Assembly (NCBI RefSeq): GCF_021398735.1
Contig: NZ_CP090349.1
Location: 4,421,001-4,485,000, forward strand
Reading direction: 5' to 3'
DNA length: 64,000 nt
Origin: Methylobacterium oryzae
Lineage (GTDB): Bacteria; Pseudomonadota; Alphaproteobacteria; Rhizobiales; Beijerinckiaceae
Each line of letters starts with the position of its first letter. The stretch's first letter is position 1. The notes beneath the pieces were generated by a model. It was not told where the DNA came from. It was given only the letters and a program-made list of their open reading frames with translations, and did not search any database. Shown here in pieces: positions 1 through 64,000 of the stretch. The position numbers and the translations under genes are program-made.

Positions 1-1
1 C

Positions 2-862
2 GGCCTGTCGATGGTGCACGGCCGCGACTTCGAGCTGATCGATCCCGAGGACGATCCCCGCTACCGCGCCTACGTCCAGACCTATCTGGAAGTCGCCGGT
101 CGCCGCGGCATCACGCCGGACGCGGCCCGGACGCTGGTCCGCACCAACAACACGGTGATCGGCGCCATCGCGGTCCGCCGCGGCGAGGCCGACGCGCTGA
201 TCTGCGGCCTGGAGGGCCGCTTCGAGACGCGCCTGCGCATCATCCGCGACGTGATCGGGCTCGCGCCGGGCGTGGAGCAGTGCGCCGCGATGAGCCTCGT
301 GGTGACGCATAACGGCGCCTACTTCCTGGCCGACACCCATGTCCGCCAGAACCCCACGGCCGAGGAGATCGCCGACGTGGCGCAGGCCTGCGCCAGCCAC
401 GTCAGCCGGTTCGGGATGACGCCGAAGATCGCGCTCCTCAGCCACTCCGATTTCGGCCAGTCGGATTCGCCCTCCGCGATGAAGATGCGCGACGCCCTCG
501 CGCTCCTGCACACGCGGAATCCCGAGCTGCAGGTCGACGGCGAGATGCAGGCCGATTCCGCCCTCAACGAGATGGTGCGCGAGCGCGTCCTGCCGGGCTC
601 GCGCCTCAAGGGCGCGGCCAACGTCCTGATCTTCCCGAATCTCGACGCCGCCAACATCGCCTTCCAGTTCGCGAAGGTGCTGGCGGACGCGCTGCCGGTC
701 GGCCCGCTCCTGATCGGCCCGGCCAAGCCCGCCCACATCCTGACGCCGTCGGTGACGGCGCGCGGCATCGTCAACGTCACGGCCGCCGCCGTGGTCGAGG
801 CCCAGGCGGACGAGGCCGTCGCGCGCGCCGAGGAGGGCGGCGTCGGCATGCTCTCGGAGTGA
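2..862 (+). CDS. maeB: NADP-dependent malic enzyme, C-terminal part (5' end outside window)
   Basis: The reading frame is open from the first bases, so this is the 3' part of a longer gene; about 286 codons are visible. The visible protein is the phosphotransacetylase-like domain that forms the C-terminal half of MaeB-type malic enzymes. Recognisable stretches are VRTNNTVIGAIAVRRGEADA, HVRQNPTAEEIA, SHSDFGQSDSPSAMKMRDAL and the final VLIFPNLDAANIAFQFAK. Malic enzymes of this type oxidatively decarboxylate malate to pyruvate with NADP in the cytosol; the PTA-like domain is regarded as regulatory (binding acetyl-CoA) rather than catalytic. The catalytic N-terminal half lies upstream of the window. 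A free-standing phosphate acetyltransferase is less likely, because the sequence matches the MaeB version and already runs off the edge. Confidence 0.9.
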   Translation, partial: GLSMVHGRDFELIDPEDDPRYRAYVQTYLEVAGRRGITPDAARTLVRTNNTVIGAIAVRRGEADALICGLEGRFETRLRIIRDVIGLAPGVEQCAAMSLVVTHNGAYFLADTHVRQNPTAEEIADVAQACASHVSRFGMTPKIALLSHSDFGQSDSPSAMKMRDALALLHTRNPELQVDGEMQADSALNEMVRERVLPGSRLKGAANVLIFPNLDAANIAFQFAKVLADALPVGPLLIGPAKPAHILTPSVTARGIVNVTAAAVVEAQADEAVARAEEGGVGMLSE

Positions 863-944
863 GGGGCGCCCGTCGGCGGCCGCCAGCGTGGCCGTCGATT
901 TGCTTGCCCGCCCCGGGACCACGAAACCACCGGGAGACGACGCG

Positions 945-2390
945 ATGTGCGCGGGCGACGATCCAACCTGCCACGCCTTCGAGGAGCACCGCCGCCGGTT
1001 CCGGCGGGATCTCGAGCCTGAGCGGCGCGCCTTCCTTAAGAGCGGCTTCGCGGCGACCGGCGCCGCGGCCGCGGCCCTCGCGGCCGGCGGTCCGTCGCTC
1101 GTGAGCCCGGCCCTGGCCCAGGCGAGCGGCGCCAAGATCGCCGCCACGGCGCATTACCACCTGCCGGCGAATGCCGAGACGGTCCACTGGGGCTTCTTCA
1201 GCCGCAGCCTCAAGCCCAAGGTCGAGATCGGCTCGGGCGACTTCGTCACGATCGAGACGCTCACCCACCAGGCGAGCGACGATGCCGAGCGCATGATCCA
1301 GGGCGATCCGGGCGCCGAGAGCGTCTATCTCTGGACCAAGGACAAGATGGGCGTCTCGCCCCGCGGAGCCGGCGCCATGGACGCCAAGGTCGGCCCCGGC
1401 GGTGGCCTCGGCGTGCACATCTGCACCGGCCCGGTGGCGATCCGCGGCGCCGAGCCCGGCGACGTCCTGGAGGTGCGCATCCTCGACGTCGCCCCCCGCC
1501 CCTGCGCCAATCCCAGGTACAAGGGACTGGCCTTCGGCAGCAACGCGGCGGCGTGGTGGGGCTACCACTACAACGACCTGATCACCGGCGATAAACCCCG
1601 GGAGGTCGTGACCATCTACGAGGTCGACGCCACCGGCGAGCGCGACTGGGCCCGGGCGGTCTACAGCTTCCGCTGGCCGGGCGTGACCGACCCGTTCGGC
1701 GTCTCCCACCCGACCATCGATTATCCCGGCCTGCCGGTGGACCACACGAAAACCCAGAAGACCTTCGAGGTCCTGAAGGGCATCCGCGTGCCGATCCGGC
1801 CGCATTTCGGCACCATGGGCGTGGCGCCCGCCGAGGCCGACCGGGTGAACACGATCCCGCCGAGCTACACCGGCGGCAACATCGACAACTGGCGGATCGG
1901 CAAGGGCGCGACCCTCTACTACCCGGTGGCGGTGCCGGGCGCCCTGTTCTCCGTGGGCGATCCCCACGCCAGCCAGGGCGATTCCGAACTGTGCGGCACC
2001 GCGATCGAGTGCTCGCTCACCGGCACCTTCCAGTTCATCCTGCACAAGAAGGCGGACCTGCCCGGCACGCCGCTGGAGGCGCTCGACTTCCCGATGATCG
2101 AGACCCGGGACGACTGGGTTCTGTCCGGCTTCAGCTACCCGAACTACCTGCGGGATCTCGGTCCGGACGCGCAGAGCGCGATTTTCCAGAAATCCTCGAT
2201 CGACCTCGCCATGCGCGACGCCTTCCGGAAGATGCGCCAGTTCCTGATGCACGCGAAGGGCCTCACCGAGGACGAGGCGATCTCGCTGATGTCGGTCGCG
2301 GTCGATTTCGGGATCACGCAGGTCGTGGACGGCAACTGGGGCGTCCACGCCGTGGTCAAGAAGGCGATCTTCTCCGATCGCGTCGCCTGA
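945..2390 (+). CDS. Acetamidase/formamidase-family protein with Tat signal
   Basis: The protein is 481 aa from the ATG at 945, which has a GGGAG ribosome site 9 bases before it; an in-frame upstream ATG at 888 lacks one. The fold is the FmdA/AmdA amidase family, shown by GPVAIRGAEPGDVLEVRILD and by the family motif GDPHASQGDSELCGTAIE near residue 338. Family members hydrolyse formamide, acetamide or short amides to ammonia and the acid. Unusually for a family that is mostly cytoplasmic, an N-terminal segment of about 26 residues leads into a twin-arginine motif (ERRAFLKSGF, Arg27-Arg28), an Ala-rich hydrophobic core and a probable cleavage site after SPALAQA, so export to the periplasm is inferred. 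It stands alone, 83 bases after maeB. The substrate cannot be read from the sequence. Confidence 0.85.
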   Translation: MCAGDDPTCHAFEEHRRRFRRDLEPERRAFLKSGFAATGAAAAALAAGGPSLVSPALAQASGAKIAATAHYHLPANAETVHWGFFSRSLKPKVEIGSGDFVTIETLTHQASDDAERMIQGDPGAESVYLWTKDKMGVSPRGAGAMDAKVGPGGGLGVHICTGPVAIRGAEPGDVLEVRILDVAPRPCANPRYKGLAFGSNAAAWWGYHYNDLITGDKPREVVTIYEVDATGERDWARAVYSFRWPGVTDPFGVSHPTIDYPGLPVDHTKTQKTFEVLKGIRVPIRPHFGTMGVAPAEADRVNTIPPSYTGGNIDNWRIGKGATLYYPVAVPGALFSVGDPHASQGDSELCGTAIECSLTGTFQFILHKKADLPGTPLEALDFPMIETRDDWVLSGFSYPNYLRDLGPDAQSAIFQKSSIDLAMRDAFRKMRQFLMHAKGLTEDEAISLMSVAVDFGITQVVDGNWGVHAVVKKAIFSDRVA

Positions 2391-2402
2391 CGCCTGACCC
2401 GG

Positions 2403-4919
2403 TCACGCGGCCTTCGCGGCTCCGGTCATCGTCATGAGGCCGGCGATGACCCGGTAGGTCTCGGTCCAGGCTTCCCGGACCTCCGGCGTGAAGTCCGGGC
2501 CGAGCCCCTGCTCCAGGGTCCAGAGCAGTGCCGCCCCGACCGCCTCGAAATGCGCCTGCAGCGCGCCGTAGCCGACGTGCCGGTCCCCGAGATCGCGCAC
2601 GGCGGCGACGAGCGCCTCCGGCTTGTCGAGGTTGGCCACCGCCAGTGCCAGCATGGCGACGAGTTTGCGCTTCTGCGCGGTCATGTCGTCCGGGAAGAGC
2701 GACCGGACCTGCGGCGCGATGTCGAACAGGCGTCCGTAGAACAGCTCTGCCGCGGTGTCGCCGAGCGCCTGCACCGTCGCGAAGCTGCGCTGCACGATCG
2801 CGACCTGGGCGGCGGAGACCGCGTAGGACACGCGAACGCTCGCCAGGAACCGTTCGACCTCGGCGGTCAGACGGTCCGACTGGTCCGACAGGGCGGAGGC
2901 CGCCGCGAGAACCTGGCTCGCGGCCAGGCCGGTGCCCTCGGCCGCCTGCGCGACGCCGGTCATGGTTGTGGTGACCTCGCCTGTGCCGGTGGCCGCCTGC
3001 CCGACGTTGCGGACGATCTCCTGGGTCGCCGCACCCTGTTCCTCGACAGCCGCCGCGATCGTGGTCGCCGCCCCGTTGATCTCGCGGATCCGCGCGGTGA
3101 TCGCCGCGATGGCCTCCACCGCCTGCCCGGTGGACGCCTGCACCTGCGCGATCTGACCGGAGATCTCGTCGGTGGCCTTGGCGGTCTGCGCGGCGAGGGC
3201 CTTCACCTCGGAAGCCACCACCGCGAAGCCGCGGCCGGCTGCGCCCGCGCGGGCCGCCTCGATGGTGGCGTTGAGCGCCAGCAGGTTGGTCTGCTCGGCG
3301 ATCGACGAGATCAGCCCCACGACGGCACCGATCTGGTCCACGGCGCTGCTCAGGTCCTGGACGCGCGCGGCGGTCCGGTCGGCCTCGGCCGCGGCCCTCT
3401 GCGCGAGATCCGCCGATCCGTCGGCCTGCCGCCCGATCTCCTGGACGGAGGTGCCGAGCTCCTCCGCGGCCGCCGCCACGGTGTTGACGTTGCTCGAGGC
3501 CCGCTCGGCGGCGGCCGCGACCGCCGTCGACTGCCCGGCCGTCTGGGTGGCCGTCGCGGTCATCGTCTGCGCCGTGACCTGCAGGGCGTTGGCCGAGGAC
3601 GCGACCGAGCCGATCATGCCTCCGACGGCCTCCTCGAACCGTTGCGCCATCTGGCGCAGGCTGTCCCGGCGCTGGTCGTCGGCGTCCAGCCGCGCCCGCT
3701 CGGCCCCGGCCTCGAGGTCGCGCGTGCGGATCAGATTGTCCCGGAAGGCCTGCACGGCCACCATGATCGGCGCGAACTCGTTCCGGTACGCTTGCACCGG
3801 GACGGCGACGGCGGTGTCGCCCCCCGTCAGCGCGCGCATCGCGGTGGCGATGATCCGGAGGGGGCGCAGCACGCCCCCGAACAGAGCCATGAGGCCCAGC
3901 CCGACGAGCAGCAGGACGGCCAGCAGCGCCGCGGCACTGTGCAGGAGAACGCGGTCCGCCTCCGCGGCGAGGCTCTCGGCCCGCGCCACCATCTCGGCGA
4001 GGGCGGCATTGGCGAGATCGACGATCGTCATCTGCTCGACGCTGTTTCGCTTACGGAGATCTTGGAACGTGATGGGGGACGCGCGATGCTGGCTCAGGGC
4101 GTTGAAGATCGCGCGCGCCGCCTCCGCCGCCTCGCCCTCGAAATTGCTGCGCTTGGCCTTCTCGAACGCGGACCGCACGGCGTCCGAGCTCTGGGCGGCG
4201 GCCTCGCTGGTGCTCGACCACGCCGACTGGACCCGCGCCCGCTCCTCGGCCGCCGCCACGGTCTCGGGCAGCGACCACGACGTTCCCGCCGCCAGCGAGG
4301 TCTGCACGCGCAGGGCGACGTTCCCGATCGCGACACGGGTCGCCCAGGCGGACCGCTTGAGGACGAGGTAGTGCTGCAGGACGGCGTCGGAGCGCGGAAT
4401 AGCCGAATCCACGGCGTCCGTGGTCGCCGTCAGCGCGTCGAGAAGTTCCTGAAAGGCCGTCAGCACGGCGGGCAGCAGCGCCGGGTCCCGCTTCGGCTTC
4501 GGTACGCGCAGGGCTTCATCGATCCGGGGGCGGAGCAGGTTCACGGCGTCCTGCGCCGCGTTGAGCCTCGCCATCGTCGCCGTCACGGAGGGCAGATCCC
4601 GGTCCCGCAGCAGGTCCTGAACGCTCGCGAAGCCCGCGACCATCGCGTCCCGGTTCGTCGCGTAGGCCTTCAGGCTCTCCGGGTCGGCGGACGCATCCCC
4701 GCCCAGGGCGAGCGCTGCCCCCCGCTCGAGGCGTGTCGGCAGGATCGTCCCGAGCAGCTGGCGACTCGCGCGGGTCAGCGTGACCGCGTCCCGGGCCTGT
4801 CGCGCCTGAAGACGCGCGTCGAACAGAGCATTCCCCGCGTAGGCCAGTAACATCATCGCCATGGCGAGTATCGTCGTGCACATGACGACTCGAATCGAGA
4901 CGTAGCCAAGCCATCTCAT
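2403..4919 (-). CDS. Methyl-accepting chemotaxis protein with C-terminal globin domain
   Basis: 838 aa. The order is: TM1 (about 8-28), a periplasmic helical sensor region (about 30-325), TM2 (about 327-350), HAMP (about 350-402), and an MCP signalling coiled coil (about 430-690) with the conserved tip at 535-579 ([20 protein letters not shown], then [13 protein letters not shown]). Residues about 700-834 form a globin domain of flavohaemoglobin/bacterial single-domain type. Haem-pocket residues seem intact: Tyr728 (B10, in LFYGRLF), Phe742 (CD1), Gln749 (E7) and proximal His781 (F8, in DRHVGYG). Known globin-coupled chemoreceptors such as HemAT place the globin at the N-terminus and are soluble; here it is at the C-terminus of a membrane receptor. 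Oxygen, NO or redox sensing is inferred. The gene is monocistronic, with no chemotaxis genes beside it. Confidence 0.93.
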
Positions 4920-5320
4920 CGCGTGAACATTCCGATGTGCGAGTGGGATCTGCGTGTTGCTCGCATCATAGGGCGAACGGCGCGCGCGTTCACGCTGCCG
5001 CTCGGCAGTGTTCGACAGTCTATCGCGCCGACATATTTTGCGGGCGGCGCGCTTTATTCCGGATTCAGAGGAGAATCGACATCAACCAATAAAAAAGTTG
5101 GCTTGGTGAATTAAGCCGACGTTACCGCGGCGATCTCGGTCGGCAGGCGCACGCTCACCGTTCCGGCGGCGTGCGGTGAGCGCCGGTGCGACGGTCATGA
5201 GGCCGCCCTCGGCCCCGGGACGCGTGAGCTCTCCCGCGCGACGGGCCCGGGCCATAGTGCGAGACCGGACCGCGGCGGCGAGCGAGGCCCTGCCCGGGTT
5301 AGGCGCCCGCGCCGCGCGGA
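4920..5320. other. Intergenic region upstream of the MCP-globin gene
   Basis: About 400 bases with no gene I can support. Part is AT-rich compared with the surroundings (around 5040-5115), which fits a promoter region for the chemoreceptor reading leftwards, but no convincing -35/-10 pair or flagellar sigma-28 site could be fixed. A short CCAA/TTGG hairpin around an A-run lies near 5086-5101 and is too weak to call a terminator. The small open frames here have no recognisable protein features. Confidence 0.5.
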
Positions 5321-6874
5321 TCAGGGCGCGTCGTCCGCGAGCTCGACCCGCCCGTCCAGGCCGATGATGCGCCCGAGGCCGCGGACGCGGTTCAGCAGGC
5401 GGTCCCCGTTCAGGGCCTCCCAGTCCCGCGGCAGGCGCAGCACCACCCGGCCCTCCTCGACGGTGAGCGGCGCCCGTCCGAGGGCGCCGTCCATGCCGGC
5501 CGAGATCGGGAAGGCGATCCGGAGCAGGGCGCCCAGGAGGCGGGCGCGCTCGAACAGGCGCGGACCGGCCACGCTCCGGAGCATCGGGTTCGCCTTCTCG
5601 GGGGCCAAGCCTGTGTGCCTCAGGGACACCGCCAGGGCGAGATAGGCCCGGCCCGGATGATCCACGCCGACGAACGCGGCATTCTGGATCACCGCGATGC
5701 TCTGCTCACCGCGGTAATCCGGATGCGCCCGCCAGCCGACGTCGGACAGCAGGCAGCCGGCGTGCCGCAGCCGGCGCTCGTCGGTGGTCTCGTGGCCGTC
5801 CAGGGTCGCGACGAACCGGTCCGTCCAGGTGATCAACTCCTCGCCGTGGCGGGGCGAGCGCGCGCGCAGAACGTTGAATTCCGACGCCGAGGCCAGCAGC
5901 GGATCGATCAGACGGGTGTCGCGGTCGAGCTGCTCGAACAGCAGGCCCTCGCGCACGCCCGATGCCGAGATCGCCACCTCGCGGGGGCGCCCGACCCGGA
6001 TGATCTCCTCGAGGACGACGGCGCCGTAGGCGAGGAGCGGGCGCCGCGCCTCGGAGATCGCGTCGACGTCCTGCAGCAGCGCCACGTCGGTCTGCTCGAC
6101 GACCTGCAGGAAGCTGAGTTCGTCTGTGGGCTCCACCGTGTAGCCGTGCATCACGTGGACGGGGTAGCCGCGGGCCGCCTGATGGAGCCGCGCGATCGCC
6201 CGCCACGTGCCGCCGACCGCGTAGAAGGTCCGCCCGCGCAGGGTCTCGAGCTGCGGGGCGGCCTTGCGCATGTACTCGCGGACGATCTTGGCGGCCTTCT
6301 TGACCGAGCCGCCGGACAGGTCCTGCAGGGCGAGGCCGCCGAGGGGCATGGTCACCCCCTGTCCGACGACCGCCCCGCGGACGTCTACGAGTTCGAGCGA
6401 GCCGCCGCCCATGTCGCCCACGACGCCGTTCGGCGCGTGGAATCCCGAGACCACGCCGAGGGCCGACAGCTCGGCCTCGCGCCGTCCGGAGAGGAGCTGG
6501 ATCTCCTGGCCACAGGCCGCCTCGGCGGCGCGGAGAAAGTCGGGACCGTTCTCGGCGTCCCGCGCCGCCGCCGTGGCGAGGACGTAGACCTGCCTGACGC
6601 GCATCGTCTGGCACAGCACCCGGAACCGCGCCAGGGCGGCGAGTGCGCGCGTCACCGCCTCCTCGTTCAGGCGGCCGGTCGTCAGGACGTTGCGGCCCAG
6701 GCCGCAGAGCACCTTCTCATTGTAGAGCGGCGTCGGCGCCCGGGTCAGTCCGTCGTACGCGACGAGGCGGACCGAGTTGGAGCCGATGTCGATAATCGCC
6801 ACAGGATGGCGCGCGGTGCTGTCGATCGCCTCCGCGTCGTGCGCGAGGGTGAGGTTGGCAAGAGGGCTGCCCAA
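5321..6874 (-). CDS. ppx: Exopolyphosphatase, Ppx/GppA family
   Basis: 517 aa. Ppx hydrolyses terminal phosphates of inorganic polyphosphate (the related GppA acts on pppGpp). The N-terminal ASKHA-fold ATPase-like half shows both phosphate-binding motifs, IIDIGSNSVRLVAYD (about residue 27) and GDMGGGSLELVDV (about residue 153), with ATAAARDAENG between them. The C-terminal half carries the HD-like helical region of long Ppx proteins (CLLSDVGWRAHPDYRGEQ). The start used is TTG at 6874 with GAAGGA about 10 bases upstream; no in-frame ATG lies before the first conserved motif. It follows ppk by 81 bases in the same direction, so synthesis and degradation of polyphosphate are encoded together. 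Confidence 0.93.
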   Translation of the reverse strand: MGSPLANLTLAHDAEAIDSTARHPVAIIDIGSNSVRLVAYDGLTRAPTPLYNEKVLCGLGRNVLTTGRLNEEAVTRALAALARFRVLCQTMRVRQVYVLATAAARDAENGPDFLRAAEAACGQEIQLLSGRREAELSALGVVSGFHAPNGVVGDMGGGSLELVDVRGAVVGQGVTMPLGGLALQDLSGGSVKKAAKIVREYMRKAAPQLETLRGRTFYAVGGTWRAIARLHQAARGYPVHVMHGYTVEPTDELSFLQVVEQTDVALLQDVDAISEARRPLLAYGAVVLEEIIRVGRPREVAISASGVREGLLFEQLDRDTRLIDPLLASASEFNVLRARSPRHGEELITWTDRFVATLDGHETTDERRLRHAGCLLSDVGWRAHPDYRGEQSIAVIQNAAFVGVDHPGRAYLALAVSLRHTGLAPEKANPMLRSVAGPRLFERARLLGALLRIAFPISAGMDGALGRAPLTVEEGRVVLRLPRDWEALNGDRLLNRVRGLGRIIGLDGRVELADDAP

Positions 6875-6955
6875 ACGTCCGAGTCCTTCATCAGCCCGCC
6901 GCGCCGCCGGCGCGCCGTGCGGGAGGTTTAGCCCAGCGACGCCGCGCAGCGAAAC

Positions 6956-9343
6956 TCAGCTGCGTTGGGCGCGGCGGCTCAGCGCCCGCGGGCTCGACTT
7001 CTTCGAGGCCTTGCCGCGCCCCGAGAGGCTGGGATTGGTCATGAAATACTTGTGTGCGTTGAAGGGCTCCTCGCCCTCGGCGGGCTGGATCCGCTCGCAG
7101 CCGCCCGAGGCCAGGAGCCGCCAGCTCTGACGATTGTCGAGAAGGTTGGCCAGCATGATCTGGTCGAGCACCTGCTGATGCACCGTCGGATTCGTGATCG
7201 GCAGCAGCGCCTCGACTCGGCGATCGAGATTCCGGCTCATCAGGTCGGCGGAGGAGATGTAGACCGTTGCCTTGGGGTGCGGCAGCCCGACGCCGTTGCC
7301 GAAGGCGTAGATTCGCCCGTGCTCCAGGAAGCGCCCGACGATCGACTTCACCCGGATCGTCTCCGACAGCCCGGGGATGCCCGGGCGCAGGCAGCAGATG
7401 CCGCGGACCACGCAGTCGATCTGAACCCCGGCCGCCGAGGCGTCGTAGAGCGCGTCGATGATCTGGCTGTCGACCAGGGAGTTGCACTTGATCCAGATGG
7501 CGGCCGGGCGCCCGGCCTTCGCGTGCGCGACCTCGGCCTCGATGTGCTCGAGGAGCTTGTTCTTGGCGGTCAGCGGCGAGACCGCCATGCGCTCCAGCTC
7601 GGCCGGCTCGGCGTAGCCGGTGATGAAATTGAAGATCCGCGACACGTCGCGCGCGATCGCGGGATCGGCCGTGAAGAACGACAGGTCCGTGTAGATGCGC
7701 GCGGTGATCGGGTGGTAGTTGCCGGTGCCGACGTGGCAGTAGGTGACGAGCTTGTCGCCCTCGCGCCGGACCACCAGCGACAGCTTGGCGTGCGTCTTCA
7801 GCTCGACGAAGCCGAACACCACCTGCGCGCCGGCCTTCTCGAGGTTGCGCGCCCAGCGGATGTTGGCCTCCTCGTCGAAGCGCGCCTTCAGCTCCACGAG
7901 GGCGGTGACGGACTTGCCGAGTTCCGCGGCCTCGGCGAGGGCCGCCACGATCGGCGAGTTGGACGAGGTCCGGTAGAGAGTCTGCTTGATCGCGACCACG
8001 TTCGGGTCACGGGCGGCCTGCGCGAGGAACTGCACCACCGAATCGAAGGATTCGTAGGGGTGGTGGACGATGAAGTCCTTCTGCCGGATCGCCGCGAACA
8101 CGTCGCCGCCGCTCTCCCGGATGCGCTCCGGGAAGCGGGGATTGTAGGGCTTGAACTTCAGGTCGGGCCTGTCGATGCCGACGACCTGGGACAGCTCATT
8201 CAGGGCCAGCATGCCCTCCACGAGGAAGATCGCGTCCGCGGCGATCTCCAGTTCGTCGGCGACGAAGCTGCGCAGATCCTCCGACATGCCCGCCTCGACC
8301 TCGAGACGAATCACGACGCCGCGCCGCCGCTGCTTCAGCGCCGTCTCGAAATGCAGGACGAGGTCCTCCGCCTCCTCCTCGATCTCCAGGTCGGAATCGC
8401 GGACCACGCGGAACGCGCCGCTGCCCTTGACGAGGTAGCCCGGGAAGAGCCGCCCGGTGAACATCCCGATCACCTGCTCGATGGTGATCAGACGGGCGGA
8501 AGTCTCGCTGTCGCTCACCGGCAGGCGCACGAAGCGGTCGATGACGCCAGGCAGCCGGATCAGCGCGCGCAGCAGCCGGCCGTCCTTCGGCCGCACCAGC
8601 ATCAGCGCGATGGTGGTGCCGAGATTCGGGATGAACGGGAACGGGTGGGCCGGATCGATCGCCAGCGGCGTCAGGACCGGGAAGACGTGGTTGAGGAAGT
8701 ACTCCTCCAGCCACGCCGCCTGCTCGGCCGTGAGGGCCGCGGGCTCGACGATGTCGATGTCGCTCGTGTGCAGCTCTGTGCGCAGTTCCCGCCAGCGGGC
8801 CTGCTGGTCGGCGGCGAGGCGCGACACCTCGGTGCCGATCCGGACGAGTTGCTCGGACGGCGACAGGCCGTCCTGCGACGGGACCGTGATCCCCGCCCGG
8901 ACCTGATCGATGAGGCCGGCGACGCGGACCATGAAGAATTCGTCGAGGTTGTTGGCCGAGATCGACAGGAAGCGGAGGCGCTCCAGGAGCGGGTGGTTGG
9001 GGTTCGACGCCTCTTCCAGCACCCGCCGGTTGAACTGCAGCCAGGACAGCTCGCGATTCACGTACCGCTCCGGTGAGTGGCGCAGGGTTCGCCCGGCTTC
9101 CACCACCGGCTCGCGAGCCGCGCCGACCGGCGGCTCCGCGGGAGTCGCGGCCGCCGAGGCCGGCCACTCGTCGTTGGCGTCCGGAATGGCTTCCGCCGGA
9201 GCCGCCGCCTCCGCGACCGGATCGGCCTGCAGGCGCTTGGGCGCGACCGCCCGCCGCGTCGCCGGATTGGCCGTCGCGCGCCGACGGGGCTCGGGCGCCT
9301 CATCGGCGGCGTCGCGGTCCACGGGCTTCTGCGTCGATTCCAT
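6956..9343 (-). CDS. ppk: Polyphosphate kinase 1
   Basis: 795 aa; transfers the gamma phosphate of ATP reversibly to polyphosphate. After an N-terminal extension of about 90 residues rich in Ala, Pro and Arg, which is longer than in E. coli Ppk, the conserved core begins at [20 protein letters not shown]. The catalytic region contains [20 protein letters not shown], the autophosphorylated-histidine motif [13 protein letters not shown], the [10 protein letters not shown] motif and a second histidine in [13 protein letters not shown]. The ATG at 9343 has AGGG about 8 bases upstream. It lies between hdaA and ppx in one orientation, and a Pho-box-like sequence sits 65 bases before the start. The low-complexity extension could be partly an overcalled start, but no better start with a ribosome site was seen. 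Confidence 0.95.
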
Positions 9344-9407
9344 CCCGGATCCCTGTCTCTGCTCCTCGCGGCGGCGGAGCGTGTATCACCCTAGACCGGC
9401 GGCCTTC

Positions 9408-9425
9408 ACGACAGTTTCGTGACGG
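9408..9425 (-). promoter_or_regulatory. Putative Pho box before ppk
   Basis: Read on the minus strand the sequence is CCGTCAC-GAAA-CTGTCGT: two 7-base direct repeats with a 4-base spacer. They match the alphaproteobacterial PhoB consensus half-site CTGTCAT at 5 of 7 and 6 of 7 positions. The site is 65 bases before the ppk start, in the 98-base gap after hdaA. PhoB control of polyphosphate kinase genes is known in other bacteria; here it is an inference from the site alone. Confidence 0.45.
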
Positions 9426-9441
9426 CCACTGTATTCCTCCT

Positions 9442-10152
9442 TCAGGCGTTCGGGTCCGGCTCGTCCTCCAGCCCCATGCGGCGCAGGACGGCCAGCGCGA
9501 GCGGCCGGCTGATGCGGCGGCCGCGCCCGAGGGCGTCGCGGTCGAGCTCGGCGACGACGTCGCGGGCTCGGCCCAGCGACCGGTCGATCCGCAGGGCCAG
9601 CGCCTCGATGACGCCGAGATCGACCACCAGCTGCCGGTCCACGAACAGCTTGACCAGGACGGCACGCAGGAGCGCGTCGTCCGGCGCCTCGATGGCGATG
9701 CGCGGCGCGAGGCGAAGCCGCGAGCGCAGATCAGGCGTCGTGAGGCCGAGGGCGTCGATACCCGTGGCGCTGGTCAGCAGAACCGGGCAGCCTCGCTCGC
9801 GGGCGCGGTTGAGCAGGTGGAACAGCGCCGCCTCGTCGCGCCGCTCCGCCCGGTCGATGTCCTCCACGACCAGCGCCCCGTTGGAGACGAGGTGCTGGAC
9901 CGCGTCGGCACCCAGCTCGGCGGCCGGGAGGGTCCAGGCGTGGGCCCGCTCGGCCCAGATCGCCGCGAGGTGGCTCTTGCCGCTGCCGGAGGGGCCGGTG
10001 AGGACCAAGACGCTGTCGGGCCAGTCCGGCCACGCCTCGATCAGCGCGTAGGCGGCCTCGTTGGCCGGTCCGACGAGGAAATCCTCGCGCCCGTAGCGGG
10101 GGTCGAGCGGCAGGTCGAAGGCCAGCTGCCGGGGTGGGGCGTTCTCGCGCAT
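9442..10152 (-). CDS. hdaA: DnaA-related regulatory inactivator (HdaA)
   Basis: 236 aa, consisting of only the AAA+ part of DnaA without its DNA-binding domain. The N-terminus carries a beta-clamp-binding motif (RQLAFDLPLD, residues 8-17), followed by Walker A GPSGSGKS (53-60), Walker B ALVVEDIDR (about 93-101) and a sensor region (LLTSATGIDALG). In E. coli and Caulobacter, Hda/HdaA binds the DNA polymerase clamp and stimulates ATP hydrolysis by DnaA, preventing re-initiation of replication. It is placed 13 bases after the AI-2E-type permease and upstream of ppk, an arrangement seen in related alphaproteobacteria. The length fits Hda rather than DnaA. Confidence 0.88.
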   Translation of the reverse strand: MRENAPPRQLAFDLPLDPRYGREDFLVGPANEAAYALIEAWPDWPDSVLVLTGPSGSGKSHLAAIWAERAHAWTLPAAELGADAVQHLVSNGALVVEDIDRAERRDEAALFHLLNRARERGCPVLLTSATGIDALGLTTPDLRSRLRLAPRIAIEAPDDALLRAVLVKLFVDRQLVVDLGVIEALALRIDRSLGRARDVVAELDRDALGRGRRISRPLALAVLRRMGLEDEPDPNA

Positions 10153-10165
10153 AGGCCGCTCAGGA

Positions 10166-11290
10166 TCATCCCGCGCCCGCGGAGGTCAAGGCCGAAGCGT
10201 CCTTGCCCTCGTGCTCGATCAGGATCGGCTGCCCGGCGTGGTAGAGGCGGCTCTCCAGGTAGCGGGCCAGGGCGAAGCGGACCAGCACGCCGATCGAGGC
10301 CGCGATCGGGACGGCGAGCAGCAGCCCGACGAAGCCGAACAGCGTCCCGAAGGCGAGCAGGGCGAACATTAGCCAGACCGGGTGCAGCCCCGTGGAATCG
10401 CCGACGAGCTTCGGCGAGATGACGTTGCCCTCCAGGAACTGGCCGACGAGGAAGACGGCGACGGTCAGGCCGAGATGCAGCCAGTCTCCGGAGGGCCAGA
10501 ACTGGACGAGCGCGACGCCCACGGAGAGCATGAAGCCGGTGAGCGTGCCGACGTAGGGGATGAAGGTCAGGAACCCGGCGATCAGGCCGATCAGCACGCC
10601 GAAGTTGAGGCCGACCAGCCACAGGCCGACGGCGTAGAAGCTGCCCAGGATGAGGCAGACCAGGGTCTGGCCGCGGACGTAGCCGGTGACCGCCCCGTCG
10701 ATCTGACGCGCCAGCTCGCGCACCGTCGCCCGATGCCGGGGCGGCACCCAGCCGTCGATGGCGGCGACCATCCGGTCCCAGTCGACGAGGATGTAGAAGG
10801 CGACGACCGGCGTCACGACCAGCAGGGAGGCGATCGAGATCAGCGCTTGGCTGCCCGACCAGAGCGATTTCAGGAAGGCCAGGAGCCACGTGCCGGCCTG
10901 GGTGGCGAGCGTCCCCACGGAGGATTGCAGCTCGTTAAGGACGTTCGCGCCGCCGACGCGCTCGAGCAGGGTCCCGGACCGCTCGGCGATGATCGCCTGG
11001 AGCCGCGACACCATTCCGGGCAGCGCGTTGACGAGCGCCACGACCTGGTTGGCCGTGAGCGGGATCAGGATCAGCAGCGTCACGACGAGGACGACGACGA
11101 ACAGCGCCAGGATCAGCAGGCTGGCCGCCAGACGCCCGAGGCCGAGCCGCTCCAGCCGGTCTGCCAGGGGGTCGAGGAGGTAGGCCAGCGTGATGCCGGC
11201 CACGAACGGCAGCATCACCTCCCGCAGGAGGTAGACGATCAATCCCAGGGCCACGACAGCGGCCAGCCCGATCACAGCCCGTGCGCGCAC
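10166..11290 (-). CDS. AI-2E-family (PerM-type) membrane permease
   Basis: 374 aa integral membrane protein of the AI-2 exporter superfamily (PF01594). Hydrophobic segments cluster at residues about 5-30, 55-90, 150-180 and 210-345; the C-terminal half contains the family-typical FIPYVGTLTGFMLSV, FLVGQFLEGNVISPKLVGDS and GLHPVWLMFALLAFGTLFGF. The start is GTG at 11290 with a strong GGGGGAG ribosome site 8 bases before it. Members range from signal exporters to Na+/H+ antiporters; the cargo here is unknown. It is divergent from purM across 143 bases and is the first gene of the run continuing with hdaA. Confidence 0.85.
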   Translation of the reverse strand: MRARAVIGLAAVVALGLIVYLLREVMLPFVAGITLAYLLDPLADRLERLGLGRLAASLLILALFVVVLVVTLLILIPLTANQVVALVNALPGMVSRLQAIIAERSGTLLERVGGANVLNELQSSVGTLATQAGTWLLAFLKSLWSGSQALISIASLLVVTPVVAFYILVDWDRMVAAIDGWVPPRHRATVRELARQIDGAVTGYVRGQTLVCLILGSFYAVGLWLVGLNFGVLIGLIAGFLTFIPYVGTLTGFMLSVGVALVQFWPSGDWLHLGLTVAVFLVGQFLEGNVISPKLVGDSTGLHPVWLMFALLAFGTLFGFVGLLLAVPIAASIGVLVRFALARYLESRLYHAGQPILIEHEGKDASALTSAGAG

Positions 11291-11433
11291 GATGACGCTC
11301 CCCCCAGCAGCACACCACGCCAGCGGGCAGAGTGGGTATGCGGAGCGCGCCGATCAAGGCGCCGCCGGCACGACTCGCGCGGCGCGCGGGAAGCCGCTAG
11401 AGCGGGGCCAGTATTCAGCGAGGTGGCGCGGGC

Positions 11434-12513
11434 ATGACGGCCAAGGACGGCAACGAGCCGAAGACGGGGCTGACCTACGCGGCGGCGGGCGTCGATATCG
11501 ATGCCGGCAACGCCATGGTCGAGACGATCAAGCCGCTGGTGCGCTCGACCCGGCGCCCGGGCGCCGACGCCGAGATCGGCGGGTTCGGCGGCCTGTTCGA
11601 CCTGAAGGCCGCGGGCTTCCGCGACCCGATCCTGGTCGCCGCCAACGACGGCGTCGGCACCAAGGTCAAGATCGCCATCGAGACCGGACGCCACGACACG
11701 ATCGGCATCGACCTCGTGGCGATGTGCGTGAACGACATCATCGTCCAGGGCGCCGAGCCGCTGTTCTTCCTCGACTACTACGCGACCGGCAAGCTGGTCC
11801 CCGGCGTCGGCGCCGACATCGTGCGCGGCATCGCCGAGGGCTGCCGGCAGGCCGGCTGCGCGCTGATCGGCGGCGAGACCGCCGAGATGCCGGGCCTCTA
11901 CGACGGGTCCGACTACGACCTCGCGGGCTTCTCGGTCGGCGCCGCCGAGCGCGGCGCGCTTCTACCGCGGCTTGGCATCCGGCCCGGAGACGTCGTGCTC
12001 GGCCTGCCCTCCTCCGGCGTCCATTCCAACGGCTTCTCGCTGGTCCGCCGGATCGTCGCGAAGACGGGTCTCGGCTGGGACGCGCCGGCCCCGTTCGCCC
12101 CGGGCCGCAGCCTCGGCGAGGCGCTGCTGGAGCCGACCCGGATCTACGTGAAGCCGCTGCTCGCGGCGCTGGGCGCCACCGACGGGATCCGGGCGCTCGC
12201 CCACATCACGGGCGGCGGCTTCCCCGACAACCTCCCCCGGGTCCTGCCGGACGAAGTCGGCATCGCCGTCGACCTCGATGCCGTGACCCCGCCGCCGGTC
12301 TTCGGCTGGCTCGCCCGCGAGGGCGGCGTCGCCGAGGCCGAGATGCTGCGGACCTTCAACTGCGGGATCGGCATGGTGGTGATCGCCGCCGCCGACGCGG
12401 TCGACGACGTCGACGAGGCCCTGACCCGGGCCGGCGAGACCCCGGTCCGCCTCGGACGGATCACGGCGCGCGGCCCCGAGCCGGTGACCTTCAGCGGCCG
12501 CCTCGCCCTGTGA
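11434..12513 (+). CDS. purM: Phosphoribosylformylglycinamidine cyclo-ligase
   Basis: 359 aa; ATP-dependent closure of the imidazole ring of FGAM to give AIR, step five of purine synthesis, in the cytosol. Characteristic stretches are the N-terminal [15 protein letters not shown], the glycine-rich [11 protein letters not shown], the [15 protein letters not shown] region and [15 protein letters not shown]. Length and motif order are normal. The ATG at 11434 follows an AGGTGG ribosome site. The stop codon overlaps the purN start (TGATG), so the two are translationally coupled; this pair is a common purine operon. Confidence 0.97.
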
Positions 12514-13163
12514 TGGCGTCCGCCCGCAAGACCCGCGTCGCGATCCTCATCTCGGGGCGCGGCTCGAACATGCTGGCGCTGCTGGAAGCCGCGAAGGATC
12601 CCGCCTTCCCGGCCGAGATCGTGCTGGTCCTGTCGAACCGCCCGGAGGCCGCCGGCCTCGCCCAAGCGGCCGAGGCCGGCATCCCGACGCAGGCCATCGA
12701 TCACCGGGCCTTCGCCGACCGGGCCGGTTTCGACGCCGCCCTCGACGCGGCGCTGCGGGCGGCCGAGGTCGACCTCGTCTGCCTCGCGGGCTTCATGCGG
12801 ATCCTGACGACCGACTTCGTTGCGTCCTGGGCCGGCCGGATGCTCAACATCCACCCGTCGCTCCTGCCCCTGTTCAAGGGCACCCACACGCACCGGCAGG
12901 CGCTGGACGCGGGCGTGCGCCTTCACGGCTGCACGGTCCACTTCGTGGTGCCGGAACTCGACGCCGGACCGATCGTCGCCCAGGTTGCGGTCCCGGTCCG
13001 CCAGGACGACGATCCCGACAGCCTCGCCGACCGCGTGATCGTGCAGGAGCGGCGGCTCTACCCCGCGGTGCTCGCCCTGGTGGCGGGCGGCCGCGCCCGT
13101 CTGGACGGCGATCGCGTCGTGATCGACGAGAGGGCGCCGGACGGCGCTCTGTTCAGCCTCTAG
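12513..13163 (+). CDS. purN: Phosphoribosylglycinamide formyltransferase
   Basis: 216 aa; transfers a formyl group from 10-formyltetrahydrofolate to GAR in purine synthesis. It shows the nucleotide-binding ISGRGSNMLALL near residue 13, the catalytic block FMRILTTDFVASW...MLNIHPSLLPLFKG with the Asn-His pair, and the active-site aspartate region VVPELDAGPIVAQ. The start ATG at 12513 overlaps the purM stop by one base; an open frame continues far upstream across purM, but that is a frame shadow. The gene ends 141 bases before a convergent secreted-protein gene. Confidence 0.97.
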   Translation: MASARKTRVAILISGRGSNMLALLEAAKDPAFPAEIVLVLSNRPEAAGLAQAAEAGIPTQAIDHRAFADRAGFDAALDAALRAAEVDLVCLAGFMRILTTDFVASWAGRMLNIHPSLLPLFKGTHTHRQALDAGVRLHGCTVHFVVPELDAGPIVAQVAVPVRQDDDPDSLADRVIVQERRLYPAVLALVAGGRARLDGDRVVIDERAPDGALFSL

Positions 13164-13304
13164 GCGGCGGTAGCACGGGCGTTTCCGTCCGCGCGAGCGG
13201 GGCGCCGCGATCCGGCCGCGCCACGCTCGCCATGTTCCGCCCCCGGGGCTGCTCCGCCGACGAAGACGGTGCGCGGACCCGGAGGCCTTCGAAGCTCTGG
13301 GCGC

Positions 13305-13670
13305 TCAGACCGGGCGCTGGAGCTTGCAGCTGTCCAGGGCCGAGAGCGCCTTAGCGCGGGCGGTGTCGTTGAAGTAGCCGGTGGTCCGGTAGGCCTCGAT
13401 CTCGGAGGCGTCGAGGCTGCGCAGCGTCTGCCGCGCGTAGCAGCCGCAGGGACGCTCCAGGGAGGCCTCGCTGGCGCTGGTCATGCGGGCCTGGACCACC
13501 GTGCAGGCGTGGCGCACGCGGCCCTCGAGGTTGGTCTTGCTGGCGGTCTTGAGAGCGGGGTCCGGCTCGTACTGCTGGAACGGGGCCGAGGATCCGCCCG
13601 CGAGGGCGGCGGTCGCGCCGAGGGCGAACAGGCCGGTCGCGATCAGCAGGGGCAGGCGGCGCATCGTCAT
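13305..13670 (-). CDS. Small secreted Cys-containing protein of unknown function
   Basis: 121 aa from ATG 13670 (a second ATG at 13664 is equally possible). Residues 1-24 form a clear Sec signal peptide (LPLLIATGLFALGATAALAGG). The mature part is about 95 residues with four cysteines (HACTVV, PCGCYARQ, DSCKLQ), suggesting disulfides in the periplasm, and a helical SLDASEIEAYRTTGYFND segment. I do not recognise the family. It stands between the convergent purMN operon and ndk, which reads the same way. Confidence 0.7.
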   Translation of the reverse strand: MTMRRLPLLIATGLFALGATAALAGGSSAPFQQYEPDPALKTASKTNLEGRVRHACTVVQARMTSASEASLERPCGCYARQTLRSLDASEIEAYRTTGYFNDTARAKALSALDSCKLQRPV

Positions 13671-13843
13671 GGTCGGGGTCGTCCGGGGGCTGAGATTGGC
13701 TAAGCTCGGCCGTTGGACGCTCCCGGGCTCCGTCCCGTCAAGGACGACCCGGTCACACAGGGCGGCATTCCCGGCGCCGCCGGGTACGGGGCGCGCGAAT
13801 GGCGGGTCGGTGTGCCCAACCCGCCACCGCGCGCCGCCTCGCC

Positions 13844-14266
13844 TCAGGCGGCGATGTCGGAATCCTTGAAGAACTGCGCGATCTCGAGCTTGGCGTTCTC
13901 GGCGCTGTCGGAGCCGTGGACGGTGTTCTCGCCGACGGACTCGGCGAACTTCTTGCGGATCGTGCCCTCGGCGGCCTGGGCCGGGTTCGTGGCACCCATC
14001 ACCTCACGGTACTTGGCGACGGCGTTCTCGCCCTCGAGGACCTGAACCACCACCGGGCCGGAGGTCATGAAGGTCACGAGCTCGCCGAAGAACGGGCGCT
14101 CCTTGTGCACCTCGTAGAACTTCTCGGCCTGCTCCTTGGTCATGCGGATGCGGCGCTGGCCGACGATGCGCAGGCCGGCCTCCTCGATGACGGCGTTGAC
14201 CGCGCCGGTCAGGTTCCGCCGCGTCGCGTCGGGCTTCAGGATCGAGAAGGTGCGCTCGGTGGCCAT
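13844..14266 (-). CDS. ndk: Nucleoside diphosphate kinase
   Basis: 140 aa, the usual length. It exchanges gamma phosphates between nucleoside di- and triphosphates through a phosphohistidine. The N-terminal [18 protein letters not shown], the central [20 protein letters not shown] and the catalytic His117 in [14 protein letters not shown] are all present. The gene is monocistronic, with GC-rich hairpins around the stop and at 13800-13826 that could help termination, although no T-run follows them. Confidence 0.98.
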
Positions 14267-14534
14267 GGTGCGTCCGGTCTGTCTGTGGAAAAGATCTGCG
14301 GCGCGCCGGCGATCCGGACACGCCGCGGCAGCGAGAATTTCGCTTCGGCGCCGGGCTTATAGCGGGCGCCCCCCGGTGCCTCAAGCGGCCCGGCGCGCCC
14401 TGGCGGGGCAAGCGCGGCCGTGGCTCTGCCGCAACACCGCCGAAGAATCGCCCGATTGCGGCGGCTCAGTCGCGCACCAACCGACTTCGTACACCCCTCG
14501 GGCGCCCGCGGCGCCCCAATCCCGGAGACGAACC

Positions 14535-14999
14535 ATGCGACTCGCTCTCAGCGCCAGCCTGCTTCTCGCCGGCCTCACCGCCGCCTCCGCCGACACGGGC
14601 AAGGACCCGTCCGGCACCTGGCTCACCGGCGACGGCCGCGCCAAGATCCGGATCGACCGCTGCGGCCCCGGCCAGAAGCTGGTCTGCGGCAAGGTCGTCT
14701 GGCTCAAGACGCCGACCTTCGACAACGGCGCCCCGCGCACCGACCTCAAGAATCCCGACCCGAAGAAGCGCGCCCGTCCGGTAATCGGTCTCCAGCTGAT
14801 CGAAGGTCTGAAGCCGGACGACGCGAAGTTCACCGGCGAGCTCTACAATATCGAGGAAGGCAAGATCTACACGGTCAGCCTCGAGCGGGAGAGCGAGGCC
14901 GAGCTCAACGTGTCGGGCTGCATGCTCAAGATCCTGTGCGGGTCGCAGACCTGGACGCGCGTGCCGGACGTGAACCAGCAGGCCGCCAACAAGAACTGA
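14535..14999 (+). CDS. Secreted DUF2147 protein
   Basis: 154 aa. The ATG at 14535 follows a GGAG site (CCGGAGACGAACC) and opens a Sec signal peptide (MRLALSASLLLAGLTAASA). The mature domain fits DUF2147: DPSGTWLTGDGRAKIRIDRC, the LVCGKVVWLKTPTFDNG block, VIGLQLIEGLKPDD and a C-terminal MLKILCGSQTWTR. Members are small periplasmic beta-rich proteins of unknown role, some linked to envelope or stress responses. Upstream in-frame starts give a longer protein without conserved sequence. The stop lies 6 bases from the stop of the convergent GST gene. Confidence 0.85.
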   Translation: MRLALSASLLLAGLTAASADTGKDPSGTWLTGDGRAKIRIDRCGPGQKLVCGKVVWLKTPTFDNGAPRTDLKNPDPKKRARPVIGLQLIEGLKPDDAKFTGELYNIEEGKIYTVSLERESEAELNVSGCMLKILCGSQTWTRVPDVNQQAANKN

Positions 15000-15005
15000 G
15001 CTTCG

Positions 15006-15641
15006 TCAGATCGCCGCGAGGCCGCGCTGCACTGCCGGCCTCGCCAGGATGCTCTCGAGCCACCGGGCGACGTTCGGGAGGGTGTCGATGTCGACACCCT
15101 GCTTGAAGTTGAGCTTCGCCCAAGTGAACGTCGCGATGTCGGCGACGGAGTAGTCCTCGGCCAGGAAGGCGCGCCCCTCGAGGCGCCGCTCCAGCACGCC
15201 GTAGAGGCGCTTGGCCTCGGCGGTGAATCGGTCGATCGCGTAAGGCAGCTTCTCGGGCGCATAGATCTTGAAGTGGTGCGTCTGCCCGAGCATCGGCCCG
15301 AAGCCCGCCACCTGCCAGAACAGCCATTCGTCGACCGCCACGCGGGCGCGCTCGTCGGTCGGGTAGAACTGCCCGGTCTTCCGGCCGAGATACTGCAGGA
15401 TCGCGCCTGATTCGAAGACCGAGATCGGCAGTCCGCCCGGACCGTCCGGATCGACGATGGCCGGGATCTTGTTGTTGGGCGAGATCGCCAGGAAGTCGGG
15501 CGCGAACTGCTCGTTCTTCGCGATGTCCACGGGAACGATGCGATAGGGGAGCCCGCACTCCTCCAGCATGATCGGGATCTTCCAGCCGTTCGGCGTACTC
15601 CATGTGTGGACGTCGATCGGCCGCCCGGACACCGCTGCCAT
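15006..15641 (-). CDS. Glutathione S-transferase family protein, YfcG-like
   Basis: 211 aa from the ATG at 15641, which has AGGAG about 10 bases before it; a longer frame to 15878 has no conserved sequence. The N-terminal thioredoxin-fold domain reads HTWSTPNGWKIPIMLEECGL and AISPNNKIPAIVD, closely resembling YfcG/Ure2-like (Nu-class) enzymes that act as glutathione-dependent disulfide reductases. The glutathione gamma-glutamyl site is ISVFESGAILQYLGRKTG. The C-terminal helical domain follows, with the SVADIATFTW N-capping motif. Cytosolic thiol redox or detoxification is inferred; the substrate is unknown. Confidence 0.9.
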   Translation of the reverse strand: MAAVSGRPIDVHTWSTPNGWKIPIMLEECGLPYRIVPVDIAKNEQFAPDFLAISPNNKIPAIVDPDGPGGLPISVFESGAILQYLGRKTGQFYPTDERARVAVDEWLFWQVAGFGPMLGQTHHFKIYAPEKLPYAIDRFTAEAKRLYGVLERRLEGRAFLAEDYSVADIATFTWAKLNFKQGVDIDTLPNVARWLESILARPAVQRGLAAI

Positions 15642-15881
15642 GCTCTGCCTGCTCCTGGACCCGATCGTCGGCGGCGCGGTGGTCCTCCGCCGTTTCCGAA
15701 TTGCCCCGGCAGTGAAGACGATTTCCCGGCCGCGCTCAAGGGCACCGCGCCCGTAGACGCGGTCGCACGGCGAAGCTGCGCCGGGGCTGGCGGCGGCGGC
15801 GCGGCCGGGCTTGCCGGCGCCGCAGGAGAGCGGCGAGATTGCGGCTCGGGCGCCGGAACGGCGCCCGAGGGGGAACATCCG

Positions 15882-16190
15882 ATGATCGATCGTCTCGTCA
15901 GGATCGCGGTCCTGTCCGCGCCGCTGCTCGCCGCCTGCCCGGCTCTCGCCAAGGAGCCACCTGCCAAGGAATCACCCGCTAAGGAAGCACCCACGAAGGC
16001 GCCGCCCGCCGCCGAGGCGCCGGCCGCCAGGGCGCCGAGCGCGGGCCAGTCCGCCGCCCGCGATCGCCAGAAGACCTGCGGCACCGAGTGGCGCGCCCTG
16101 ACCGACGCGCAGAAGGCCGCGCAGGGACCGAAATGGCCGCAGTACTGGAGCAAGTGCAACAAGCGCCTGAAAGGTGGCGACAAGGCCTGA
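15882..16190 (+). CDS. Small secreted protein with Lys/Glu/Pro/Ala-rich linker
   Basis: 102 aa with a Sec signal peptide (residues 1-23, ending PALA), then an unstructured linker built from short imperfect repeats (KEPPAKESPAKEAPTKAPP), visible in the DNA as near-repeats of aaggaa/gcc units. The C-terminal 40 residues (RQKTCGTEWRALTDAQKAA, then WPQYWSKCNKRLK) hold two cysteines and a conserved Trp pair. This small C-x(n)-W-x(n)-C domain recurs in secreted proteins of Methylobacterium-like bacteria and loosely recalls PsiF; I assign no function. It lies 126 bases ahead of the FUSC gene, same strand. Confidence 0.65.
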   Translation: MIDRLVRIAVLSAPLLAACPALAKEPPAKESPAKEAPTKAPPAAEAPAARAPSAGQSAARDRQKTCGTEWRALTDAQKAAQGPKWPQYWSKCNKRLKGGDKA

Positions 16191-16316
16191 TCGGCTAGAA
16201 CCGCGGGGCGTTCCGTTCGTTCGAACATCCGCGGCGGGTTGGCAGGAGGCACGAGGCGATGACGGACCCTTCTCCGTCCGGTCGGGCGGTGGACAGCGCG
16301 CCGCGCGGGGTCCGGC

Positions 16317-18356
16317 ATGGCTGAGGCCCCCGCCGGCTCCGTCGCAGATCGCCGCCCCGAACCGCTCGGCGACCGCGTCCTGGCGTTCCTCGATGCCTGG
16401 GTGCCGAAGCCGGCCGCCTGGGCCTTCGCGCTGCGGATCTGGATGGCCATGATGCTGGCGCTGGCCGCCGCATTCTGGCTCCAGCTCGACAGCGCCTCGT
16501 CCGCCGCCACCTGCGTGGCGATCCTCGCCCAGCCCAAGCGGGGGCAGGCGATCTCGAAGGCGGTCTACCGCCTGCTCGGCACGCTCGTCGGCGCGGCGGT
16601 GGCGCTCGTCTTCATGGCGCTCTTCGGCCAGGACCGGGTGCTGCTGCTCCTCAGCTTCACCGTCTGGCTCGGCCTCTGCGTCTTCGTCGCCCAGTTTCTG
16701 CAGGACACGCGGGCCTACGGCGCGATGCTGTCCGGCTACACTGTGGCGATCATCGCGCTCGGCCAGATCGACGATCCGCAGGGGACCTTCGACGCCGCCG
16801 TGTCCCGCGTCGCCGCGATCGTGCTCGGCATCGTCGTGATCACCTTCATCAACGACGCCCTCGCCTCGCCGAGCACGTGGCGGGCGCTGCTGCCGCAGCT
16901 GCGCGCGGCCTGGGACCAGACGCGCGGCTACGCCCGCGAGACTCTGGCGTCGGGGGATCTCGGCGCCCCGCGCACCGCCGCGCTGATCCGCGCCATCGCG
17001 CCGATGCGGGCCGATGCCAGCGCCATCGCGGGCGAGCTGGACGACGGCCGGTACCGCGCGGCCGGCGCGCGCAGCTGCATCGCCGCGCTCTACGTGATGG
17101 CGGCGTCGATCCGCGGCCTCGGGGCCGCGGCCGCGTCCCTGCGCGATCCGAGCCCGGCCGTCGCGGAGGCGATGGCGATCTGCCGGCGGGTGGCCGACGC
17201 GCCCGATCCCGACGCCCTCGACCGAGACGACGAGCGCCTGCGCGACTTGGTCGACGCGGCTATCCGCGACGGGACCCGTCCCCTCGATGAGGTCGTTGTG
17301 CTCCAGCGCGCCCTCGACTTCGTCTGCGCCGCGACCTTCGCGCAGGACGGCATCCGCGCCGTCGCCGACGGCCACAGGCCTCTGCGCGACGCCGAACTGC
17401 CGACGCACCGCGATTTCCCGGTCGCCCTCCGCGGCGCCCTGCGGGTGGCCCTGAGTTTCGCGGTCACCGCCGCCACCTTCGCGGCGCTCGGCCTGCCCCA
17501 GGCCTCGTTCGCACTGGTCCAGGTGGCCGCCACCGCGGCCCTGTCGTCGATGACGCCGGACCCGAAGAAGTTCGCGAACGGCGTCGTCGTCGGCATGACG
17601 CTGGCCGCCGCCCTGGCGGGCATCGCCCGGTTCGCGCTCCTCAACGGTGTCCAGGGCTTCCCGATGCTGGCGCTCGTGATGGCGCCGGTGATCTTCCTGG
17701 GCTGCTTCCTCTCGCTGAACCCGAAGACCTTCGGGGTCGGCTTCATCCTGATCGTGTTCTTCCCCGTCCTGCTGGGGCCCTCGAACCCGCAGACCTACGA
17801 CGCCCTGAGCTTTCTGCTGAACGCGTTCCTCGTCGTCGTGGCGGCCGTGATCCTGTCGATCATCGTCCGCCTCATCCTGCCGATCTCGCCGGCCCAGCAG
17901 CGGGTCTTCGCCCTCGGTTCGGCGCGGCGGGCGCTCGCCGACGCCCTCGTCGGCCAGGGCGGCGACGCCACCACCCGCACGAGCCTGAATGCCGACCGGC
18001 TGTTCCAGTTCGCCGCCTACAGCTCGGGGAGCGCGGCGGTGCGGCAAGCGAACCTGCACCACGCCTTCGCCCTCGCCCGCCTGGAGGCCGCCGCCGCCCG
18101 GGCCCACGCGGAACTGCGCCGCCTCTGGTCGGTCAAAGCCCTGCGCGGCGCGATCCCGCGGGCGCGGGACGCCCTCGCGGCAGGCGACGATCGCGGGCTC
18201 GAGATGGCGGCGCGCGACCTAATCCGCGCCGCCTCCAGCCAGGACCGGGCGGTGCGGCTCACGACGGCCCGTGCCGCCAGCGACCTCGTCACCGCGTCGC
18301 GGACCATCGCCCGCCACAGGCGATTCCTCCAACGCCTCGACATCGCGCTATTCTGA
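16317..18356 (+). CDS. FUSC-family efflux pump (AaeB-like)
   Basis: 679 aa inner-membrane protein with the duplicated FUSC architecture: a first bundle of about five to six TM segments (about residues 40-180), a soluble region (about 185-365), a second TM bundle (about 370-520, VALSFAVTAATFAALGLPQA onward) and a C-terminal cytoplasmic domain. Fusaric-acid-resistance/AaeB proteins export aromatic acids and related weak acids together with a HlyD-type adaptor. The genes immediately after it, DUF1656 and HlyD, are exactly those partners. The ATG at 16317 is the likely start. No regulator is encoded next to it, so inducer and substrate are unknown. Confidence 0.9.
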   Translation: MAEAPAGSVADRRPEPLGDRVLAFLDAWVPKPAAWAFALRIWMAMMLALAAAFWLQLDSASSAATCVAILAQPKRGQAISKAVYRLLGTLVGAAVALVFMALFGQDRVLLLLSFTVWLGLCVFVAQFLQDTRAYGAMLSGYTVAIIALGQIDDPQGTFDAAVSRVAAIVLGIVVITFINDALASPSTWRALLPQLRAAWDQTRGYARETLASGDLGAPRTAALIRAIAPMRADASAIAGELDDGRYRAAGARSCIAALYVMAASIRGLGAAAASLRDPSPAVAEAMAICRRVADAPDPDALDRDDERLRDLVDAAIRDGTRPLDEVVVLQRALDFVCAATFAQDGIRAVADGHRPLRDAELPTHRDFPVALRGALRVALSFAVTAATFAALGLPQASFALVQVAATAALSSMTPDPKKFANGVVVGMTLAAALAGIARFALLNGVQGFPMLALVMAPVIFLGCFLSLNPKTFGVGFILIVFFPVLLGPSNPQTYDALSFLLNAFLVVVAAVILSIIVRLILPISPAQQRVFALGSARRALADALVGQGGDATTRTSLNADRLFQFAAYSSGSAAVRQANLHHAFALARLEAAAARAHAELRRLWSVKALRGAIPRARDALAAGDDRGLEMAARDLIRAASSQDRAVRLTTARAASDLVTASRTIARHRRFLQRLDIALF

Positions 18357-18379
18357 TTGCCGCTTCTTCCGGGGTAACC

Positions 18380-18574
18380 ATGCACGAGGACATCCATGTC
18401 GGCGGGGTGCTGGTCACGGCCTTCGTCGCTTACGCGCTCGCCGCGTTCGTGATCCTGGTCGTCCTTCGCCTCGTCTTCGCCCGCATCCGCTTCAGCCGCT
18501 ACGTCGCCAACGCCCCGCTCGCCGAAGCCGGCCTCTACGTCTGTGTCCTCGCCCTCCTGATCGCGTTCATCTGA
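18380..18574 (+). CDS. DUF1656 small membrane protein (AaeX-like)
   Basis: 64 aa with two TM segments (about residues 11-34 and 45-64), a short positively charged loop between them (RIRFSRYV) and the DUF1656 start MHEDIHVGGVLV. Such proteins are almost always encoded between FUSC pumps and their HlyD adaptors; their biochemical role is not established. It starts 23 bases after the FUSC gene, and its TGA overlaps the adaptor ATG (TGATG). Confidence 0.88.
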   Translation: MHEDIHVGGVLVTAFVAYALAAFVILVVLRLVFARIRFSRYVANAPLAEAGLYVCVLALLIAFI

Positions 18575-19629
18575 TGCCCGACACGACCGCCGACGAGGAC
18601 GATCCGAAGTCCGCCGCCCGCGACGGCGCGCCCGGGCGGAGCGACCCCCTGCCCGCAGTGCCGCGCCGGGGCCGGGCCGCCAAAGTGTTCCGCCTCGCGG
18701 CCACCGGCGTGATCCTGCTCGCGGCGATCCTGGCGGGAGCCTTCGTGTGGGAGTTCTACGTGGCGGCGCCCTGGACGCGCGACGGCACGGTCCGGGTCCA
18801 GGTCGCCAACATCGCCCCGCAGGTCGCGGGTCAGATCGTCGAGGTCCGGGTCCAGGACAACCAGAACGTCCGCAAGGGCGACGTCCTCTACGTCATCGAC
18901 CCGGTCGATTTCGAGGTCGCCGTCACCTCGGCGGATGCCGAGGTCAAGAATCGCGAAGCCGACCTGCAGGTGAAGAACGCCGAGTCGGCCCGGCGCCAAG
19001 CGCTCTCGACCGTGTCGACCTCGATCGAGGAGAAGCAGCGATTCGCAGGCGCCGCGAAGATCGCCGAGGCGTCGCTGGAGAGCGCGCAGGCGCAGCTGCG
19101 GCAGGCCAAGGTGAATCTGGAGCGCACCCAGGTGAGGTCGACCGTCAACGGACGGGTGACCAACCTGCTGATGCGGGTCGGCGACTACGCCCGGACCGGC
19201 ACCTCGAACATCAACGTGGTCGACACAGACTCCTTCTGGATCGACGGCTATTTCGAGGAGACCAAGATGTCCAACATCCGCGTCGGCGACCCCGCCGACG
19301 TGAAGCTGATGGGCTTCGATCCGCACCTGACCGGCACGGTCCACAGCATCACGCTCGGCATCTCCACGGCGAACGCCGCCGCCAGCACGCAGGGGCTGCC
19401 GGACGTCAACCCCGTCTACACCTGGGTGCGCCTCGCCCAGCGGGTGCCGGTCCGCATCCGCATCGACCACGTCCCGGCGGGCGTCCCGCTCATCGCCGGC
19501 ATGACCGCGACGGTGTTCGTCAACGGCGGCCGCGGCCCGGCACCGAGCTGGTTCATGGACCTGCGCGACCGCGTCTCCGGCCTGGCAAAGCCGGCGGCCA
19601 GCCCCACCCGGGAGGCCGACCGGCGCTGA
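18574..19629 (+). CDS. HlyD-family membrane fusion protein (AaeA-like)
   Basis: 351 aa periplasmic adaptor. A cytoplasmic N-tail (about 1-36) is followed by one TM helix (about 37-60, AATGVILLAAILAGAFVWEF), the first half-lipoyl domain (IAPQVAGQIVEVRVQDNQNV), a coiled-coil hairpin (about 110-180), the second half-lipoyl block (VRSTVNGRVTNLLMRVGDY) and a beta-barrel domain. It would link the FUSC pump to an outer-membrane channel. The start ATG overlaps the DUF1656 stop, indicating translational coupling. No outer-membrane factor gene is present in the window. Confidence 0.92.
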   Translation: MPDTTADEDDPKSAARDGAPGRSDPLPAVPRRGRAAKVFRLAATGVILLAAILAGAFVWEFYVAAPWTRDGTVRVQVANIAPQVAGQIVEVRVQDNQNVRKGDVLYVIDPVDFEVAVTSADAEVKNREADLQVKNAESARRQALSTVSTSIEEKQRFAGAAKIAEASLESAQAQLRQAKVNLERTQVRSTVNGRVTNLLMRVGDYARTGTSNINVVDTDSFWIDGYFEETKMSNIRVGDPADVKLMGFDPHLTGTVHSITLGISTANAAASTQGLPDVNPVYTWVRLAQRVPVRIRIDHVPAGVPLIAGMTATVFVNGGRGPAPSWFMDLRDRVSGLAKPAASPTREADRR

Positions 19630-19700
19630 ATCGCCGCGCGGACGCGACCTGGTTGGCGGGGGCGCGGTTTCCCGGAGACGCATCCGCGCCGGAGATCACG

Positions 19701-20183
19701 ATGAACCGACTGCTCGCACTCGCCACCGTCCTGCTGGCCGCGGGACCGGCCGCGGCCGCGCCCCCGCGGGCCGCGGTATTCGATTTCCAGTTCTCGAACC
19801 TATCGCCGGTGCCGGGTGACGCCGCCGACACCGCGCGGCTGAAGCGGGTCAGCGCCGAACTGCGCGACCTCCTCCAGAAGAAGGGCCTGTTCGTCGTGGT
19901 CTCGACCGAGCCGGTGCGGGACGAGGTCACCAGAAGTGCCGACCTGCGCCGCTGCAATGGCTGCGCGGATGACTTCGCCCGCAAGCTCGGCGCGGATATC
20001 GCGATCACCGGCGAGGTGCAGAAAGTCTCGAACCTGATCCTCAACCTCAACGTCTACGTGAAGTCCCTCACCGGCGACGCGCCCGAGAAGGCCTACAGCG
20101 TCGACCTGCGCGGCGACACGGATGAGTCCTTCGACCGCGGCATCCGCTTTCTGGTCGAGAACAATATGGGCGCCGGCAAGTAG
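19701..20183 (+). CDS. Secreted DUF2380/DUF3280-type protein
   Basis: 160 aa. A Sec signal peptide (MNRLLALATVLLAAGPAAAA) precedes a domain starting PRAAVFDFQFSNLS, with LRDLLQKKGLFVVVSTEPVR, RRCNGCADDFARKLGADIAI and ITGEVQKVSNLILNLNVYVK. This resembles the DUF2380/DUF3280 predicted secreted proteins, whose fold recalls TolB-N/CsgG-like domains. It follows the HlyD gene by 71 bases and has its own GGAG ribosome site, so it probably belongs to the efflux operon. The function is unknown. Confidence 0.75.
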   Translation: MNRLLALATVLLAAGPAAAAPPRAAVFDFQFSNLSPVPGDAADTARLKRVSAELRDLLQKKGLFVVVSTEPVRDEVTRSADLRRCNGCADDFARKLGADIAITGEVQKVSNLILNLNVYVKSLTGDAPEKAYSVDLRGDTDESFDRGIRFLVENNMGAGK

Positions 20184-20775
20184 CTTGCGGGCCAATCAAT
20201 ATTTCGCAGCGCCACGGGATCGATCCAAGTGATTGAGCTCGCACGCGCTGCGGTGCGGCGGCGGAGGCAAGCGGATCGAAAAAGCCTTTTGCCGAGAAAA
20301 TAGCTATTGACCGACTTGGAGGACGGGCGCAGTCTCCATCTGTGCTTAGCGAGAGCGGGCGCGGACCGGCATGAAATCTTGACGCGATCAGGTTTCGCAG
20401 CGGTGTCGGTCGTCGGAAGCTGGAGGAGACAGGGATGACTCCACCGCAGCGGAATGCCGCCTAGACGGTTCAGGGACAGGTTCGGCCCAAGACCCAGCGG
20501 CGCAACACGAACAGCCGGACGGACGCGGCTCCAGGGGCGCAGAAGCGGCCACACATGGCACGCCTTCGAATGCGCGAAAGGCCCCACTTCGAGCCGTTCC
20601 GCCGCGGTTTCTCTTCGAGGATCTGTTCGTGGCCCACCTGCCCGGTATCGCCGCGGCGGGATCTCGTCGTGGCTTTGGCGAGCATGGGACTGGCCGGCGA
20701 CGTCGAAGCGACGGCCAGCCGATCCCGGCACTCATCCTAAGGCCGGGCGCGGACTGGCCGCTCGCCGCGGAACGC
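20184..20775. other. 592-base gap without a supportable gene
   Basis: The stretch between the efflux operon and the gatB stop is unusually long for this window and locally less GC-rich (20195-20340, with short A/T runs). Several overlapping frames exist on both strands, but none has a ribosome site with plausible composition, a signal peptide or a known motif. It may hold the 3' untranslated region of gatB, a decayed gene or an RNA. I see no strong terminator. Confidence 0.4.
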
Positions 20776-22248
20776 TCACTCGATCCCGAGCTTCGCCTTG
20801 AGCAGCGCGTTCACCGCCGCGGGGTTCGCCTTGCCGCCGGTGGCCTTCATGGTCTGACCGACGAACCAGCCGAGCAGGGTCGGCTTCTCCTTGGCCTGGG
20901 CGACCTTGTCGGGATTCGCCGCGATGATCTGGTCCACCGCCGCCTCGATGGCGCCCGTGTCGGTCACCTGCTTCATGCCGCGGCTCTCGACGACGGCGCG
21001 CGGGTCGCCGCCCTCGGTCCAGACGATCTCGAACAGGTCCTTGGCGATCTTGCCGGAGATGACGCCCTCGCCGATCAGGTCGATGATCGCGCCGAGCTGG
21101 TCCGCCGAGACCGGGGTCGCGTCGATGGACAGACCCTCCTTGTTGAGGCGCCCGAACAGCTCGTTGATCACCCAGTTGGCCGCGGCCTTGCCGTCCCGGC
21201 CCTTCGCCACCGCCTCGTAGTAGTCCGCAGAGGCGCGCTCGGCGACCAGCACGCCGGCATCGTAGGGCGAGAGGCCGAACGCCGTGACGAACCGCGCCTT
21301 CTTGGCGTCCGGCAGCTCCGGCAGCCCCTCGGCCAGGGCGTCGACGTAGGCCTGGTCGAATTCCAGCGGCAGCAGGTCCGGATCGGGGAAGTAGCGGTAG
21401 TCGTGCGCCTCTTCCTTCGAGCGCATCGAGCGCGTCTCGCCCTTGGTCGGGTCGAACAGGCGCGTCTCCTGGTCGATCTTGCCACCGTCCTCGAGGATGG
21501 CGATCTGGCGCCGCGCCTCGGTCTCGATCGCCTGCCCGATGAAGCGGATCGAGTTGACGTTCTTGATCTCGCAGCGCGTGCCGAGCGGCTCGCCGGGGCG
21601 GCGCACCGAGACGTTCACGTCGGCGCGGAGCGAGCCCTTCTCCATGTCGCCGTCGCAGGTGCCGAGGTAGCGCAGGATCGTGCGCAGCTTGGTCACGTAG
21701 GCCTTCGCCTCCTCGGACGAGCGCAGGTCGGGTCGGGAGACGATCTCCATCAGCGCCACGCCCGACCGGTTGAGGTCGACGAAGCTCCGGGTCGGATCCT
21801 GGTCGTGCAGCGACTTGCCCGCATCCTGCTCGAGGTGCAGGCGCTCGATGCCCACGGTGATCGAGGCGCCGTCGGCCAGATCCACCAGGACCTCGCCCTC
21901 GCCGACGATCGGGTCCTTGTACTGCGAGATCTGGTAGCCCTGCGGCAGGTCCGGATAGAAGTAGTTCTTCCGGTCAAACACGGAGCGTAGGTTGATCTTG
22001 GCCTTCAGGCCGAGGCCGGTGCGCACCGCCTGGGCGACGCACTCGGCGTTGATCACCGGCAGCATCCCGGGCATCGCGGCGTCGACCAGCGAGACGTGGT
22101 CGTTCGGCTCGGCCCCGAACTCCGTCGAGGCGCCGGAGAACAGCTTCGCTCGGCTGGACACCTGGGCGTGGATCTCCATGCCGACGATCACCTCCCAGTC
22201 GTGGAGGCCTCCCTTGATCAGCTTCTTGGGGTCGACGGGTGCGTTCAT
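20776..22248 (-). CDS. gatB: Asp-tRNA(Asn)/Glu-tRNA(Gln) amidotransferase subunit B
   Basis: 490 aa. GatB is the tRNA-binding kinase/transamidase subunit of GatCAB, which amidates mischarged Glu-tRNA(Gln) and Asp-tRNA(Asn). Motifs include [32 protein letters not shown], the signature [25 protein letters not shown], and the C-terminal YqeY-like tail ending in [16 protein letters not shown]. The start is the ATG at 22248; a longer frame to 22368 runs through the palindromic repeat and is not coding. It is separated from the gatA group by that repeat. Confidence 0.97.
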
Positions 22249-22282
22249 GGTCGGTCCGAAAGGCGGCTGGCGTTCGAGGCGT

Positions 22283-22378
22283 CGCCGTCTTCGCGAGCGC
22301 AGCGAAGCGATCCAGGGAAGCGCGAGGCTTCCAGGCGTTGCACCGCCGGATCGCTTCGCTGCGCTCACAGAGACGGCG
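22283..22378. repeat. Dispersed palindromic repeat, copy 1
   Basis: A 31-base left arm (22283-22313) and a 31-base right arm (22348-22378) are inverted copies of each other with only a few mismatches, enclosing about 34 bases. The core is gagcgcagcgaagcgatcc and its complement. It lies in the gap between gatB and the small membrane gene downstream of gatA. A second element with the same core design is at 48488-48577. Arms of this kind resemble the REP-like palindromes scattered through Methylobacterium and Bradyrhizobium genomes. Confidence 0.8.
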
Positions 22379-22432
22379 GAGGCGCCGCATGCGTCGAGCG
22401 AGTGATTTTCTAGGAGGCCCCTGCCCGCAGGG

Positions 22433-22732
22433 TCAAGCGCGGCGTCCGACCGCCTGCCGGGCGCCGTAACCCACGACGGCCCAGAGCAGGGCCGCGACGG
22501 CGCGGACCGGGAAGAAGGTCGGGCCGTCGCGGGTAATCGGCGCCGGCCACGGGATGCCGGCCGCGCTGACCGCGTAGGAGAACAACACCGAGAAGCCCAG
22601 CGCCGCGATCGCCGCGATGAAGACCTTGCCGAACTGGCTGGCGGTCCAGCCGAGATAGACCGCCACCACGATCAGCGCCGGATCGAACGCGGCCCAGATC
22701 CAGACCGTCCAGGGATAGTACGGGACGGTCAT
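22433..22732 (-). CDS. Small membrane protein coupled to gatA
   Basis: 99 aa with three predicted TM segments (about 8-31, 35-58 and 74-94), beginning [20 protein letters not shown]. The ATG at 22732 overlaps the gatA stop in an ATGA arrangement, so it is co-translated with gatA. I recognise no family. It is not a Gat subunit and is too short for a transporter; composition (frequent Trp, Ala, Val, Gly) and the clean three-helix pattern argue for a real protein rather than a shadow. Confidence 0.7.
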
Positions 22733-24216
22733 GACCACCACGGCTCGGGCAGGACGGTGCGACCGGCCGCGTCCTCGATCACCTGGGCGACCGCGAACAG
22801 CGTCTCCTCGTCGAAGGGCCGGCCGATGAGCTGGAGGCCCAGCGGGAGGCCCTGGCCGTCGAGCCCCGCCGGCACCGCGATGCCCGGTAGCCCGGCCATG
22901 TTCACCGTCACGGTGAACACGTCGTTGAGGTACATCTCCACCGGGTCGGCCGAGGCCTTCTCGCCGATGCCGAAGGCGGCCGACGGCGTCGCCGGCGTCA
23001 GGATCGCGTCGACCCCGGCCGCGTAGGCGGCCTCGAAGTCGCGCTTGATCAGCGTGCGGATCTTCTGCGCGCGGACGTAGTAGGCATCGTAGTATCCGGC
23101 CGAGAGCACGTAGGTGCCGATCATGATCCGGCGCTTCACCTCGCGGCCGAAGCCGGCGGCGCGGGTGTTCTCGTACATCCCGGCGATGTCCTTGCCGGGC
23201 ACGCGCAGGCCGTAGCGGACGCCGTCGTAGCGGGCGAGGTTCGAGGAGGCCTCGGCCGGGGCCACGATGTAGTAGGCCGGCAGCGCGTAGGCGGTGTGCG
23301 GCAGCGAGATCTCCCGGATCGTCGCGCCGGCGGCCTTGAGCCACGCCGCGCCCTCGTCCCAGAGCTTCTGGATCTCCGCGGGCATCCCGTCGACCCGGTA
23401 CTCCTTCGGGATGCCGATGGTCAGGCCCTTCACGCCGCGCGACACGGCGGCCTCGAAATCGGGCACCGCGAGGTCGGCGCAGGTCGTGTCCCGGGCGTCG
23501 GCGCCCGCCATGGAGCCGAGCAGGATGGCGCAATCGCGCACCGTCCGGGCGATCGGGCCAGCCTGGTCGAGGGAGGAGGCGAAGGCCACCGTCCCCCAGC
23601 GCGAGCAGCGCCCGTAGGTCGGCTTGATCCCGACTGTGCCGGTGAAGGCGGCGGGCTGCCGGATGGAGCCGCCGGTATCGGTCGCGGTGGCGCCGAGGCA
23701 GAGGCGCGCGGCGACCGCCGCGGCGGAGCCGCCCGACGAGCCGCCGGGCACGATCGGCGCGTCCGATCCGGCGCGCCGCCAGGGCGAGACCACGTTGCCG
23801 TAGGCGCTGGTCTCGTTCGACGAGCCCATGGCGAACTCGTCGAGGTTCAGCTTGCCGAGCATCACGGCGCCGTCGCGCCACAGATTGGCCGACACGGCCG
23901 ATTCGTAGTGCGGCTCGAAGGTCTCGAGGATCTTGGAGCCCGCCGTAGTCGTCACGCCGTGCGTGCAGAACAGGTCCTTGATGCCGAGGGGAATGCCCTC
24001 GAGCGGCCGCGCCTCGCCGGACGCGATCTTCTGGTCCGAGGCCTCGGCCATCGCCAGGGCGCGGTCCGGGGTCTCCCGGATATACGCGTTCAGGACGCGG
24101 GCCTTGGCCATGGCGTCCAGATGGGCCTGGGTCAGCTCGCGGGCCGAGATCCGCTTCGCCTTCAGGGCGTCGCGCGCTTCGGCCAGGGTAAGTTCGTTCG
24201 GATCCACGCTGTTCAC
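22729..24216 (-). CDS. gatA: Asp-tRNA(Asn)/Glu-tRNA(Gln) amidotransferase subunit A
   Basis: 495 aa glutaminase subunit of GatCAB, releasing ammonia from glutamine for the amidation. The amidase-signature Ser-cisSer-Lys triad is visible: Lys in [12 protein letters not shown], cis-Ser in the [15 protein letters not shown] block and the nucleophile Ser in [13 protein letters not shown]. Length is standard. The start used is GTG at 24216. It follows gatC by 69 bases and overlaps the small membrane gene downstream. Confidence 0.97.
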
Positions 24217-24285
24217 GTCCCCGCGCGCGCCGCCGCGCGCCTGCCCGCCAGAAATCCGGTCCGCAAGGTTTGGGCCGTCCTCGGC

Positions 24286-24573
24286 CTACTCGACCACCTT
24301 CGGGACCAGGAAGTAATTGTCCTCGGTCTCGGGTGCGTTGGCGACGACGTCGGCGGCGCGGCCGCCCTCCGTGACGACGTCCTCGCGCTTCTTCATCGCC
24401 ATCGGCGTCACCGAGGTCATCGGCTCGACGCCCGCGACGTCGACCGTGCCGAGCTGCTCGACGAAGGACAGGATGGCGTTCAGCTCGCCCTGCAGGGGCC
24501 CGACTTCGTCGTCGGTGACCGCGATCCGCGCCAGATGCGCGATGCGCCGAACCGTCTTCTCGTCGACCGACAT
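24286..24573 (-). CDS. gatC: Asp-tRNA(Asn)/Glu-tRNA(Gln) amidotransferase subunit C
   Basis: 95 aa from the ATG at 24573. The sequence matches GatC throughout: [58 protein letters not shown] and a C-terminal [10 protein letters not shown]. GatC stabilises the GatA-GatB interface. It is the first gene of the gat run; an open frame upstream of the chosen ATG is unconserved. Confidence 0.96.
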
Positions 24574-24742
24574 GCCGTCCCGTTCGTCCCTGCCCGGGAG
24601 CGCTCTCCCGAAGTCGGTCGCGCTATAGCATCGGCGCTCGACGCGCCGCAACGCGGGTGGGCTATGCCGCGCCGCCCGCAGGGCGGCCGGCCGCGCTGGA
24701 CCCGGCTGACCGCGCGCTCGGCGCGGGCGGGCGACGGGCGGA

Positions 24743-24937
24743 TCAGGTCACGACGTGGTGGGGCGTCACCGACATCTCGATCGTGATTCCCGGTTGCCGG
24801 ACCGGCTGGATCATGGCTTGGGTGAAGCCCGCGACCAGCACCTCGAAGGCGAGGAGCAGCATCCAGCGGTGCTTGCGCGGCATCGCCCGCCGGCGGCCGG
24901 ACGGAGCGGAAGAGGAGAGCTGGCCGTTCGTCGACAA
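24743..24937 (-). CDS. Possible small membrane-anchored protein
   Basis: 64 aa from a TTG at 24937 with AGGGG about 8 bases upstream, or 46 aa from the ATG at 24883. A basic stretch ([12 protein letters not shown]) precedes one hydrophobic segment ([18 protein letters not shown]) and a short polar tail, the layout of a signal anchor. The family is unknown. It occupies the otherwise empty 480-base gap between gatC and the SUKH-like gene. Weakly supported: in GC-rich DNA such a frame can occur by chance. Confidence 0.35.
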
Positions 24938-25055
24938 GGCGGACCCCTGCAGCGTGGTTTAACGGAACATTAACCTACCTAGACGCGAACGGCTCCGCGC
25001 GCACCGGGGGCGATCTGCGGAGGAACCGAAGTCTGTGGACGGTGGAGCGGTAGCG

Positions 25056-25625
25056 ATGTGGGAGACGGTCTTCGAGGAGCTCGCGCCGGGCTTCGTGCCG
25101 GACGAGGCGGCCCTCGACCGTGCAGCGGAGGCGCTGGGCTTCGCCCTTCCGGCCTCCTACCGCGACTTTTGCCGGACCTGCGGCGTCGGCCTCGCGGGCG
25201 GGCAGTTTCGCGTCGCCGTGCCGGCACCGTCCGAGGCCTGCGATCTGGTGAGCCAGGCGGCCCTCATCGCCCACAGCGTCGGCGCCGCGGTCGCCATGCT
25301 GGAGGACGGGGCGGAGCCGCACCGCTTCGACGTCGAGGGCGGCGACGCCGGCGTCGTCGAGCGCGCCTGCTTCTTCGGCGCGGGCGAGGACGGCAGCTTC
25401 CTGTTCTGGGACGTCACCGGGACCGACGGCGAGTACGACGTCTGGCTGCTGGCGCCTGACCTGGAGACGGTGCGGTTCGGCGGCGATAGCCTCGACGACT
25501 TCTTCACCCGGGTCACGGCGCCGTCCGCGGCCCTGGTCCTGGGACCGGGCTCGGAGCCCCTCCCCGCCCGGTTCGAGGGCGTCACCGAGGCCATTCTGGC
25601 GCGCGTCGCGCGGGCGGAACCATGA
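25056..25625 (+). CDS. SMI1/KNR4 (SUKH) family protein
   Basis: 189 aa from the ATG at 25056 (GGAG 9 bases upstream); a GTG at 25035 would add seven residues. It has the SUKH pattern: a start region pairing [22 protein letters not shown] with [10 protein letters not shown], a central [20 protein letters not shown] and an acidic C-terminal helix region ([13 protein letters not shown]). Bacterial SUKH proteins are frequently immunity proteins against contact-dependent toxins, while others are general partner-binding proteins. No toxin gene is adjacent; instead the stop overlaps the ruvX start (ATGA). Role uncertain. Confidence 0.75.
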
Positions 25626-26134
25626 ATTTCGACGCGATCCGCGCCTTCGCGGCCGAGTCTCGCGGCGGCGCCCGCCTGATCGGCATCGATCTCGGCACCA
25701 AGACGATCGGCCTCGCCCTGTCGGATCTCGGCCGCCAGATCGCGACGCCGCTGGAGACGATCCGCCGGGTGAAGTTCACCCCCGACGCGCAGCGGCTCGC
25801 CGCCCTGTGCCGGCAGCACGCGGTCGGCGGCCTCGTCGTCGGGCTGCCGCTCAACATGGACGGGAGCGAAGGGCCGCGGGTGCAGTCGACCCGCGCCTTC
25901 ATGCGCAACCTCGCGCCGATCCTCCCCCTGCCCCACGTCTTCTTCGACGAACGCCTCTCGACCGCCGTGGTCACCCGCGCGCTGATCGAGGCCGACGCCT
26001 CGCGGGCGCGGCGCGGCGAACTCGTGGACAAGCTCGCCGCCGCCTACATCCTCCAGGGCTGCCTCGACGTCATGCGCAACCTCGCGGACGCCGATGCGGA
26101 CGACGATCCCGAAGAGGACTCCCTCAGCGGCTGA
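25622..26134 (+). CDS. ruvX: Putative Holliday junction resolvase / pre-16S rRNA nuclease
   Basis: 170 aa YqgF-type RNase H-fold nuclease. The catalytic motifs are [42 protein letters not shown] and [14 protein letters not shown], with an acidic tail ([12 protein letters not shown]). The E. coli homologue is required for 16S rRNA 5' maturation, and a Holliday-junction role was proposed earlier. The start overlaps the SUKH gene stop by four bases. Its last 11 bases overlap the end of the convergent dprA. Confidence 0.95.
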
Positions 26135-27323
26135 CCAGCGAGACGGTGCCGCTGCCGTGGCGCTCGATCCGTCCGTCGAGCTCCAGTTCCAGCAGCACGC
26201 TCTGCACGGTCCGGGCACCGACCCCGGCGCTCCGCGCCAGCTCATCGGTGCCGACCGGGCTCGGGCCGAGCAGGGCCACGATCCGCGCCCGGTCGTCCTC
26301 GGCCTCGGGCGGCTCGTCGCGCGCGGGATTGTCGGCGGACGCGCCGTCGGCTCGCTCCGGTCCCGGGTCGAGAGCCGCGTCGAGCGCGATCTCGTCCCAG
26401 AAATCCGGCTGCTCGGCCAGGTCCGGCCGCCCGCGCGCCGGGGCCGCCTCGGCGTCCGGGCCGCGCTCGATGATCGGTCCCAGCACCTCCAGCACGTGGT
26501 CCACCTCGGAGACCAGGGTGGCGCCCTGGCGGATCAGGTCGTTGGTGCCCTCGGCGCGCGGGTCGAGCGGCGAGCCGGGAACCGCGAAGACCTCCCGGTT
26601 CTGCTCCAGGGCGTAGCGCGCCGTGATCAGCGAGCCGGAGCGGCGGGCGGCCTCCACCACCACCGTCCCGTAGGACAGCCCGGAGATGATCCGGTTGCGC
26701 CTCGGGAAGTCCCGCCCCCGGGGCTCCCAGCCCATGGGCATCTCCGCGAGGACCGCGCCGCCCTCCGCCAGGATGGCCTCGACCAGGGTCGCGTGGCTCG
26801 CCGGGTAGATCCGGTCCTGGCCGCCGGCCATGACGGCGATCGTGCCGGTCCGGAGGCTCGCCCTGTGGGCGCGCGCGTCGATCCCGCGGGCGAGGCCCGA
26901 GACCACCGTGAGGCCTGCCTCGCCGAGCCCGCGGGCGAGCCGCTCCGTGAAGGCGAGCCCCGCCGACGATGCGTTCCGCGAGCCGACGAGGGCGGCGGCC
27001 GGCCGGTTGAGGATCGGTGCGCCGCGCAAGGCCAGAAGCGGAGGCGCCGCGTCGACCTGTGTTAGGAGCCGCGGGTATTCCGCCTCGCCGGTGGCGATCA
27101 GCCGGCCGCCGAGGCAAGTCAGGGCCGCCAGCTCGGCCTCGGCCTCAGCGCGGGTTGGTGGCACGATCCGCCGCCCCTGGCGGCCGGAGAGCTCCGGCAG
27201 GGCGTCGATGGCGGCGGCCGCGCCGCCGAAACGGTTCACGAGCCTCCGGAAGGTGCGGGGGCCGACACCCTCGGTCCGGATCAGCCGCAGCCAGTCGAGC
27301 CGCTGGGCCTCGGTGAGCTGCAT
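26124..27323 (-). CDS. dprA: DNA-processing protein DprA
   Basis: 399 aa from the ATG at 27323 ([14 protein letters not shown]). An N-terminal SAM-like helical domain ([20 protein letters not shown]) is followed by the Rossmann-like DprA core with [47 protein letters not shown] and [20 protein letters not shown], and a C-terminal winged-helix DML1-like domain ([19 protein letters not shown]). DprA protects incoming single-stranded DNA and loads RecA during transformation; it is also widespread in species not known to be competent. It follows plsY by 43 bases. Confidence 0.95.
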
Positions 27324-27366
27324 CCACCCCCACACCTGCCCGAAGGTCGGCGCGGCGCGCCGGCAC

Positions 27367-27972
27367 TCAGCCCTTCTGGCCGATGCGCCCCTCGGTGCCG
27401 GACGCGAGTCGGCGGATGTTGGGCGCGTGCTTCCACCATAGCAGCAGGCCGAGGAGCAGGAACAGCAACGCCTGCGTCGGGGCACCCAGCGCCCAGAGGA
27501 CGAGGGGTGTGGCCGCCGAGGCGGCGAGCGCCGCCAGCGACGAGTACTTGAGCGCGAAGGCGAGACCGAGCCAGATCGCCGCGAACGCTGCGAGGGCGGG
27601 CGGGCTGAAGGCGAGGAGCACCCCGATGAAGGTCGCGACGCCCTTGCCGCCCTTGAAGCCCAGCCAGACCGGGAAGAGGTGGCCGAGGAAGGCGCCGAGC
27701 CCGGCCGCGAGCGCCGGGCCCTCGCCCAACTGCCGGGCGATGAGGACGGCCGCCGTGCCCTTGAGGGCGTCGCCCAGGAGCGTCGCCGCGGCGAGGCCCT
27801 TGCGGCCGGTGCGGAGCACGTTGGTGGCGCCGATATTGCCGGAGCCGATCGCCCGCACGTCGCCGAGGCCGGCGAACTTCGTGAGGATCAGCCCGAACGG
27901 GATCGAGCCCAGGGCGTAGCCGAGGGCGAGGCCGCCGAGGGCGGCCGGGGTCGCGAGATCGGGGAACATCAT
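27367..27972 (-). CDS. plsY: Glycerol-3-phosphate acyltransferase PlsY
   Basis: 201 aa inner-membrane enzyme that acylates glycerol 3-phosphate from acyl-phosphate, the first step of phospholipid synthesis with PlsX. Family motifs are present: [38 protein letters not shown] and [11 protein letters not shown], within about five TM helices. The ATG at 27972 overlaps the stop of the dihydroorotase-like gene (ATGA); a second ATG follows directly. Confidence 0.96.
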
Positions 27973-29273
27973 GCGGCGGCCGCGAGGTCGTCGGCCGCGT
28001 GGACGATCCGGCCACCGACCAGCGTCAGCACCGCCGCGCCCTGGAGGCGCGCCTCGTCGAAGGGGGAGTTCTTGGAGCGCGACTTCAGCCGGCGCTTGTC
28101 GAGGACGTAGGGGAGATCGGGATCGATCAGCACGAGGTCGGCGGGGGCGCCGACCGCCAGCCGGCCGGCCTCGCGGCCGAGGATGCGCGCCGGATTCACG
28201 GTGAGCGCGGCGACGAGCTTGGGCAGCGCGAGGTCGCCGGTGTGGACGAGGCGCATGGCGGCGCCGAACAGCGTCTCGATGCCCAGCGCCCCGTCCGCCG
28301 CCTCGGCGAAGGGCAGGCGCTTGGTCTCCACGTCCTGCGGGTTGTGGTCGGACACGATCACGTCGATCACGCCCTCGTCGAGGGCGCGCACCACAGCCTG
28401 ACGGTCGGTCTCGTGGCGCAGGGGCGGCGAGAGCCGGCAGAAGGTGCGGTAATGGCCGATGTCGTTCTCATTGAGGACGAGGTTGTTCACCGAGACGCCG
28501 CAGGTCACCGGCAGGCCGTCCTGCTTGGCGCGGCGGACGATCTCCACCGAATCGGCGCAGGAGATCATCGCCGCGTGGTAGCGGGCGCCGGTCAGCCGCA
28601 CGAGGCGGATGTCGCGCTCCAGCATCACGGTCTCGGCCTCGCGGGGGATGCCCATGAGCCCGAGGCGCGAGGCGAGCTCGCCCTCGTTCATGACGCCCTC
28701 GGCGACGAGGGCGGATTCCTCCACGTGCTGCACGATCAGCGCGTCGAAATCCCGGGCGTAGGTCAGGGCGCGGCGCAGAACCTGGGCGTTCGCCACGGCC
28801 CTGAGCCCGTCGGTGAACGCGACCGCGCCGGCCTCCTTGAGCAGGCCGAACTCGGTCATCTCCCGGCCGGCCAAGCCCTTGGTGATGGCGGCGGCCGGCA
28901 GGACGTTGACGCTCGCCGTGTCGCGGGCGCGGCGGAGCACGAAGTCGACGATGGCCGGCTCGTCGATCACCGGATTGGTGTCGGGCATGCAGACGAGCGT
29001 CGTGACGCCGCCCGCGGCCGCCGCGGCGCTCGCCGAGGCCAGGGTCTCGCGGTGCTCCGCCCCCGGCTCGCCCACGAAGGCGCGCATGTCGATCAGCCCG
29101 GGGGTCAGCACGCGGCCGGCGCAGTCGACGCGCTTCGCGTCGGCCGGGGCGCCCGGCGCCGCGCCGGCGGCGATGTCGGCGATGCGGCCGTCCCGCACCA
29201 GCACCGCGCCGGAGGTCTGGCGGCCGGTCGCGGGATCGAGGAGGTCGGCGTTCGCCAGAAGGTAGCTGCTCAC
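27969..29273 (-). CDS. pyrC: Dihydroorotase homologue lacking metal-site histidines (probably non-catalytic)
   Basis: 434 aa amidohydrolase-fold protein from the GTG at 29273, overlapping the hisF stop (GTGA). Overall sequence is class-I dihydroorotase: [47 protein letters not shown] and [10 protein letters not shown]. However, the catalytic HxH is replaced ([10 protein letters not shown], Arg64 and Phe66), the later metal His is Met236 ([11 protein letters not shown]), and the substrate-loop PHH is VNN (262-264). Asp309-His310 remain. This matches the inactive PyrC'/PyrX type, which in pseudomonads forms a scaffold with aspartate transcarbamoylase. Similar DxRxF forms occur next to pyrB in rhizobia; here pyrB is absent from the window. 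A separate active dihydroorotase is expected elsewhere. Confidence 0.88.
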
Positions 29274-30073
29274 AGGGGCGCCCTCGCGGAAGAGGCCGGG
29301 CCGTCGAGGCGCATGGCGAGGCCGGCCGCCGCCATGTGCGCCTTCGCCTCGGCGACGCTCGCCTGCCCGAAATGGAAGATGGAGGCCGCCAGGACGGCGC
29401 TGGCGCCGCCCTCGGCCACGCCGGCCACGAGGTCGTCGAGGCCGCCGACGCCGCCCGAGGCGATCACCGGCACGGTGACGGCATCGCTGATCGCCCGCGT
29501 CAGGGCGAGATCGTAGCCGGAGCGCGTCCCGTCCTTGTCCATGGAGGTGACGAGCAGTTCGCCGGCGCCCTTTTCGGCCACCAGCCGCGCGAAGGCCACG
29601 GCGTCGATCCCGGTCGGGTCGCGGCCGCCATGGGTGAAGATCTCCCAGGCGGCCGGCGCGCCGGGGGACGAGACGCGCTTGGCGTCGATCGCCACCACGA
29701 TGCACTGCGCGCCGAACTTCTCGGCGGCCCGGGCCACGAGGTCGGGATCCTTCACCGCGGCGGTGTTGATCGCGACCTTGTCGGCACCGGCGAGCAGCAG
29801 CGCGCGCACGTCCTCGACGGTGCGCACGCCGCCGCCGACGGTCAGCGGCATGAAGCAGGCCTCGGCGGTCCGGCTGACGATGTCGAGCAGGGTGCCGCGG
29901 GCCTCGCGGCTCGCGGTGATGTCGAGGAAGCACAGCTCGTCCGCGCCGGCCGCGTCGTAGACCTTGGCGGCCTCGACGGGATCGCCGGCGTCGCGCAGGC
30001 CCTCGAAGCGCACGCCCTTCACGACGCGCCCGTCCTTCACGTCGAGGCAGGGGATGATGCGGGTCTTCAGCAC
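29270..30073 (-). CDS. hisF: Imidazole glycerol phosphate synthase, cyclase subunit
   Basis: 267 aa TIM barrel. HisF combines PRFAR with ammonia from HisH to give IGP and AICAR. Catalytic aspartates lie in [16 protein letters not shown] (Asp near residue 10) and VVAIDAKRV; phosphate-binding loops are [20 protein letters not shown] and [14 protein letters not shown]. The GTG at 30073 places the standard [11 protein letters not shown] start at residue 2; another GTG at 30109, overlapping the hisA stop, would add 12 unconserved residues. A slightly long C-terminus ends in ARAPL. Confidence 0.96.
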
Positions 30074-30105
30074 GGGCGGCGTCTCATGTCGCGAGCCTCT
30101 GGATA

Positions 30106-30849
30106 TCACGCCGTCGGGCCGCGCGCCGCAGCGATCGCCGCCAGGGCCGCCTCCGGATCGATGCGGCCGTCGTAGAGCGCCCGGCCGGTGATCGCGCCGG
30201 CGATCAGGGCGCAGTCGGGCTGCAGCAGCCGGTGGACGTCGTCGATCGACGCGAGGCCGCCCGAGGCGATGACCGGGATGCGCACGGCCTGGGCGAGCGC
30301 CAGGGTCATCTCGACGTTGAGGCCCTTCAGGATCCCGTCGCGGGCGATGTCGGTATAGATGATCGCCGCGACGCCCGCGTCCTCGAACCGGCGCCCCAGC
30401 TCCTCCGCGGTCATGCTGGAGGTCTGGGCCCAGCCCTCAACGGCGACGCGGCCGTCCTTGGCGTCGATCCCGACCGCGATCTTCCCGGGATACTTGCGGG
30501 CCGCCTCCCGGACGAAGCCGGGATCGCGCACCGCCGCGGTGCCGATGATCGCGCGGGCAACGCCCTTGCTCAGCCACCCCTCCAGGGTCTTCATCTCGCG
30601 GATCCCGCCGCCGAGCTGGACCGGGATCGTCACCCGCGCGAGGATCGCGTCGACGGCCTCGGCGTTCCGCGGGGCGCCCGCGAAGGCGCCGTCGAGATCG
30701 ACGACGTGGAGCCAGGAGAAGCCCTGCGCCTCGAAGATCGCGGCCTGCGCGGCCGGATCGTCGCCGAAGACCTTGGCCTGCGCCATGTCCCCCTGGATGA
30801 GGCGAACGCAACGCCCCTCTTTCAGGTCGATCGCCGGGTACAGGATCAC
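30106..30849 (-). CDS. hisA: Phosphoribosylformimino-AICAR ribotide isomerase
   Basis: 247 aa TIM barrel catalysing the Amadori rearrangement ProFAR to PRFAR in histidine synthesis. It shows [20 protein letters not shown] with the catalytic Asp, [35 protein letters not shown] and [17 protein letters not shown]. The start is GTG at 30849, directly followed by the conserved ILYPAIDL. It lies between hisH and hisF in one orientation. Confidence 0.97.
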
Positions 30850-30886
30850 GGGCGCTTCCGTCCTTCTTGCCTGGGCCGAACGGCGC

Positions 30887-31546
30887 TCACGGGCGCCAGT
30901 TCAGGAAGTTGGCGATGAGCGCGAGGCCCAGCCGCTGGCTCTTCTCGGGGTGGAACTGCGTGCCGGCGACGTTGCCGCGGGCGACGAGGGCGGTGACCGG
31001 ACCGCCGTACTCGGCGCGCGCGACGACGTCGTCCGGGCGCTCCGCCTGCAGCGCGTAGCTGTGCACGAAGTAGGCGTGCAGCCCGTCCTCGCCGGTGGGA
31101 ATGCCGGCGAGCAGCGGGTGGTCGCGCTCGGTCCGCAGGGTGTTCCAGCCCATGTGGGGAACCTTGAGGGCCGGATCCGACGGCCGGATCGGACCGACGT
31201 CGCCGGGGATCCAGCCGAGCCCCGGCGTTGTCGTGTACTCGAGCCCGCGGCTCGCCAGGAGCTGCATCCCCACGCAGATGCCGAGGAACGGACGGCCCGC
31301 CCCGTGGGCGACCCGCGTCATCGCCTCGACCATGCCGGGGACGGCATCGAGCCCGCGGCGGCAATCCGCGAAGGCGCCGACGCCGGGCAGCACGACGCGG
31401 TCGGCCGCGGCCACCACCTCCGGGTCCGAGGTCAGGCAGATCCGCGCGTCGCGCCCGCTCTCGCGGGCGGCGCGCTCGAAGGCCTTGGCGGCGGAGTGGA
31501 GGTTGCCCGACCCGTAATCGATGATCGCGACGGTCTCGGTGGTCAT
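30887..31546 (-). CDS. hisH: Imidazole glycerol phosphate synthase, glutamine amidotransferase subunit
   Basis: 219 aa class-I glutaminase that feeds ammonia to HisF. The nucleophile is Cys91 in [13 protein letters not shown], and the His199/Glu201 pair sits in [13 protein letters not shown]. The N-terminal [19 protein letters not shown] is typical. Length is normal. It follows the DUF2628 gene by 19 bases. Confidence 0.97.
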
Positions 31547-31565
31547 GCGCGTCTCGCCCGGGAAC

Positions 31566-32051
31566 TCACCGGGCGCCTTCCTGGGCGGGGAACAGCCCGA
31601 TCACCGGCTCGGCCCGCCGGCTGGGGCCGCTCGGGAACGGGGCCCGGGGGGCGCCCGGGATCGCCTCGATCCAGCGGTTCAGCGCCCGGGCCTCGGCCTC
31701 CTCGGGCGTCGCGGCGACCACCGCGTCGCGCGCCGGCCAGCCGCGCCGCGCCAGGGTCCAGCGGCGCAGGCTGGAGGCCTCGAGGCCGATCAGCCAGGCT
31801 GCCAGCAGGGTGACGATCAGGCCGGCACCGGCCGGGAGCCCGAGGGCAATGCCGGCAGCGGCCAGCGCCACGAGGCCGACGAGGACGAGCAGGGCGGCGA
31901 GCCAGAGGCGGTGGAACAGGAACCACAGCACCGTGAAGGCGAAGGCCGGCCATGAGAAGCCGTCACGTACCAGGAGAGCCCGGTCGAGCCCGACCGTCTC
32001 GCCGGGCCGCGCATCGGCCGGCAGGTGGAGCGTGTAGCTGCGCATCCGCAT
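31566..32051 (-). CDS. DUF2628 membrane protein in the his operon
   Basis: 161 aa. A short N-terminal segment ([34 protein letters not shown]) leads into two or three TM helices (about residues 36-95) and a cytoplasmic tail with conserved [13 protein letters not shown] and [17 protein letters not shown] motifs, which are DUF2628 features. The family is repeatedly found between hisB and hisH in alphaproteobacteria, but no role in histidine synthesis has been shown. The ATG at 32051 is 67 bases after hisB. Confidence 0.85.
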
Positions 32052-32118
32052 TGCGAAACTCCGACAGCGCGCGCCGCGACGGCCGTGTGGCCGATCCGGG
32101 CGCCCGACGACAACGGGT

Positions 32119-32706
32119 CTACAGAGAGCCCTTGGTTGAGGGAACGCGCCCCTCCTCCCGCGGATCGATCGCCACGGCCTTCCGCAAGGCGCGGGCCAGC
32201 CCCTTGTAGCAGCTCTCCGCGATGTGGTGGGCGTTGTCGCCGTAGAGGGTCTCCACGTGGAGCGTCAGGCCGGCATTCATCGCGAAGGCCTGGAACCACT
32301 CGCGCACCAGCTCGGTGTCGAACTGTCCGATCTTCTCAACGCGGAACGTCGTGCGGAACACCAGGAAGGGCCGGCCGGAGATGTCGACGCAGACCCGGGT
32401 CAGCGCCTCGTCCATCGGCAGGTGGATGTCGGCGTAGCGCGTGACCCCGCGCTTGTCGCCGAGCGCCTTGGCGAAGGCCTGCCCCAGGGCGATGCCGCAA
32501 TCCTCGGCCGAGTGGTGCTGGTCGATGTGCAGGTCGCCGTCGACCTTCACATCCAGGTCGAACAGGGCGTGCCGCGCCAGCAGATCCAGCATGTGGTCGA
32601 GGAAGCCGATGCCGGTGGCGATCTTCGACCGCCCGGTCCCGTCGAGATTGACGGTGACCGCGATATCGGTCTCCGCGGTCTTCCGGCTGATGGAGGCGCT
32701 GCGCAT
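32119..32706 (-). CDS. hisB: Imidazoleglycerol-phosphate dehydratase
   Basis: 195 aa, the monofunctional enzyme without the phosphatase domain found in E. coli HisB. It dehydrates IGP to imidazole acetol phosphate at a di-manganese site. Both metal motifs are visible: [20 protein letters not shown] and [20 protein letters not shown], with [15 protein letters not shown] before them. It is the first histidine gene of the run and starts 85 bases after mtnP. Confidence 0.97.
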
Positions 32707-32790
32707 TTCGGTCTGGACTTCGCGTCGGGGGCGGCCCGGGCCGCCCGCGCCTTCTAGAGGGACTCGTCGCCGAATGGAAAGGCCGGCCGG

Positions 32791-33666
<876 letters not shown>

Positions 33667-33718
33667 GCCGGACTCCCTCAACGCGCGACGCCTCGGCAGC
33701 GCGGCCTATCCCACCCGG

Positions 33719-33836
33719 CACCTCGTCCTCGGGTGCCGGAGCCATGCGGAGGCCTCGACGGAGACCTCCGGACGCCGCTCTGATCCCTGAAGCTCTCCTG
33801 CGAGGCCCGCTGACGCGGTCACCTCAGGATGAGGTG
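33719..33836. repeat. Palindrome-ended intergenic repeat (second type)
   Basis: The left end (33719-33735, cacctcgtcctcgggtg) and right end (33820-33836, cacctcaggatgaggtg) are inverted relatives with three mismatches, and the right end is itself a hairpin. The 84 bases between include aggcctcgacggagacctcc. This fits the family of cctcaggatgagg-ended elements scattered in intergenic regions of Methylobacterium and Bradyrhizobium; open frames across it translate to spurious HPEV-type peptides. Confidence 0.65.
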
Positions 33837-33906
33837 GTGCAGGGGACGGACGGTTTCGGAAGGCGGACCGTCGCGGCGGGCGAGCGGTAGCATGGAGTGC
33901 CGGCCG

Positions 33907-33940
33907 AAAAAAAGATGGGCCTCCGCGAGGGAGGCCCATC
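33907..33940 (-). terminator. Rho-independent terminator of petABC
   Basis: A perfect 11-base-pair stem (gatgggcctcc at 33914-33924 with ggaggcccatc at 33930-33940) and a 5-base loop is followed, in the minus-strand direction, by seven T residues (A-run at 33907-33913). It lies 27 bases beyond the petC stop. It is the clearest intrinsic terminator in the window. Confidence 0.92.
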
Positions 33941-33966
33941 CGAACTGCGAGCCGATCCGGCCCGCC

Positions 33967-34878
33967 TCAGTAGGTCTTGTGCAGCTCCGGCTGGAGGCCG
34001 TGGACCTCGCCGCCGACATCCGCCCAGATCTTCTTCTTCACGTAGTAGAGCAGGCCCGACAGGATGATCAGGAACAGGATCACCCGGAAGCCCAAAGCCT
34101 TGCGGTCCATCATGTGCGGCTCGGCCGCCCACATCAGGAAGGCCGAGACGTCCTTGCCGTACTGGTCCAGTGTCTCGGGCACGACCGGCTGGCCCTGATC
34201 GTTCTTCGGGTAGGAGACCTGCCCGTCGGTGATCGGCGGCGGCATCGCGATGATGTGGCCCGGATAGTACTTGTTGTAGTGGCCGCCCTCCGGCAGCGCG
34301 AAGTCCTTCGGCGGATCCTGGTAGCCGTTGATCAGGGCGTGGATGTAGTCCGGCCCTTGTTCCGAGTAGCCGACCAGCGGCAACCAGTCGGTCAGGAAGT
34401 AGAGCGAGCCGCGGGAGAAGGTCCGCGCCTTGGCGATGACCGAGAAGTCCGGCGGGGCCTTGCCGCCGTTGGCCGCGGCCGCAGCCTGATCGTTCGGGAA
34501 GGGCGGCGGGAAGGTGTCGGCCGGGCGGCCCGGCCGCTCGAACATGTCGCCGGCGTCGTTCGGCCCGTCCTTCACCTGGTAGGTCGCGGCCAGCGCCTTG
34601 ACCTGCCCGGCCGAGAAGTGCGGCCCGCCCTCCTGCGCGAGGTTGCGGAAGGAGACCAGCTTCATCGAGTGGCAGGCGGAGCAGACCTCCTTGTAGACCT
34701 GGAATCCGCGCTGCAGCTGCGCGGTGTCGAAGCGGCCGAACACGCCGGCGAAGCTCCAGTTCACGCGGGCCGGGATCGGCCCGCCATGTCCTTCCTGGGC
34801 GGAGACCGGCACGGCGCCGATCAGCAGGGCCGCCAGGGCGGCCGCGGCGGTCGTCGAGAGGACGCGGGTCATCATCAT
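33967..34878 (-). CDS. petC: Cytochrome c1 of the bc1 complex
   Basis: 303 aa. The gene opens with three ATG codons and a Sec signal peptide (to about residue 27, PVSAQ). Haem is bound covalently at CSACH (Cys66, Cys69, axial His70); the second axial ligand is probably Met212 in IIAMPPPITDG. A C-terminal TM helix (LGFRVILFLIILSGLLYYV) anchors the protein to the membrane with its haem domain in the periplasm. It passes electrons from the Rieske protein to cytochrome c. Last gene of petABC, 18 bases after petB; unfused to petB, unlike fbcH of Bradyrhizobium. Confidence 0.97.
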   Translation of the reverse strand: MMMTRVLSTTAAAALAALLIGAVPVSAQEGHGGPIPARVNWSFAGVFGRFDTAQLQRGFQVYKEVCSACHSMKLVSFRNLAQEGGPHFSAGQVKALAATYQVKDGPNDAGDMFERPGRPADTFPPPFPNDQAAAAANGGKAPPDFSVIAKARTFSRGSLYFLTDWLPLVGYSEQGPDYIHALINGYQDPPKDFALPEGGHYNKYYPGHIIAMPPPITDGQVSYPKNDQGQPVVPETLDQYGKDVSAFLMWAAEPHMMDRKALGFRVILFLIILSGLLYYVKKKIWADVGGEVHGLQPELHKTY

Positions 34879-34896
34879 GGTCCTGTCGTCAGCCCG

Positions 34897-36183
34897 TCAG
34901 CCTTTGGTGGTCGGAGCGGCGGCGGCGCCCGCCGGCATGCCGGATCCGGTCACCTGCTTGCCCGGTCCGGTCACACTCTCGAGGATCGAGCCCGGCAACT
35001 TCTTTGGCGTCTCGAACAGGCCGCAGAGCGGCATGACGATCAGGAAGTGCGCGAAGTAGTAGGCGGTGCAGACCTGGGCGGCGAGCACGTAGCCGCCCTC
35101 CGGGGGCTGCGAGCCGAGCCAGCCGAGGAGCAGGGTCGCGCCGATGAACACCCAGAAGAACTGGCGGTAGATCGGCCGGTAGTTGCACGACCGGATCCGC
35201 GACGTGTCGAGCCACGGCGCGAAGGCCAGGATGATCACCGCCGAGAACATCAGGATGACGCCGCCGAGCTTGCTCGGGACCGCGCGCAGGATCGCGTAGA
35301 ACGGCAGGAAGTACCATTCCGGCACGATGTGCGCGGGCGTCACCGCCGGGTTCGCCTGGATGTAGTTGTCGGCGTGGCCGAGATAGTTCGGCTGGTAGAA
35401 CAGGAACCACGCGAACAGGATCATGAACACGCAGGTCGCGAACACGTCCTTGACCGTCGCGTAGGGCGTGAACGGCACCGCGTCCTTGCCCGACTTGATC
35501 GGGATGCCGGCCGGGTTGTTCTGCCCGGTGACGTGCAGGGCCCAGACGTGCAGCACGACCACGCCGGCAATCATCCACGGCAGCAGGTAGTGCAGCGAGA
35601 AGAAGCGGTTCACGGTCGGGTTGCCCACCGAGTAGCCGCCCCACAGCAGGGTCTGAATCGTGTCGCCGACCACCGGGATCGCCGCCAGGATGTTGGTGAT
35701 GACGGTCGCGCCCCAGAAGCTCATCTGGCCCCACGGCAGCGTGTAGCCGAGGAAGGCGGTCGCCATCATCAGGAGGTAGATGACGACGCCTAGGATGTAG
35801 AGCACCTCGCGCGGCGCCTTGTAAGACCCGTAATAGAGGGCGCGGAACATGTGGACGTAGACGGCGACGAAGAACATCGAGGCGCCGTTGGCGTGCGCGT
35901 AGCGCAGCAGCCAGCCGTAGTTCACGTCGCGCATGATCTTCTCGACGGAGGTGAAGGCACCTGTCGCCGAGGGCTCATAGTGCATCGCCAGCCAGATGCC
36001 GGTGACGATCTGGATTCCCAGGAAAGCGGCGAGGATCGCCCCGAAGGTCCAGAAGTAGTTGAGGTTCCGCGGAACCGGGTAGGCGATGAAGGACGAGTGC
36101 ACCAGCCCGGCGATGGGCAGGCGCGCCTCGAACCATTTGGCCACGCGGCTCTTCGGGACGTAGGTGCTGGCTGTTCCGCTCAT
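34897..36183 (-). CDS. petB: Cytochrome b of the bc1 complex
   Basis: 428 aa with eight TM helices. It has the Qo-site PEWYF motif ([15 protein letters not shown]), the haem-ligand histidines in helices B and D ([20 protein letters not shown] and [16 protein letters not shown]) and [19 protein letters not shown]. It carries two b haems and the quinol oxidation and quinone reduction sites. It sits 13 bases after petA. The C-terminus is slightly extended (ending in [10 protein letters not shown]) and low in complexity. Confidence 0.98.
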
Positions 36184-36196
36184 GCTTCCGTCCTCC

Positions 36197-36781
36197 TCAG
36201 GCCGCTTCCTTGCCGCCTTCGCCGATCCGGATCTTGGTATCGGTCTGGAAGGCGTAGGGCGGGATCGGCAGGTTGATGGGCGCCGGTCCGTGGCGCACGC
36301 GACCCACCGCGTCGAATTGCGAGCCGTGGCACGGGCAGGCCCAGCCCTCGAAATTGCCCTGGTGGCCGATCGGCACGCAGCCGAGATGTGTGCAGTTGCC
36401 GTAGACCACCAGCCACTGGTCGTGGCCGCTCTTGACCCGCGTCGGGAAGGCGGCCGGGTCGATCATGGCCGAGAGCGGGACCGCCTTCATGTCGGTCACT
36501 TCCTTGGCGGTCAGCTTGCGCACGAAGATCAGCTTGCCGCGCCAGAAGACGTTGATGATCTGGCCGTCCTGGATCGGCGTCAGGTCGACCTCGATCGGCG
36601 CGCCGGCGGCGATCGTTTCGGCGTCGGGTGCCATGGAGGAGATCAGCGGCCAGACGACGGCCCCCGCCCCGACCGCCAACCCGGCGCCCGTCGCCAGGAA
36701 CAGAAAGTCACGGCGGCTGCCCTCATGACCAGAGACCGCGGCAGCGGCGGCTGATGTGTTCGCCAAGGTTCGGAACTCCAT
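36197..36781 (-). CDS. petA: Rieske iron-sulfur subunit of the bc1 complex
   Basis: 194 aa. An N-terminal Tat-type motif ([12 protein letters not shown], Arg23-Arg24) and a TM helix anchor the periplasmic Rieske domain. The 2Fe-2S ligands are in CTHLGC (Cys130, His132) and CPCHGSQFD (Cys149, His152), with Cys135 and Cys151 as the structural disulfide. It is the first gene of petABC. A CAGATTAGA element 64 bases before the start is shared with the sdhC upstream region. Confidence 0.97.
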
Positions 36782-36963
36782 GCGTCGGCGTCAGGGCCGC
36801 AGGTGCCCTCGTCCCGGCTCGTCCCGGGAACAAAGCATTATGGTTCTAATCTGAGCAATGAGACCGTCTGCCGCCCCCGAGTCAAGCCGCAGTGTGCGGC
36901 GCGGCGATAAGGTCGCCCCTCGATCGTAGCGGTATGTTGCCGGCAATCTCGCTCCTCCGACGC

Positions 36964-38829
<1,866 letters not shown>

Positions 38830-38917
38830 GTTGACAGGGGCGTGACGCGGCGGGAGCCCCTCATGTAAGCGCCTCCCGCCGCGCGCCAACCGCGCGGCGT
38901 GGTCGCGCCGCCCGGCC

Positions 38918-39505
38918 TCAGCGGTTCAGGGCGAGGGCCGCGCCGGACTTGGTGAGGGCGCCTTCCAGGCCGCCGCCGCCCTGGCGCAGCCGCGCCGCCA
39001 CCGAGCCGCCCGGCTGGTAGAGGTAGACCTCGCCGTCGCGGAAGTCCCAGGCCGAGACCCGCGCGAGATCCTTGTTGGCGCAGCCCGCGGCCGTCGCCCG
39101 GTAGAGGTCGAGGGCCGGGGTGCTCGAGAGCGTGACCTTGCAGTTCGCACCGGTCGCGTCCCGCGCATCCCAGCTTCCGACCACCGACGAGCGGCCGCCC
39201 GTGGCGACCGGCGGCGGCGGCGCCGGCGGGGCGACCGGCTCGGCGATCACGGTGGGGCCGCCGGCGGGCGGCGCGGCCGCCTGGGCACCGGGCGGGGGCG
39301 GCGCGTCGGGGCTCGCCGCGACGCCGGGCGGCGGCGCCAGCGGGGCCGCCGTCACCGTGCCCGACGGCATGGCCGGCACCGTGTCCAGGGACGCCTGGGG
39401 CGACGGCCCCCGGGTGCGCGGCCCGTCGAGGCGGCTGGAGGCGCAGGCGCCGAGGCTGGCGGCCAGACAGAGAACGGCGAACGTCGACAGGCTCGGGCGC
39501 AGCAT
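38918..39505 (-). CDS. Lipoprotein with AprI/Inh protease-inhibitor-like domain
   Basis: 195 aa. The lipobox LGAC (Cys21) ends a signal peptide, so the protein is predicted to be lipid-anchored. A Pro/Ala-rich spacer (about 35-105) leads to a C-terminal domain of about 90 residues, SVVGSWDARDATGANCKVTL to GALTKSGAALALNR, with two cysteines (NCKVTL and AAGCANKD). This resembles the AprI/Inh and Omp19 eight-stranded barrel that inhibits metalloproteases. Inhibitory activity is an inference; many alphaproteobacterial members are only known as surface lipoproteins. Confidence 0.8.
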   Translation of the reverse strand: MLRPSLSTFAVLCLAASLGACASSRLDGPRTRGPSPQASLDTVPAMPSGTVTAAPLAPPPGVAASPDAPPPPGAQAAAPPAGGPTVIAEPVAPPAPPPPVATGGRSSVVGSWDARDATGANCKVTLSSTPALDLYRATAAGCANKDLARVSAWDFRDGEVYLYQPGGSVAARLRQGGGGLEGALTKSGAALALNR

Positions 39506-39676
39506 CGGTCCACTTCGGGTCAGGATTCACGGCGCGGAGGCGCTTCGATCCTGACTCCGTGGCAATTGCGCTGTCCGCAAGGCAGCCCTCTCAGCCCGGA
39601 CCAACTCTGCTGCGGAGAGCCGGCCTTTTCGGCCGGGTGTGGCCCTCAGGCCTCAACACCCGACTCGACTGCGCGA

Positions 39677-40501
39677 TCAGAGCGTGCGCTCGACCATCAT
39701 CTTCTTGATCTCGGCGATGGCCTTCGCCGGGTTCAGGCTCTTCGGGCACGTGTTGGCGCAGTTCATGATCGTGTGGCAGCGGTACAGCCGGAACGGGTCG
39801 TGCAGCCCGTCGAGGCGGTGGCCCGTGTTCTCGTCGCGCGAGTCGATCAGCCAGCGATAGGCCTGCAGCAGGGCCGCCGGGCCGAGGAACTTGTCGCCGT
39901 TCCACCAGTAGCTCGGGCACGACGTGGTGCAGCACGCGCACAGGATGCACTCGTAGAGGCCGTCGAGGCGGGAGCGGTCCTCCGGCGTCTGGCGCCACTC
40001 CTTCTCGGGCGCGGGCGTCTCGGTCTGGAGCCAGGGCTCGATGGCGGCGTGCTGGGCGTAGAAATTCGTCAGGTCCGGCACGAGATCCTTGAGGACCGGC
40101 ATGTGCGGCAGCGGGTAGATCCGGATCGCACCGTCCTTGTCCTTGCGGGTCATCACCGGCAGGGCGTTGTCGGGACTCTTGCACTCGTCGATGCCCATCG
40201 TGCAGGCGAGCGCGTTCTGCCCCTCGATGTTCATCGCGCAGGAGCCGCAGATGCCCTCGCGGCAGGAGCGGCGGAAGACCAGCGTCGGGTCGACCTTGTT
40301 CTTGATCCACAGCAGCGCGTCGAGGACCATCGGGCCGCAATCCTCGCGGTCGACCTGATAGGTGTCGATCCGCGGGTTGGCCCCGTCATCCGGGTTCCAG
40401 CGGTAGATCTTGAAGGTCTGCAGGTTCCTGGCGCCGGGCGGGGCCGGCCAGGACTTGCCCTGGGTGATCTGGGAATTCTTCGGAAGGTTGAACTGAGCCA
40501 T
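39677..40501 (-). CDS. sdhB: Succinate dehydrogenase iron-sulfur subunit
   Basis: 274 aa. Three iron-sulfur clusters are marked by [21 protein letters not shown] (2Fe-2S), [11 protein letters not shown] (4Fe-4S) and [13 protein letters not shown] (3Fe-4S), with the quinone-site Trp/Ser region [10 protein letters not shown]. It carries electrons from the flavin in SdhA to the membrane quinone site. Last gene of the sdhCDAB run, 85 bases after sdhA. Confidence 0.98.
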
Positions 40502-40586
40502 GGTTCTCGACGGCTTCCGCTGGAGCAGGACGCGGCGGCCGGAGGGGTGAGGCCCCGCCGCCGCAGTCGTTGTGCAGAGTTGCAGA

Positions 40587-42404
40587 TCAGTACACGCGCG
40601 CCTTGGGCTCGATGTACTGGATCTCGTTGGACATCGTGTAGGTGTGGACCGGGCGGTAATCGATGACCACTTGGTGCTGGCCCTCGTCGAGCCAGGACAG
40701 CGTGTGCTTCATCCAGTCCTTGTCGTCGCGGTCCGGGAAGTCCTCGCGCGCGTGGGCGCCGCGCGATTCCGTGCGGTTGGCGGCCGATTCCATCGTCACC
40801 ACCGCCTGGCCGATCAGGTTGTCGAACTCCAGAGTCTCCAGGAGGTCGGTGTTCCAGACCAGCGACCGGTCGGTGATCTTCACGTCGGCGGCGGCGTTCC
40901 AGACCTTGTGGATCAGGCCCTTGCCCTCCTCCAGCACCTCGCCGGTGCGGAACACGGCGCAGTTGTTCTGCATCGTCTTCTGCATCTCGGCACGGAGGTC
41001 GGCGGTCGGCGTCGAGCCGTTGGCATAGCGGAACCGGTCGAGGCGCTCGAGGGCCTTATCGGTCGCGCCCTTGGGCAACTCCATGGCCCGGCCGTTCGGC
41101 TCGACGATCTCGGCGCAGCGCTTGCCGGCGGCGCGGCCGAAGACCACGAGGTCAATCAGCGAGTTCGAGCCGAGGCGATTGGCGCCGTGGACGGAGACGC
41201 AGGCCGCCTCGCCGATCGCCATCAGCCCCGGGACCACCGTGTCGGGGTTGCCGTCGCGCAGCGTCAGCACCTCGCCGTGATAGTTCGTGGGGATGCCGCC
41301 CATGTTGTAGTGGACCGTCGGGATGACCGGGATCGGCTCCTTGGTCACGTCGACGCCCGCGAAGATCCGCGCGGATTCCGAGATGCCCGGCAGGCGCTCG
41401 TGCAGGATCTTCGGGTCCAGGTGGTCGAGGTGCAGGTAGATGTGGTCCTTGTTCTTGCCGACGCCGCGGCCGTCGCGGATCTCCATGGTCATGGAGCGCG
41501 AGACCACGTCGCGCGAGGCGAGGTCCTTCGCCGACGGCGCGTAGCGCTCCATGAAGCGCTCGCCCTCGGAATTGGTGAGGTAGCCGCCCTCGCCGCGGGA
41601 GCCTTCGGTGATCAGGCAGCCCGCGCCGTAGATGCCGGTCGGGTGGAACTGCACGAACTCCATGTCCTGCAGCGGCAGGCCGGCGCGCAGCACCATGGCG
41701 TTGCCGTCGCCCGTGCAGGTATGGGCGGAGGTCGCCGAGAAGTAGGCGCGGCCGTAGCCGCCGGTCGCCAGGATGGTCATCTGGGCGCGGAAGCGGTGGA
41801 TCTCGCCGGTGGCCTGATCGAGGGCGATGACGCCGCGGCAGCGGCCCTCGTCGTCCATGATCAGGTCGAGGGCGAAGTACTCGATGAAGAAATCGGTCTG
41901 GTTCTTCACCGCCTGCCCGTAGAGGGTGTGCAGCATCGCGTGGCCGGTCCGGTCGGCCGCCGCGCAGGTGCGCTGGGCGGTGCCCTTGCCGTAATCGGTC
42001 GTCATGCCGCCGAACGGGCGCTGGTAGATCTTGCCCTCCTCCGTGCGGGAGAACGGTACGCCCCAGTGCTCCAGCTCGTAGACGGCGGCGGGCGCGTTGC
42101 GCACGAGGTACTCGATGGCGTCCTGGTCGCCGAGCCAGTCCGATCCCTTCACGGTGTCGTACATGTGCCAGCGCCAGTCGTCCGGGCCCATGTTGCCCAG
42201 CGAGGCCGAGATGCCGCCCTGCGCCGCCACCGTGTGCGAGCGCGTCGGGAACACCTTGGTGATGCAGGCGGTGCGCAGGCCCGCTTCCGAGCAGCCCACC
42301 GTGGCGCGCAGTCCTGCGCCGCCCGCGCCGACGATCACGACGTCGAAGGCGTGATCGTGGATGGTGTAGGCAGGCCCGCTGCCGTTTGTGCCGTTGGCGG
42401 CCAT
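40587..42404 (-). CDS. sdhA: Succinate dehydrogenase flavoprotein subunit
   Basis: 605 aa; oxidises succinate to fumarate. The dinucleotide-binding [16 protein letters not shown], the FAD-linking His region [20 protein letters not shown], active-site [20 protein letters not shown] and the C-terminal ENHAD-type stretch [20 protein letters not shown] are present. Length is standard. It follows sdhD by 31 bases. Confidence 0.98.
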
Positions 42405-42435
42405 GTTCGGCTCCTCGAGATCGATGTTGACGGGG

Positions 42436-42855
42436 TCAGGCCGGCTGTCCGAAGCCGATGCGCAGGACCGCGTAGAGGCAGGCGACGGCCACGACGACCG
42501 CGTAGGCGTTGTTGGCGAACACCGCCGCGATCTTCGTCGCCGGCGCGTGCACGTAGTCCTCGATGATCACCTGCATGCCGAGGCGCATGTGGACCGTGAC
42601 CGACAGTAGCGCCAGGATCAGGAGGATCGACACCAGAGGGGTCGCGACGAGGAGCCGCGCCTCCGGGTAGCCGCGGCCCGCCATCTTGGCGATGATCACC
42701 ACGAAGCTCAGCATCAGCACGACGTTGGCGACGGCGGTCAGCCGCTGCAGCCACCAGTGCCCGGCGCCGTGATGGGAGACGCCGAGGCCGCGCACGCGGG
42801 CGCGCGGCGTGCGGATCGAGACGCGCGTGTCCTGCCGGACCTCTTCCTTAGCCAT
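42436..42855 (-). CDS. sdhD: Succinate dehydrogenase membrane anchor subunit
   Basis: 139 aa with three TM helices (about 36-58, 70-95 and 112-135). The family marks are [20 protein letters not shown], which contributes to the quinone site, and [16 protein letters not shown], whose His and Tyr coordinate haem b and the quinone. It is spaced 10 bases after sdhC. Confidence 0.95.
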
Positions 42856-42865
42856 GTCGTCCTCC

Positions 42866-43267
42866 TCAGCGGACCAGAAGGGCGACCGCCCAGATGACGA
42901 GGGTGAGGGCCACCGAGCCGATCAGCGTCAGCCGGGCCATCGAGAGGCGCTTCTCCCGGTCGAAGCCGACACCGGTGTCCCAGATCAGGTGCCGGATGCC
43001 GCCGAGCATGTGGTGCATCAGGATCCACGTGTAGACGAACAGGATCAGGCGCCCGAAGATCGAGCCGAAGAACCCAGCCACGTAAGAGTAGCCGGCCGGT
43101 CCCGAGGCCAGAGCCACGAGCCAGATCGCGACGAGAGCAGTCCCGCCGTAGAGCGCGGTGCCGGTGATGCGGTGGAACACCGACATCGCCATCGTCCAGG
43201 TCCAGCGATAGATCTGGAGATGCGGCGACATGGGCTGAGCCACTGTCGGGCGGGCGGTGGGTGCCAT
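42866..43267 (-). CDS. sdhC: Succinate dehydrogenase cytochrome b556 subunit
   Basis: 133 aa with three TM helices. It has MSPHLQIYRWTWTMAMSVFH then RITGTALYGG (quinone-site Ser/Arg region) and the haem-ligand histidine in VYTWILMHHMLGGIRHLIWD. It is the first gene of sdhCDAB. A CAGATTAGA sequence 36 bases before the ATG is also found before petA. Confidence 0.95.
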   Translation of the reverse strand: MAPTARPTVAQPMSPHLQIYRWTWTMAMSVFHRITGTALYGGTALVAIWLVALASGPAGYSYVAGFFGSIFGRLILFVYTWILMHHMLGGIRHLIWDTGVGFDREKRLSMARLTLIGSVALTLVIWAVALLVR

Positions 43268-43396
43268 CGTGTTGAAGCCTCGCAGCTGCGAACTGGACCG
43301 TCTCTAATCTGGTAGCGCTAGAGCCTGAGCGGGCAACCCGCAATCCGTCATGGTGCGGCGCAATGTGCCCTCTGGGGCGACACTTTGCCGATTCTG

Positions 43397-44698
43397 TCAC
43401 TTCAGCTGTCCCAGGAGGCGCCACCACGCGTAGTCGAGCGGCGCCGCCACGAGGAGCGACAGGAAACCGAAGCTCAAGGTGAGCCGGGTCGCGTCCCGGA
43501 GACGGACCCGCCCGAGCTCGCTGGCGAACACGATCGGGGGCGCCTGATAGGGGAAGAACAGGGTCGAGTAGCCGATCACCTGCAGCGAGACGACCGCGAA
43601 GGGTGACAGGCCGCTCGCCTCCGACATCTCGCCCGCGAGCGCCGTGTACAGGGCCGGGGCGCCGTTGGCGGTGACGAGGAGGGTCAGCACCGTGGCGATG
43701 CCGGTGAGCACCGCGAAGTTCTGCGTCGGCGCGTTGTGCGCCAGGGGGGCGACGGTCAGCAGCAGATGGCCGAGGCGCTCGCCGAGCCCGGTCTCGTTGA
43801 CGAGGGCGACGAGGCCGAGCAGCGCCGCGATGTAGAAGCAGGTCCGCAGGTTCACCTGTTGGAACGCCTCCGGCGGCAGGACCCCGATCCGCGGCAGCAG
43901 GCAGACGACCGCGGCGGCGAGGCCGACCCAGGCGGGGGCAAGGCCGTGGAGGCTGTCGGTCATCCAGAGGATCAGCGTGCAGGCGAGGATCACCGCGAGG
44001 CGCCGCTCGGGCGCGGACAGCGGGGGAAGGTCCGACAGGGCCGGAGCGGCGGAGCCGAGGTTGTCCGGGAACAGCCGGACGATGAGGCCGACGAGCAGCA
44101 CGCCCTTCACCAGGGCCAGGACCGGGGCATGCAGAAGGAAGTAAGAGAGGTACGACAGGTGCAGGCCGAGCAGGTGCTCGGCCGAGCCGGCCATCACGAG
44201 GTTCGGGACGTTGGCGGGCAGGATCGCCGCAGAGAGGATCGGGGTGGCGAGGCCGACGGCTAGGACCGCACCCGTCCGCCCCGGGCGCCCGGCCGCGAGG
44301 CCGAAGGCGTCGCAGAGTGCGAGGGTGACGGGGATCATCAGGGCAATGCGGCCCAGATTCGACGGCATGACGAAGGCGATGAGGAAGCTCAGCGTCACCA
44401 GCCCAGCGATGAAGCGGCCGTAGGAGCCGGAGAGCCGCAGGGCGAGGGTGCGCGCCATCCGGGCGCCCAGGCCGGTCCGGGTCATGCCCTGCCCCACTAC
44501 CATGCCGGACAGGACCAGCCAGAACGCGGAGGACGAGAAGCCCGAGAACACCGTTGCGGCCGAGCCGAGACGCAGCAGCATCGCCAGTCCGAAGAAGGCG
44601 AGTGCCGTGACGATCTCGGGCAGCAGCGCGGTCGCCCACAGGCCCATGCACAGCACGAGCAGCCCCGCCGTCGCCGCAACCAGTCCCTCGCCGCTCAC
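43397..44698 (-). CDS. SLC13-family (DASS) anion permease
   Basis: 433 aa, about 11-12 hydrophobic segments, with the duplicated DASS layout. Family-like stretches are [39 protein letters not shown] with the SNxxR-type loop, [20 protein letters not shown] and, in the second repeat, [20 protein letters not shown] and [12 protein letters not shown]. Relatives move dicarboxylates, sulfate or other anions with sodium; adjacency to sdh suggests dicarboxylates, but only weakly. The start is GTG at 44698 with GGGGACG 8 bases upstream. A length of 433 residues is a little shorter than many SLC13 transporters. Confidence 0.8.
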
Positions 44699-44922
44699 CG
44701 CGATCGTCCCCGCACCACGCTACGCCGGAAGCGGCATCCTCATCGGATTGGAACGGTTCGCAATTCGGGACTTGTTGAGCGAGCCTTCGCCTGCGGCGAA
44801 GGCTGTGGATCCGGTGGGCCGATCTGGCCCAGGGGTCCTCACGACATTGCCCGACCGAAGGCCGGCCGGGCGTCGCGCGGTTTCGAGGATGCGCCGCGGG
44901 GACGAGACCCGCGCCGCCTGAC

Positions 44923-45501
44923 TCAGTAGCCGTAGCCGTAGTAGCCGTCGCAGGCAGCCGGGTCGTAGGCGCCGTAGCCGTAAGTGTAGGCGCAATTGTC
45001 GTAGCCGTAGTCGAGACCGCCCAGGCCGTAACCGACGCCGAGGCCGAGCCCGAGGCCGGCGAGTCCGTAGCCGACGCCGCGTCCGTAGCGGTGGCCGTAA
45101 TAGCCGCGGTTGACGAAGCCGCGACCGGCGATCCCGCGGTTCCCGACCCCGCCGAACCGGCCGGCCTGGTTATATCCGCCGGCCCGCAGGCCGCCAGTCC
45201 GGACGCCGCCGACGCCGGCCACGCCGAGCCCGGCCCCGCGGAAGCCGCCGCCCAGTCCGCCGACCCGCGCCCCGCCGACGCCGTTCTGGAAGGCGCCGCC
45301 GCCGAAGCCGCCGTTCCGGAACGCCCCGCCGCCGACACTGCCGCCGCGGAAGCCGCCGCCGAAACCGCCACCGTGGAAGCCGCCCCCGCCGAATCCGCCG
45401 CCGTGGAAGCCACCGCCGCCGAAGCCGCGGGCATCGGCGACGGTCGGCGCGAACGCGACGGCCGTCAGGAGGGCGGTGGAGACGAGTGCGATACGAGTCA
45501 T
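44923..45501 (-). CDS. Secreted glycine-rich low-complexity protein
   Basis: 192 aa from the ATG at 45501. After a Sec signal peptide (ALVSTALLTAVAFAPTVADA) the protein is dominated by Gly with Phe/His/Arg early (repeats of GGGFHGGGFGG, also evident as tandem ~30-base DNA repeats at 45336-45430) and Gly/Tyr late (GYGLGGLDYGYDN, ending YYGYGY). Two cysteines occur near the C-terminus. It resembles glycine-rich envelope proteins with no known enzyme activity; phase-separating or surface-coating roles are speculation. The long open frames on the other strand mirror this repeat. Confidence 0.75.
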   Translation of the reverse strand: MTRIALVSTALLTAVAFAPTVADARGFGGGGFHGGGFGGGGFHGGGFGGGFRGGSVGGGAFRNGGFGGGAFQNGVGGARVGGLGGGFRGAGLGVAGVGGVRTGGLRAGGYNQAGRFGGVGNRGIAGRGFVNRGYYGHRYGRGVGYGLAGLGLGLGVGYGLGGLDYGYDNCAYTYGYGAYDPAACDGYYGYGY

Positions 45502-45656
45502 GGGAAAGCTCAGCCTGATGTGTGGTGCTTTAACCACTCAACCCGGCTCTAAGGTGGCTGTATCCAAGCTTGAGTATGACCGATGGCGTGGCAGTCGGTC
45601 GCTGAGTTGGCGATATGTACGTCGGGCTCGAACGTCACCCTGGACTTCACGAAGTC

Positions 45657-47150
45657 TCACCGGAAGGGCGGTTCATCGAAACTGCGCAGCTTGCGCGAGT
45701 GGAGACCTTGCCGATCGGCCCGAAGAACGTCGAGGGCCGCCAGCCCGACCCGGAGGTGCTCCGAGACGGCCCGATCGTAGAAGGCGTTGGCGGCACCCGG
45801 CAGCTTGATCTCGCCGTGGAGCGGCTTGTCTGAGACGCAGAGCAGCGCGCCGTAGGGAACGCGCAGGCGGAAGCCCTGGGCGGCGACCGTGCCGCTCTCC
45901 ATGTCCACCGCCACGGCGCGGGACTGGTTGATCCGACGCCGCTCCTGGCTGAAGCGCAGTTCCCAGTTGCGATCGTCGTAGGTCACCACCGTGCCGGTGC
46001 GCAGGCGCCGCTTGAGCGCGTCAGCCTGCTCGCCCGTCACCGCGGCGGCGGCGTCCTGAAGGGCGACCTGCACCTCGGCGAGGGCCGGCACCGGCACGTC
46101 CGGCGGCACGAGCTCGTCGAGGATCCGGTCGCGGCGGAGGTAGGCGTGCGCCAGCACGTAGTCGCCGATGGTCTGCGACTGCCGCAGGCCGCCGCAATGG
46201 CCGACCATCAGCCAGCAATCCGGGCGCAGCACCGCGAGGTGGTCGGTGATCGTCTTCGCGTTCGAGGGGCCGACGCCGATATTGACCAGCGTCGTGCCCT
46301 GCTGGGTCCCGTCGGAATCGCGCGCCACCAAGTGGTAGGCCGGCATCTGATGGCGATGCCAGGGCGAGGCGGCGATCACAGCGGCCGGGTCTGCATCCAC
46401 CGCCTCGGCACGGGTCACGGACACGCCGCCCGGCAGGACCAGCCGCTCGAACCCCTCCGCGCCCGAGGCGAGCCGCTCCAAGCCGTGGCGGACGAACTGG
46501 TCGACGTAGCGGTGATAGTTGGTGAGCAGGATCCAGGGCTGGACGTCGCGCCAGTCGCAGCCGGTGTAATGGACGAGGCGCCGGAGCGAGTAATCGACCC
46601 GAACCGCGTCGAACAGCGCCAGGGGCAGCGGCTCGCCAGGGATCTGGTCGAACAGCCCGTCCGCGATCTCGTCGCCCACGAGCGACAGGAGCGGCACCGG
46701 GAAATAGGTGGCGAGGTCCGCGCCGTCGACGCTCCGCCCGCGCGCGTCCAGCCCGGCCTCCAGCACGTAGGGATAGGGAATCTCCTGCGCGCTGAGACCG
46801 ACCTCGAGGGCGATGCCGTAGTCGGCGATCAGCGGCTCCAGCTGGCGGGTCAGGTACGTCCGGAAGAATCCCGGATGCGTGATTGTGGTGGCGTAGGTGC
46901 CGGCGGCCTGGAGCTTGGCGGTGGCGCGCCGGACCCGGGGCAGCGGCCCGTCCGGGCGGTAGCTGATCCGTAGTTCCGGGTAGCGGAAGGCGAGACGCTC
47001 CGTGGCGTCCGGCGGCGGCCCGCCGGCGAGGTAGCGCTCCAGCGCGGTCCGCAGGGCGCCGGCCGCGTCGTCGTAGAGCTCGACCAGCCGGTCGATGGCG
47101 GTCGCGGCATCCGCCACCGCCTGCATCGGCCGCAATTCCCGCTCGATCAT
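45657..47150 (-). CDS. amn: AMP nucleosidase
   Basis: 497 aa. Hydrolyses AMP to adenine and ribose 5-phosphate. An N-terminal AMP-nucleosidase-specific domain (about 1-175, with RPYELRISYRP-like LAFRYPELRISYRPDG and THPGFFRTYLTRQLEPLI) precedes a nucleoside-phosphorylase fold with LVNIGVGPSNAKTITDHLAV, CWLMVGHCGGLRQSQTIGDY and RAVAVDMESGTVAAQGFRLR (catalytic Asp/Glu region). Length matches E. coli Amn (484). Monocistronic. Confidence 0.95.
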   Translation of the reverse strand: MIERELRPMQAVADAATAIDRLVELYDDAAGALRTALERYLAGGPPPDATERLAFRYPELRISYRPDGPLPRVRRATAKLQAAGTYATTITHPGFFRTYLTRQLEPLIADYGIALEVGLSAQEIPYPYVLEAGLDARGRSVDGADLATYFPVPLLSLVGDEIADGLFDQIPGEPLPLALFDAVRVDYSLRRLVHYTGCDWRDVQPWILLTNYHRYVDQFVRHGLERLASGAEGFERLVLPGGVSVTRAEAVDADPAAVIAASPWHRHQMPAYHLVARDSDGTQQGTTLVNIGVGPSNAKTITDHLAVLRPDCWLMVGHCGGLRQSQTIGDYVLAHAYLRRDRILDELVPPDVPVPALAEVQVALQDAAAAVTGEQADALKRRLRTGTVVTYDDRNWELRFSQERRRINQSRAVAVDMESGTVAAQGFRLRVPYGALLCVSDKPLHGEIKLPGAANAFYDRAVSEHLRVGLAALDVLRADRQGLHSRKLRSFDEPPFR

Positions 47151-47227
47151 GTCGCCTCCGTTCCTGCTGCCGGATCTACACCCCGCGCCATCCGGGGGCG
47201 AGATGCGGGGTTGCGAGCCGCGGACAC

Positions 47228-47785
47228 ATGGCCGACAAGCCGGCCGGCGCGGAGCGCGGCGGCGAGGACGCGGGCATGGACACGGGGCTGGACGCAGATG
47301 AGTTCGGGACCCGTCCCGGTGAAGAGAGGGCCACCCTGCCCGCGACCTTCGACGCGGGCCTCCACTTCATCGGCCGACTGCGCACGCCCTGGCAGGCGCG
47401 GTCCGACTGTCCGAAGAACGGCCTGCAGGCCGACGCAATCTGCACCGTCGAGGTCGACCCGGCCTACGCCCCCGGCCTGCGCAACGTCACGGGCTGCACG
47501 CACCTGATCCTCCTCTACTGGATGGACCGGGCGACCCGCGGCCTCGTGATCCAGCGGCCGCGCCACGCCGACGGCCCCAGGGGCACGTTCTCCCTGCGCT
47601 CGCCCGCCCGTCCCAACCCGATCGCCCTGTCGGTCGTGGAACTGCTCGGCCGCGTCGGCGACACGCTCCGCGTGCGCGGGCTCGACTGCCTCGACGGCAC
47701 GCCGCTCCTCGACATCAAGCCCTACTACGCCTCGACGGACGCGCGGCCCGACGCCCGGGTCGACCGGGCCGGGGCCGAGCCGTGA
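47228..47785 (+). CDS. trmO: tRNA (N6-threonylcarbamoyladenosine-37) methyltransferase, TrmO family
   Basis: 185 aa. TrmO methylates t6A37 of some tRNAs using SAM. The small beta-barrel UPF0066 domain begins at GLHFIGRLRTPW (about residue 44) and shows LLYWMDRATRG, the signature FSLRSPARPNPIALSVVELL and LDGTPLLDIKPYY. About 40 acidic, unconserved residues precede it, so a start at the ATG 47276 is also plausible. The stop overlaps the GTG start of the SGNH hydrolase gene. Confidence 0.88.
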   Translation: MADKPAGAERGGEDAGMDTGLDADEFGTRPGEERATLPATFDAGLHFIGRLRTPWQARSDCPKNGLQADAICTVEVDPAYAPGLRNVTGCTHLILLYWMDRATRGLVIQRPRHADGPRGTFSLRSPARPNPIALSVVELLGRVGDTLRVRGLDCLDGTPLLDIKPYYASTDARPDARVDRAGAEP

Positions 47786-48474
47786 AGCGCGTCGTTTCCC
47801 TCGTTCTCGGCGGGCTCGCCCTCCTGGCGATCGGCGGCTTCGCCGGGTGGCGCCTGCATCGGCCGGGGGCCGACGCGCGGGCCTACGCCGAGATGCGCCT
47901 GATCGCCGTGCAGGTCAGCCTCGACGAGGCGCCGCCGGACTACGTGTTCTGGGCCGGCGATTCCCAGGTGGAGCTGCAGCCCGGTAGCCAGCGCCCCTGC
48001 GGGCTCGATTTCCTCAACGGCGGGATCAGCGGCGCGACCGCGGGCAGCTATGCGGACTATCTCGCGCGCCTGACCTTCAAGGTGCAGCCCCGGCTCGCGG
48101 TCCTGACTATCGGGACCAACGACATCCTGGTGAAGAACAACCCGCAGCTGCACAAGCCGACGGAGCAGTTCGAGGCCGCCGCCGAGACGATCGTCAAGCG
48201 GCTGCAGACCCTCAGCTCGCGCGTCGTGGTGACCGCCCTCCCCCCGGTCGGTCGCGAGATCGGCAAGCTGGTCGATGCCGGCGCGGTCGCGGATTACTCG
48301 CGCCGGTTGCAGAACCTCTGCGGGCGGCTCGGCTGCGTCTTCACGGATCCGTTCGCCGCCCTTCGCGACGGCGATACGGGCTACGCCAAGCCCGGCGCCC
48401 TGCGCGACGGGCTGCACCTCGCGGCGTTCCGGCCGGCGCTGAAGGCGGTCGAGCCGGCGCTCTGCACCCCGTGA
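47782..48474 (+). CDS. Membrane-anchored SGNH/GDSL-type hydrolase
   Basis: 230 aa from a GTG that overlaps the trmO stop (GTGA). Residues 5-24 form a TM or signal segment, so the catalytic domain faces the periplasm. The four SGNH blocks can be read: Ser61 in WAGDSQVEL, Gly in LNGGISGATAG, Asn113 in TIGTNDILV, and Asp209-x-x-His212 in LRDGLHLAA. Such enzymes are esterases, lipases or acyl-sugar hydrolases; the substrate cannot be told. Pairing with a tRNA methyltransferase seems organisational only. Confidence 0.88.
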   Translation: MKRVVSLVLGGLALLAIGGFAGWRLHRPGADARAYAEMRLIAVQVSLDEAPPDYVFWAGDSQVELQPGSQRPCGLDFLNGGISGATAGSYADYLARLTFKVQPRLAVLTIGTNDILVKNNPQLHKPTEQFEAAAETIVKRLQTLSSRVVVTALPPVGREIGKLVDAGAVADYSRRLQNLCGRLGCVFTDPFAALRDGDTGYAKPGALRDGLHLAAFRPALKAVEPALCTP

Positions 48475-48487
48475 GGACCGGCGCCGC

Positions 48488-48577
48488 GTCATCGCGAGCG
48501 GAGCGAAGCAATCCAGGAGCGCGACACGGATCGAAGCGTCATGCTGCTCTGGGTCGCTTCGCTCCGCTCGCGATGAC
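48488..48577. repeat. Dispersed palindromic repeat, copy 2
   Basis: Perfect 22-base inverted arms (48488-48509 and 48556-48577), gtcatcgcgagcggagcgaagc and its complement, enclose 46 bases including aatccagg. The arms share the gagcg-agcgaagc-atcc core with the element at 22283-22378. It sits between the converging SGNH hydrolase and guaA genes, where it could also act as a bidirectional transcription end. Confidence 0.85.
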
Positions 48578-48603
48578 GGCGCGGGATCGGGCCGGACGCC
48601 GGC

Positions 48604-50160
48604 TCACTCCCACTCGATCGTGCCAGGCGGCTTCGAGGTGATGTCGTAGGTCACCCGGTTGATGCCCTTCACCTCGTTGATGATCCGGGTCGCGACCCGG
48701 CCCAGGAAGGCCATGTCGAACGGGTAGAAGTCGGCGGTCATGCCGTCGACCGAGGTGACGGCGCGCAGCGCGCAGACGTGGTCGTAGGTGCGCCCGTCGC
48801 CCATCACGCCGACGGTCTTCACCGGCAGGATCACCGCGAAGGCCTGCCAGATCGTGTCGTAGAGGCCGGCCTGCCGGATCTCGTCGAGGTAGATCGCGTC
48901 GGCCTTGCGCAGGGCCTCCAGCTTCTCGCCGGTGATCGTGCCGGGGCAGCGGATCGCCAGGCCCGGGCCCGGGAACGGGTGGCGGCCGACGAAGCCCTCG
49001 GGCAGGCCGAGCTCCTTGCCGAGCACCCGGACCTCGTCCTTGAAAAGCTCGCGCAGCGGCTCCACGAGCTTCATGTTCATGCGCTCGGGCAGGCCGCCGA
49101 CATTGTGGTGGCTCTTGATGGTCACGGACGGGCCGCCGGTGAACGACACGCTCTCGATCACGTCGGGGTAGAGCGTGCCCTGCGCGAGGAACTTCGCCCC
49201 GCCGATCTTCTTTGATTCAGCCTCGAAAACGTCGATGAACAGGCGGCCGATCGTCTTGCGTTTTATTTCCGGGTCGCTGACGCCCTCCAGAGCCGCGAGG
49301 AACATCCCCGACGCCTCCACGTGGACCAGCGGGATGTTGTAGTGGTCGCGGAACAGTGCCACGACCTGCTCGGCCTCGCCGAGGCGCAGGAGCCCGTGGT
49401 CGACGAACACGCAGGTCAGCTGATCGCCGATCGCCTCGTGGATCAGCACCGCCGCCACGGCCGAATCGACGCCGCCCGACAGGCCGCAGATCACCTTCTC
49501 GGAGCCGACCTGCTCGCGGATCTTGGCGATGGCCTCTTCGCGGTAGGCGCCCATGGTCCAGTCGCCCGAGCAGCCCGCGACATCGCGCACGAAGTTGCGG
49601 ATCAGCAGGGCGCCGTGGGGCGTGTGCGCCACCTCCGGGTGGAACTGGACCGCGTAGTAGTTGCGGGCCTCGTCGGCAACCGCCGCGAAGGGGGCGTTCC
49701 TGGAGATCGCCACGGTGGTGAAGCCGTCCGGCAGCTTGGTGACGCGATCACCGTGGCTCATCCAGACCGGGTATTTCTCGCCCTTGTGCCAGACGCCCTT
49801 GAACAGCGGGCAGTCGGCCAGGATCTCGACCTCGGCGCGGCCGAACTCCGCGTGGTGGCCGCCCTCGACGGCGCCGCCGAGCTGGGCCGCCATGGTTTGC
49901 TGGCCGTAGCAGATGCCGAAGACCGGGACGCCCGAATCGAACACGAGTTGGGGCGCGCGGGGCGAGGCCGCGACGGTCACCGATTCGGGGCCGCCGGAGA
50001 GGATTACGCCCTTGGGCTTCTGCTCGCGGAACGCGGCCTCGGCCTTCGTGAAGGGCACGATCTCGCAGTAGACGCCCTCCTCGCGCACCCGGCGGGCGAT
50101 GAGCTGCGTCACCTGAGAGCCGAAATCGACGATCAGGATCTTGTCGTGGTCGGTGTTCAT
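48604..50160 (-). CDS. guaA: GMP synthase (glutamine-hydrolysing)
   Basis: 518 aa; aminates XMP to GMP. The N-terminal glutaminase domain has Cys84 in [16 protein letters not shown] and the His/Glu pair in [11 protein letters not shown]. The ATP-pyrophosphatase domain has the PP-loop [17 protein letters not shown] and [15 protein letters not shown]. The dimerisation domain contains [26 protein letters not shown] and the invariant C-terminus PPGTIEWE. Full length and ordinary. Confidence 0.98.
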
Positions 50161-50347
50161 CGCGGGCGATTATCCGAAGCCCGCGGCGCGTGCAACGCAC
50201 AAGTCCGGATTGTCCGGCCTTCCGACGTGCCGTCACCGACGGAATGCCGGACCCGACCGTCAGGTCCCGCGCGTCGCCGTCGCCCCGTCGGTGCCGGCGC
50301 GGCCAGCCGCGCGCGGCGGTCTCGGCTGGCCCGACGCGCGCCAGCTC

Positions 50348-50767
50348 TCAGTCGAAGTTGCGGACCTTGGCCGAGCCACCGAGGCTGATCGCGGGTTTCG
50401 CGGCGGCGCCGGCGAGGCTCACCTTCTTCTGGCCGGGCGGGGTCTTGGCGCGCAGCTGCGGGGCGGGCTCGGGAGTCGGTCGCGACGGCTTCAAATGCGC
50501 CTGGCCGTGGATCACCGAGCCGATCTCTCCCGCCACGCGGATCAGGTCGTCGCGCTCGCAGGAACGGGCGACCTTCAGCCCGAGCTTGTGCATGTGGCTC
50601 TTGCCGTAGAGGTAGGCGGCGAGCTGCGCGCGCTTCAGCGGCGGGATCTGCTCCAGGATCAGCGGCAGGTCGAAATCGTCGGCCCGGTACACAGAGCCCA
50701 GAACCTCGAGGGTCACCGGGCAATCGACTTCGGGCTCGGCGCCGCTGGTCGGATGCGCTTGCGTCAT
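50348..50767 (-). CDS. Conserved hypothetical protein of unknown function
   Basis: 139 aa, no signal peptide. The ordered part (about 14-95) reads DCPVTLEVLGSVYRADDFDL, LILEQIPPLKRAQLAAYLYG and KLGLKVARSCERDDLIRVAG; a basic Pro/Lys-rich tail ends SAKVRNFD. I recognise no family. Its start overlaps the stop of the secreted-protein gene upstream (ATGA), so both come from one transcript. Confidence 0.7.
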   Translation of the reverse strand: MTQAHPTSGAEPEVDCPVTLEVLGSVYRADDFDLPLILEQIPPLKRAQLAAYLYGKSHMHKLGLKVARSCERDDLIRVAGEIGSVIHGQAHLKPSRPTPEPAPQLRAKTPPGQKKVSLAGAAAKPAISLGGSAKVRNFD

Positions 50768-51156
50768 GGATGCCTCTCGGAGGTCGATGGATCGGGACCG
50801 GGCTCGGATGCCCCGGAGCCGGGGTCGAGTTCAACCCCTATCGGAACGGTGAGGTTCGCAATCCTGTCCTGCGCGGGCGCAGGCGTCGGTGGCGGGACAG
50901 GTTCGGGCTTCCAAGCGCCCAGGCAGCCGGTGCAGACCGATTCGATCACCGCGCGGGCATGAGCCTGCCGGCGGGCCCAGAGCATCTCCCGGGCGAGGCG
51001 CGCCGCCTCGGCGTCCGGCAGCGGGCGGATGCGGATGAAGAGTGGCTCTTGCGCGGCGACGGGTGCCGGTGTCAGGGCGAGGAGCCCGACCAGCGCCATC
51101 GCGGGATCGGCGGCACGCCACCGGCGCCGCGGCGCCGACCATGCGGGTCCCGCCAT
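50764..51156 (-). CDS. Small secreted protein with Pro-rich tail, unknown function
   Basis: 130 aa from the ATG at 51156 with GGGAGAG upstream. The N-terminus has arginines and a hydrophobic segment ending PAPVAAQEP, a likely signal peptide or anchor. A helix rich in Ala and Arg (AEAARLAREMLWARRQAHAR) precedes a CxxC pair (SVCTGCLGAW) and a Pro-rich region. The CTGC motif could bind metal or form a disulfide. Coupled to the following gene by a 4-base overlap. Confidence 0.65.
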   Translation of the reverse strand: MAGPAWSAPRRRWRAADPAMALVGLLALTPAPVAAQEPLFIRIRPLPDAEAARLAREMLWARRQAHARAVIESVCTGCLGAWKPEPVPPPTPAPAQDRIANLTVPIGVELDPGSGASEPGPDPSTSERHP

Positions 51157-51291
51157 GTCACTCTCCCGCCCGGAACGAGCGCGATACCTCACCCGTCAGG
51201 GTAAACCGCCTCTTAACGGCCGCCGCGGCCGCGCGGAACTTCACCTCGGGAAGCCGGTAGAACCAGGGGGGACCGAGCGGGAGACGGCTTG

Positions 51292-51378
51292 ATGCCTCAG
51301 ATGTTCGACTGGATCTTCTTCGCGATCATGCTGCCGTTCCCGGCCTATCTGGTCTGGGACTTCATGCGGCATCGATAG
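51292..51378 (+). CDS. 28-residue membrane microprotein
   Basis: The ATG at 51292 is preceded by GGGAGA (spacing about 6) and encodes 28 residues ending at TAG 51376-51378. One hydrophobic helix rich in aromatic residues (FDWIFFAIMLPFPAYLVW) is followed by a basic C-terminus (MRHR), the layout of a single-pass microprotein. It lies in the gap between a divergent secreted-protein gene and the nucleotide-transporter-like gene. The function is unknown. Confidence 0.5.
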   Translation: MPQMFDWIFFAIMLPFPAYLVWDFMRHR

Positions 51379-51471
51379 GCGGGGCGAAACGGCGCTCACC
51401 CGCCGGGCGAAGCGGCCGCACGGCCGACCGGCGCGGTCCGTTCGGGCTCGATGCCCGGCTCCGCCGCCTGC

Positions 51472-52761
51472 TCAGCCCCGCCGCTCCTGCGCGCGCCCGA
51501 GCCAGACGCTGTTCACGAGCCACGCCATCGACAGCGGGATCGCGGCGCCGGCCACGCTGGCGCTGCCGAGCCCCATGCCCTGGATGCCGGTGAACGACCA
51601 CGCGCCGACCTGATCGCCCAACCGGTAGACCACCGTGTCGATGAAGCTCTTCGCCTTGTAGCGGTCCTCCCGGGGGACGACGGTGAACAGCACCTCGCGC
51701 ACCGGCCGGGCGATCGCGAAGTTCCCGGCCCGGCGGAGCACCTGGAACGCCACGATGACGCCGATCGTCGGCCAGAGCGCGAGCGCCGCGAAGCCGAGGA
51801 TGCTGAAGGCCGGGAGGATCGCCAGCGTGAGGGCGACGCCGATTCGGTTCACGATCCGGCCCGTGAGGAACAGCTGGATGCCCAGCGTGAGGACGTTCAC
51901 CGCGAGGTCGACGCTGGCGAAGAACGCCGTCTGCGCGCCGCGGTCCGGGAAGCTCCGCTTCGCGATGCCCGCCTGCTCGAAGTACAGGAACGTCGAGGTC
52001 ACCGAGAACAGCAGCAGGAACAGCGAGATGTTGAGCAGGTAGGGCGATGCGAGAGTCCGGGTGACGCCGGCGAGCACGCTGCCGCCGATCGTCCGGTCCT
52101 GCCCGTCCTCGGCGCCCCCGTCGCGGCCCGGCACCTCGTGCAGCTGCGTCGACAGCGCGGCGAGCCCGCGCATGCAGAACACCGCGACCTCGAGGAGCAC
52201 CACCGCGCACAGCATCAGGCCCCAGGTCGGGACGTTCTTGGCCAGGATCGCCGTGGTCGCCGAGCCCGCGATGGCGCCGAGCGTCGCGCCGGCCGCGATG
52301 AAGCCGAACAATCGCTTGCCCTGGGCGTTCGAGAACACGTCGACGATCGTCGCCCAGAAGATCGAGACCACGAACAGGTTGAAGATCGACAGCCAGACGA
52401 AGAACACCCGGCCGATCCACACGCCCCACTCGGCGGGCGCGAGGTAGAGCGTCAGCGCGAAGGCCAGGATGTTGGCCGCGAAGAACCGGTACGTGATCGG
52501 CACGAACCGCGCCCGCGGCATCCGTTTCACCAGGTAGGCGAAGGGCAGGTTGAGGGCGAGCATCCCCACGAGGGTGGCGGTGAACAGCCAGGGCAGGTTC
52601 TCGATGCCGCCGGCGACGCCCATCTGGTCCCGGATCGGGCGCAGCACGTAGTAGGCGGCCAGGATCGAGAAGATGTAGGCCCAGGACCAGGCCAGAGCGC
52701 GGCCCTCGCCGGGCTGAACGTCGATCAGGCGCGCGAGCGTGCCGCGGGCGGGTTCAGGCAT
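51472..52761 (-). CDS. Npt1/Npt2-type nucleotide transporter-like MFS permease
   Basis: 429 aa, about 12 TM helices. The start ALAWSWAYIFSILAAYYVLR followed by PIRDQMG, the FVPITYRFFAANIL segment, VFFVWLSIFNLFVVSIFWA, and the second-half RPVREVLFTVVPREDRYKAK then SFIDTVVYRLGDQ are typical of the Npt1/Npt2 (NTP/NDP exchange-like) MFS branch found in many free-living Proteobacteria. Classical ATP/ADP exchangers (Tlc) occur in obligate intracellular bacteria and plastids; whether this branch moves nucleotides is not established. A central loop (about 208-225) is charged. Confidence 0.85.
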   Translation of the reverse strand: MPEPARGTLARLIDVQPGEGRALAWSWAYIFSILAAYYVLRPIRDQMGVAGGIENLPWLFTATLVGMLALNLPFAYLVKRMPRARFVPITYRFFAANILAFALTLYLAPAEWGVWIGRVFFVWLSIFNLFVVSIFWATIVDVFSNAQGKRLFGFIAAGATLGAIAGSATTAILAKNVPTWGLMLCAVVLLEVAVFCMRGLAALSTQLHEVPGRDGGAEDGQDRTIGGSVLAGVTRTLASPYLLNISLFLLLFSVTSTFLYFEQAGIAKRSFPDRGAQTAFFASVDLAVNVLTLGIQLFLTGRIVNRIGVALTLAILPAFSILGFAALALWPTIGVIVAFQVLRRAGNFAIARPVREVLFTVVPREDRYKAKSFIDTVVYRLGDQVGAWSFTGIQGMGLGSASVAGAAIPLSMAWLVNSVWLGRAQERRG

Positions 52762-52869
52762 GGGCCGATCTCACCGGAATGGGCTTCTTCCCCGGACGGG
52801 CCTCCCTCGGGGAAGGCTCGGTCGGACCCCTCGCCGTTGCGGGGCCCGGCGAGGGGCCGGACGACGCGC

Positions 52870-53625
52870 CTACTTCGCCAGTCCGAGTTTCTCGCGCATC
52901 TCCGGCGCGGTGACGTCGTGACCGAAGCCCGGGCTGCCCATGGCGAACTTGTCGGCATCCTTGAGCGGGCCGACCACCACCGGGTCGAACCCGGCGTCGC
53001 GGACGAGGCCCTCGGCGACCTTCAGCGCCTCCGGGTCGTCCCCGGCGATCGGGATCGCCATCCGCCCGCCCGCACGACCCTTGCCGCCGTCCGCGCCCTC
53101 CTTGGCGAAGATCTTGTAATTGGCCGCATTGAAGGCGCGCACGATCTTGGCGCCGGGGAAGTACTTGGCCGAGGTCGCGCCGATCCCGCTGGCCTGGACC
53201 TCGTCGTAGAGCGCGCCGTCGCGCTTCTGCGTGGCGTTGCCGGCATCGAGCACGACCTTCCCCTTGAGGGACGGGCCGATCTCCTTCGCGAGGTCCGGAT
53301 AGGCCTTGTAGGGGACGGCGATGAACACGGCGTCGCCGAACTCGATCGCCTCCTCGGGCGTGCCGGCCCTGGCCTTGGGCCCGAGCTCCGAGACCATCGC
53401 GGCGAGCTGCTCCGGGTGGCGGGAGGCGAACATGACCTCGTGGCCGTCCTTGACCCAGAGCGACCCGATCGTGCCGCCGATGTTCCCGGCGCCGATCACG
53501 CCGATCCGGATCTTCTTCGCGCCGTCCTGGGCCGCGGCGGGCACGGAAGCGGGAAGAGCGGCGGCCACGGCGAGGCCGGCCGCGAGGGCGAGCGCTGCGC
53601 GGCGCGAGGTGAGATCAGACCGCAT
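52870..53625 (-). CDS. Exported NADPH-dependent F420-reductase-family oxidoreductase
   Basis: 251 aa from the ATG at 53625. The Rossmann motif IGVIGAGNIGGTIGSLWVKD (G45-x-G47-x-x-G50) with ASRHPEQL behind it marks an NADP-binding F420_oxidored domain; FIAVPYKAYPDLAKEI, VLDAGNATQKRDGAL and VRAFNAANY follow. It starts with a twin-arginine-like signal (LTSRRAALALAAGLAVAAA, cleavage near AAAQDG), so a periplasmic location is inferred. Its first 11 bases overlap the end of the aldo/keto reductase gene. The substrate is unknown; coenzyme F420 itself is not required for the family name. Confidence 0.85.
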   Translation of the reverse strand: MRSDLTSRRAALALAAGLAVAAALPASVPAAAQDGAKKIRIGVIGAGNIGGTIGSLWVKDGHEVMFASRHPEQLAAMVSELGPKARAGTPEEAIEFGDAVFIAVPYKAYPDLAKEIGPSLKGKVVLDAGNATQKRDGALYDEVQASGIGATSAKYFPGAKIVRAFNAANYKIFAKEGADGGKGRAGGRMAIPIAGDDPEALKVAEGLVRDAGFDPVVVGPLKDADKFAMGSPGFGHDVTAPEMREKLGLAK

Positions 53626-54520
53626 CGATGAACGTCTCCATCTGCTTGCGCTGCGCCGCGTCGGGCAGCTTGCCCCGCGCGGCCCCGAGGTTGTCTTCGA
53701 CATAGGCGGCCTTCGCCATGCCGGGGATCGGGCAGGTCACGGCCGGGTTGCCGAGCACGTATTTCAGGAAGAACTGCGGCCAGCTCGCGCAGCCGAGATC
53801 CTTGGCGACCGCCGGCAACTCCTTGCCCTGGACCGCCTTGAACAGGCGATCGCGGCCGAACGGCACGTTGGTCATCACCGCCACGCCGCGATCCGCGGCC
53901 AGCGGGAGTACGCGCTCCGCGGCGGCACGGTTGTCGATGGCGTAGTTCACCTGGATGAAGTCGAGGCTCTCGCGCTTCATGACGGCCTCCAGGGCGTCGA
54001 GCTGGTTGTCGCGCCAGACCGTGACGCCGACGTACCGGACGCGCTTCTGCGCCTTCAGATCGCGCAGGACCGCCAGATTCCCGGTCACGTCGATCAGGTT
54101 GTGGACCGCCACCAGGTCGAGGGTGTCGACCTTCATGCGCTTCAGCGATCGGTCGAACTCCGCGAGCGTCGCGTCGCGGCCGGTCGTGTCGACCTTACTG
54201 GCGAGGAAGATCTTCTGGCGCAGGCCGGGCTCCGCCAGGATCAGGCCGAGGACGTCCTCGGCGGTGCCGTAGCTCGGGGCCGTGTCGATCACCGATCCGC
54301 CGAGTGCGACGAAGGTCTTCACCGCCTCCTTCAAAGGCGCCACCGCCTCGGGCGTCGGCTCGACCTCGTAGCGCCGGGACGTGCCGATCCCCATGGCCGG
54401 AAGCATCTCGCCGGTGGAGGGTATCGGGCGGCGGATCAGCGGCTCGGCCGCCGCGGCGAGGCGGCCGGCGAGCGGGGCGATAGCGGCTGCGGCGATGACG
54501 GCGCGACGGGATACGGGCAT
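53615..54520 (-). CDS. Exported aldo/keto reductase
   Basis: 301 aa TIM-barrel oxidoreductase. The catalytic tetrad is present: Asp79 and Tyr84 (SVIDTAPSYGTAED), Lys109 (FLASKVDTT) and His140 (LVAVHNLID). The N-terminus MPVSRRAVIAAAAIAPLAGR with cleavage near LAAAAEP is Tat-like, which agrees with a need to export a folded, nucleotide-loaded enzyme. First gene of a two-gene unit with the F420-reductase-family gene. The substrate is unknown. Confidence 0.88.
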   Translation of the reverse strand: MPVSRRAVIAAAAIAPLAGRLAAAAEPLIRRPIPSTGEMLPAMGIGTSRRYEVEPTPEAVAPLKEAVKTFVALGGSVIDTAPSYGTAEDVLGLILAEPGLRQKIFLASKVDTTGRDATLAEFDRSLKRMKVDTLDLVAVHNLIDVTGNLAVLRDLKAQKRVRYVGVTVWRDNQLDALEAVMKRESLDFIQVNYAIDNRAAAERVLPLAADRGVAVMTNVPFGRDRLFKAVQGKELPAVAKDLGCASWPQFFLKYVLGNPAVTCPIPGMAKAAYVEDNLGAARGKLPDAAQRKQMETFIDAV

Positions 54521-54634
54521 GGCCGGCCTCCGACGGATTCAGGACCTGCCGGGAGATAGGGCGCGTCCGCGCTCTGTGTATTCTTAATTCTCACGCTTCC
54601 GCGAGGGATGCGCGCTGCACCTTCGAGGCTCGGT

Positions 54635-54973
54635 CTAATCTTCCTCGGGCGGGTCCTCGAATTCCGCGCCCTCGGTATCGGGGGCGATGCGGAACCTGTA
54701 CTCGTCGATCGCCAGGAACGCCCGGTGGGCGACCTGCGGATCGATCCCGTCGCGGACGACCAGGGTCTGGAAGTCGATGAACAGGCGCGCGACGCGGGCC
54801 TCCTCCGTCAGGGTGGCCAGGGCGGACGAGCTCGCGCCGGCGCGCATCATGTAGCGCTTGGCCTCTCCGGCCGCGTCTGGCGCGGGCAGGACGACGACCT
54901 GCCCGGCGGTCTCCGGCTTCAGATCCGCCCAGCGGACGGGCGTCCAGGCGATGATGGCGTCGGTGTGCTTCAT
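54635..54973 (-). CDS. Conserved hypothetical protein
   Basis: 112 aa, acidic, without signal peptide or TM segment. It contains DAIIAWTPVRWADLKPETAG, AKRYMMRAGASSSALATLTE, RLFIDFQTLVVRDGIDPQVA and HRAFLAIDEYRFRIAPD, then an acidic end (EFEDPPEED). The mixed alpha/beta pattern and codon use look real. I do not recognise the family. It lies between the CHRD gene and the aldo/keto reductase gene, all leftward. Confidence 0.65.
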   Translation of the reverse strand: MKHTDAIIAWTPVRWADLKPETAGQVVVLPAPDAAGEAKRYMMRAGASSSALATLTEEARVARLFIDFQTLVVRDGIDPQVAHRAFLAIDEYRFRIAPDTEGAEFEDPPEED

Positions 54974-55048
54974 CGAAGGCTCCGGCAGGTGGACGGGGAT
55001 CCGCCTACCGGGCGCGGCCGGGAACGTCGAGGCTCCCGGCGTTCCGGA

Positions 55049-55504
55049 TCAGGGTGCGCGCTCCATCTGGCCACGGATCTCGCCCTTCGGGTTCGCGGCG
55101 GTGTGGAGGTTGAAGTAGACCTTCCCCGCCTCGAGATCGGCGGCCTTGGCGTCATCGAGGGCCGCCTCGCCGGTGAAGGGGCTGCTCGCCGCCGTCACCG
55201 GCACGAGCACGCCGGCATTCTCGCCCGCCTTGGCCGGTCCGTGGAAATGGGCGGCCGTGACCGGCCCGGTGAGGCCGCTGTACTGGCCCGACCAGCTCAG
55301 GCGCTTGGTGGCGGGATCGAAGGTCGCGGTGATCTCGCCCTTGCCGGAGGACGCGGTTGCCGGGACCTCGCTGCCGCCGGTGAGCGCCGCGCGGTAGGTG
55401 ACGTCCTTGCCCGCGGCGAATGCCGGACCCGTGGCGAGCGGCACCCCGAGGACGAGAAGGGCGGCGAGGCTGGTGGTCCAGCGATGGCTCTTGCGCGCTG
55501 TCAT
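55049..55504 (-). CDS. Secreted CHRD-domain protein
   Basis: 151 aa from the ATG at 55504 with GGAG upstream. After a signal peptide (TTSLAALLVLGVPLATGPAF, cleavage AFA) comes one CHRD domain: TYRAALTGGSEVPATASSGK, SWSGQYSGLTGPVTAAHFHG, and YFNLHTAANPKGEIRGQME, with the family histidines. CHRD domains were named from chordin; bacterial members are periplasmic proteins of unknown biochemical role, some proposed to bind metals. Monocistronic. Confidence 0.9.
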   Translation of the reverse strand: MTARKSHRWTTSLAALLVLGVPLATGPAFAAGKDVTYRAALTGGSEVPATASSGKGEITATFDPATKRLSWSGQYSGLTGPVTAAHFHGPAKAGENAGVLVPVTAASSPFTGEAALDDAKAADLEAGKVYFNLHTAANPKGEIRGQMERAP

Positions 55505-55690
55505 CGAACGCTCCGCGATCTGACGGGCCGTCGAGCGGCCCGTGCCAAACCTAGCGGGCCGGGACAGGTCGGACATGGCGGACGGGCTGTCGCCGAGCGA
55601 TTCTCGGTGACAGCCAAGCGTTTCCCTCCCGCGCGCGACGGCACGCGGCCTGCCCGACCTCCGGAGGCGCGATTTGCTCACGGGAAGACG

Positions 55691-55719
55691 TTGACACGGA
55701 GCGCCCGCTCTTCCTATAC
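55691..55719 (+). promoter_or_regulatory. Promoter of tRNA-Met
   Basis: TTGACA at 55691-55696 and CTATAC at 55714-55719 are separated by exactly 17 bases. This is a near-perfect match to the alphaproteobacterial housekeeping consensus TTGACA-N17-CTATAT, and lies 44 bases before the first base of the tRNA. Confidence 0.85.
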
Positions 55720-55763
55720 CGCCGCCACTGCACGCATCGTCTCGATGGACGGTCGCGGCTCGT

Positions 55764-55840
55764 GGCGGGGTAGCTCAGCTGGTTAGAGCAGAGGAATCAT
55801 AATCCTTGTGTCGGGGGTTCAAATCCCTCCCTCGCTACCA
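55764..55840 (+). tRNA. tRNA-Met (CAT), elongator type
   Basis: 77 bases folding into a full cloverleaf: D stem GCTC/GAGC, anticodon stem GAGGA/TCCTT around loop ATCATAA (anticodon CAT with T33), T stem GGGGG/CCCTC with loop TTCAAAT, and encoded CCA end. The acceptor stem GGCGGGG/CCTCGCT has G-T pairs at its end and in the middle. Lack of the initiator features (three G-C pairs in the anticodon stem, mismatch at 1-72) supports an elongator tRNA-Met rather than fMet; a lysidine-modified Ile tRNA (CAT) is less likely from overall resemblance. Confidence 0.95.
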
Positions 55841-56359
55841 ACAGTTTCATTAGTCGACGTCTATAAATTTCAAGTCTCATCTGAGCGTGCCGACCTCTGT
55901 GTCGGATCTGGGCCGCAGCCGGAACGCTGATCCTGAGGATCGCAAATCCTTCCGCGAGCGGCCGGTCTCTAGCACAATCAGTTCTTCGCTCGAGCGCTTC
56001 GGTCGCACGCGAAGCCACTCACTTTTCAATCCCGTCTCGCTTGCCGCGAAGCAATGGACGTCTGGACTTGCTTCAGGATCTTGTACGGCTTGCTTTCGAG
56101 GACGGAGATCGGCGCGTCGAGCGCTACCGACCTTTCGATCTCGGCCGGCCCGACAGCTGATCGGGTCGCGACCCTTTAAGGCAGGCGAAGGTTGATGCCG
56201 GCGAACACCGTCCCGTCTTGAAAGTTCAGGACGGTGTCCGTCCATCGCATGACGCGGCGGCCACGATTGCCGGGCGGACCGCGGCTGCCGGTCCGGACCG
56301 GCGGGCGACCGTGATCTCTCCAAACGGAACCGGCCGGGACTGGATGGCTTGGCCTCCTG
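55841..56359. other. 519-base gap after tRNA-Met
   Basis: No intact gene is supported. A minus-strand open frame near the tRNA translates the antisense of the tRNA and is spurious. At 56176-56250 the minus strand reads MRWTDTVLNFQDGTVFAGIN followed by LRLP and a stop, which looks like the last strands of an outer-membrane beta-barrel and may be a gene remnant. The rest, 55880-56170, has no feature I recognise. No integrase or repeated tRNA 3' end was seen. Confidence 0.4.
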
Positions 56360-59300
56360 ATGCACGACTTCGAAGAGACGCCGGCCATTCGGGAGACGGT
56401 GAAATCGATCGGCCCGGACGTCGGCGCGATGTCGCGCGCGCAACTTGAGGCGGAGGTGCTGCGCCTGCGCTCGAGGCTGCCGGAAGCAGGGGGCGAGACC
56501 GTCGGCCGGGAGGTGCGCCCGGTGCATCGGACCGCCGGGCAGGACGCGCCAGCGAGCGAATGGCGCCACCGGGTCGTCTTCGACAACGTCAGGGACTTCG
56601 CCATCGTCGTCACCGACCGCGACGGCTCGGTCATCGACTGGAACCCCGGCGCCGAGCGGATCTTCGGTTGGACGTCGGAGGAGATGCGCGGGCAGCCCGC
56701 CGACCGGATCTTCACGCCCGAGGACCGTGCGGAGGGGCGCCCTGAGGCCGAGATGCGGCTCGCGACGAGCGAGGCGCGCGCCTCCGTCGAGCGCTGGCAC
56801 CTCCGCAAGGACGGCAGTCGCGTCTGGACGTCGGGCGAGATGATGCCGCTGCTCGACGAGGCCGGTGCGCATCGCGGGTTCACCAAGATTGTCCGCGACC
56901 GCACGGCCGAGCATCTGGCCGCGAGGGCGCTGAGGGAGCGCGAGGCCCACCTCCGGCATACCGTCGAACTGAATCCCCAGGTGCCGTGGACCTGCGACCC
57001 GGCGGGCAACATCACCTCATACTCGAACCGCTGGCTGGAACTGACGGGCCAGGCACCCGGCGAACCCGACGGCGCGGGCTGGATGAAGGCCCTGCATCCG
57101 GAGGACGTCCCCCACACGGTCGCGGTGTTCTCGGCCTGTCTCGCCTCGGGCGAGCCGGTCGACGTGGACTATCGCATCAACATCGCGGCGACCGGCACGT
57201 ACCGCTGGATGCGGGCGCGCGCGCGTCCCCGCCGCGACGGAGCCGGCGCCATCGTGGCCTGGTACGGGGTGGTTGAGGACATCCACGACCGCCGCCTGGC
57301 CGAGGCGGCGCTGCAGGAGAGCGAGGCCCGTTACCGGACGCTGTTCGAGACGGTCGAGGTCGGGTTCTGCATCCTCATGATGCGGTTCGACGCGGACGGA
57401 CGGGCGGTCGATTACCTGATCGAGGAGGCCAATCCGGCCTTCGCCCGGCAGACGGGGGCCGACGTCGCCGGCCGCTGGGTCAGCACGTTCGCGCCCGACC
57501 TCGAACGGCACTGGTTCGACAGCTACGGCCGCGTCGCCCTGACCGGGGAACCCGCCCATTTCGAGAACTACGCCGCCGTGTTCGGGCGCTGGTTCGACGT
57601 GCGTGCGCATCGGGTCGGGGACCCGCGCGACCACCGCGTCGCGGTCTTCTTCAGCGACATCACCGCGCGCAGGAGCGCCGAGTTGCTGGCGGAGGCCAGC
57701 GCGCGCGAGCTCCGGCTCATCACCGACGCGCTGCCGGTGCTGATCGCGTTCATCGACGCCGGCCACGTCTACCGCTTCGCCAACGAGGCCTACAAGGACT
57801 GGTTTTCCGCCCCGCCCGGCGATGTCGTCGGACGCGATGTCCACGCGCTGCTCGGCCCGGCCGCCTACGCCGTGCGGCGACCCTTCATCGATCGGGCGCT
57901 CGGGGGTGAGCCCGTCACCTTCGAGACGGACTGGCCGCACCGCGACGGGCGCCACCGCGTCGCCGAGATCCGCTACCTGCCGCGACGGACCGCCGGCGGC
58001 CGCGTCGACGGTTTCCACGTCTTCGTGCAGGACGTGACCGTCCGGGTGCAGACGGAGGCCGACCTCGCCCGCCAGGTCGCCGTCCGGACCGCCGAGCGCG
58101 ACCAGATCTGGCAGGCCTCGTCCGACCTGCTCTGCGTGGCCAACCTCGACGGCTACTTCGTCGGCCTCAACCCGGCCTGGTCGCGAACCCTCGGGTGGAC
58201 CGACGCCGACATGAAGGCGCGGCCGTTCCTCGATTTCGTCCACCCCGACGACGTCGCGTCGACCGTGGCGGCGGCGGGGGGACTGTCGCGCGGGGAGGCC
58301 CAGCTCACGTTCGAGAACCGCTACCGCCGCAAGGACGGCAGCTATGTCTGGCTGTCCTGGAACGCGGTGCCCCGCGACGGGCTGATCTACTCGTCCGTGC
58401 GCGACGTGACCGAGATCAAGCAGCAGGCCGAGGCGCTGGCCAAGACGGAGGAGGCTCTGCGGCAGTCGCAGAAGATGGAGGCGGTCGGCCAGCTGACCGG
58501 CGGCCTCGCACACGATTTCAACAACCTGCTCGCGGGCATCTCCGGTTCCCTGGAACTGATGCAGACGCGGATGAGCCAGGGGCGGATGGGTGACCTCGAC
58601 CGCTACATGAGCGTCGCCCAGGGCGCGGCCAAGCGGGCCGCCGCCCTGACGCATCGCCTGCTGGCCTTCTCCCGCCGCCAGACCCTCGACCCCAAACCCA
58701 CCAACGTGAACCGCCTCGTCCACGACATGGAGGAGCTGGTCCGGCGCACCGTCGGTCCGGCCGTCCACTTGGAGGTCGTCGGTCTCGCGGGGCTGTGGCC
58801 GGCGCTGATCGACCCGGGCCAGCTGGAGAACGCGCTGCTCAACCTGTGCATCAACGCCCGCGACGCGATGCCGGACGGTGGTCGCATCACCATCGAGACC
58901 GCCAACAGGTGGATCGACGAGGTCGGCGGCCGCCAGCACGACCTCGCGCCCGGCCAGTATCTCGGCGTCTGCGTGACCGACACCGGCACCGGCATGGCGC
59001 CGGACCTGATCGGAAAGGTGTTCGAGCCGTTCTTCACCACAAAGCCCACCGGCGAGGGCACGGGCCTCGGCCTGTCCATGGTCTACGGCTTCGCCAAGCA
59101 GTCCGGCGGGCAGGTGCGGATCTACTCCGAGGTCGGCGCGGGGACGACGGTCTGCCTCTACCTGCCGCGGCACTACGGCGAGGCCGACGAGGACGCGGTC
59201 GCGCGCAGGCTTTCCGAGGTCGAGCAAGCGGGCCAGGGCGAGACGGTGCTGGTCGTCGACGACGAGCCCTCGGTGCGCATGCTGGTCACCGAGGTGCTGG

Positions 59301-59605
59301 AGGACCTGGGCTACACCGCCATCGAGGCCGCCGACAGCGTCGCCGGCCTGAAGGTGCTGCAGTCGGACGTGCGCATCGATCTGCTGGTGACGGATGTTGG
59401 CCTGCCGGGGGGCATGAACGGGCGACAGATGGCGGACGCCGGCCGCGAGCGGCGACCGGACCTGAAGGTGCTGTTCATCACCGGGTACGCGGAGAACGCC
59501 GTGCTCGGGAACGGCTACCTTCGGCCCGGGATGCAGGTCTTGACCAAGCCGTTCGTGCTGGAGACCCTCGCCTCCCGCATCAAGGACCTCATCGCCGAGA
59601 CTTGA
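56360..59605 (+). CDS. Soluble hybrid sensor histidine kinase with five PAS-like domains and receiver
   Basis: 1081 aa with no TM segment. PAS/PAC-like units lie at about 70-185, 195-310, 320-440, 445-565 and 580-690. The DHp helix has His718 in GLAHDFNNLLAGISGSLELM; the ATPase domain has the N-box NALLNLCINARDAMPDGG, G1 VTDTGTGMA, F-box FEPFFTTK and G2 GEGTGLGLSMVYGFA. A receiver domain (961-1078) has acidic pair Asp967-Asp968, phospho-acceptor Asp1012 (VTDVGLPGG), Thr1041 and Lys1063. Cytoplasmic sensing of light, oxygen or redox via PAS cofactors is possible, but no flavin-binding NCRFLQ motif is present. No response regulator is adjacent. A later ATG at 56429 is an alternative start. Confidence 0.93.
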   Translation: MHDFEETPAIRETVKSIGPDVGAMSRAQLEAEVLRLRSRLPEAGGETVGREVRPVHRTAGQDAPASEWRHRVVFDNVRDFAIVVTDRDGSVIDWNPGAERIFGWTSEEMRGQPADRIFTPEDRAEGRPEAEMRLATSEARASVERWHLRKDGSRVWTSGEMMPLLDEAGAHRGFTKIVRDRTAEHLAARALREREAHLRHTVELNPQVPWTCDPAGNITSYSNRWLELTGQAPGEPDGAGWMKALHPEDVPHTVAVFSACLASGEPVDVDYRINIAATGTYRWMRARARPRRDGAGAIVAWYGVVEDIHDRRLAEAALQESEARYRTLFETVEVGFCILMMRFDADGRAVDYLIEEANPAFARQTGADVAGRWVSTFAPDLERHWFDSYGRVALTGEPAHFENYAAVFGRWFDVRAHRVGDPRDHRVAVFFSDITARRSAELLAEASARELRLITDALPVLIAFIDAGHVYRFANEAYKDWFSAPPGDVVGRDVHALLGPAAYAVRRPFIDRALGGEPVTFETDWPHRDGRHRVAEIRYLPRRTAGGRVDGFHVFVQDVTVRVQTEADLARQVAVRTAERDQIWQASSDLLCVANLDGYFVGLNPAWSRTLGWTDADMKARPFLDFVHPDDVASTVAAAGGLSRGEAQLTFENRYRRKDGSYVWLSWNAVPRDGLIYSSVRDVTEIKQQAEALAKTEEALRQSQKMEAVGQLTGGLAHDFNNLLAGISGSLELMQTRMSQGRMGDLDRYMSVAQGAAKRAAALTHRLLAFSRRQTLDPKPTNVNRLVHDMEELVRRTVGPAVHLEVVGLAGLWPALIDPGQLENALLNLCINARDAMPDGGRITIETANRWIDEVGGRQHDLAPGQYLGVCVTDTGTGMAPDLIGKVFEPFFTTKPTGEGTGLGLSMVYGFAKQSGGQVRIYSEVGAGTTVCLYLPRHYGEADEDAVARRLSEVEQAGQGETVLVVDDEPSVRMLVTEVLEDLGYTAIEAADSVAGLKVLQSDVRIDLLVTDVGLPGGMNGRQMADAGRERRPDLKVLFITGYAENAVLGNGYLRPGMQVLTKPFVLETLASRIKDLIAET

Positions 59606-59868
59606 ACCCCCTCGTCCGAAAGGGCCGCGCCCCCAGAGGGCAGCCGACTGCTCGTGCAACGGGAGCGGGCGAGCCCTGGGGTGCCGCCAGCGAGGTGACC
59701 GCCTCGTGGATCGGTCGCCTCGTCCGTGATCCGGTTCCCCGGGCCGGTCGCGCACATGATCGCAGGGCAGGCCGCGGGACGACCGCGTCGTGCCACCGGG
59801 TCCGCATTCGCGAGACCGATGACGGAGCGACGCCGAAGGTGTTGATGCCCGGTTCTCGTCGTCGGGCC

Positions 59869-60525
59869 CTATCCCGGGGCTTGCACGGCCGGGTGATATT
59901 GCGGGCTCTCACGCCTGTCGAACATCCCGTAGTCGCGAATGATCCGAACAGCTCGGAGGCGCGTGCCGGCGACCGATGAGACGGCGTTCGCCGCGCCGGC
60001 ATCTCTCCACGACAGCAGCACCAGCACCTTTCCTGGATTGGTGAAGGAATCGAACGCGTCCCAACTCACCAGCCCCTCGGTCCGCTGGTCGAGACCGAGC
60101 ATGGCCATGAGGTCGACATCGAAGGGCGTGGGCCGGTCCGCCGACATCGCCTCCGACAGTGTACAGGCCTTGGCTTGGCCGACTTCCGTCTCATCGAGGC
60201 GTTGCTCGCGGACCCGATGTCCCGCCGGCGGGTGGGTGTCAGCCGTCACCTCGCCGACGCGGAGATGGTAGTCCGCGAACACCTCGGACCGGCCTTTCCC
60301 CTGGATCAGGTGATGACCGGCATGGGTGCGCCAGCGGATCACCGACTTCTCGTCCCGCCACGTCGAGTGCGAAAGGACCCAGCCCGGCCGCGTCCGGCTC
60401 GTGAAGCGCTCGTTGTCGATGAAGCCGTCGATGCCCTCGAGCTCAGGCTTCAGCACGCGCGCGTGTTCCAGATAGGCGTCCTTGCGACCGTCGCCGGGTC
60501 GGACTTCGAAGATGACGGAGAACAT
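59869..60525 (-). CDS. Antibiotic-biosynthesis-monooxygenase (ABM) domain protein, duplicated
   Basis: 218 aa. The first half (1-95) is a clear ABM/dimeric ferredoxin-like domain: MFSVIFEVRPGDGRKDAYLE, ELEGIDGFIDNERF, RPGWVLSHSTWRDEKSVIRW. The second half (about 135-210) repeats the fold loosely (LVSWDAFDSFTNPGKVLVLL, SWRDAGAANAV, RIIRDYGMFDRRE). Such proteins include haem-degrading and quinol monooxygenases, but many have no known activity. The tandem form would mimic a dimer. Monocistronic. Confidence 0.82.
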   Translation of the reverse strand: MFSVIFEVRPGDGRKDAYLEHARVLKPELEGIDGFIDNERFTSRTRPGWVLSHSTWRDEKSVIRWRTHAGHHLIQGKGRSEVFADYHLRVGEVTADTHPPAGHRVREQRLDETEVGQAKACTLSEAMSADRPTPFDVDLMAMLGLDQRTEGLVSWDAFDSFTNPGKVLVLLSWRDAGAANAVSSVAGTRLRAVRIIRDYGMFDRRESPQYHPAVQAPG

Positions 60526-60594
60526 GGGCTCCTCCCTGGGTGTCGATACGGTTCAAGCCGGGACCGGCTCACTCAGACATGTGGCGGAGGCTCG

Positions 60595-60840
60595 TCAGAG
60601 GGCCCTACGCCCGGCCTCGAGATGCATCAGATGCGTGCCGCGCCCGAGCTTGATGTCACGCCGGTCCGGGGTGCCGGAGAAGGCATCGAGCAGCCACGCG
60701 GCGTCGGTCGTCAGACCGTCCCGCTCACCCCGGAACTGGGGAGACAGCCGGCGAAGGAACAGTGTGGGCCCGGATCGCGGATCTTCGATCCAATGATGCT
60801 CTTCCCTGTCGTCAATCTCATCGGGCGTCATAGGCGTCAC
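60595..60840 (-). pseudogene. Remnant of an alpha/beta-hydrolase gene (C-terminal part)
   Basis: An 81-codon frame from GTG 60840 contains RGERDGLTTDAAWLLDAFSG and IKLGRGTHLMHLEAGRRAL, which correspond to the acid-loop and the catalytic-histidine region (GTHxMHLE) of alpha/beta hydrolases. The nucleophile elbow and most of the fold are missing, and the frame stops right after RRAL, where intact proteins continue with a final helix. A shift of one base at that point would add SLRHMSE. It is best read as a decayed gene; expression as a fragment cannot be excluded. Confidence 0.45.
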
Positions 60841-60938
60841 CTATGGCCGTGGCGGGCGAACCGTCGGCACAGACGTGGCGCGGTTCTCCAGCTTCACGCT
60901 CCACTCTGATCCAGGGATCCCAGCCGAGTCAGCCGTAA

Positions 60939-60962
60939 ACGCTTCGGTCCAAACCGAAGCGT
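60939..60962 (+). promoter_or_regulatory. Perfect palindrome, candidate ArsR-family operator
   Basis: ACGCTTCGGT-CCAA-ACCGAAGCGT: two perfect 10-base inverted arms with a 4-base spacer, 41 bases before the ATG of the ArsR-type regulator. Dimeric ArsR/SmtB proteins bind such inverted repeats at their own promoters. Autoregulation is inferred from position and symmetry. Confidence 0.65.
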
Positions 60963-61003
60963 CGTCGGATGCGGCGGGCATTGAGCGCGTGTAGGTTCAG
61001 CTC

Positions 61004-61699
61004 ATGACGCAGGGTCCTGCACTCTCTGAGATCGGCGCGCTCGTCGGAGATCCCAGCCGCGCCAATATCCTGTCGACCTTGATCGACGGGCGAGCGCTGA
61101 CCGCGACCGAACTGGCCTGGACGGCCGGCGTCGCGCCAGCCACCGCGAGCGAGCACCTGACGAAGCTCGTGGCCGGCGGCCTGCTCACGGTGTCGCGCCA
61201 AGGTCGGCACCGATACTTCCGCCTCGCCTCCATCGAGGTCGCCCGCATGCTCGAGGCCATGATGGTGATCGCGAACCGGGGCGAGCCGGAGGAAGCGTCG
61301 CGCCGAGCGACGCCGCGGATCGATCCAGCCTTGCGCGAGGCCCGCACCTGCTACGATCACCTCGCCGGACGGCTCGGCGTCGGGATCGCCGATGCGCTGG
61401 TCGCACGGGGACTGATCGTCCTGGGCGAGGAGGCGGGTGAAGTGACCGCATTCGGCAGTGCGTGGCTGGCCGCGTTCGGTGTCGAAGTCGAACCGGCCGG
61501 ACGAACCCGCCGCCTGCTCTGCCGCCCCTGCCTGGACTGGAGCGAGCGGAGACCGCACCTCGCCGGCCGTCTCGGAGCCGCCCTGTGCCGCCGCTGCGAG
61601 GATCTCGGGTGGATCGAGCGTCAGCGCGACGGGCGCGCCATCCGCGTGACCGAGAGGGGAAGACTCGGCTTCGAGAGCGAGTTCGGCTTGGTCGAGTGA
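61004..61699 (+). CDS. ArsR-family transcriptional regulator with extended C-terminal domain
   Basis: 231 aa. Residues about 8-80 form the ArsR winged helix (IGALVGDPSRANILSTLIDG, ATELAWTAGVAPATASEHLT, LVAGGLLTVSRQGRHRYFRL). The ELCVCDL metal motif of SmtB/ArsR is absent. The C-terminal part (about 100-231) ends with RRLLCRPCLDWSERRPHLAG then RLGAALCRRCEDLGWIERQR, a conserved tail of a non-metal ArsR subgroup, whose cysteines could be redox- or ligand-sensing. A perfect palindrome lies upstream. Likely targets are its own gene and the following VOC remnant/DUF1428 region. Confidence 0.88.
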   Translation: MTQGPALSEIGALVGDPSRANILSTLIDGRALTATELAWTAGVAPATASEHLTKLVAGGLLTVSRQGRHRYFRLASIEVARMLEAMMVIANRGEPEEASRRATPRIDPALREARTCYDHLAGRLGVGIADALVARGLIVLGEEAGEVTAFGSAWLAAFGVEVEPAGRTRRLLCRPCLDWSERRPHLAGRLGAALCRRCEDLGWIERQRDGRAIRVTERGRLGFESEFGLVE

Positions 61700-61798
61700 C
61701 GGTCGGTCGTGATCCGGTCTGCACCCGCCAAAGCGATCAGAACGCCTTCCCCGGCAGGGGAAACAGTCCGGCGAACCGCTGCACGACGTCCCGGTCCC

Positions 61799-61921
61799 CG
61801 CCCGCCGCAGGAGATGGGCACGTTCATGTACGGCCGGAACTTCGAGGATCCGGATGGCCACGTCGTCGAGCTGATGTGGATGGACCCCGAGGCCGTGACG
61901 CGAGGGCACTCTCCGGCCTGA
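61799..61921 (+). pseudogene. Remnant of a VOC/glyoxalase-family gene (C-terminal end)
   Basis: The frame ends with RPPQEMGTFMYGRNFEDPDG then HVVELMWMDPEA, the final strand and metal-ligand region of vicinal-oxygen-chelate proteins related to YdcF/glyoxalase-like enzymes. Nothing before it (back to the ArsR stop at 61699) matches the rest of the about 130-residue domain, and no start with a ribosome site precedes it. It appears to be a 5'-truncated copy. Such VOC genes are often next to ArsR regulators and DUF1428 genes. Confidence 0.55.
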
Positions 61922-61959
61922 AGCCTTTCCGCGCGCACCCCGACTCGAGGAGGCAACCC

Positions 61960-62322
61960 ATGACTTACGTGAGCGGGTTCGTCACGCCGGTTCCCGACGC
62001 GAACCGGGAGGCCTATGTCGCGTCGGCCAGGGCGGCCTGGGCGCTGTTCCGTGAGTACGGCGCGCTCCACCAGATGGAGGCCTGGGGCGACAACGTTCCG
62101 GAGGGCGAGCGGACCGATTTCCGGCGGTCCGTCGCCCTTCGCGACGGCGAGAGCGTCGTCCTCGGGTGGATCCTCTGGCCCGACCGGGAAACGGCAGACC
62201 GGTGCGAGGCCGCGATGCTAACCGATCCGCGCTTCCGCGATCTGACCATGCCGTTCGACGGGGCGCGGATGATCTTCGGAGGTTTCGCCGCGGTCTTCGA
62301 AGCGTCGCGCGGGGCGGCGTAG
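61960..62322 (+). CDS. DUF1428 family protein
   Basis: 120 aa from the ATG at 61960, preceded by a strong GAGGAGG site. The sequence is DUF1428 over its whole length: MTYVSGFVTPVPDANREAYV, FREYGALHQMEAWGDNVPEG, FRRSVALRDGESVVLGWILW and MPFDGARMIFGGFAAVFEAS. The fold is a ferredoxin-like dimer related to ABM domains. No activity is established; it is frequently found with ArsR and VOC genes. Confidence 0.92.
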   Translation: MTYVSGFVTPVPDANREAYVASARAAWALFREYGALHQMEAWGDNVPEGERTDFRRSVALRDGESVVLGWILWPDRETADRCEAAMLTDPRFRDLTMPFDGARMIFGGFAAVFEASRGAA

Positions 62323-62386
62323 AGGAGACGAGGATCCTGATCCTCTACGGCGTGGCCCCGACGCTTCGGTGCAACCCTGAGGCGAC

Positions 62387-62809
62387 CTAGCCTTTTCGAT
62401 GTTCGGCCTGATCGGCGGTGCCGGCGATGTCGACCGCTGCCCCCGATCCCGCGGGATGTTCCGCCACGAAGCGCTCGAAGGTCGCGCGATCCTTGGCGCG
62501 CTTCAGCGCGTCGACGAAACCCTCGAAGTCCCGGAGACGCGTTTCGAGCGCGCGGCGCTCCCCCTCGATGCGGCCGATCTCGCCGTCGCGCCAGGCGTCG
62601 AAGGCGGTGTTGCCGCTGGTCCGGGGCGGCGTGAACCGGCGCCGCTCACGGAACCCGGTGCCGGGCCCGAGCGACCGGCGCAGGCGTTCGAGGCCCGGCA
62701 GGCCGGACAGCCCGAGATCGCGCCGCACGAGCGCCTGCCGCGCGACGAGGACGAGGGCGGCGAAGCTGCCGACATAGAGGGCATCGTGGATCCAGGGCAT
62801 GATGGGCAT
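62387..62809 (-). CDS. DUF2852-like protein with N-terminal membrane segment
   Basis: 140 aa from the ATG at 62809, which has AAGGAG upstream. One hydrophobic segment (DALYVGSFAALVLVARQALV) is followed by a basic region and a helical C-terminal half with SGNTAFDAWRDGEIGRIEGE, RRALETRLRDFEGFVDALKR and AKDRATFERFVAEHP, which matches the conserved end of DUF2852 proteins. The N-terminal part is shorter or divergent compared with what I know of the family. The function is unknown. Convergent with DUF1428. Confidence 0.75.
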   Translation of the reverse strand: MPIMPWIHDALYVGSFAALVLVARQALVRRDLGLSGLPGLERLRRSLGPGTGFRERRRFTPPRTSGNTAFDAWRDGEIGRIEGERRALETRLRDFEGFVDALKRAKDRATFERFVAEHPAGSGAAVDIAGTADQAEHRKG

Positions 62810-62983
62810 GGGACAGCTCCTTGCGCGTGTCGGCGCCGTTGATGACGGACGGAGCATGCCGACATGCCGCTGCTGCGGGCTGAACCGGTCGGTTAAGGCC
62901 GGGTTAAGCCTTCAGGCCTGTTGACGGACAACCCGTCCGCGACGCCGCGCGATCGCGGGGCGGAATGCCGTGGGTCCGGGGGT

Positions 62984-64000
62984 TCAGCCCAGGACGACCC
63001 GGAGCTTGTTGGCGAGTTCGTCCCGTTGATAGGGCTTGCTCAGGAGAGGCAGGTCGGCCGGCACCGCGTGCTCGTCGAGCGCCGTGCCCGTGTACCCGGA
63101 CGTCAGGAGCACCCGCAGGCCGGGACGCAGGCGCCGGGCCTCGACCGAGAGCTGCACGCCGTTCATGCCACCGGGCATGACGACGTCCGAGAACAGGATA
63201 TCGATGCGCTCGGGGCCGCCCAGCCGCTCCAGGGCCTCCGACGCCCGGGTCGCGGTCAGGGTCCGGTAACCGAGCTCGCCCAGGCTCTCGACCGCCATCT
63301 CCAGCACCGCCGGCTCGTCCTCGACCACGAGCACCACCTCGCCGGAGGCCGCCCGCCGCAGCGGGAGGGTGTTGTCCGGCCGGGCCTCGACGGCCCTCTC
63401 GGCCGAGCGCGGCAGGTAGAGCTCGATGGAGGTGCCGGCGCCGGGCTCGCTCTTGATCTGCGCGTGCCCTCCGGCCTGCCGCACGAACCCGTAGACTTGG
63501 CTGAGGCCGAGGCCCGTTCCCTTGCCGACATCCTTGGTCGTGAAGAAAGGCTCGAAGGCGCGGCTGCGCGTGGCGGCGTCCATGCCCTGGCCCGTGTCGG
63601 TGACCGAGACGAGCACGTAGGCGCCCGGCCGCAGGTCGGGCCGGTCGGGAATCTCCGCGGCATCGAGGTGCCCGTTGCAGGTCTTGACCGTCAGGACGCC
63701 GCCGTCCGGCATCGCGTCCCGGGCGTTGACCGCGAGGTTCAGCACCGCACTCTCGAACTGTCCCGGATCGAGCCGGACCGGATCGAGGACCGCGTCGAGG
63801 TCGAACCGGATCTCGACGGTCTCGCCGACGGCCCGCTTCAGCAGGGCCTGGAAGTCCTTGAGCAGCCGGTTGGGGTTGACGGTCTCGGGCCGGAGCACCT
63901 GGCGCCGGGAGAACGACAGCAGCTTCTCGGTGACCTCGGCCCCGCGCCGCGCCGCCGTCATCGCCGACGTGGCCAGCCTCTCGACGCGCTGCGGGTTGTC
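62984..64000 (-). CDS. Hybrid sensor histidine kinase, C-terminal part (5' end outside window)
   Basis: 339 codons are visible, and the frame is open to the window edge. The second DHp helix (EVTEKLLSFSRRQVLRPETV) is followed by the ATPase domain: N-box SAVLNLAVNARDAMPDGGVL, G1 VTDTGQGMD, F-box FEPFFTTKDVG and G2 KGTGLGLSQVYGFVRQAGG. A receiver domain follows (VVLVVEDEPAVLEMAVESLG, phospho-Asp in LFSDVVMPGGMNG, Lys in LLSKPYQRDELA). The phosphorylated histidine and the sensor lie beyond the edge. Similar architecture to the kinase at 56360-59605, but on the opposite strand and clearly diverged. Confidence 0.93.
   Translation of the reverse strand, partial: DNPQRVERLATSAMTAARRGAEVTEKLLSFSRRQVLRPETVNPNRLLKDFQALLKRAVGETVEIRFDLDAVLDPVRLDPGQFESAVLNLAVNARDAMPDGGVLTVKTCNGHLDAAEIPDRPDLRPGAYVLVSVTDTGQGMDAATRSRAFEPFFTTKDVGKGTGLGLSQVYGFVRQAGGHAQIKSEPGAGTSIELYLPRSAERAVEARPDNTLPLRRAASGEVVLVVEDEPAVLEMAVESLGELGYRTLTATRASEALERLGGPERIDILFSDVVMPGGMNGVQLSVEARRLRPGLRVLLTSGYTGTALDEHAVPADLPLLSKPYQRDELANKLRVVLG

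Follow-up and report, generated by a model that had tools for sequence, protein, structure and literature searches.

A transmembrane chemoreceptor of Methylobacterium with a C-terminal F-type globin

Introduction

Globin sensing domains are described as N-terminal. Globin-coupled sensors (GCS) carry an N-terminal sensor globin (PMC13401364), and a further source describes other proteins as carrying fused globins at their N-termini (PMC4476040). At the other end of the chain, DcrH of Desulfovibrio vulgaris is an MCP with a C-terminal haemerythrin, according to reviews (PMC9388753, PMC13401364). Here we analyze a Methylobacterium oryzae gene for a full transmembrane receptor that ends in a C-terminal globin. 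The gene lies in a window of 64,000 nucleotides, the whole stretch of DNA analyzed (contig NZ_CP090349.1, positions 4,421,001 to 4,485,000). The literature that we searched, with partial coverage and few subscription papers, held no report of a receptor with a C-terminal globin.

Results

A single frame encodes a transmembrane chemoreceptor and a globin

The fusion gene, which runs from an ATG start to a TGA stop, encodes two TM segments, HAMP, a signalling hairpin and a globin (Table 1). Pfam profiles matched MCPsignal (PF00015) at residues 499-661 (E 1.1e-28) and Globin (PF00042) at residues 727-827 (64.2 bits against a cut-off of 22, E 2e-17), bearing out an initial annotation that had read the gene as a transmembrane MCP with a C-terminal globin. 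NCBIfam matches for the middle of the protein are chemoreceptor families, and the hairpin tip with its EAARAG motif is conserved in our receptor alignment. Residues 34-320 matched no Pfam family at E<=1. The protein terminates at residue 838, with no reductase domain attached. The same genome contains three CheA-type (PF02895) genes.

Table 1. Features of the fusion gene, in window coordinates
Feature	Position	Strand	Basis or conservation
MCP-globin fusion gene	2403..4919	-	838 aa; single ORF; 11 complete homologues
TM segment 1, hydrophobic, residues 4-33	4821..4910	-	Kyte-Doolittle scan
Putative periplasmic ligand-binding region, residues 34-320	3960..4820	-	flanked by both TM segments
TM segment 2, hydrophobic, residues 321-357	3849..3959	-	Kyte-Doolittle scan
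HAMP, residues 350-396	3732..3872	-	Pfam PF00672, 27.7 bits, cut-off 25
MCP signalling hairpin, residues 430-697, tip at about residue 560	2829..3632	-	Pfam PF00015; EAARAG at 554
Joint, residues 691-702	2814..2849	-	receptor end and old globin start
F-type globin domain, residues 703-832	2424..2813	-	Pfam PF00042; PDB globins; AlphaFold2
Tyr728 (B10)	2736..2738	-	12/12 fused, 45/45 other globins
Phe742 (CD1)	2694..2696	-	12/12 fused, 45/45 other globins
Gln749 (E7)	2673..2675	-	12/12 fused, 45/45 other globins
Lys752 (E10)	2664..2666	-	12/12 fused, 44/45 other globins
His781 (F8), predicted proximal haem ligand	2577..2579	-	12/12 fused, 44/45 other globins
C-terminal Ala-Ala	2406..2411	-	12/12 fused receptors, 52/52 receptors without globin

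A globin profile search over 111 Methylobacterium genomes identified the fusion in 12 of them, with carriers that include M. fujisawaense, M. longum, and Methylobacterium spp. UNC378MF, E-065 and NEAU K. Eleven genomes hold a complete gene, and in the twelfth (G055) the gene is cut at a contig start. Since one frame runs through all 11 complete genes, each from a different genome, the frameshift that the initial annotation had named as a possible origin of the tail is ruled out, as is an assembly error; the 12 carriers likewise rule out an oddity limited to the window. Chance or sequencing error is thus excluded. In G055, a receptor end (L191) and a globin end (L192) could not be assigned to a single gene because they lie on different contigs with no overlap. 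Within the globin, dN is lower than dS in all six pairs compared (dN 0.04-0.19, dS 0.18-0.69).

The globin belongs to the F type

The last 144 residues match 53 distinct PDB sequences at E <= 0.001 (best 2.6e-25). The closest are two Methylacidiphilum globins, HGbRL (3wfw, E 2.6e-25) and HGbI (3s1i, E 4.8e-22), followed by neuroglobin and Vitreoscilla haemoglobin. The NCBIfam flavohaemoprotein model matches residues 702-830 (E 2e-18) with a score far under its own cut-off, and Protoglobin (PF11563) gave no match in the 838-aa protein at E<=1. By these sequence matches, we assign the globin to the flavohaemoglobin or single-domain (F) type, and not to the sensor-globin type of HemAT. A structure prediction, which the initial annotation had proposed for the tail, agrees with a globin: AlphaFold2 models residues 688-838 as an all-helical domain (mean pLDDT 88.9, pTM 0.83), with confidence above 90 over most of the globin's length. 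That annotation had further called the protein a "reversed globin-coupled sensor". The order holds, as the globin follows the MCP domain and is thus placed opposite to that of HemAT. The notion of a rearranged GCS does not, since the globin is F-type and its nearest relatives are stand-alone Methylobacterium globins; a rearranged HemAT-type GCS is ruled out by the absence of a PF11563 match.

We counted the haem pocket residues in one alignment of the 12 fused globins and 45 other globins (Table 1). The four residues that the initial annotation had named (Tyr728, Phe742, Gln749 and His781) were identified correctly, and each is found in all 12 fused globins. In PMC4476040, Lys52(E10) of HGbRL is described as the sixth haem ligand, giving Lys-His hexacoordination, and HGbI (TyrB10, GlnE7), which has the closest characterized pocket, is described as having a very high O2 affinity. 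At least 25 of the 111 Methylobacterium genomes contain stand-alone globin relatives that share this pocket but lack a signalling partner; since the pocket residues recur in them, the pocket cannot separate sensing from scavenging. At five Methylobacterium loci, a stand-alone globin (L039, L043, L048, L055 and L063) is followed after about 2-3 kb by an MCP gene.

We also surveyed the HemAT-type globin in the genus. Protoglobin (PF11563) matches occur in 32 of 110 Methylobacterium genomes, with none of the 12 fused genomes among them; over the cut-off, the counts are 0/12 fused versus 25/98 others (p 0.065, with kinship ignored; for six of the 12 fused genomes, membership in the searched set is assumed). 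At this p value, we do not claim mutual exclusion of HemAT-type protoglobin and the fusion.

Placement of the globin and the receptor-globin joint

The cytoplasmic part of an MCP folds back on itself as an antiparallel hairpin, and its C-terminus ends on the HAMP side. The globin starts at residue 703, about 140 residues past the hairpin tip and back along the second helix. Because the hairpin is antiparallel, the globin is predicted to lie roughly level with residue 420, just under HAMP, in a membrane-proximal position; the initial annotation had set it at the membrane-distal end of the coiled coil, which this topology does not support. In the AlphaFold2 model, a helix spans residues 689-700, breaks at 701-702, and gives way to globin helix A from 703, leaving a link of about two non-helical residues. 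Model confidence is low at the joint itself (pLDDT blocks 62 and 74).

Alignment of the joint with receptors that lack a globin and with stand-alone globins revealed correspondences on both sides. Tyr699, present in all 12 fused receptors, falls where receptors without a globin have their stop codon. Residue 701, which aligns with the globin's initiator Met, is V in five, I in four, M in two and L in one of the fused proteins, and its equivalent is Met in all 19 stand-alone globins. In G055, the joint reads Val-Arg-Ala-Ala-Tyr-Ala-Met, in which the customary ending of the receptors is followed by Tyr in place of the stop and then by the globin start Met. A GCG codon precedes the old Met position in 8 of the 12 fused genes, and GCG forms the three bases preceding the start in 12 of 19 stand-alone globin genes. 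The two genomes that keep the Met at the joint, G007 and G055, form the deepest branch of the fused globin clade. Judged from these sequences, the joint resembles the product of read-through out of a receptor gene into an adjacent globin gene. A single stop-to-Tyr change is a possible fusion step, disfavoured by the receptors' own stops: 47 of 52 are TGA, two changes away from Tyr codons.

The receptors also share their C-terminal residues. All 52 Methylobacterium receptors without a globin that we examined end in -AA (51 RAA, 1 QAA), as do all 11 complete fused receptors and the G055 piece, this time after the globin. The same end is found in 10 of 20 Methylobacterium stand-alone globins and in 41 of 76 stand-alone relatives overall (Fisher p 0.004-0.005, kinship ignored). 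According to a review (PMC8973945), ClpXP of Caulobacter recognizes C-terminal residues that are non-polar and has the chemoreceptor McpA among the proteins it degrades. By analogy, the Ala-Ala retained after the globin may be a transplanted degron, a suggestion that we offer as a lead only.

Related loci with and without the globin

The fusion gene has ppx (5321-6874) on one side and an acetamidase-like gene (888-2390) on the other; past the latter comes a PTA_PTB-domain gene (11-862). The locus follows the order ppk-ppx-X-acetamidase-PTA_PTB, in which X is a variable receptor slot. We examined the ppx-acetamidase site in 32 genomes. A fused receptor occupies the slot in eight (the window and seven others), and an orthologous receptor without globin, ending in VRAA or IRAA, occupies it in seven (G021, G031, G044, G052, G007, G145 and G140). 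Sixteen genomes have no receptor in the fetched stretch, either with ppx adjoining acetamidase (nine) or without acetamidase (seven); in G055, the receptor start lies at the contig end. The G140 receptor without globin (L203) is split over two frames. Away from the ppx site, fused genes are found in G007 (L186), G017 (L188) and G026 (L189), of which the latter two share a third locus with 85% identity over 8.4 kb.

The fused-gene DNA of G007 closely matches that of G031, where the receptor has no globin (95.9% identity over 5.5 kb and 95.1% over 3.2 kb), and G021 and G052 show the same arrangement with a receptor that likewise has no globin. Between flank and receptor, about 535 nt in G007 stand in place of 39 nt in G031. 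Within the receptor, identity between G007 and G031 is 93.4% over residues 5-404 (1124/1203 nt) and 79.1% over residues 405-696 (693/876 nt). Across the same border, the three receptors without globin change pairwise from 84.3 to 89.5, 85.5 to 87.8, and 83.8 to 89.8%, and G007 compared with the other two receptors without globin shows a smaller drop (83.0 to 78.2% and 84.6 to 79.5%). The p value for the breakpoint, 4e-22, is post hoc because the border was picked from earlier identity bins and then tested. Our reading is that in G007 the resident receptor apparently kept its sensor, TM segments and HAMP and received the hairpin and globin from a different receptor by recombination after HAMP.

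Trees of the globin and receptor parts

In a globin tree of 83 rows, all 12 fused globins group in a single clade (98/85), which is recovered in 98% of 200 bootstrap trees and adjoins the Methylobacterium stand-alone globins. In a receptor-part tree of 63 rows, the fused state needs three changes, with three forced by starred branches, and the fused globins are carried on three receptor lineages. A signalling-domain tree of 64 rows also does not unite the fused receptors (one clade in 0% of bootstraps), with one change as the least forced; here L186 departs from L229, L227 and L228, and these three remain one clade (97/94). A smaller globin tree of 36 rows leaves the fused rows without resolution among the Methylobacterium stand-alones, and its bootstrap is not settled. 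What fits these trees best is that a stand-alone Methylobacterium globin fused once to a receptor C-terminus and that sensors were then exchanged.

Occurrence outside Methylobacterium

Among the best 80 of 140 relatives (one contig scan), we found five fused receptors, all from Methylobacterium, and no TM MCP-globin outside the genus. Overlapping samples of 397 genomes of the order, 385 of the class and 398 of the phylum also yielded none outside the genus; these samples are partial, with at most 10 candidates scored per genome, for the order among the matches listed. The phylogenetic range, for which the initial annotation had suggested a search, thus stands at 12 of 111 Methylobacterium genomes, with none found in the partial samples beyond.

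We inspected 12 long open frames, then 11 more. The latter 11 consist of a globin followed by about 240-280 residues with no MCP match, which fits flavohaemoglobins. Of the initial 12, two (L178 and L179) are mini-MCP-globins, L169, L170, L176, L177 and L180 have no MCP match, and L171 has an N-terminal globin followed by a low-complexity stretch. The remaining frames, L172 (3863-6712), L173 (3349-6129), L174 (434-2803) and L175 (3339-6110), come from four genomes of another class and encode an N-terminal F-type globin and then an MCP, a HemAT-like order with a different globin family. The globin match of L175 is weak (E 4.6e-6), and L172, the sole member of this set scanned with Pfam, contains three PAS stretches.

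The mini-MCPs (L179, 1349-2926; L178, 1799-3484; L252, L253 and L254) carry one or two C-terminal F-type globins and come from genomes G277, G429, G357, G1198 and G681, all outside Methylobacterium. They were found in four of 30 genomes of one family in the same order, and in G681 (one of two genomes). Like the fusion, they place the globin or globins after an MCP hairpin. Unlike the fusion, they have no TM segment that we could see, a hairpin match of only about 90 residues (the tip), and long Pro/Glu-rich linkers. In the 36-row tree, their globins separate from the Methylobacterium ones (80/98) on a branch that is not starred. A C-terminal globin also occurs on a HAMP-adenylate cyclase of Nostoc sp. 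FACHB-973 (L104, 1931-4429), which has a dCache_1 match under cut-off.

Discussion

A proposed model of a two-input chemoreceptor

We consider it somewhat more likely than not that the protein is a two-input chemoreceptor, in which a periplasmic sensor is combined with a gas-sensing globin, that the fusion arose once, and that the hairpin-globin unit spread by recombination after HAMP. In this model, the N-terminal periplasmic domain would sense some ligand, and the C-terminal F-type globin would bind haem and sense a cytosolic diatomic gas, for which O2 at low concentration is the likeliest candidate and NO the main alternative. The globin, attached by a very short link, would follow the end of the second signalling helix near HAMP and the methylation bundle. 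Ligation of the haem could then alter packing at the HAMP/methylation end and shift CheA control, and this shift would set the gain or bias of the periplasmic response. As to origin, a stand-alone Methylobacterium globin would have fused once to a receptor C-terminus, and later recombination after HAMP would have placed the resulting hairpin-globin unit beneath other sensors. Tentatively, and with somewhat less confidence than an even balance would give, we suggest that this unit is a portable gas-sensing control cassette, swapped under periplasmic sensors just after HAMP. If so, it would enable ordinary chemoreceptors to balance an external cue against O2 or NO in the cytosol.

Alternative explanations

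The globin might instead, in line with the output or gas-scavenging role that the initial annotation also considered, handle gas at the array, as an NO dioxygenase, an O2 store, or protection against peroxide or NO, without signalling through the hairpin. Its TyrB10/GlnE7 F-type pocket is like that of flavohaemoglobins, and the same-pocket stand-alone relatives have no signalling partner. We nevertheless regard such a role as unlikely: the reductase domain is absent, the genome already encodes a separate flavohaemoglobin-like frame of 437 aa, the modelled link of about two non-helical residues is no tether, and the exchange in G007 moved hairpin and globin together. It is quite improbable, in our estimate, that the haem senses redox state or an exogenous ligand, and not O2 level, through hexacoordination by Lys752 (E10). 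This idea draws on analogy with HGbRL, the best PDB match, which shows Lys-His hexacoordination (PMC4476040), and on the presence of Lys E10 in 12/12 fused globins. The same lysine is found in 44/45 other globins, however, which makes it a family mark and not a receptor-specific feature, and HGbRL, whose globin is N-terminal, forms a site-swapped dimer.

The patchy distribution of the tail (12 of 111 genomes) and the existence of same-locus orthologues without it could point to a structural or localizing module with no haem function, or to a neutral passenger. Both are very improbable given that the haem residues are intact in all 12 fused globins and that dN falls below dS in every pair. A further alternative concerns origin, namely that independent fusions placed related globins on three receptor lineages. 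The receptor-part tree, with its three lineages, is compatible with this, as is the failure of the small globin tree to set the fused clade apart. Yet the larger globin tree groups the fused globins in one clade (98/85), Tyr699 is found at all 12 joints, and the G007 breakpoint lies after HAMP and not at the joint, so that we hold independent fusions to be decidedly unlikely. A single fusion followed by exchange of sensors remains our preferred reading.

The fusion would show one route by which chemoreceptors acquire a second input. The bacteria concerned are related, plant-associated and amenable to laboratory work, and at one shared chromosomal location they have matched receptors that carry or lack the tail.

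Comparison with known systems

HemAT and other globin-coupled sensors resemble the fusion in combining a globin with an MCP signalling domain. They differ in chain order, with an N-terminal globin as opposed to one at residues 727-827 of 838, after the MCP domain; in globin family, PF11563 as opposed to F-type PF00042; and, for HemAT, in being soluble where the fusion receptor has two TM segments. From MCP topology, the N-terminal globin of HemAT meets the hairpin at its membrane-proximal end, as the globin of the fusion would. Since the two globins would share a hairpin end, the fusion offers a test of spatial position versus chain order in the control of CheA by gas.

F-type globins of the flavohaemoglobin or single-domain kind stand alone or are followed by a reductase, and the fusion globin instead follows an MCP. 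HGbRL and HGbI of Methylacidiphilum infernorum share TyrB10 and GlnE7 with it; the HGbRL globin is N-terminal, before Roadblock/LC7, and HGbI is stand-alone, as described in PMC4476040, in contrast to the C-terminal globin here. Azospirillum Tlp1 and Aer have a C-terminal cytosolic PilZ domain (PMC13401364), a regulatory tail like the one proposed for the fusion, but the ligand of PilZ is c-di-GMP and not a gas.

The closest analogue of the fusion is DcrH, with a different family of sensing domain. As described in PMC9388753 and PMC13401364, DcrH has a periplasmic domain between TM helices, then HAMP, MCP and an O2-binding domain, the same arrangement that we predict here. The DcrH domain is a non-haem diiron haemerythrin, not a globin, and its host is an anaerobe. 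DcrH poses the question of how an O2-binding domain at the C-terminus acts on the kinase, which can be tested in Methylobacterium because same-site orthologues exist with and without the tail.
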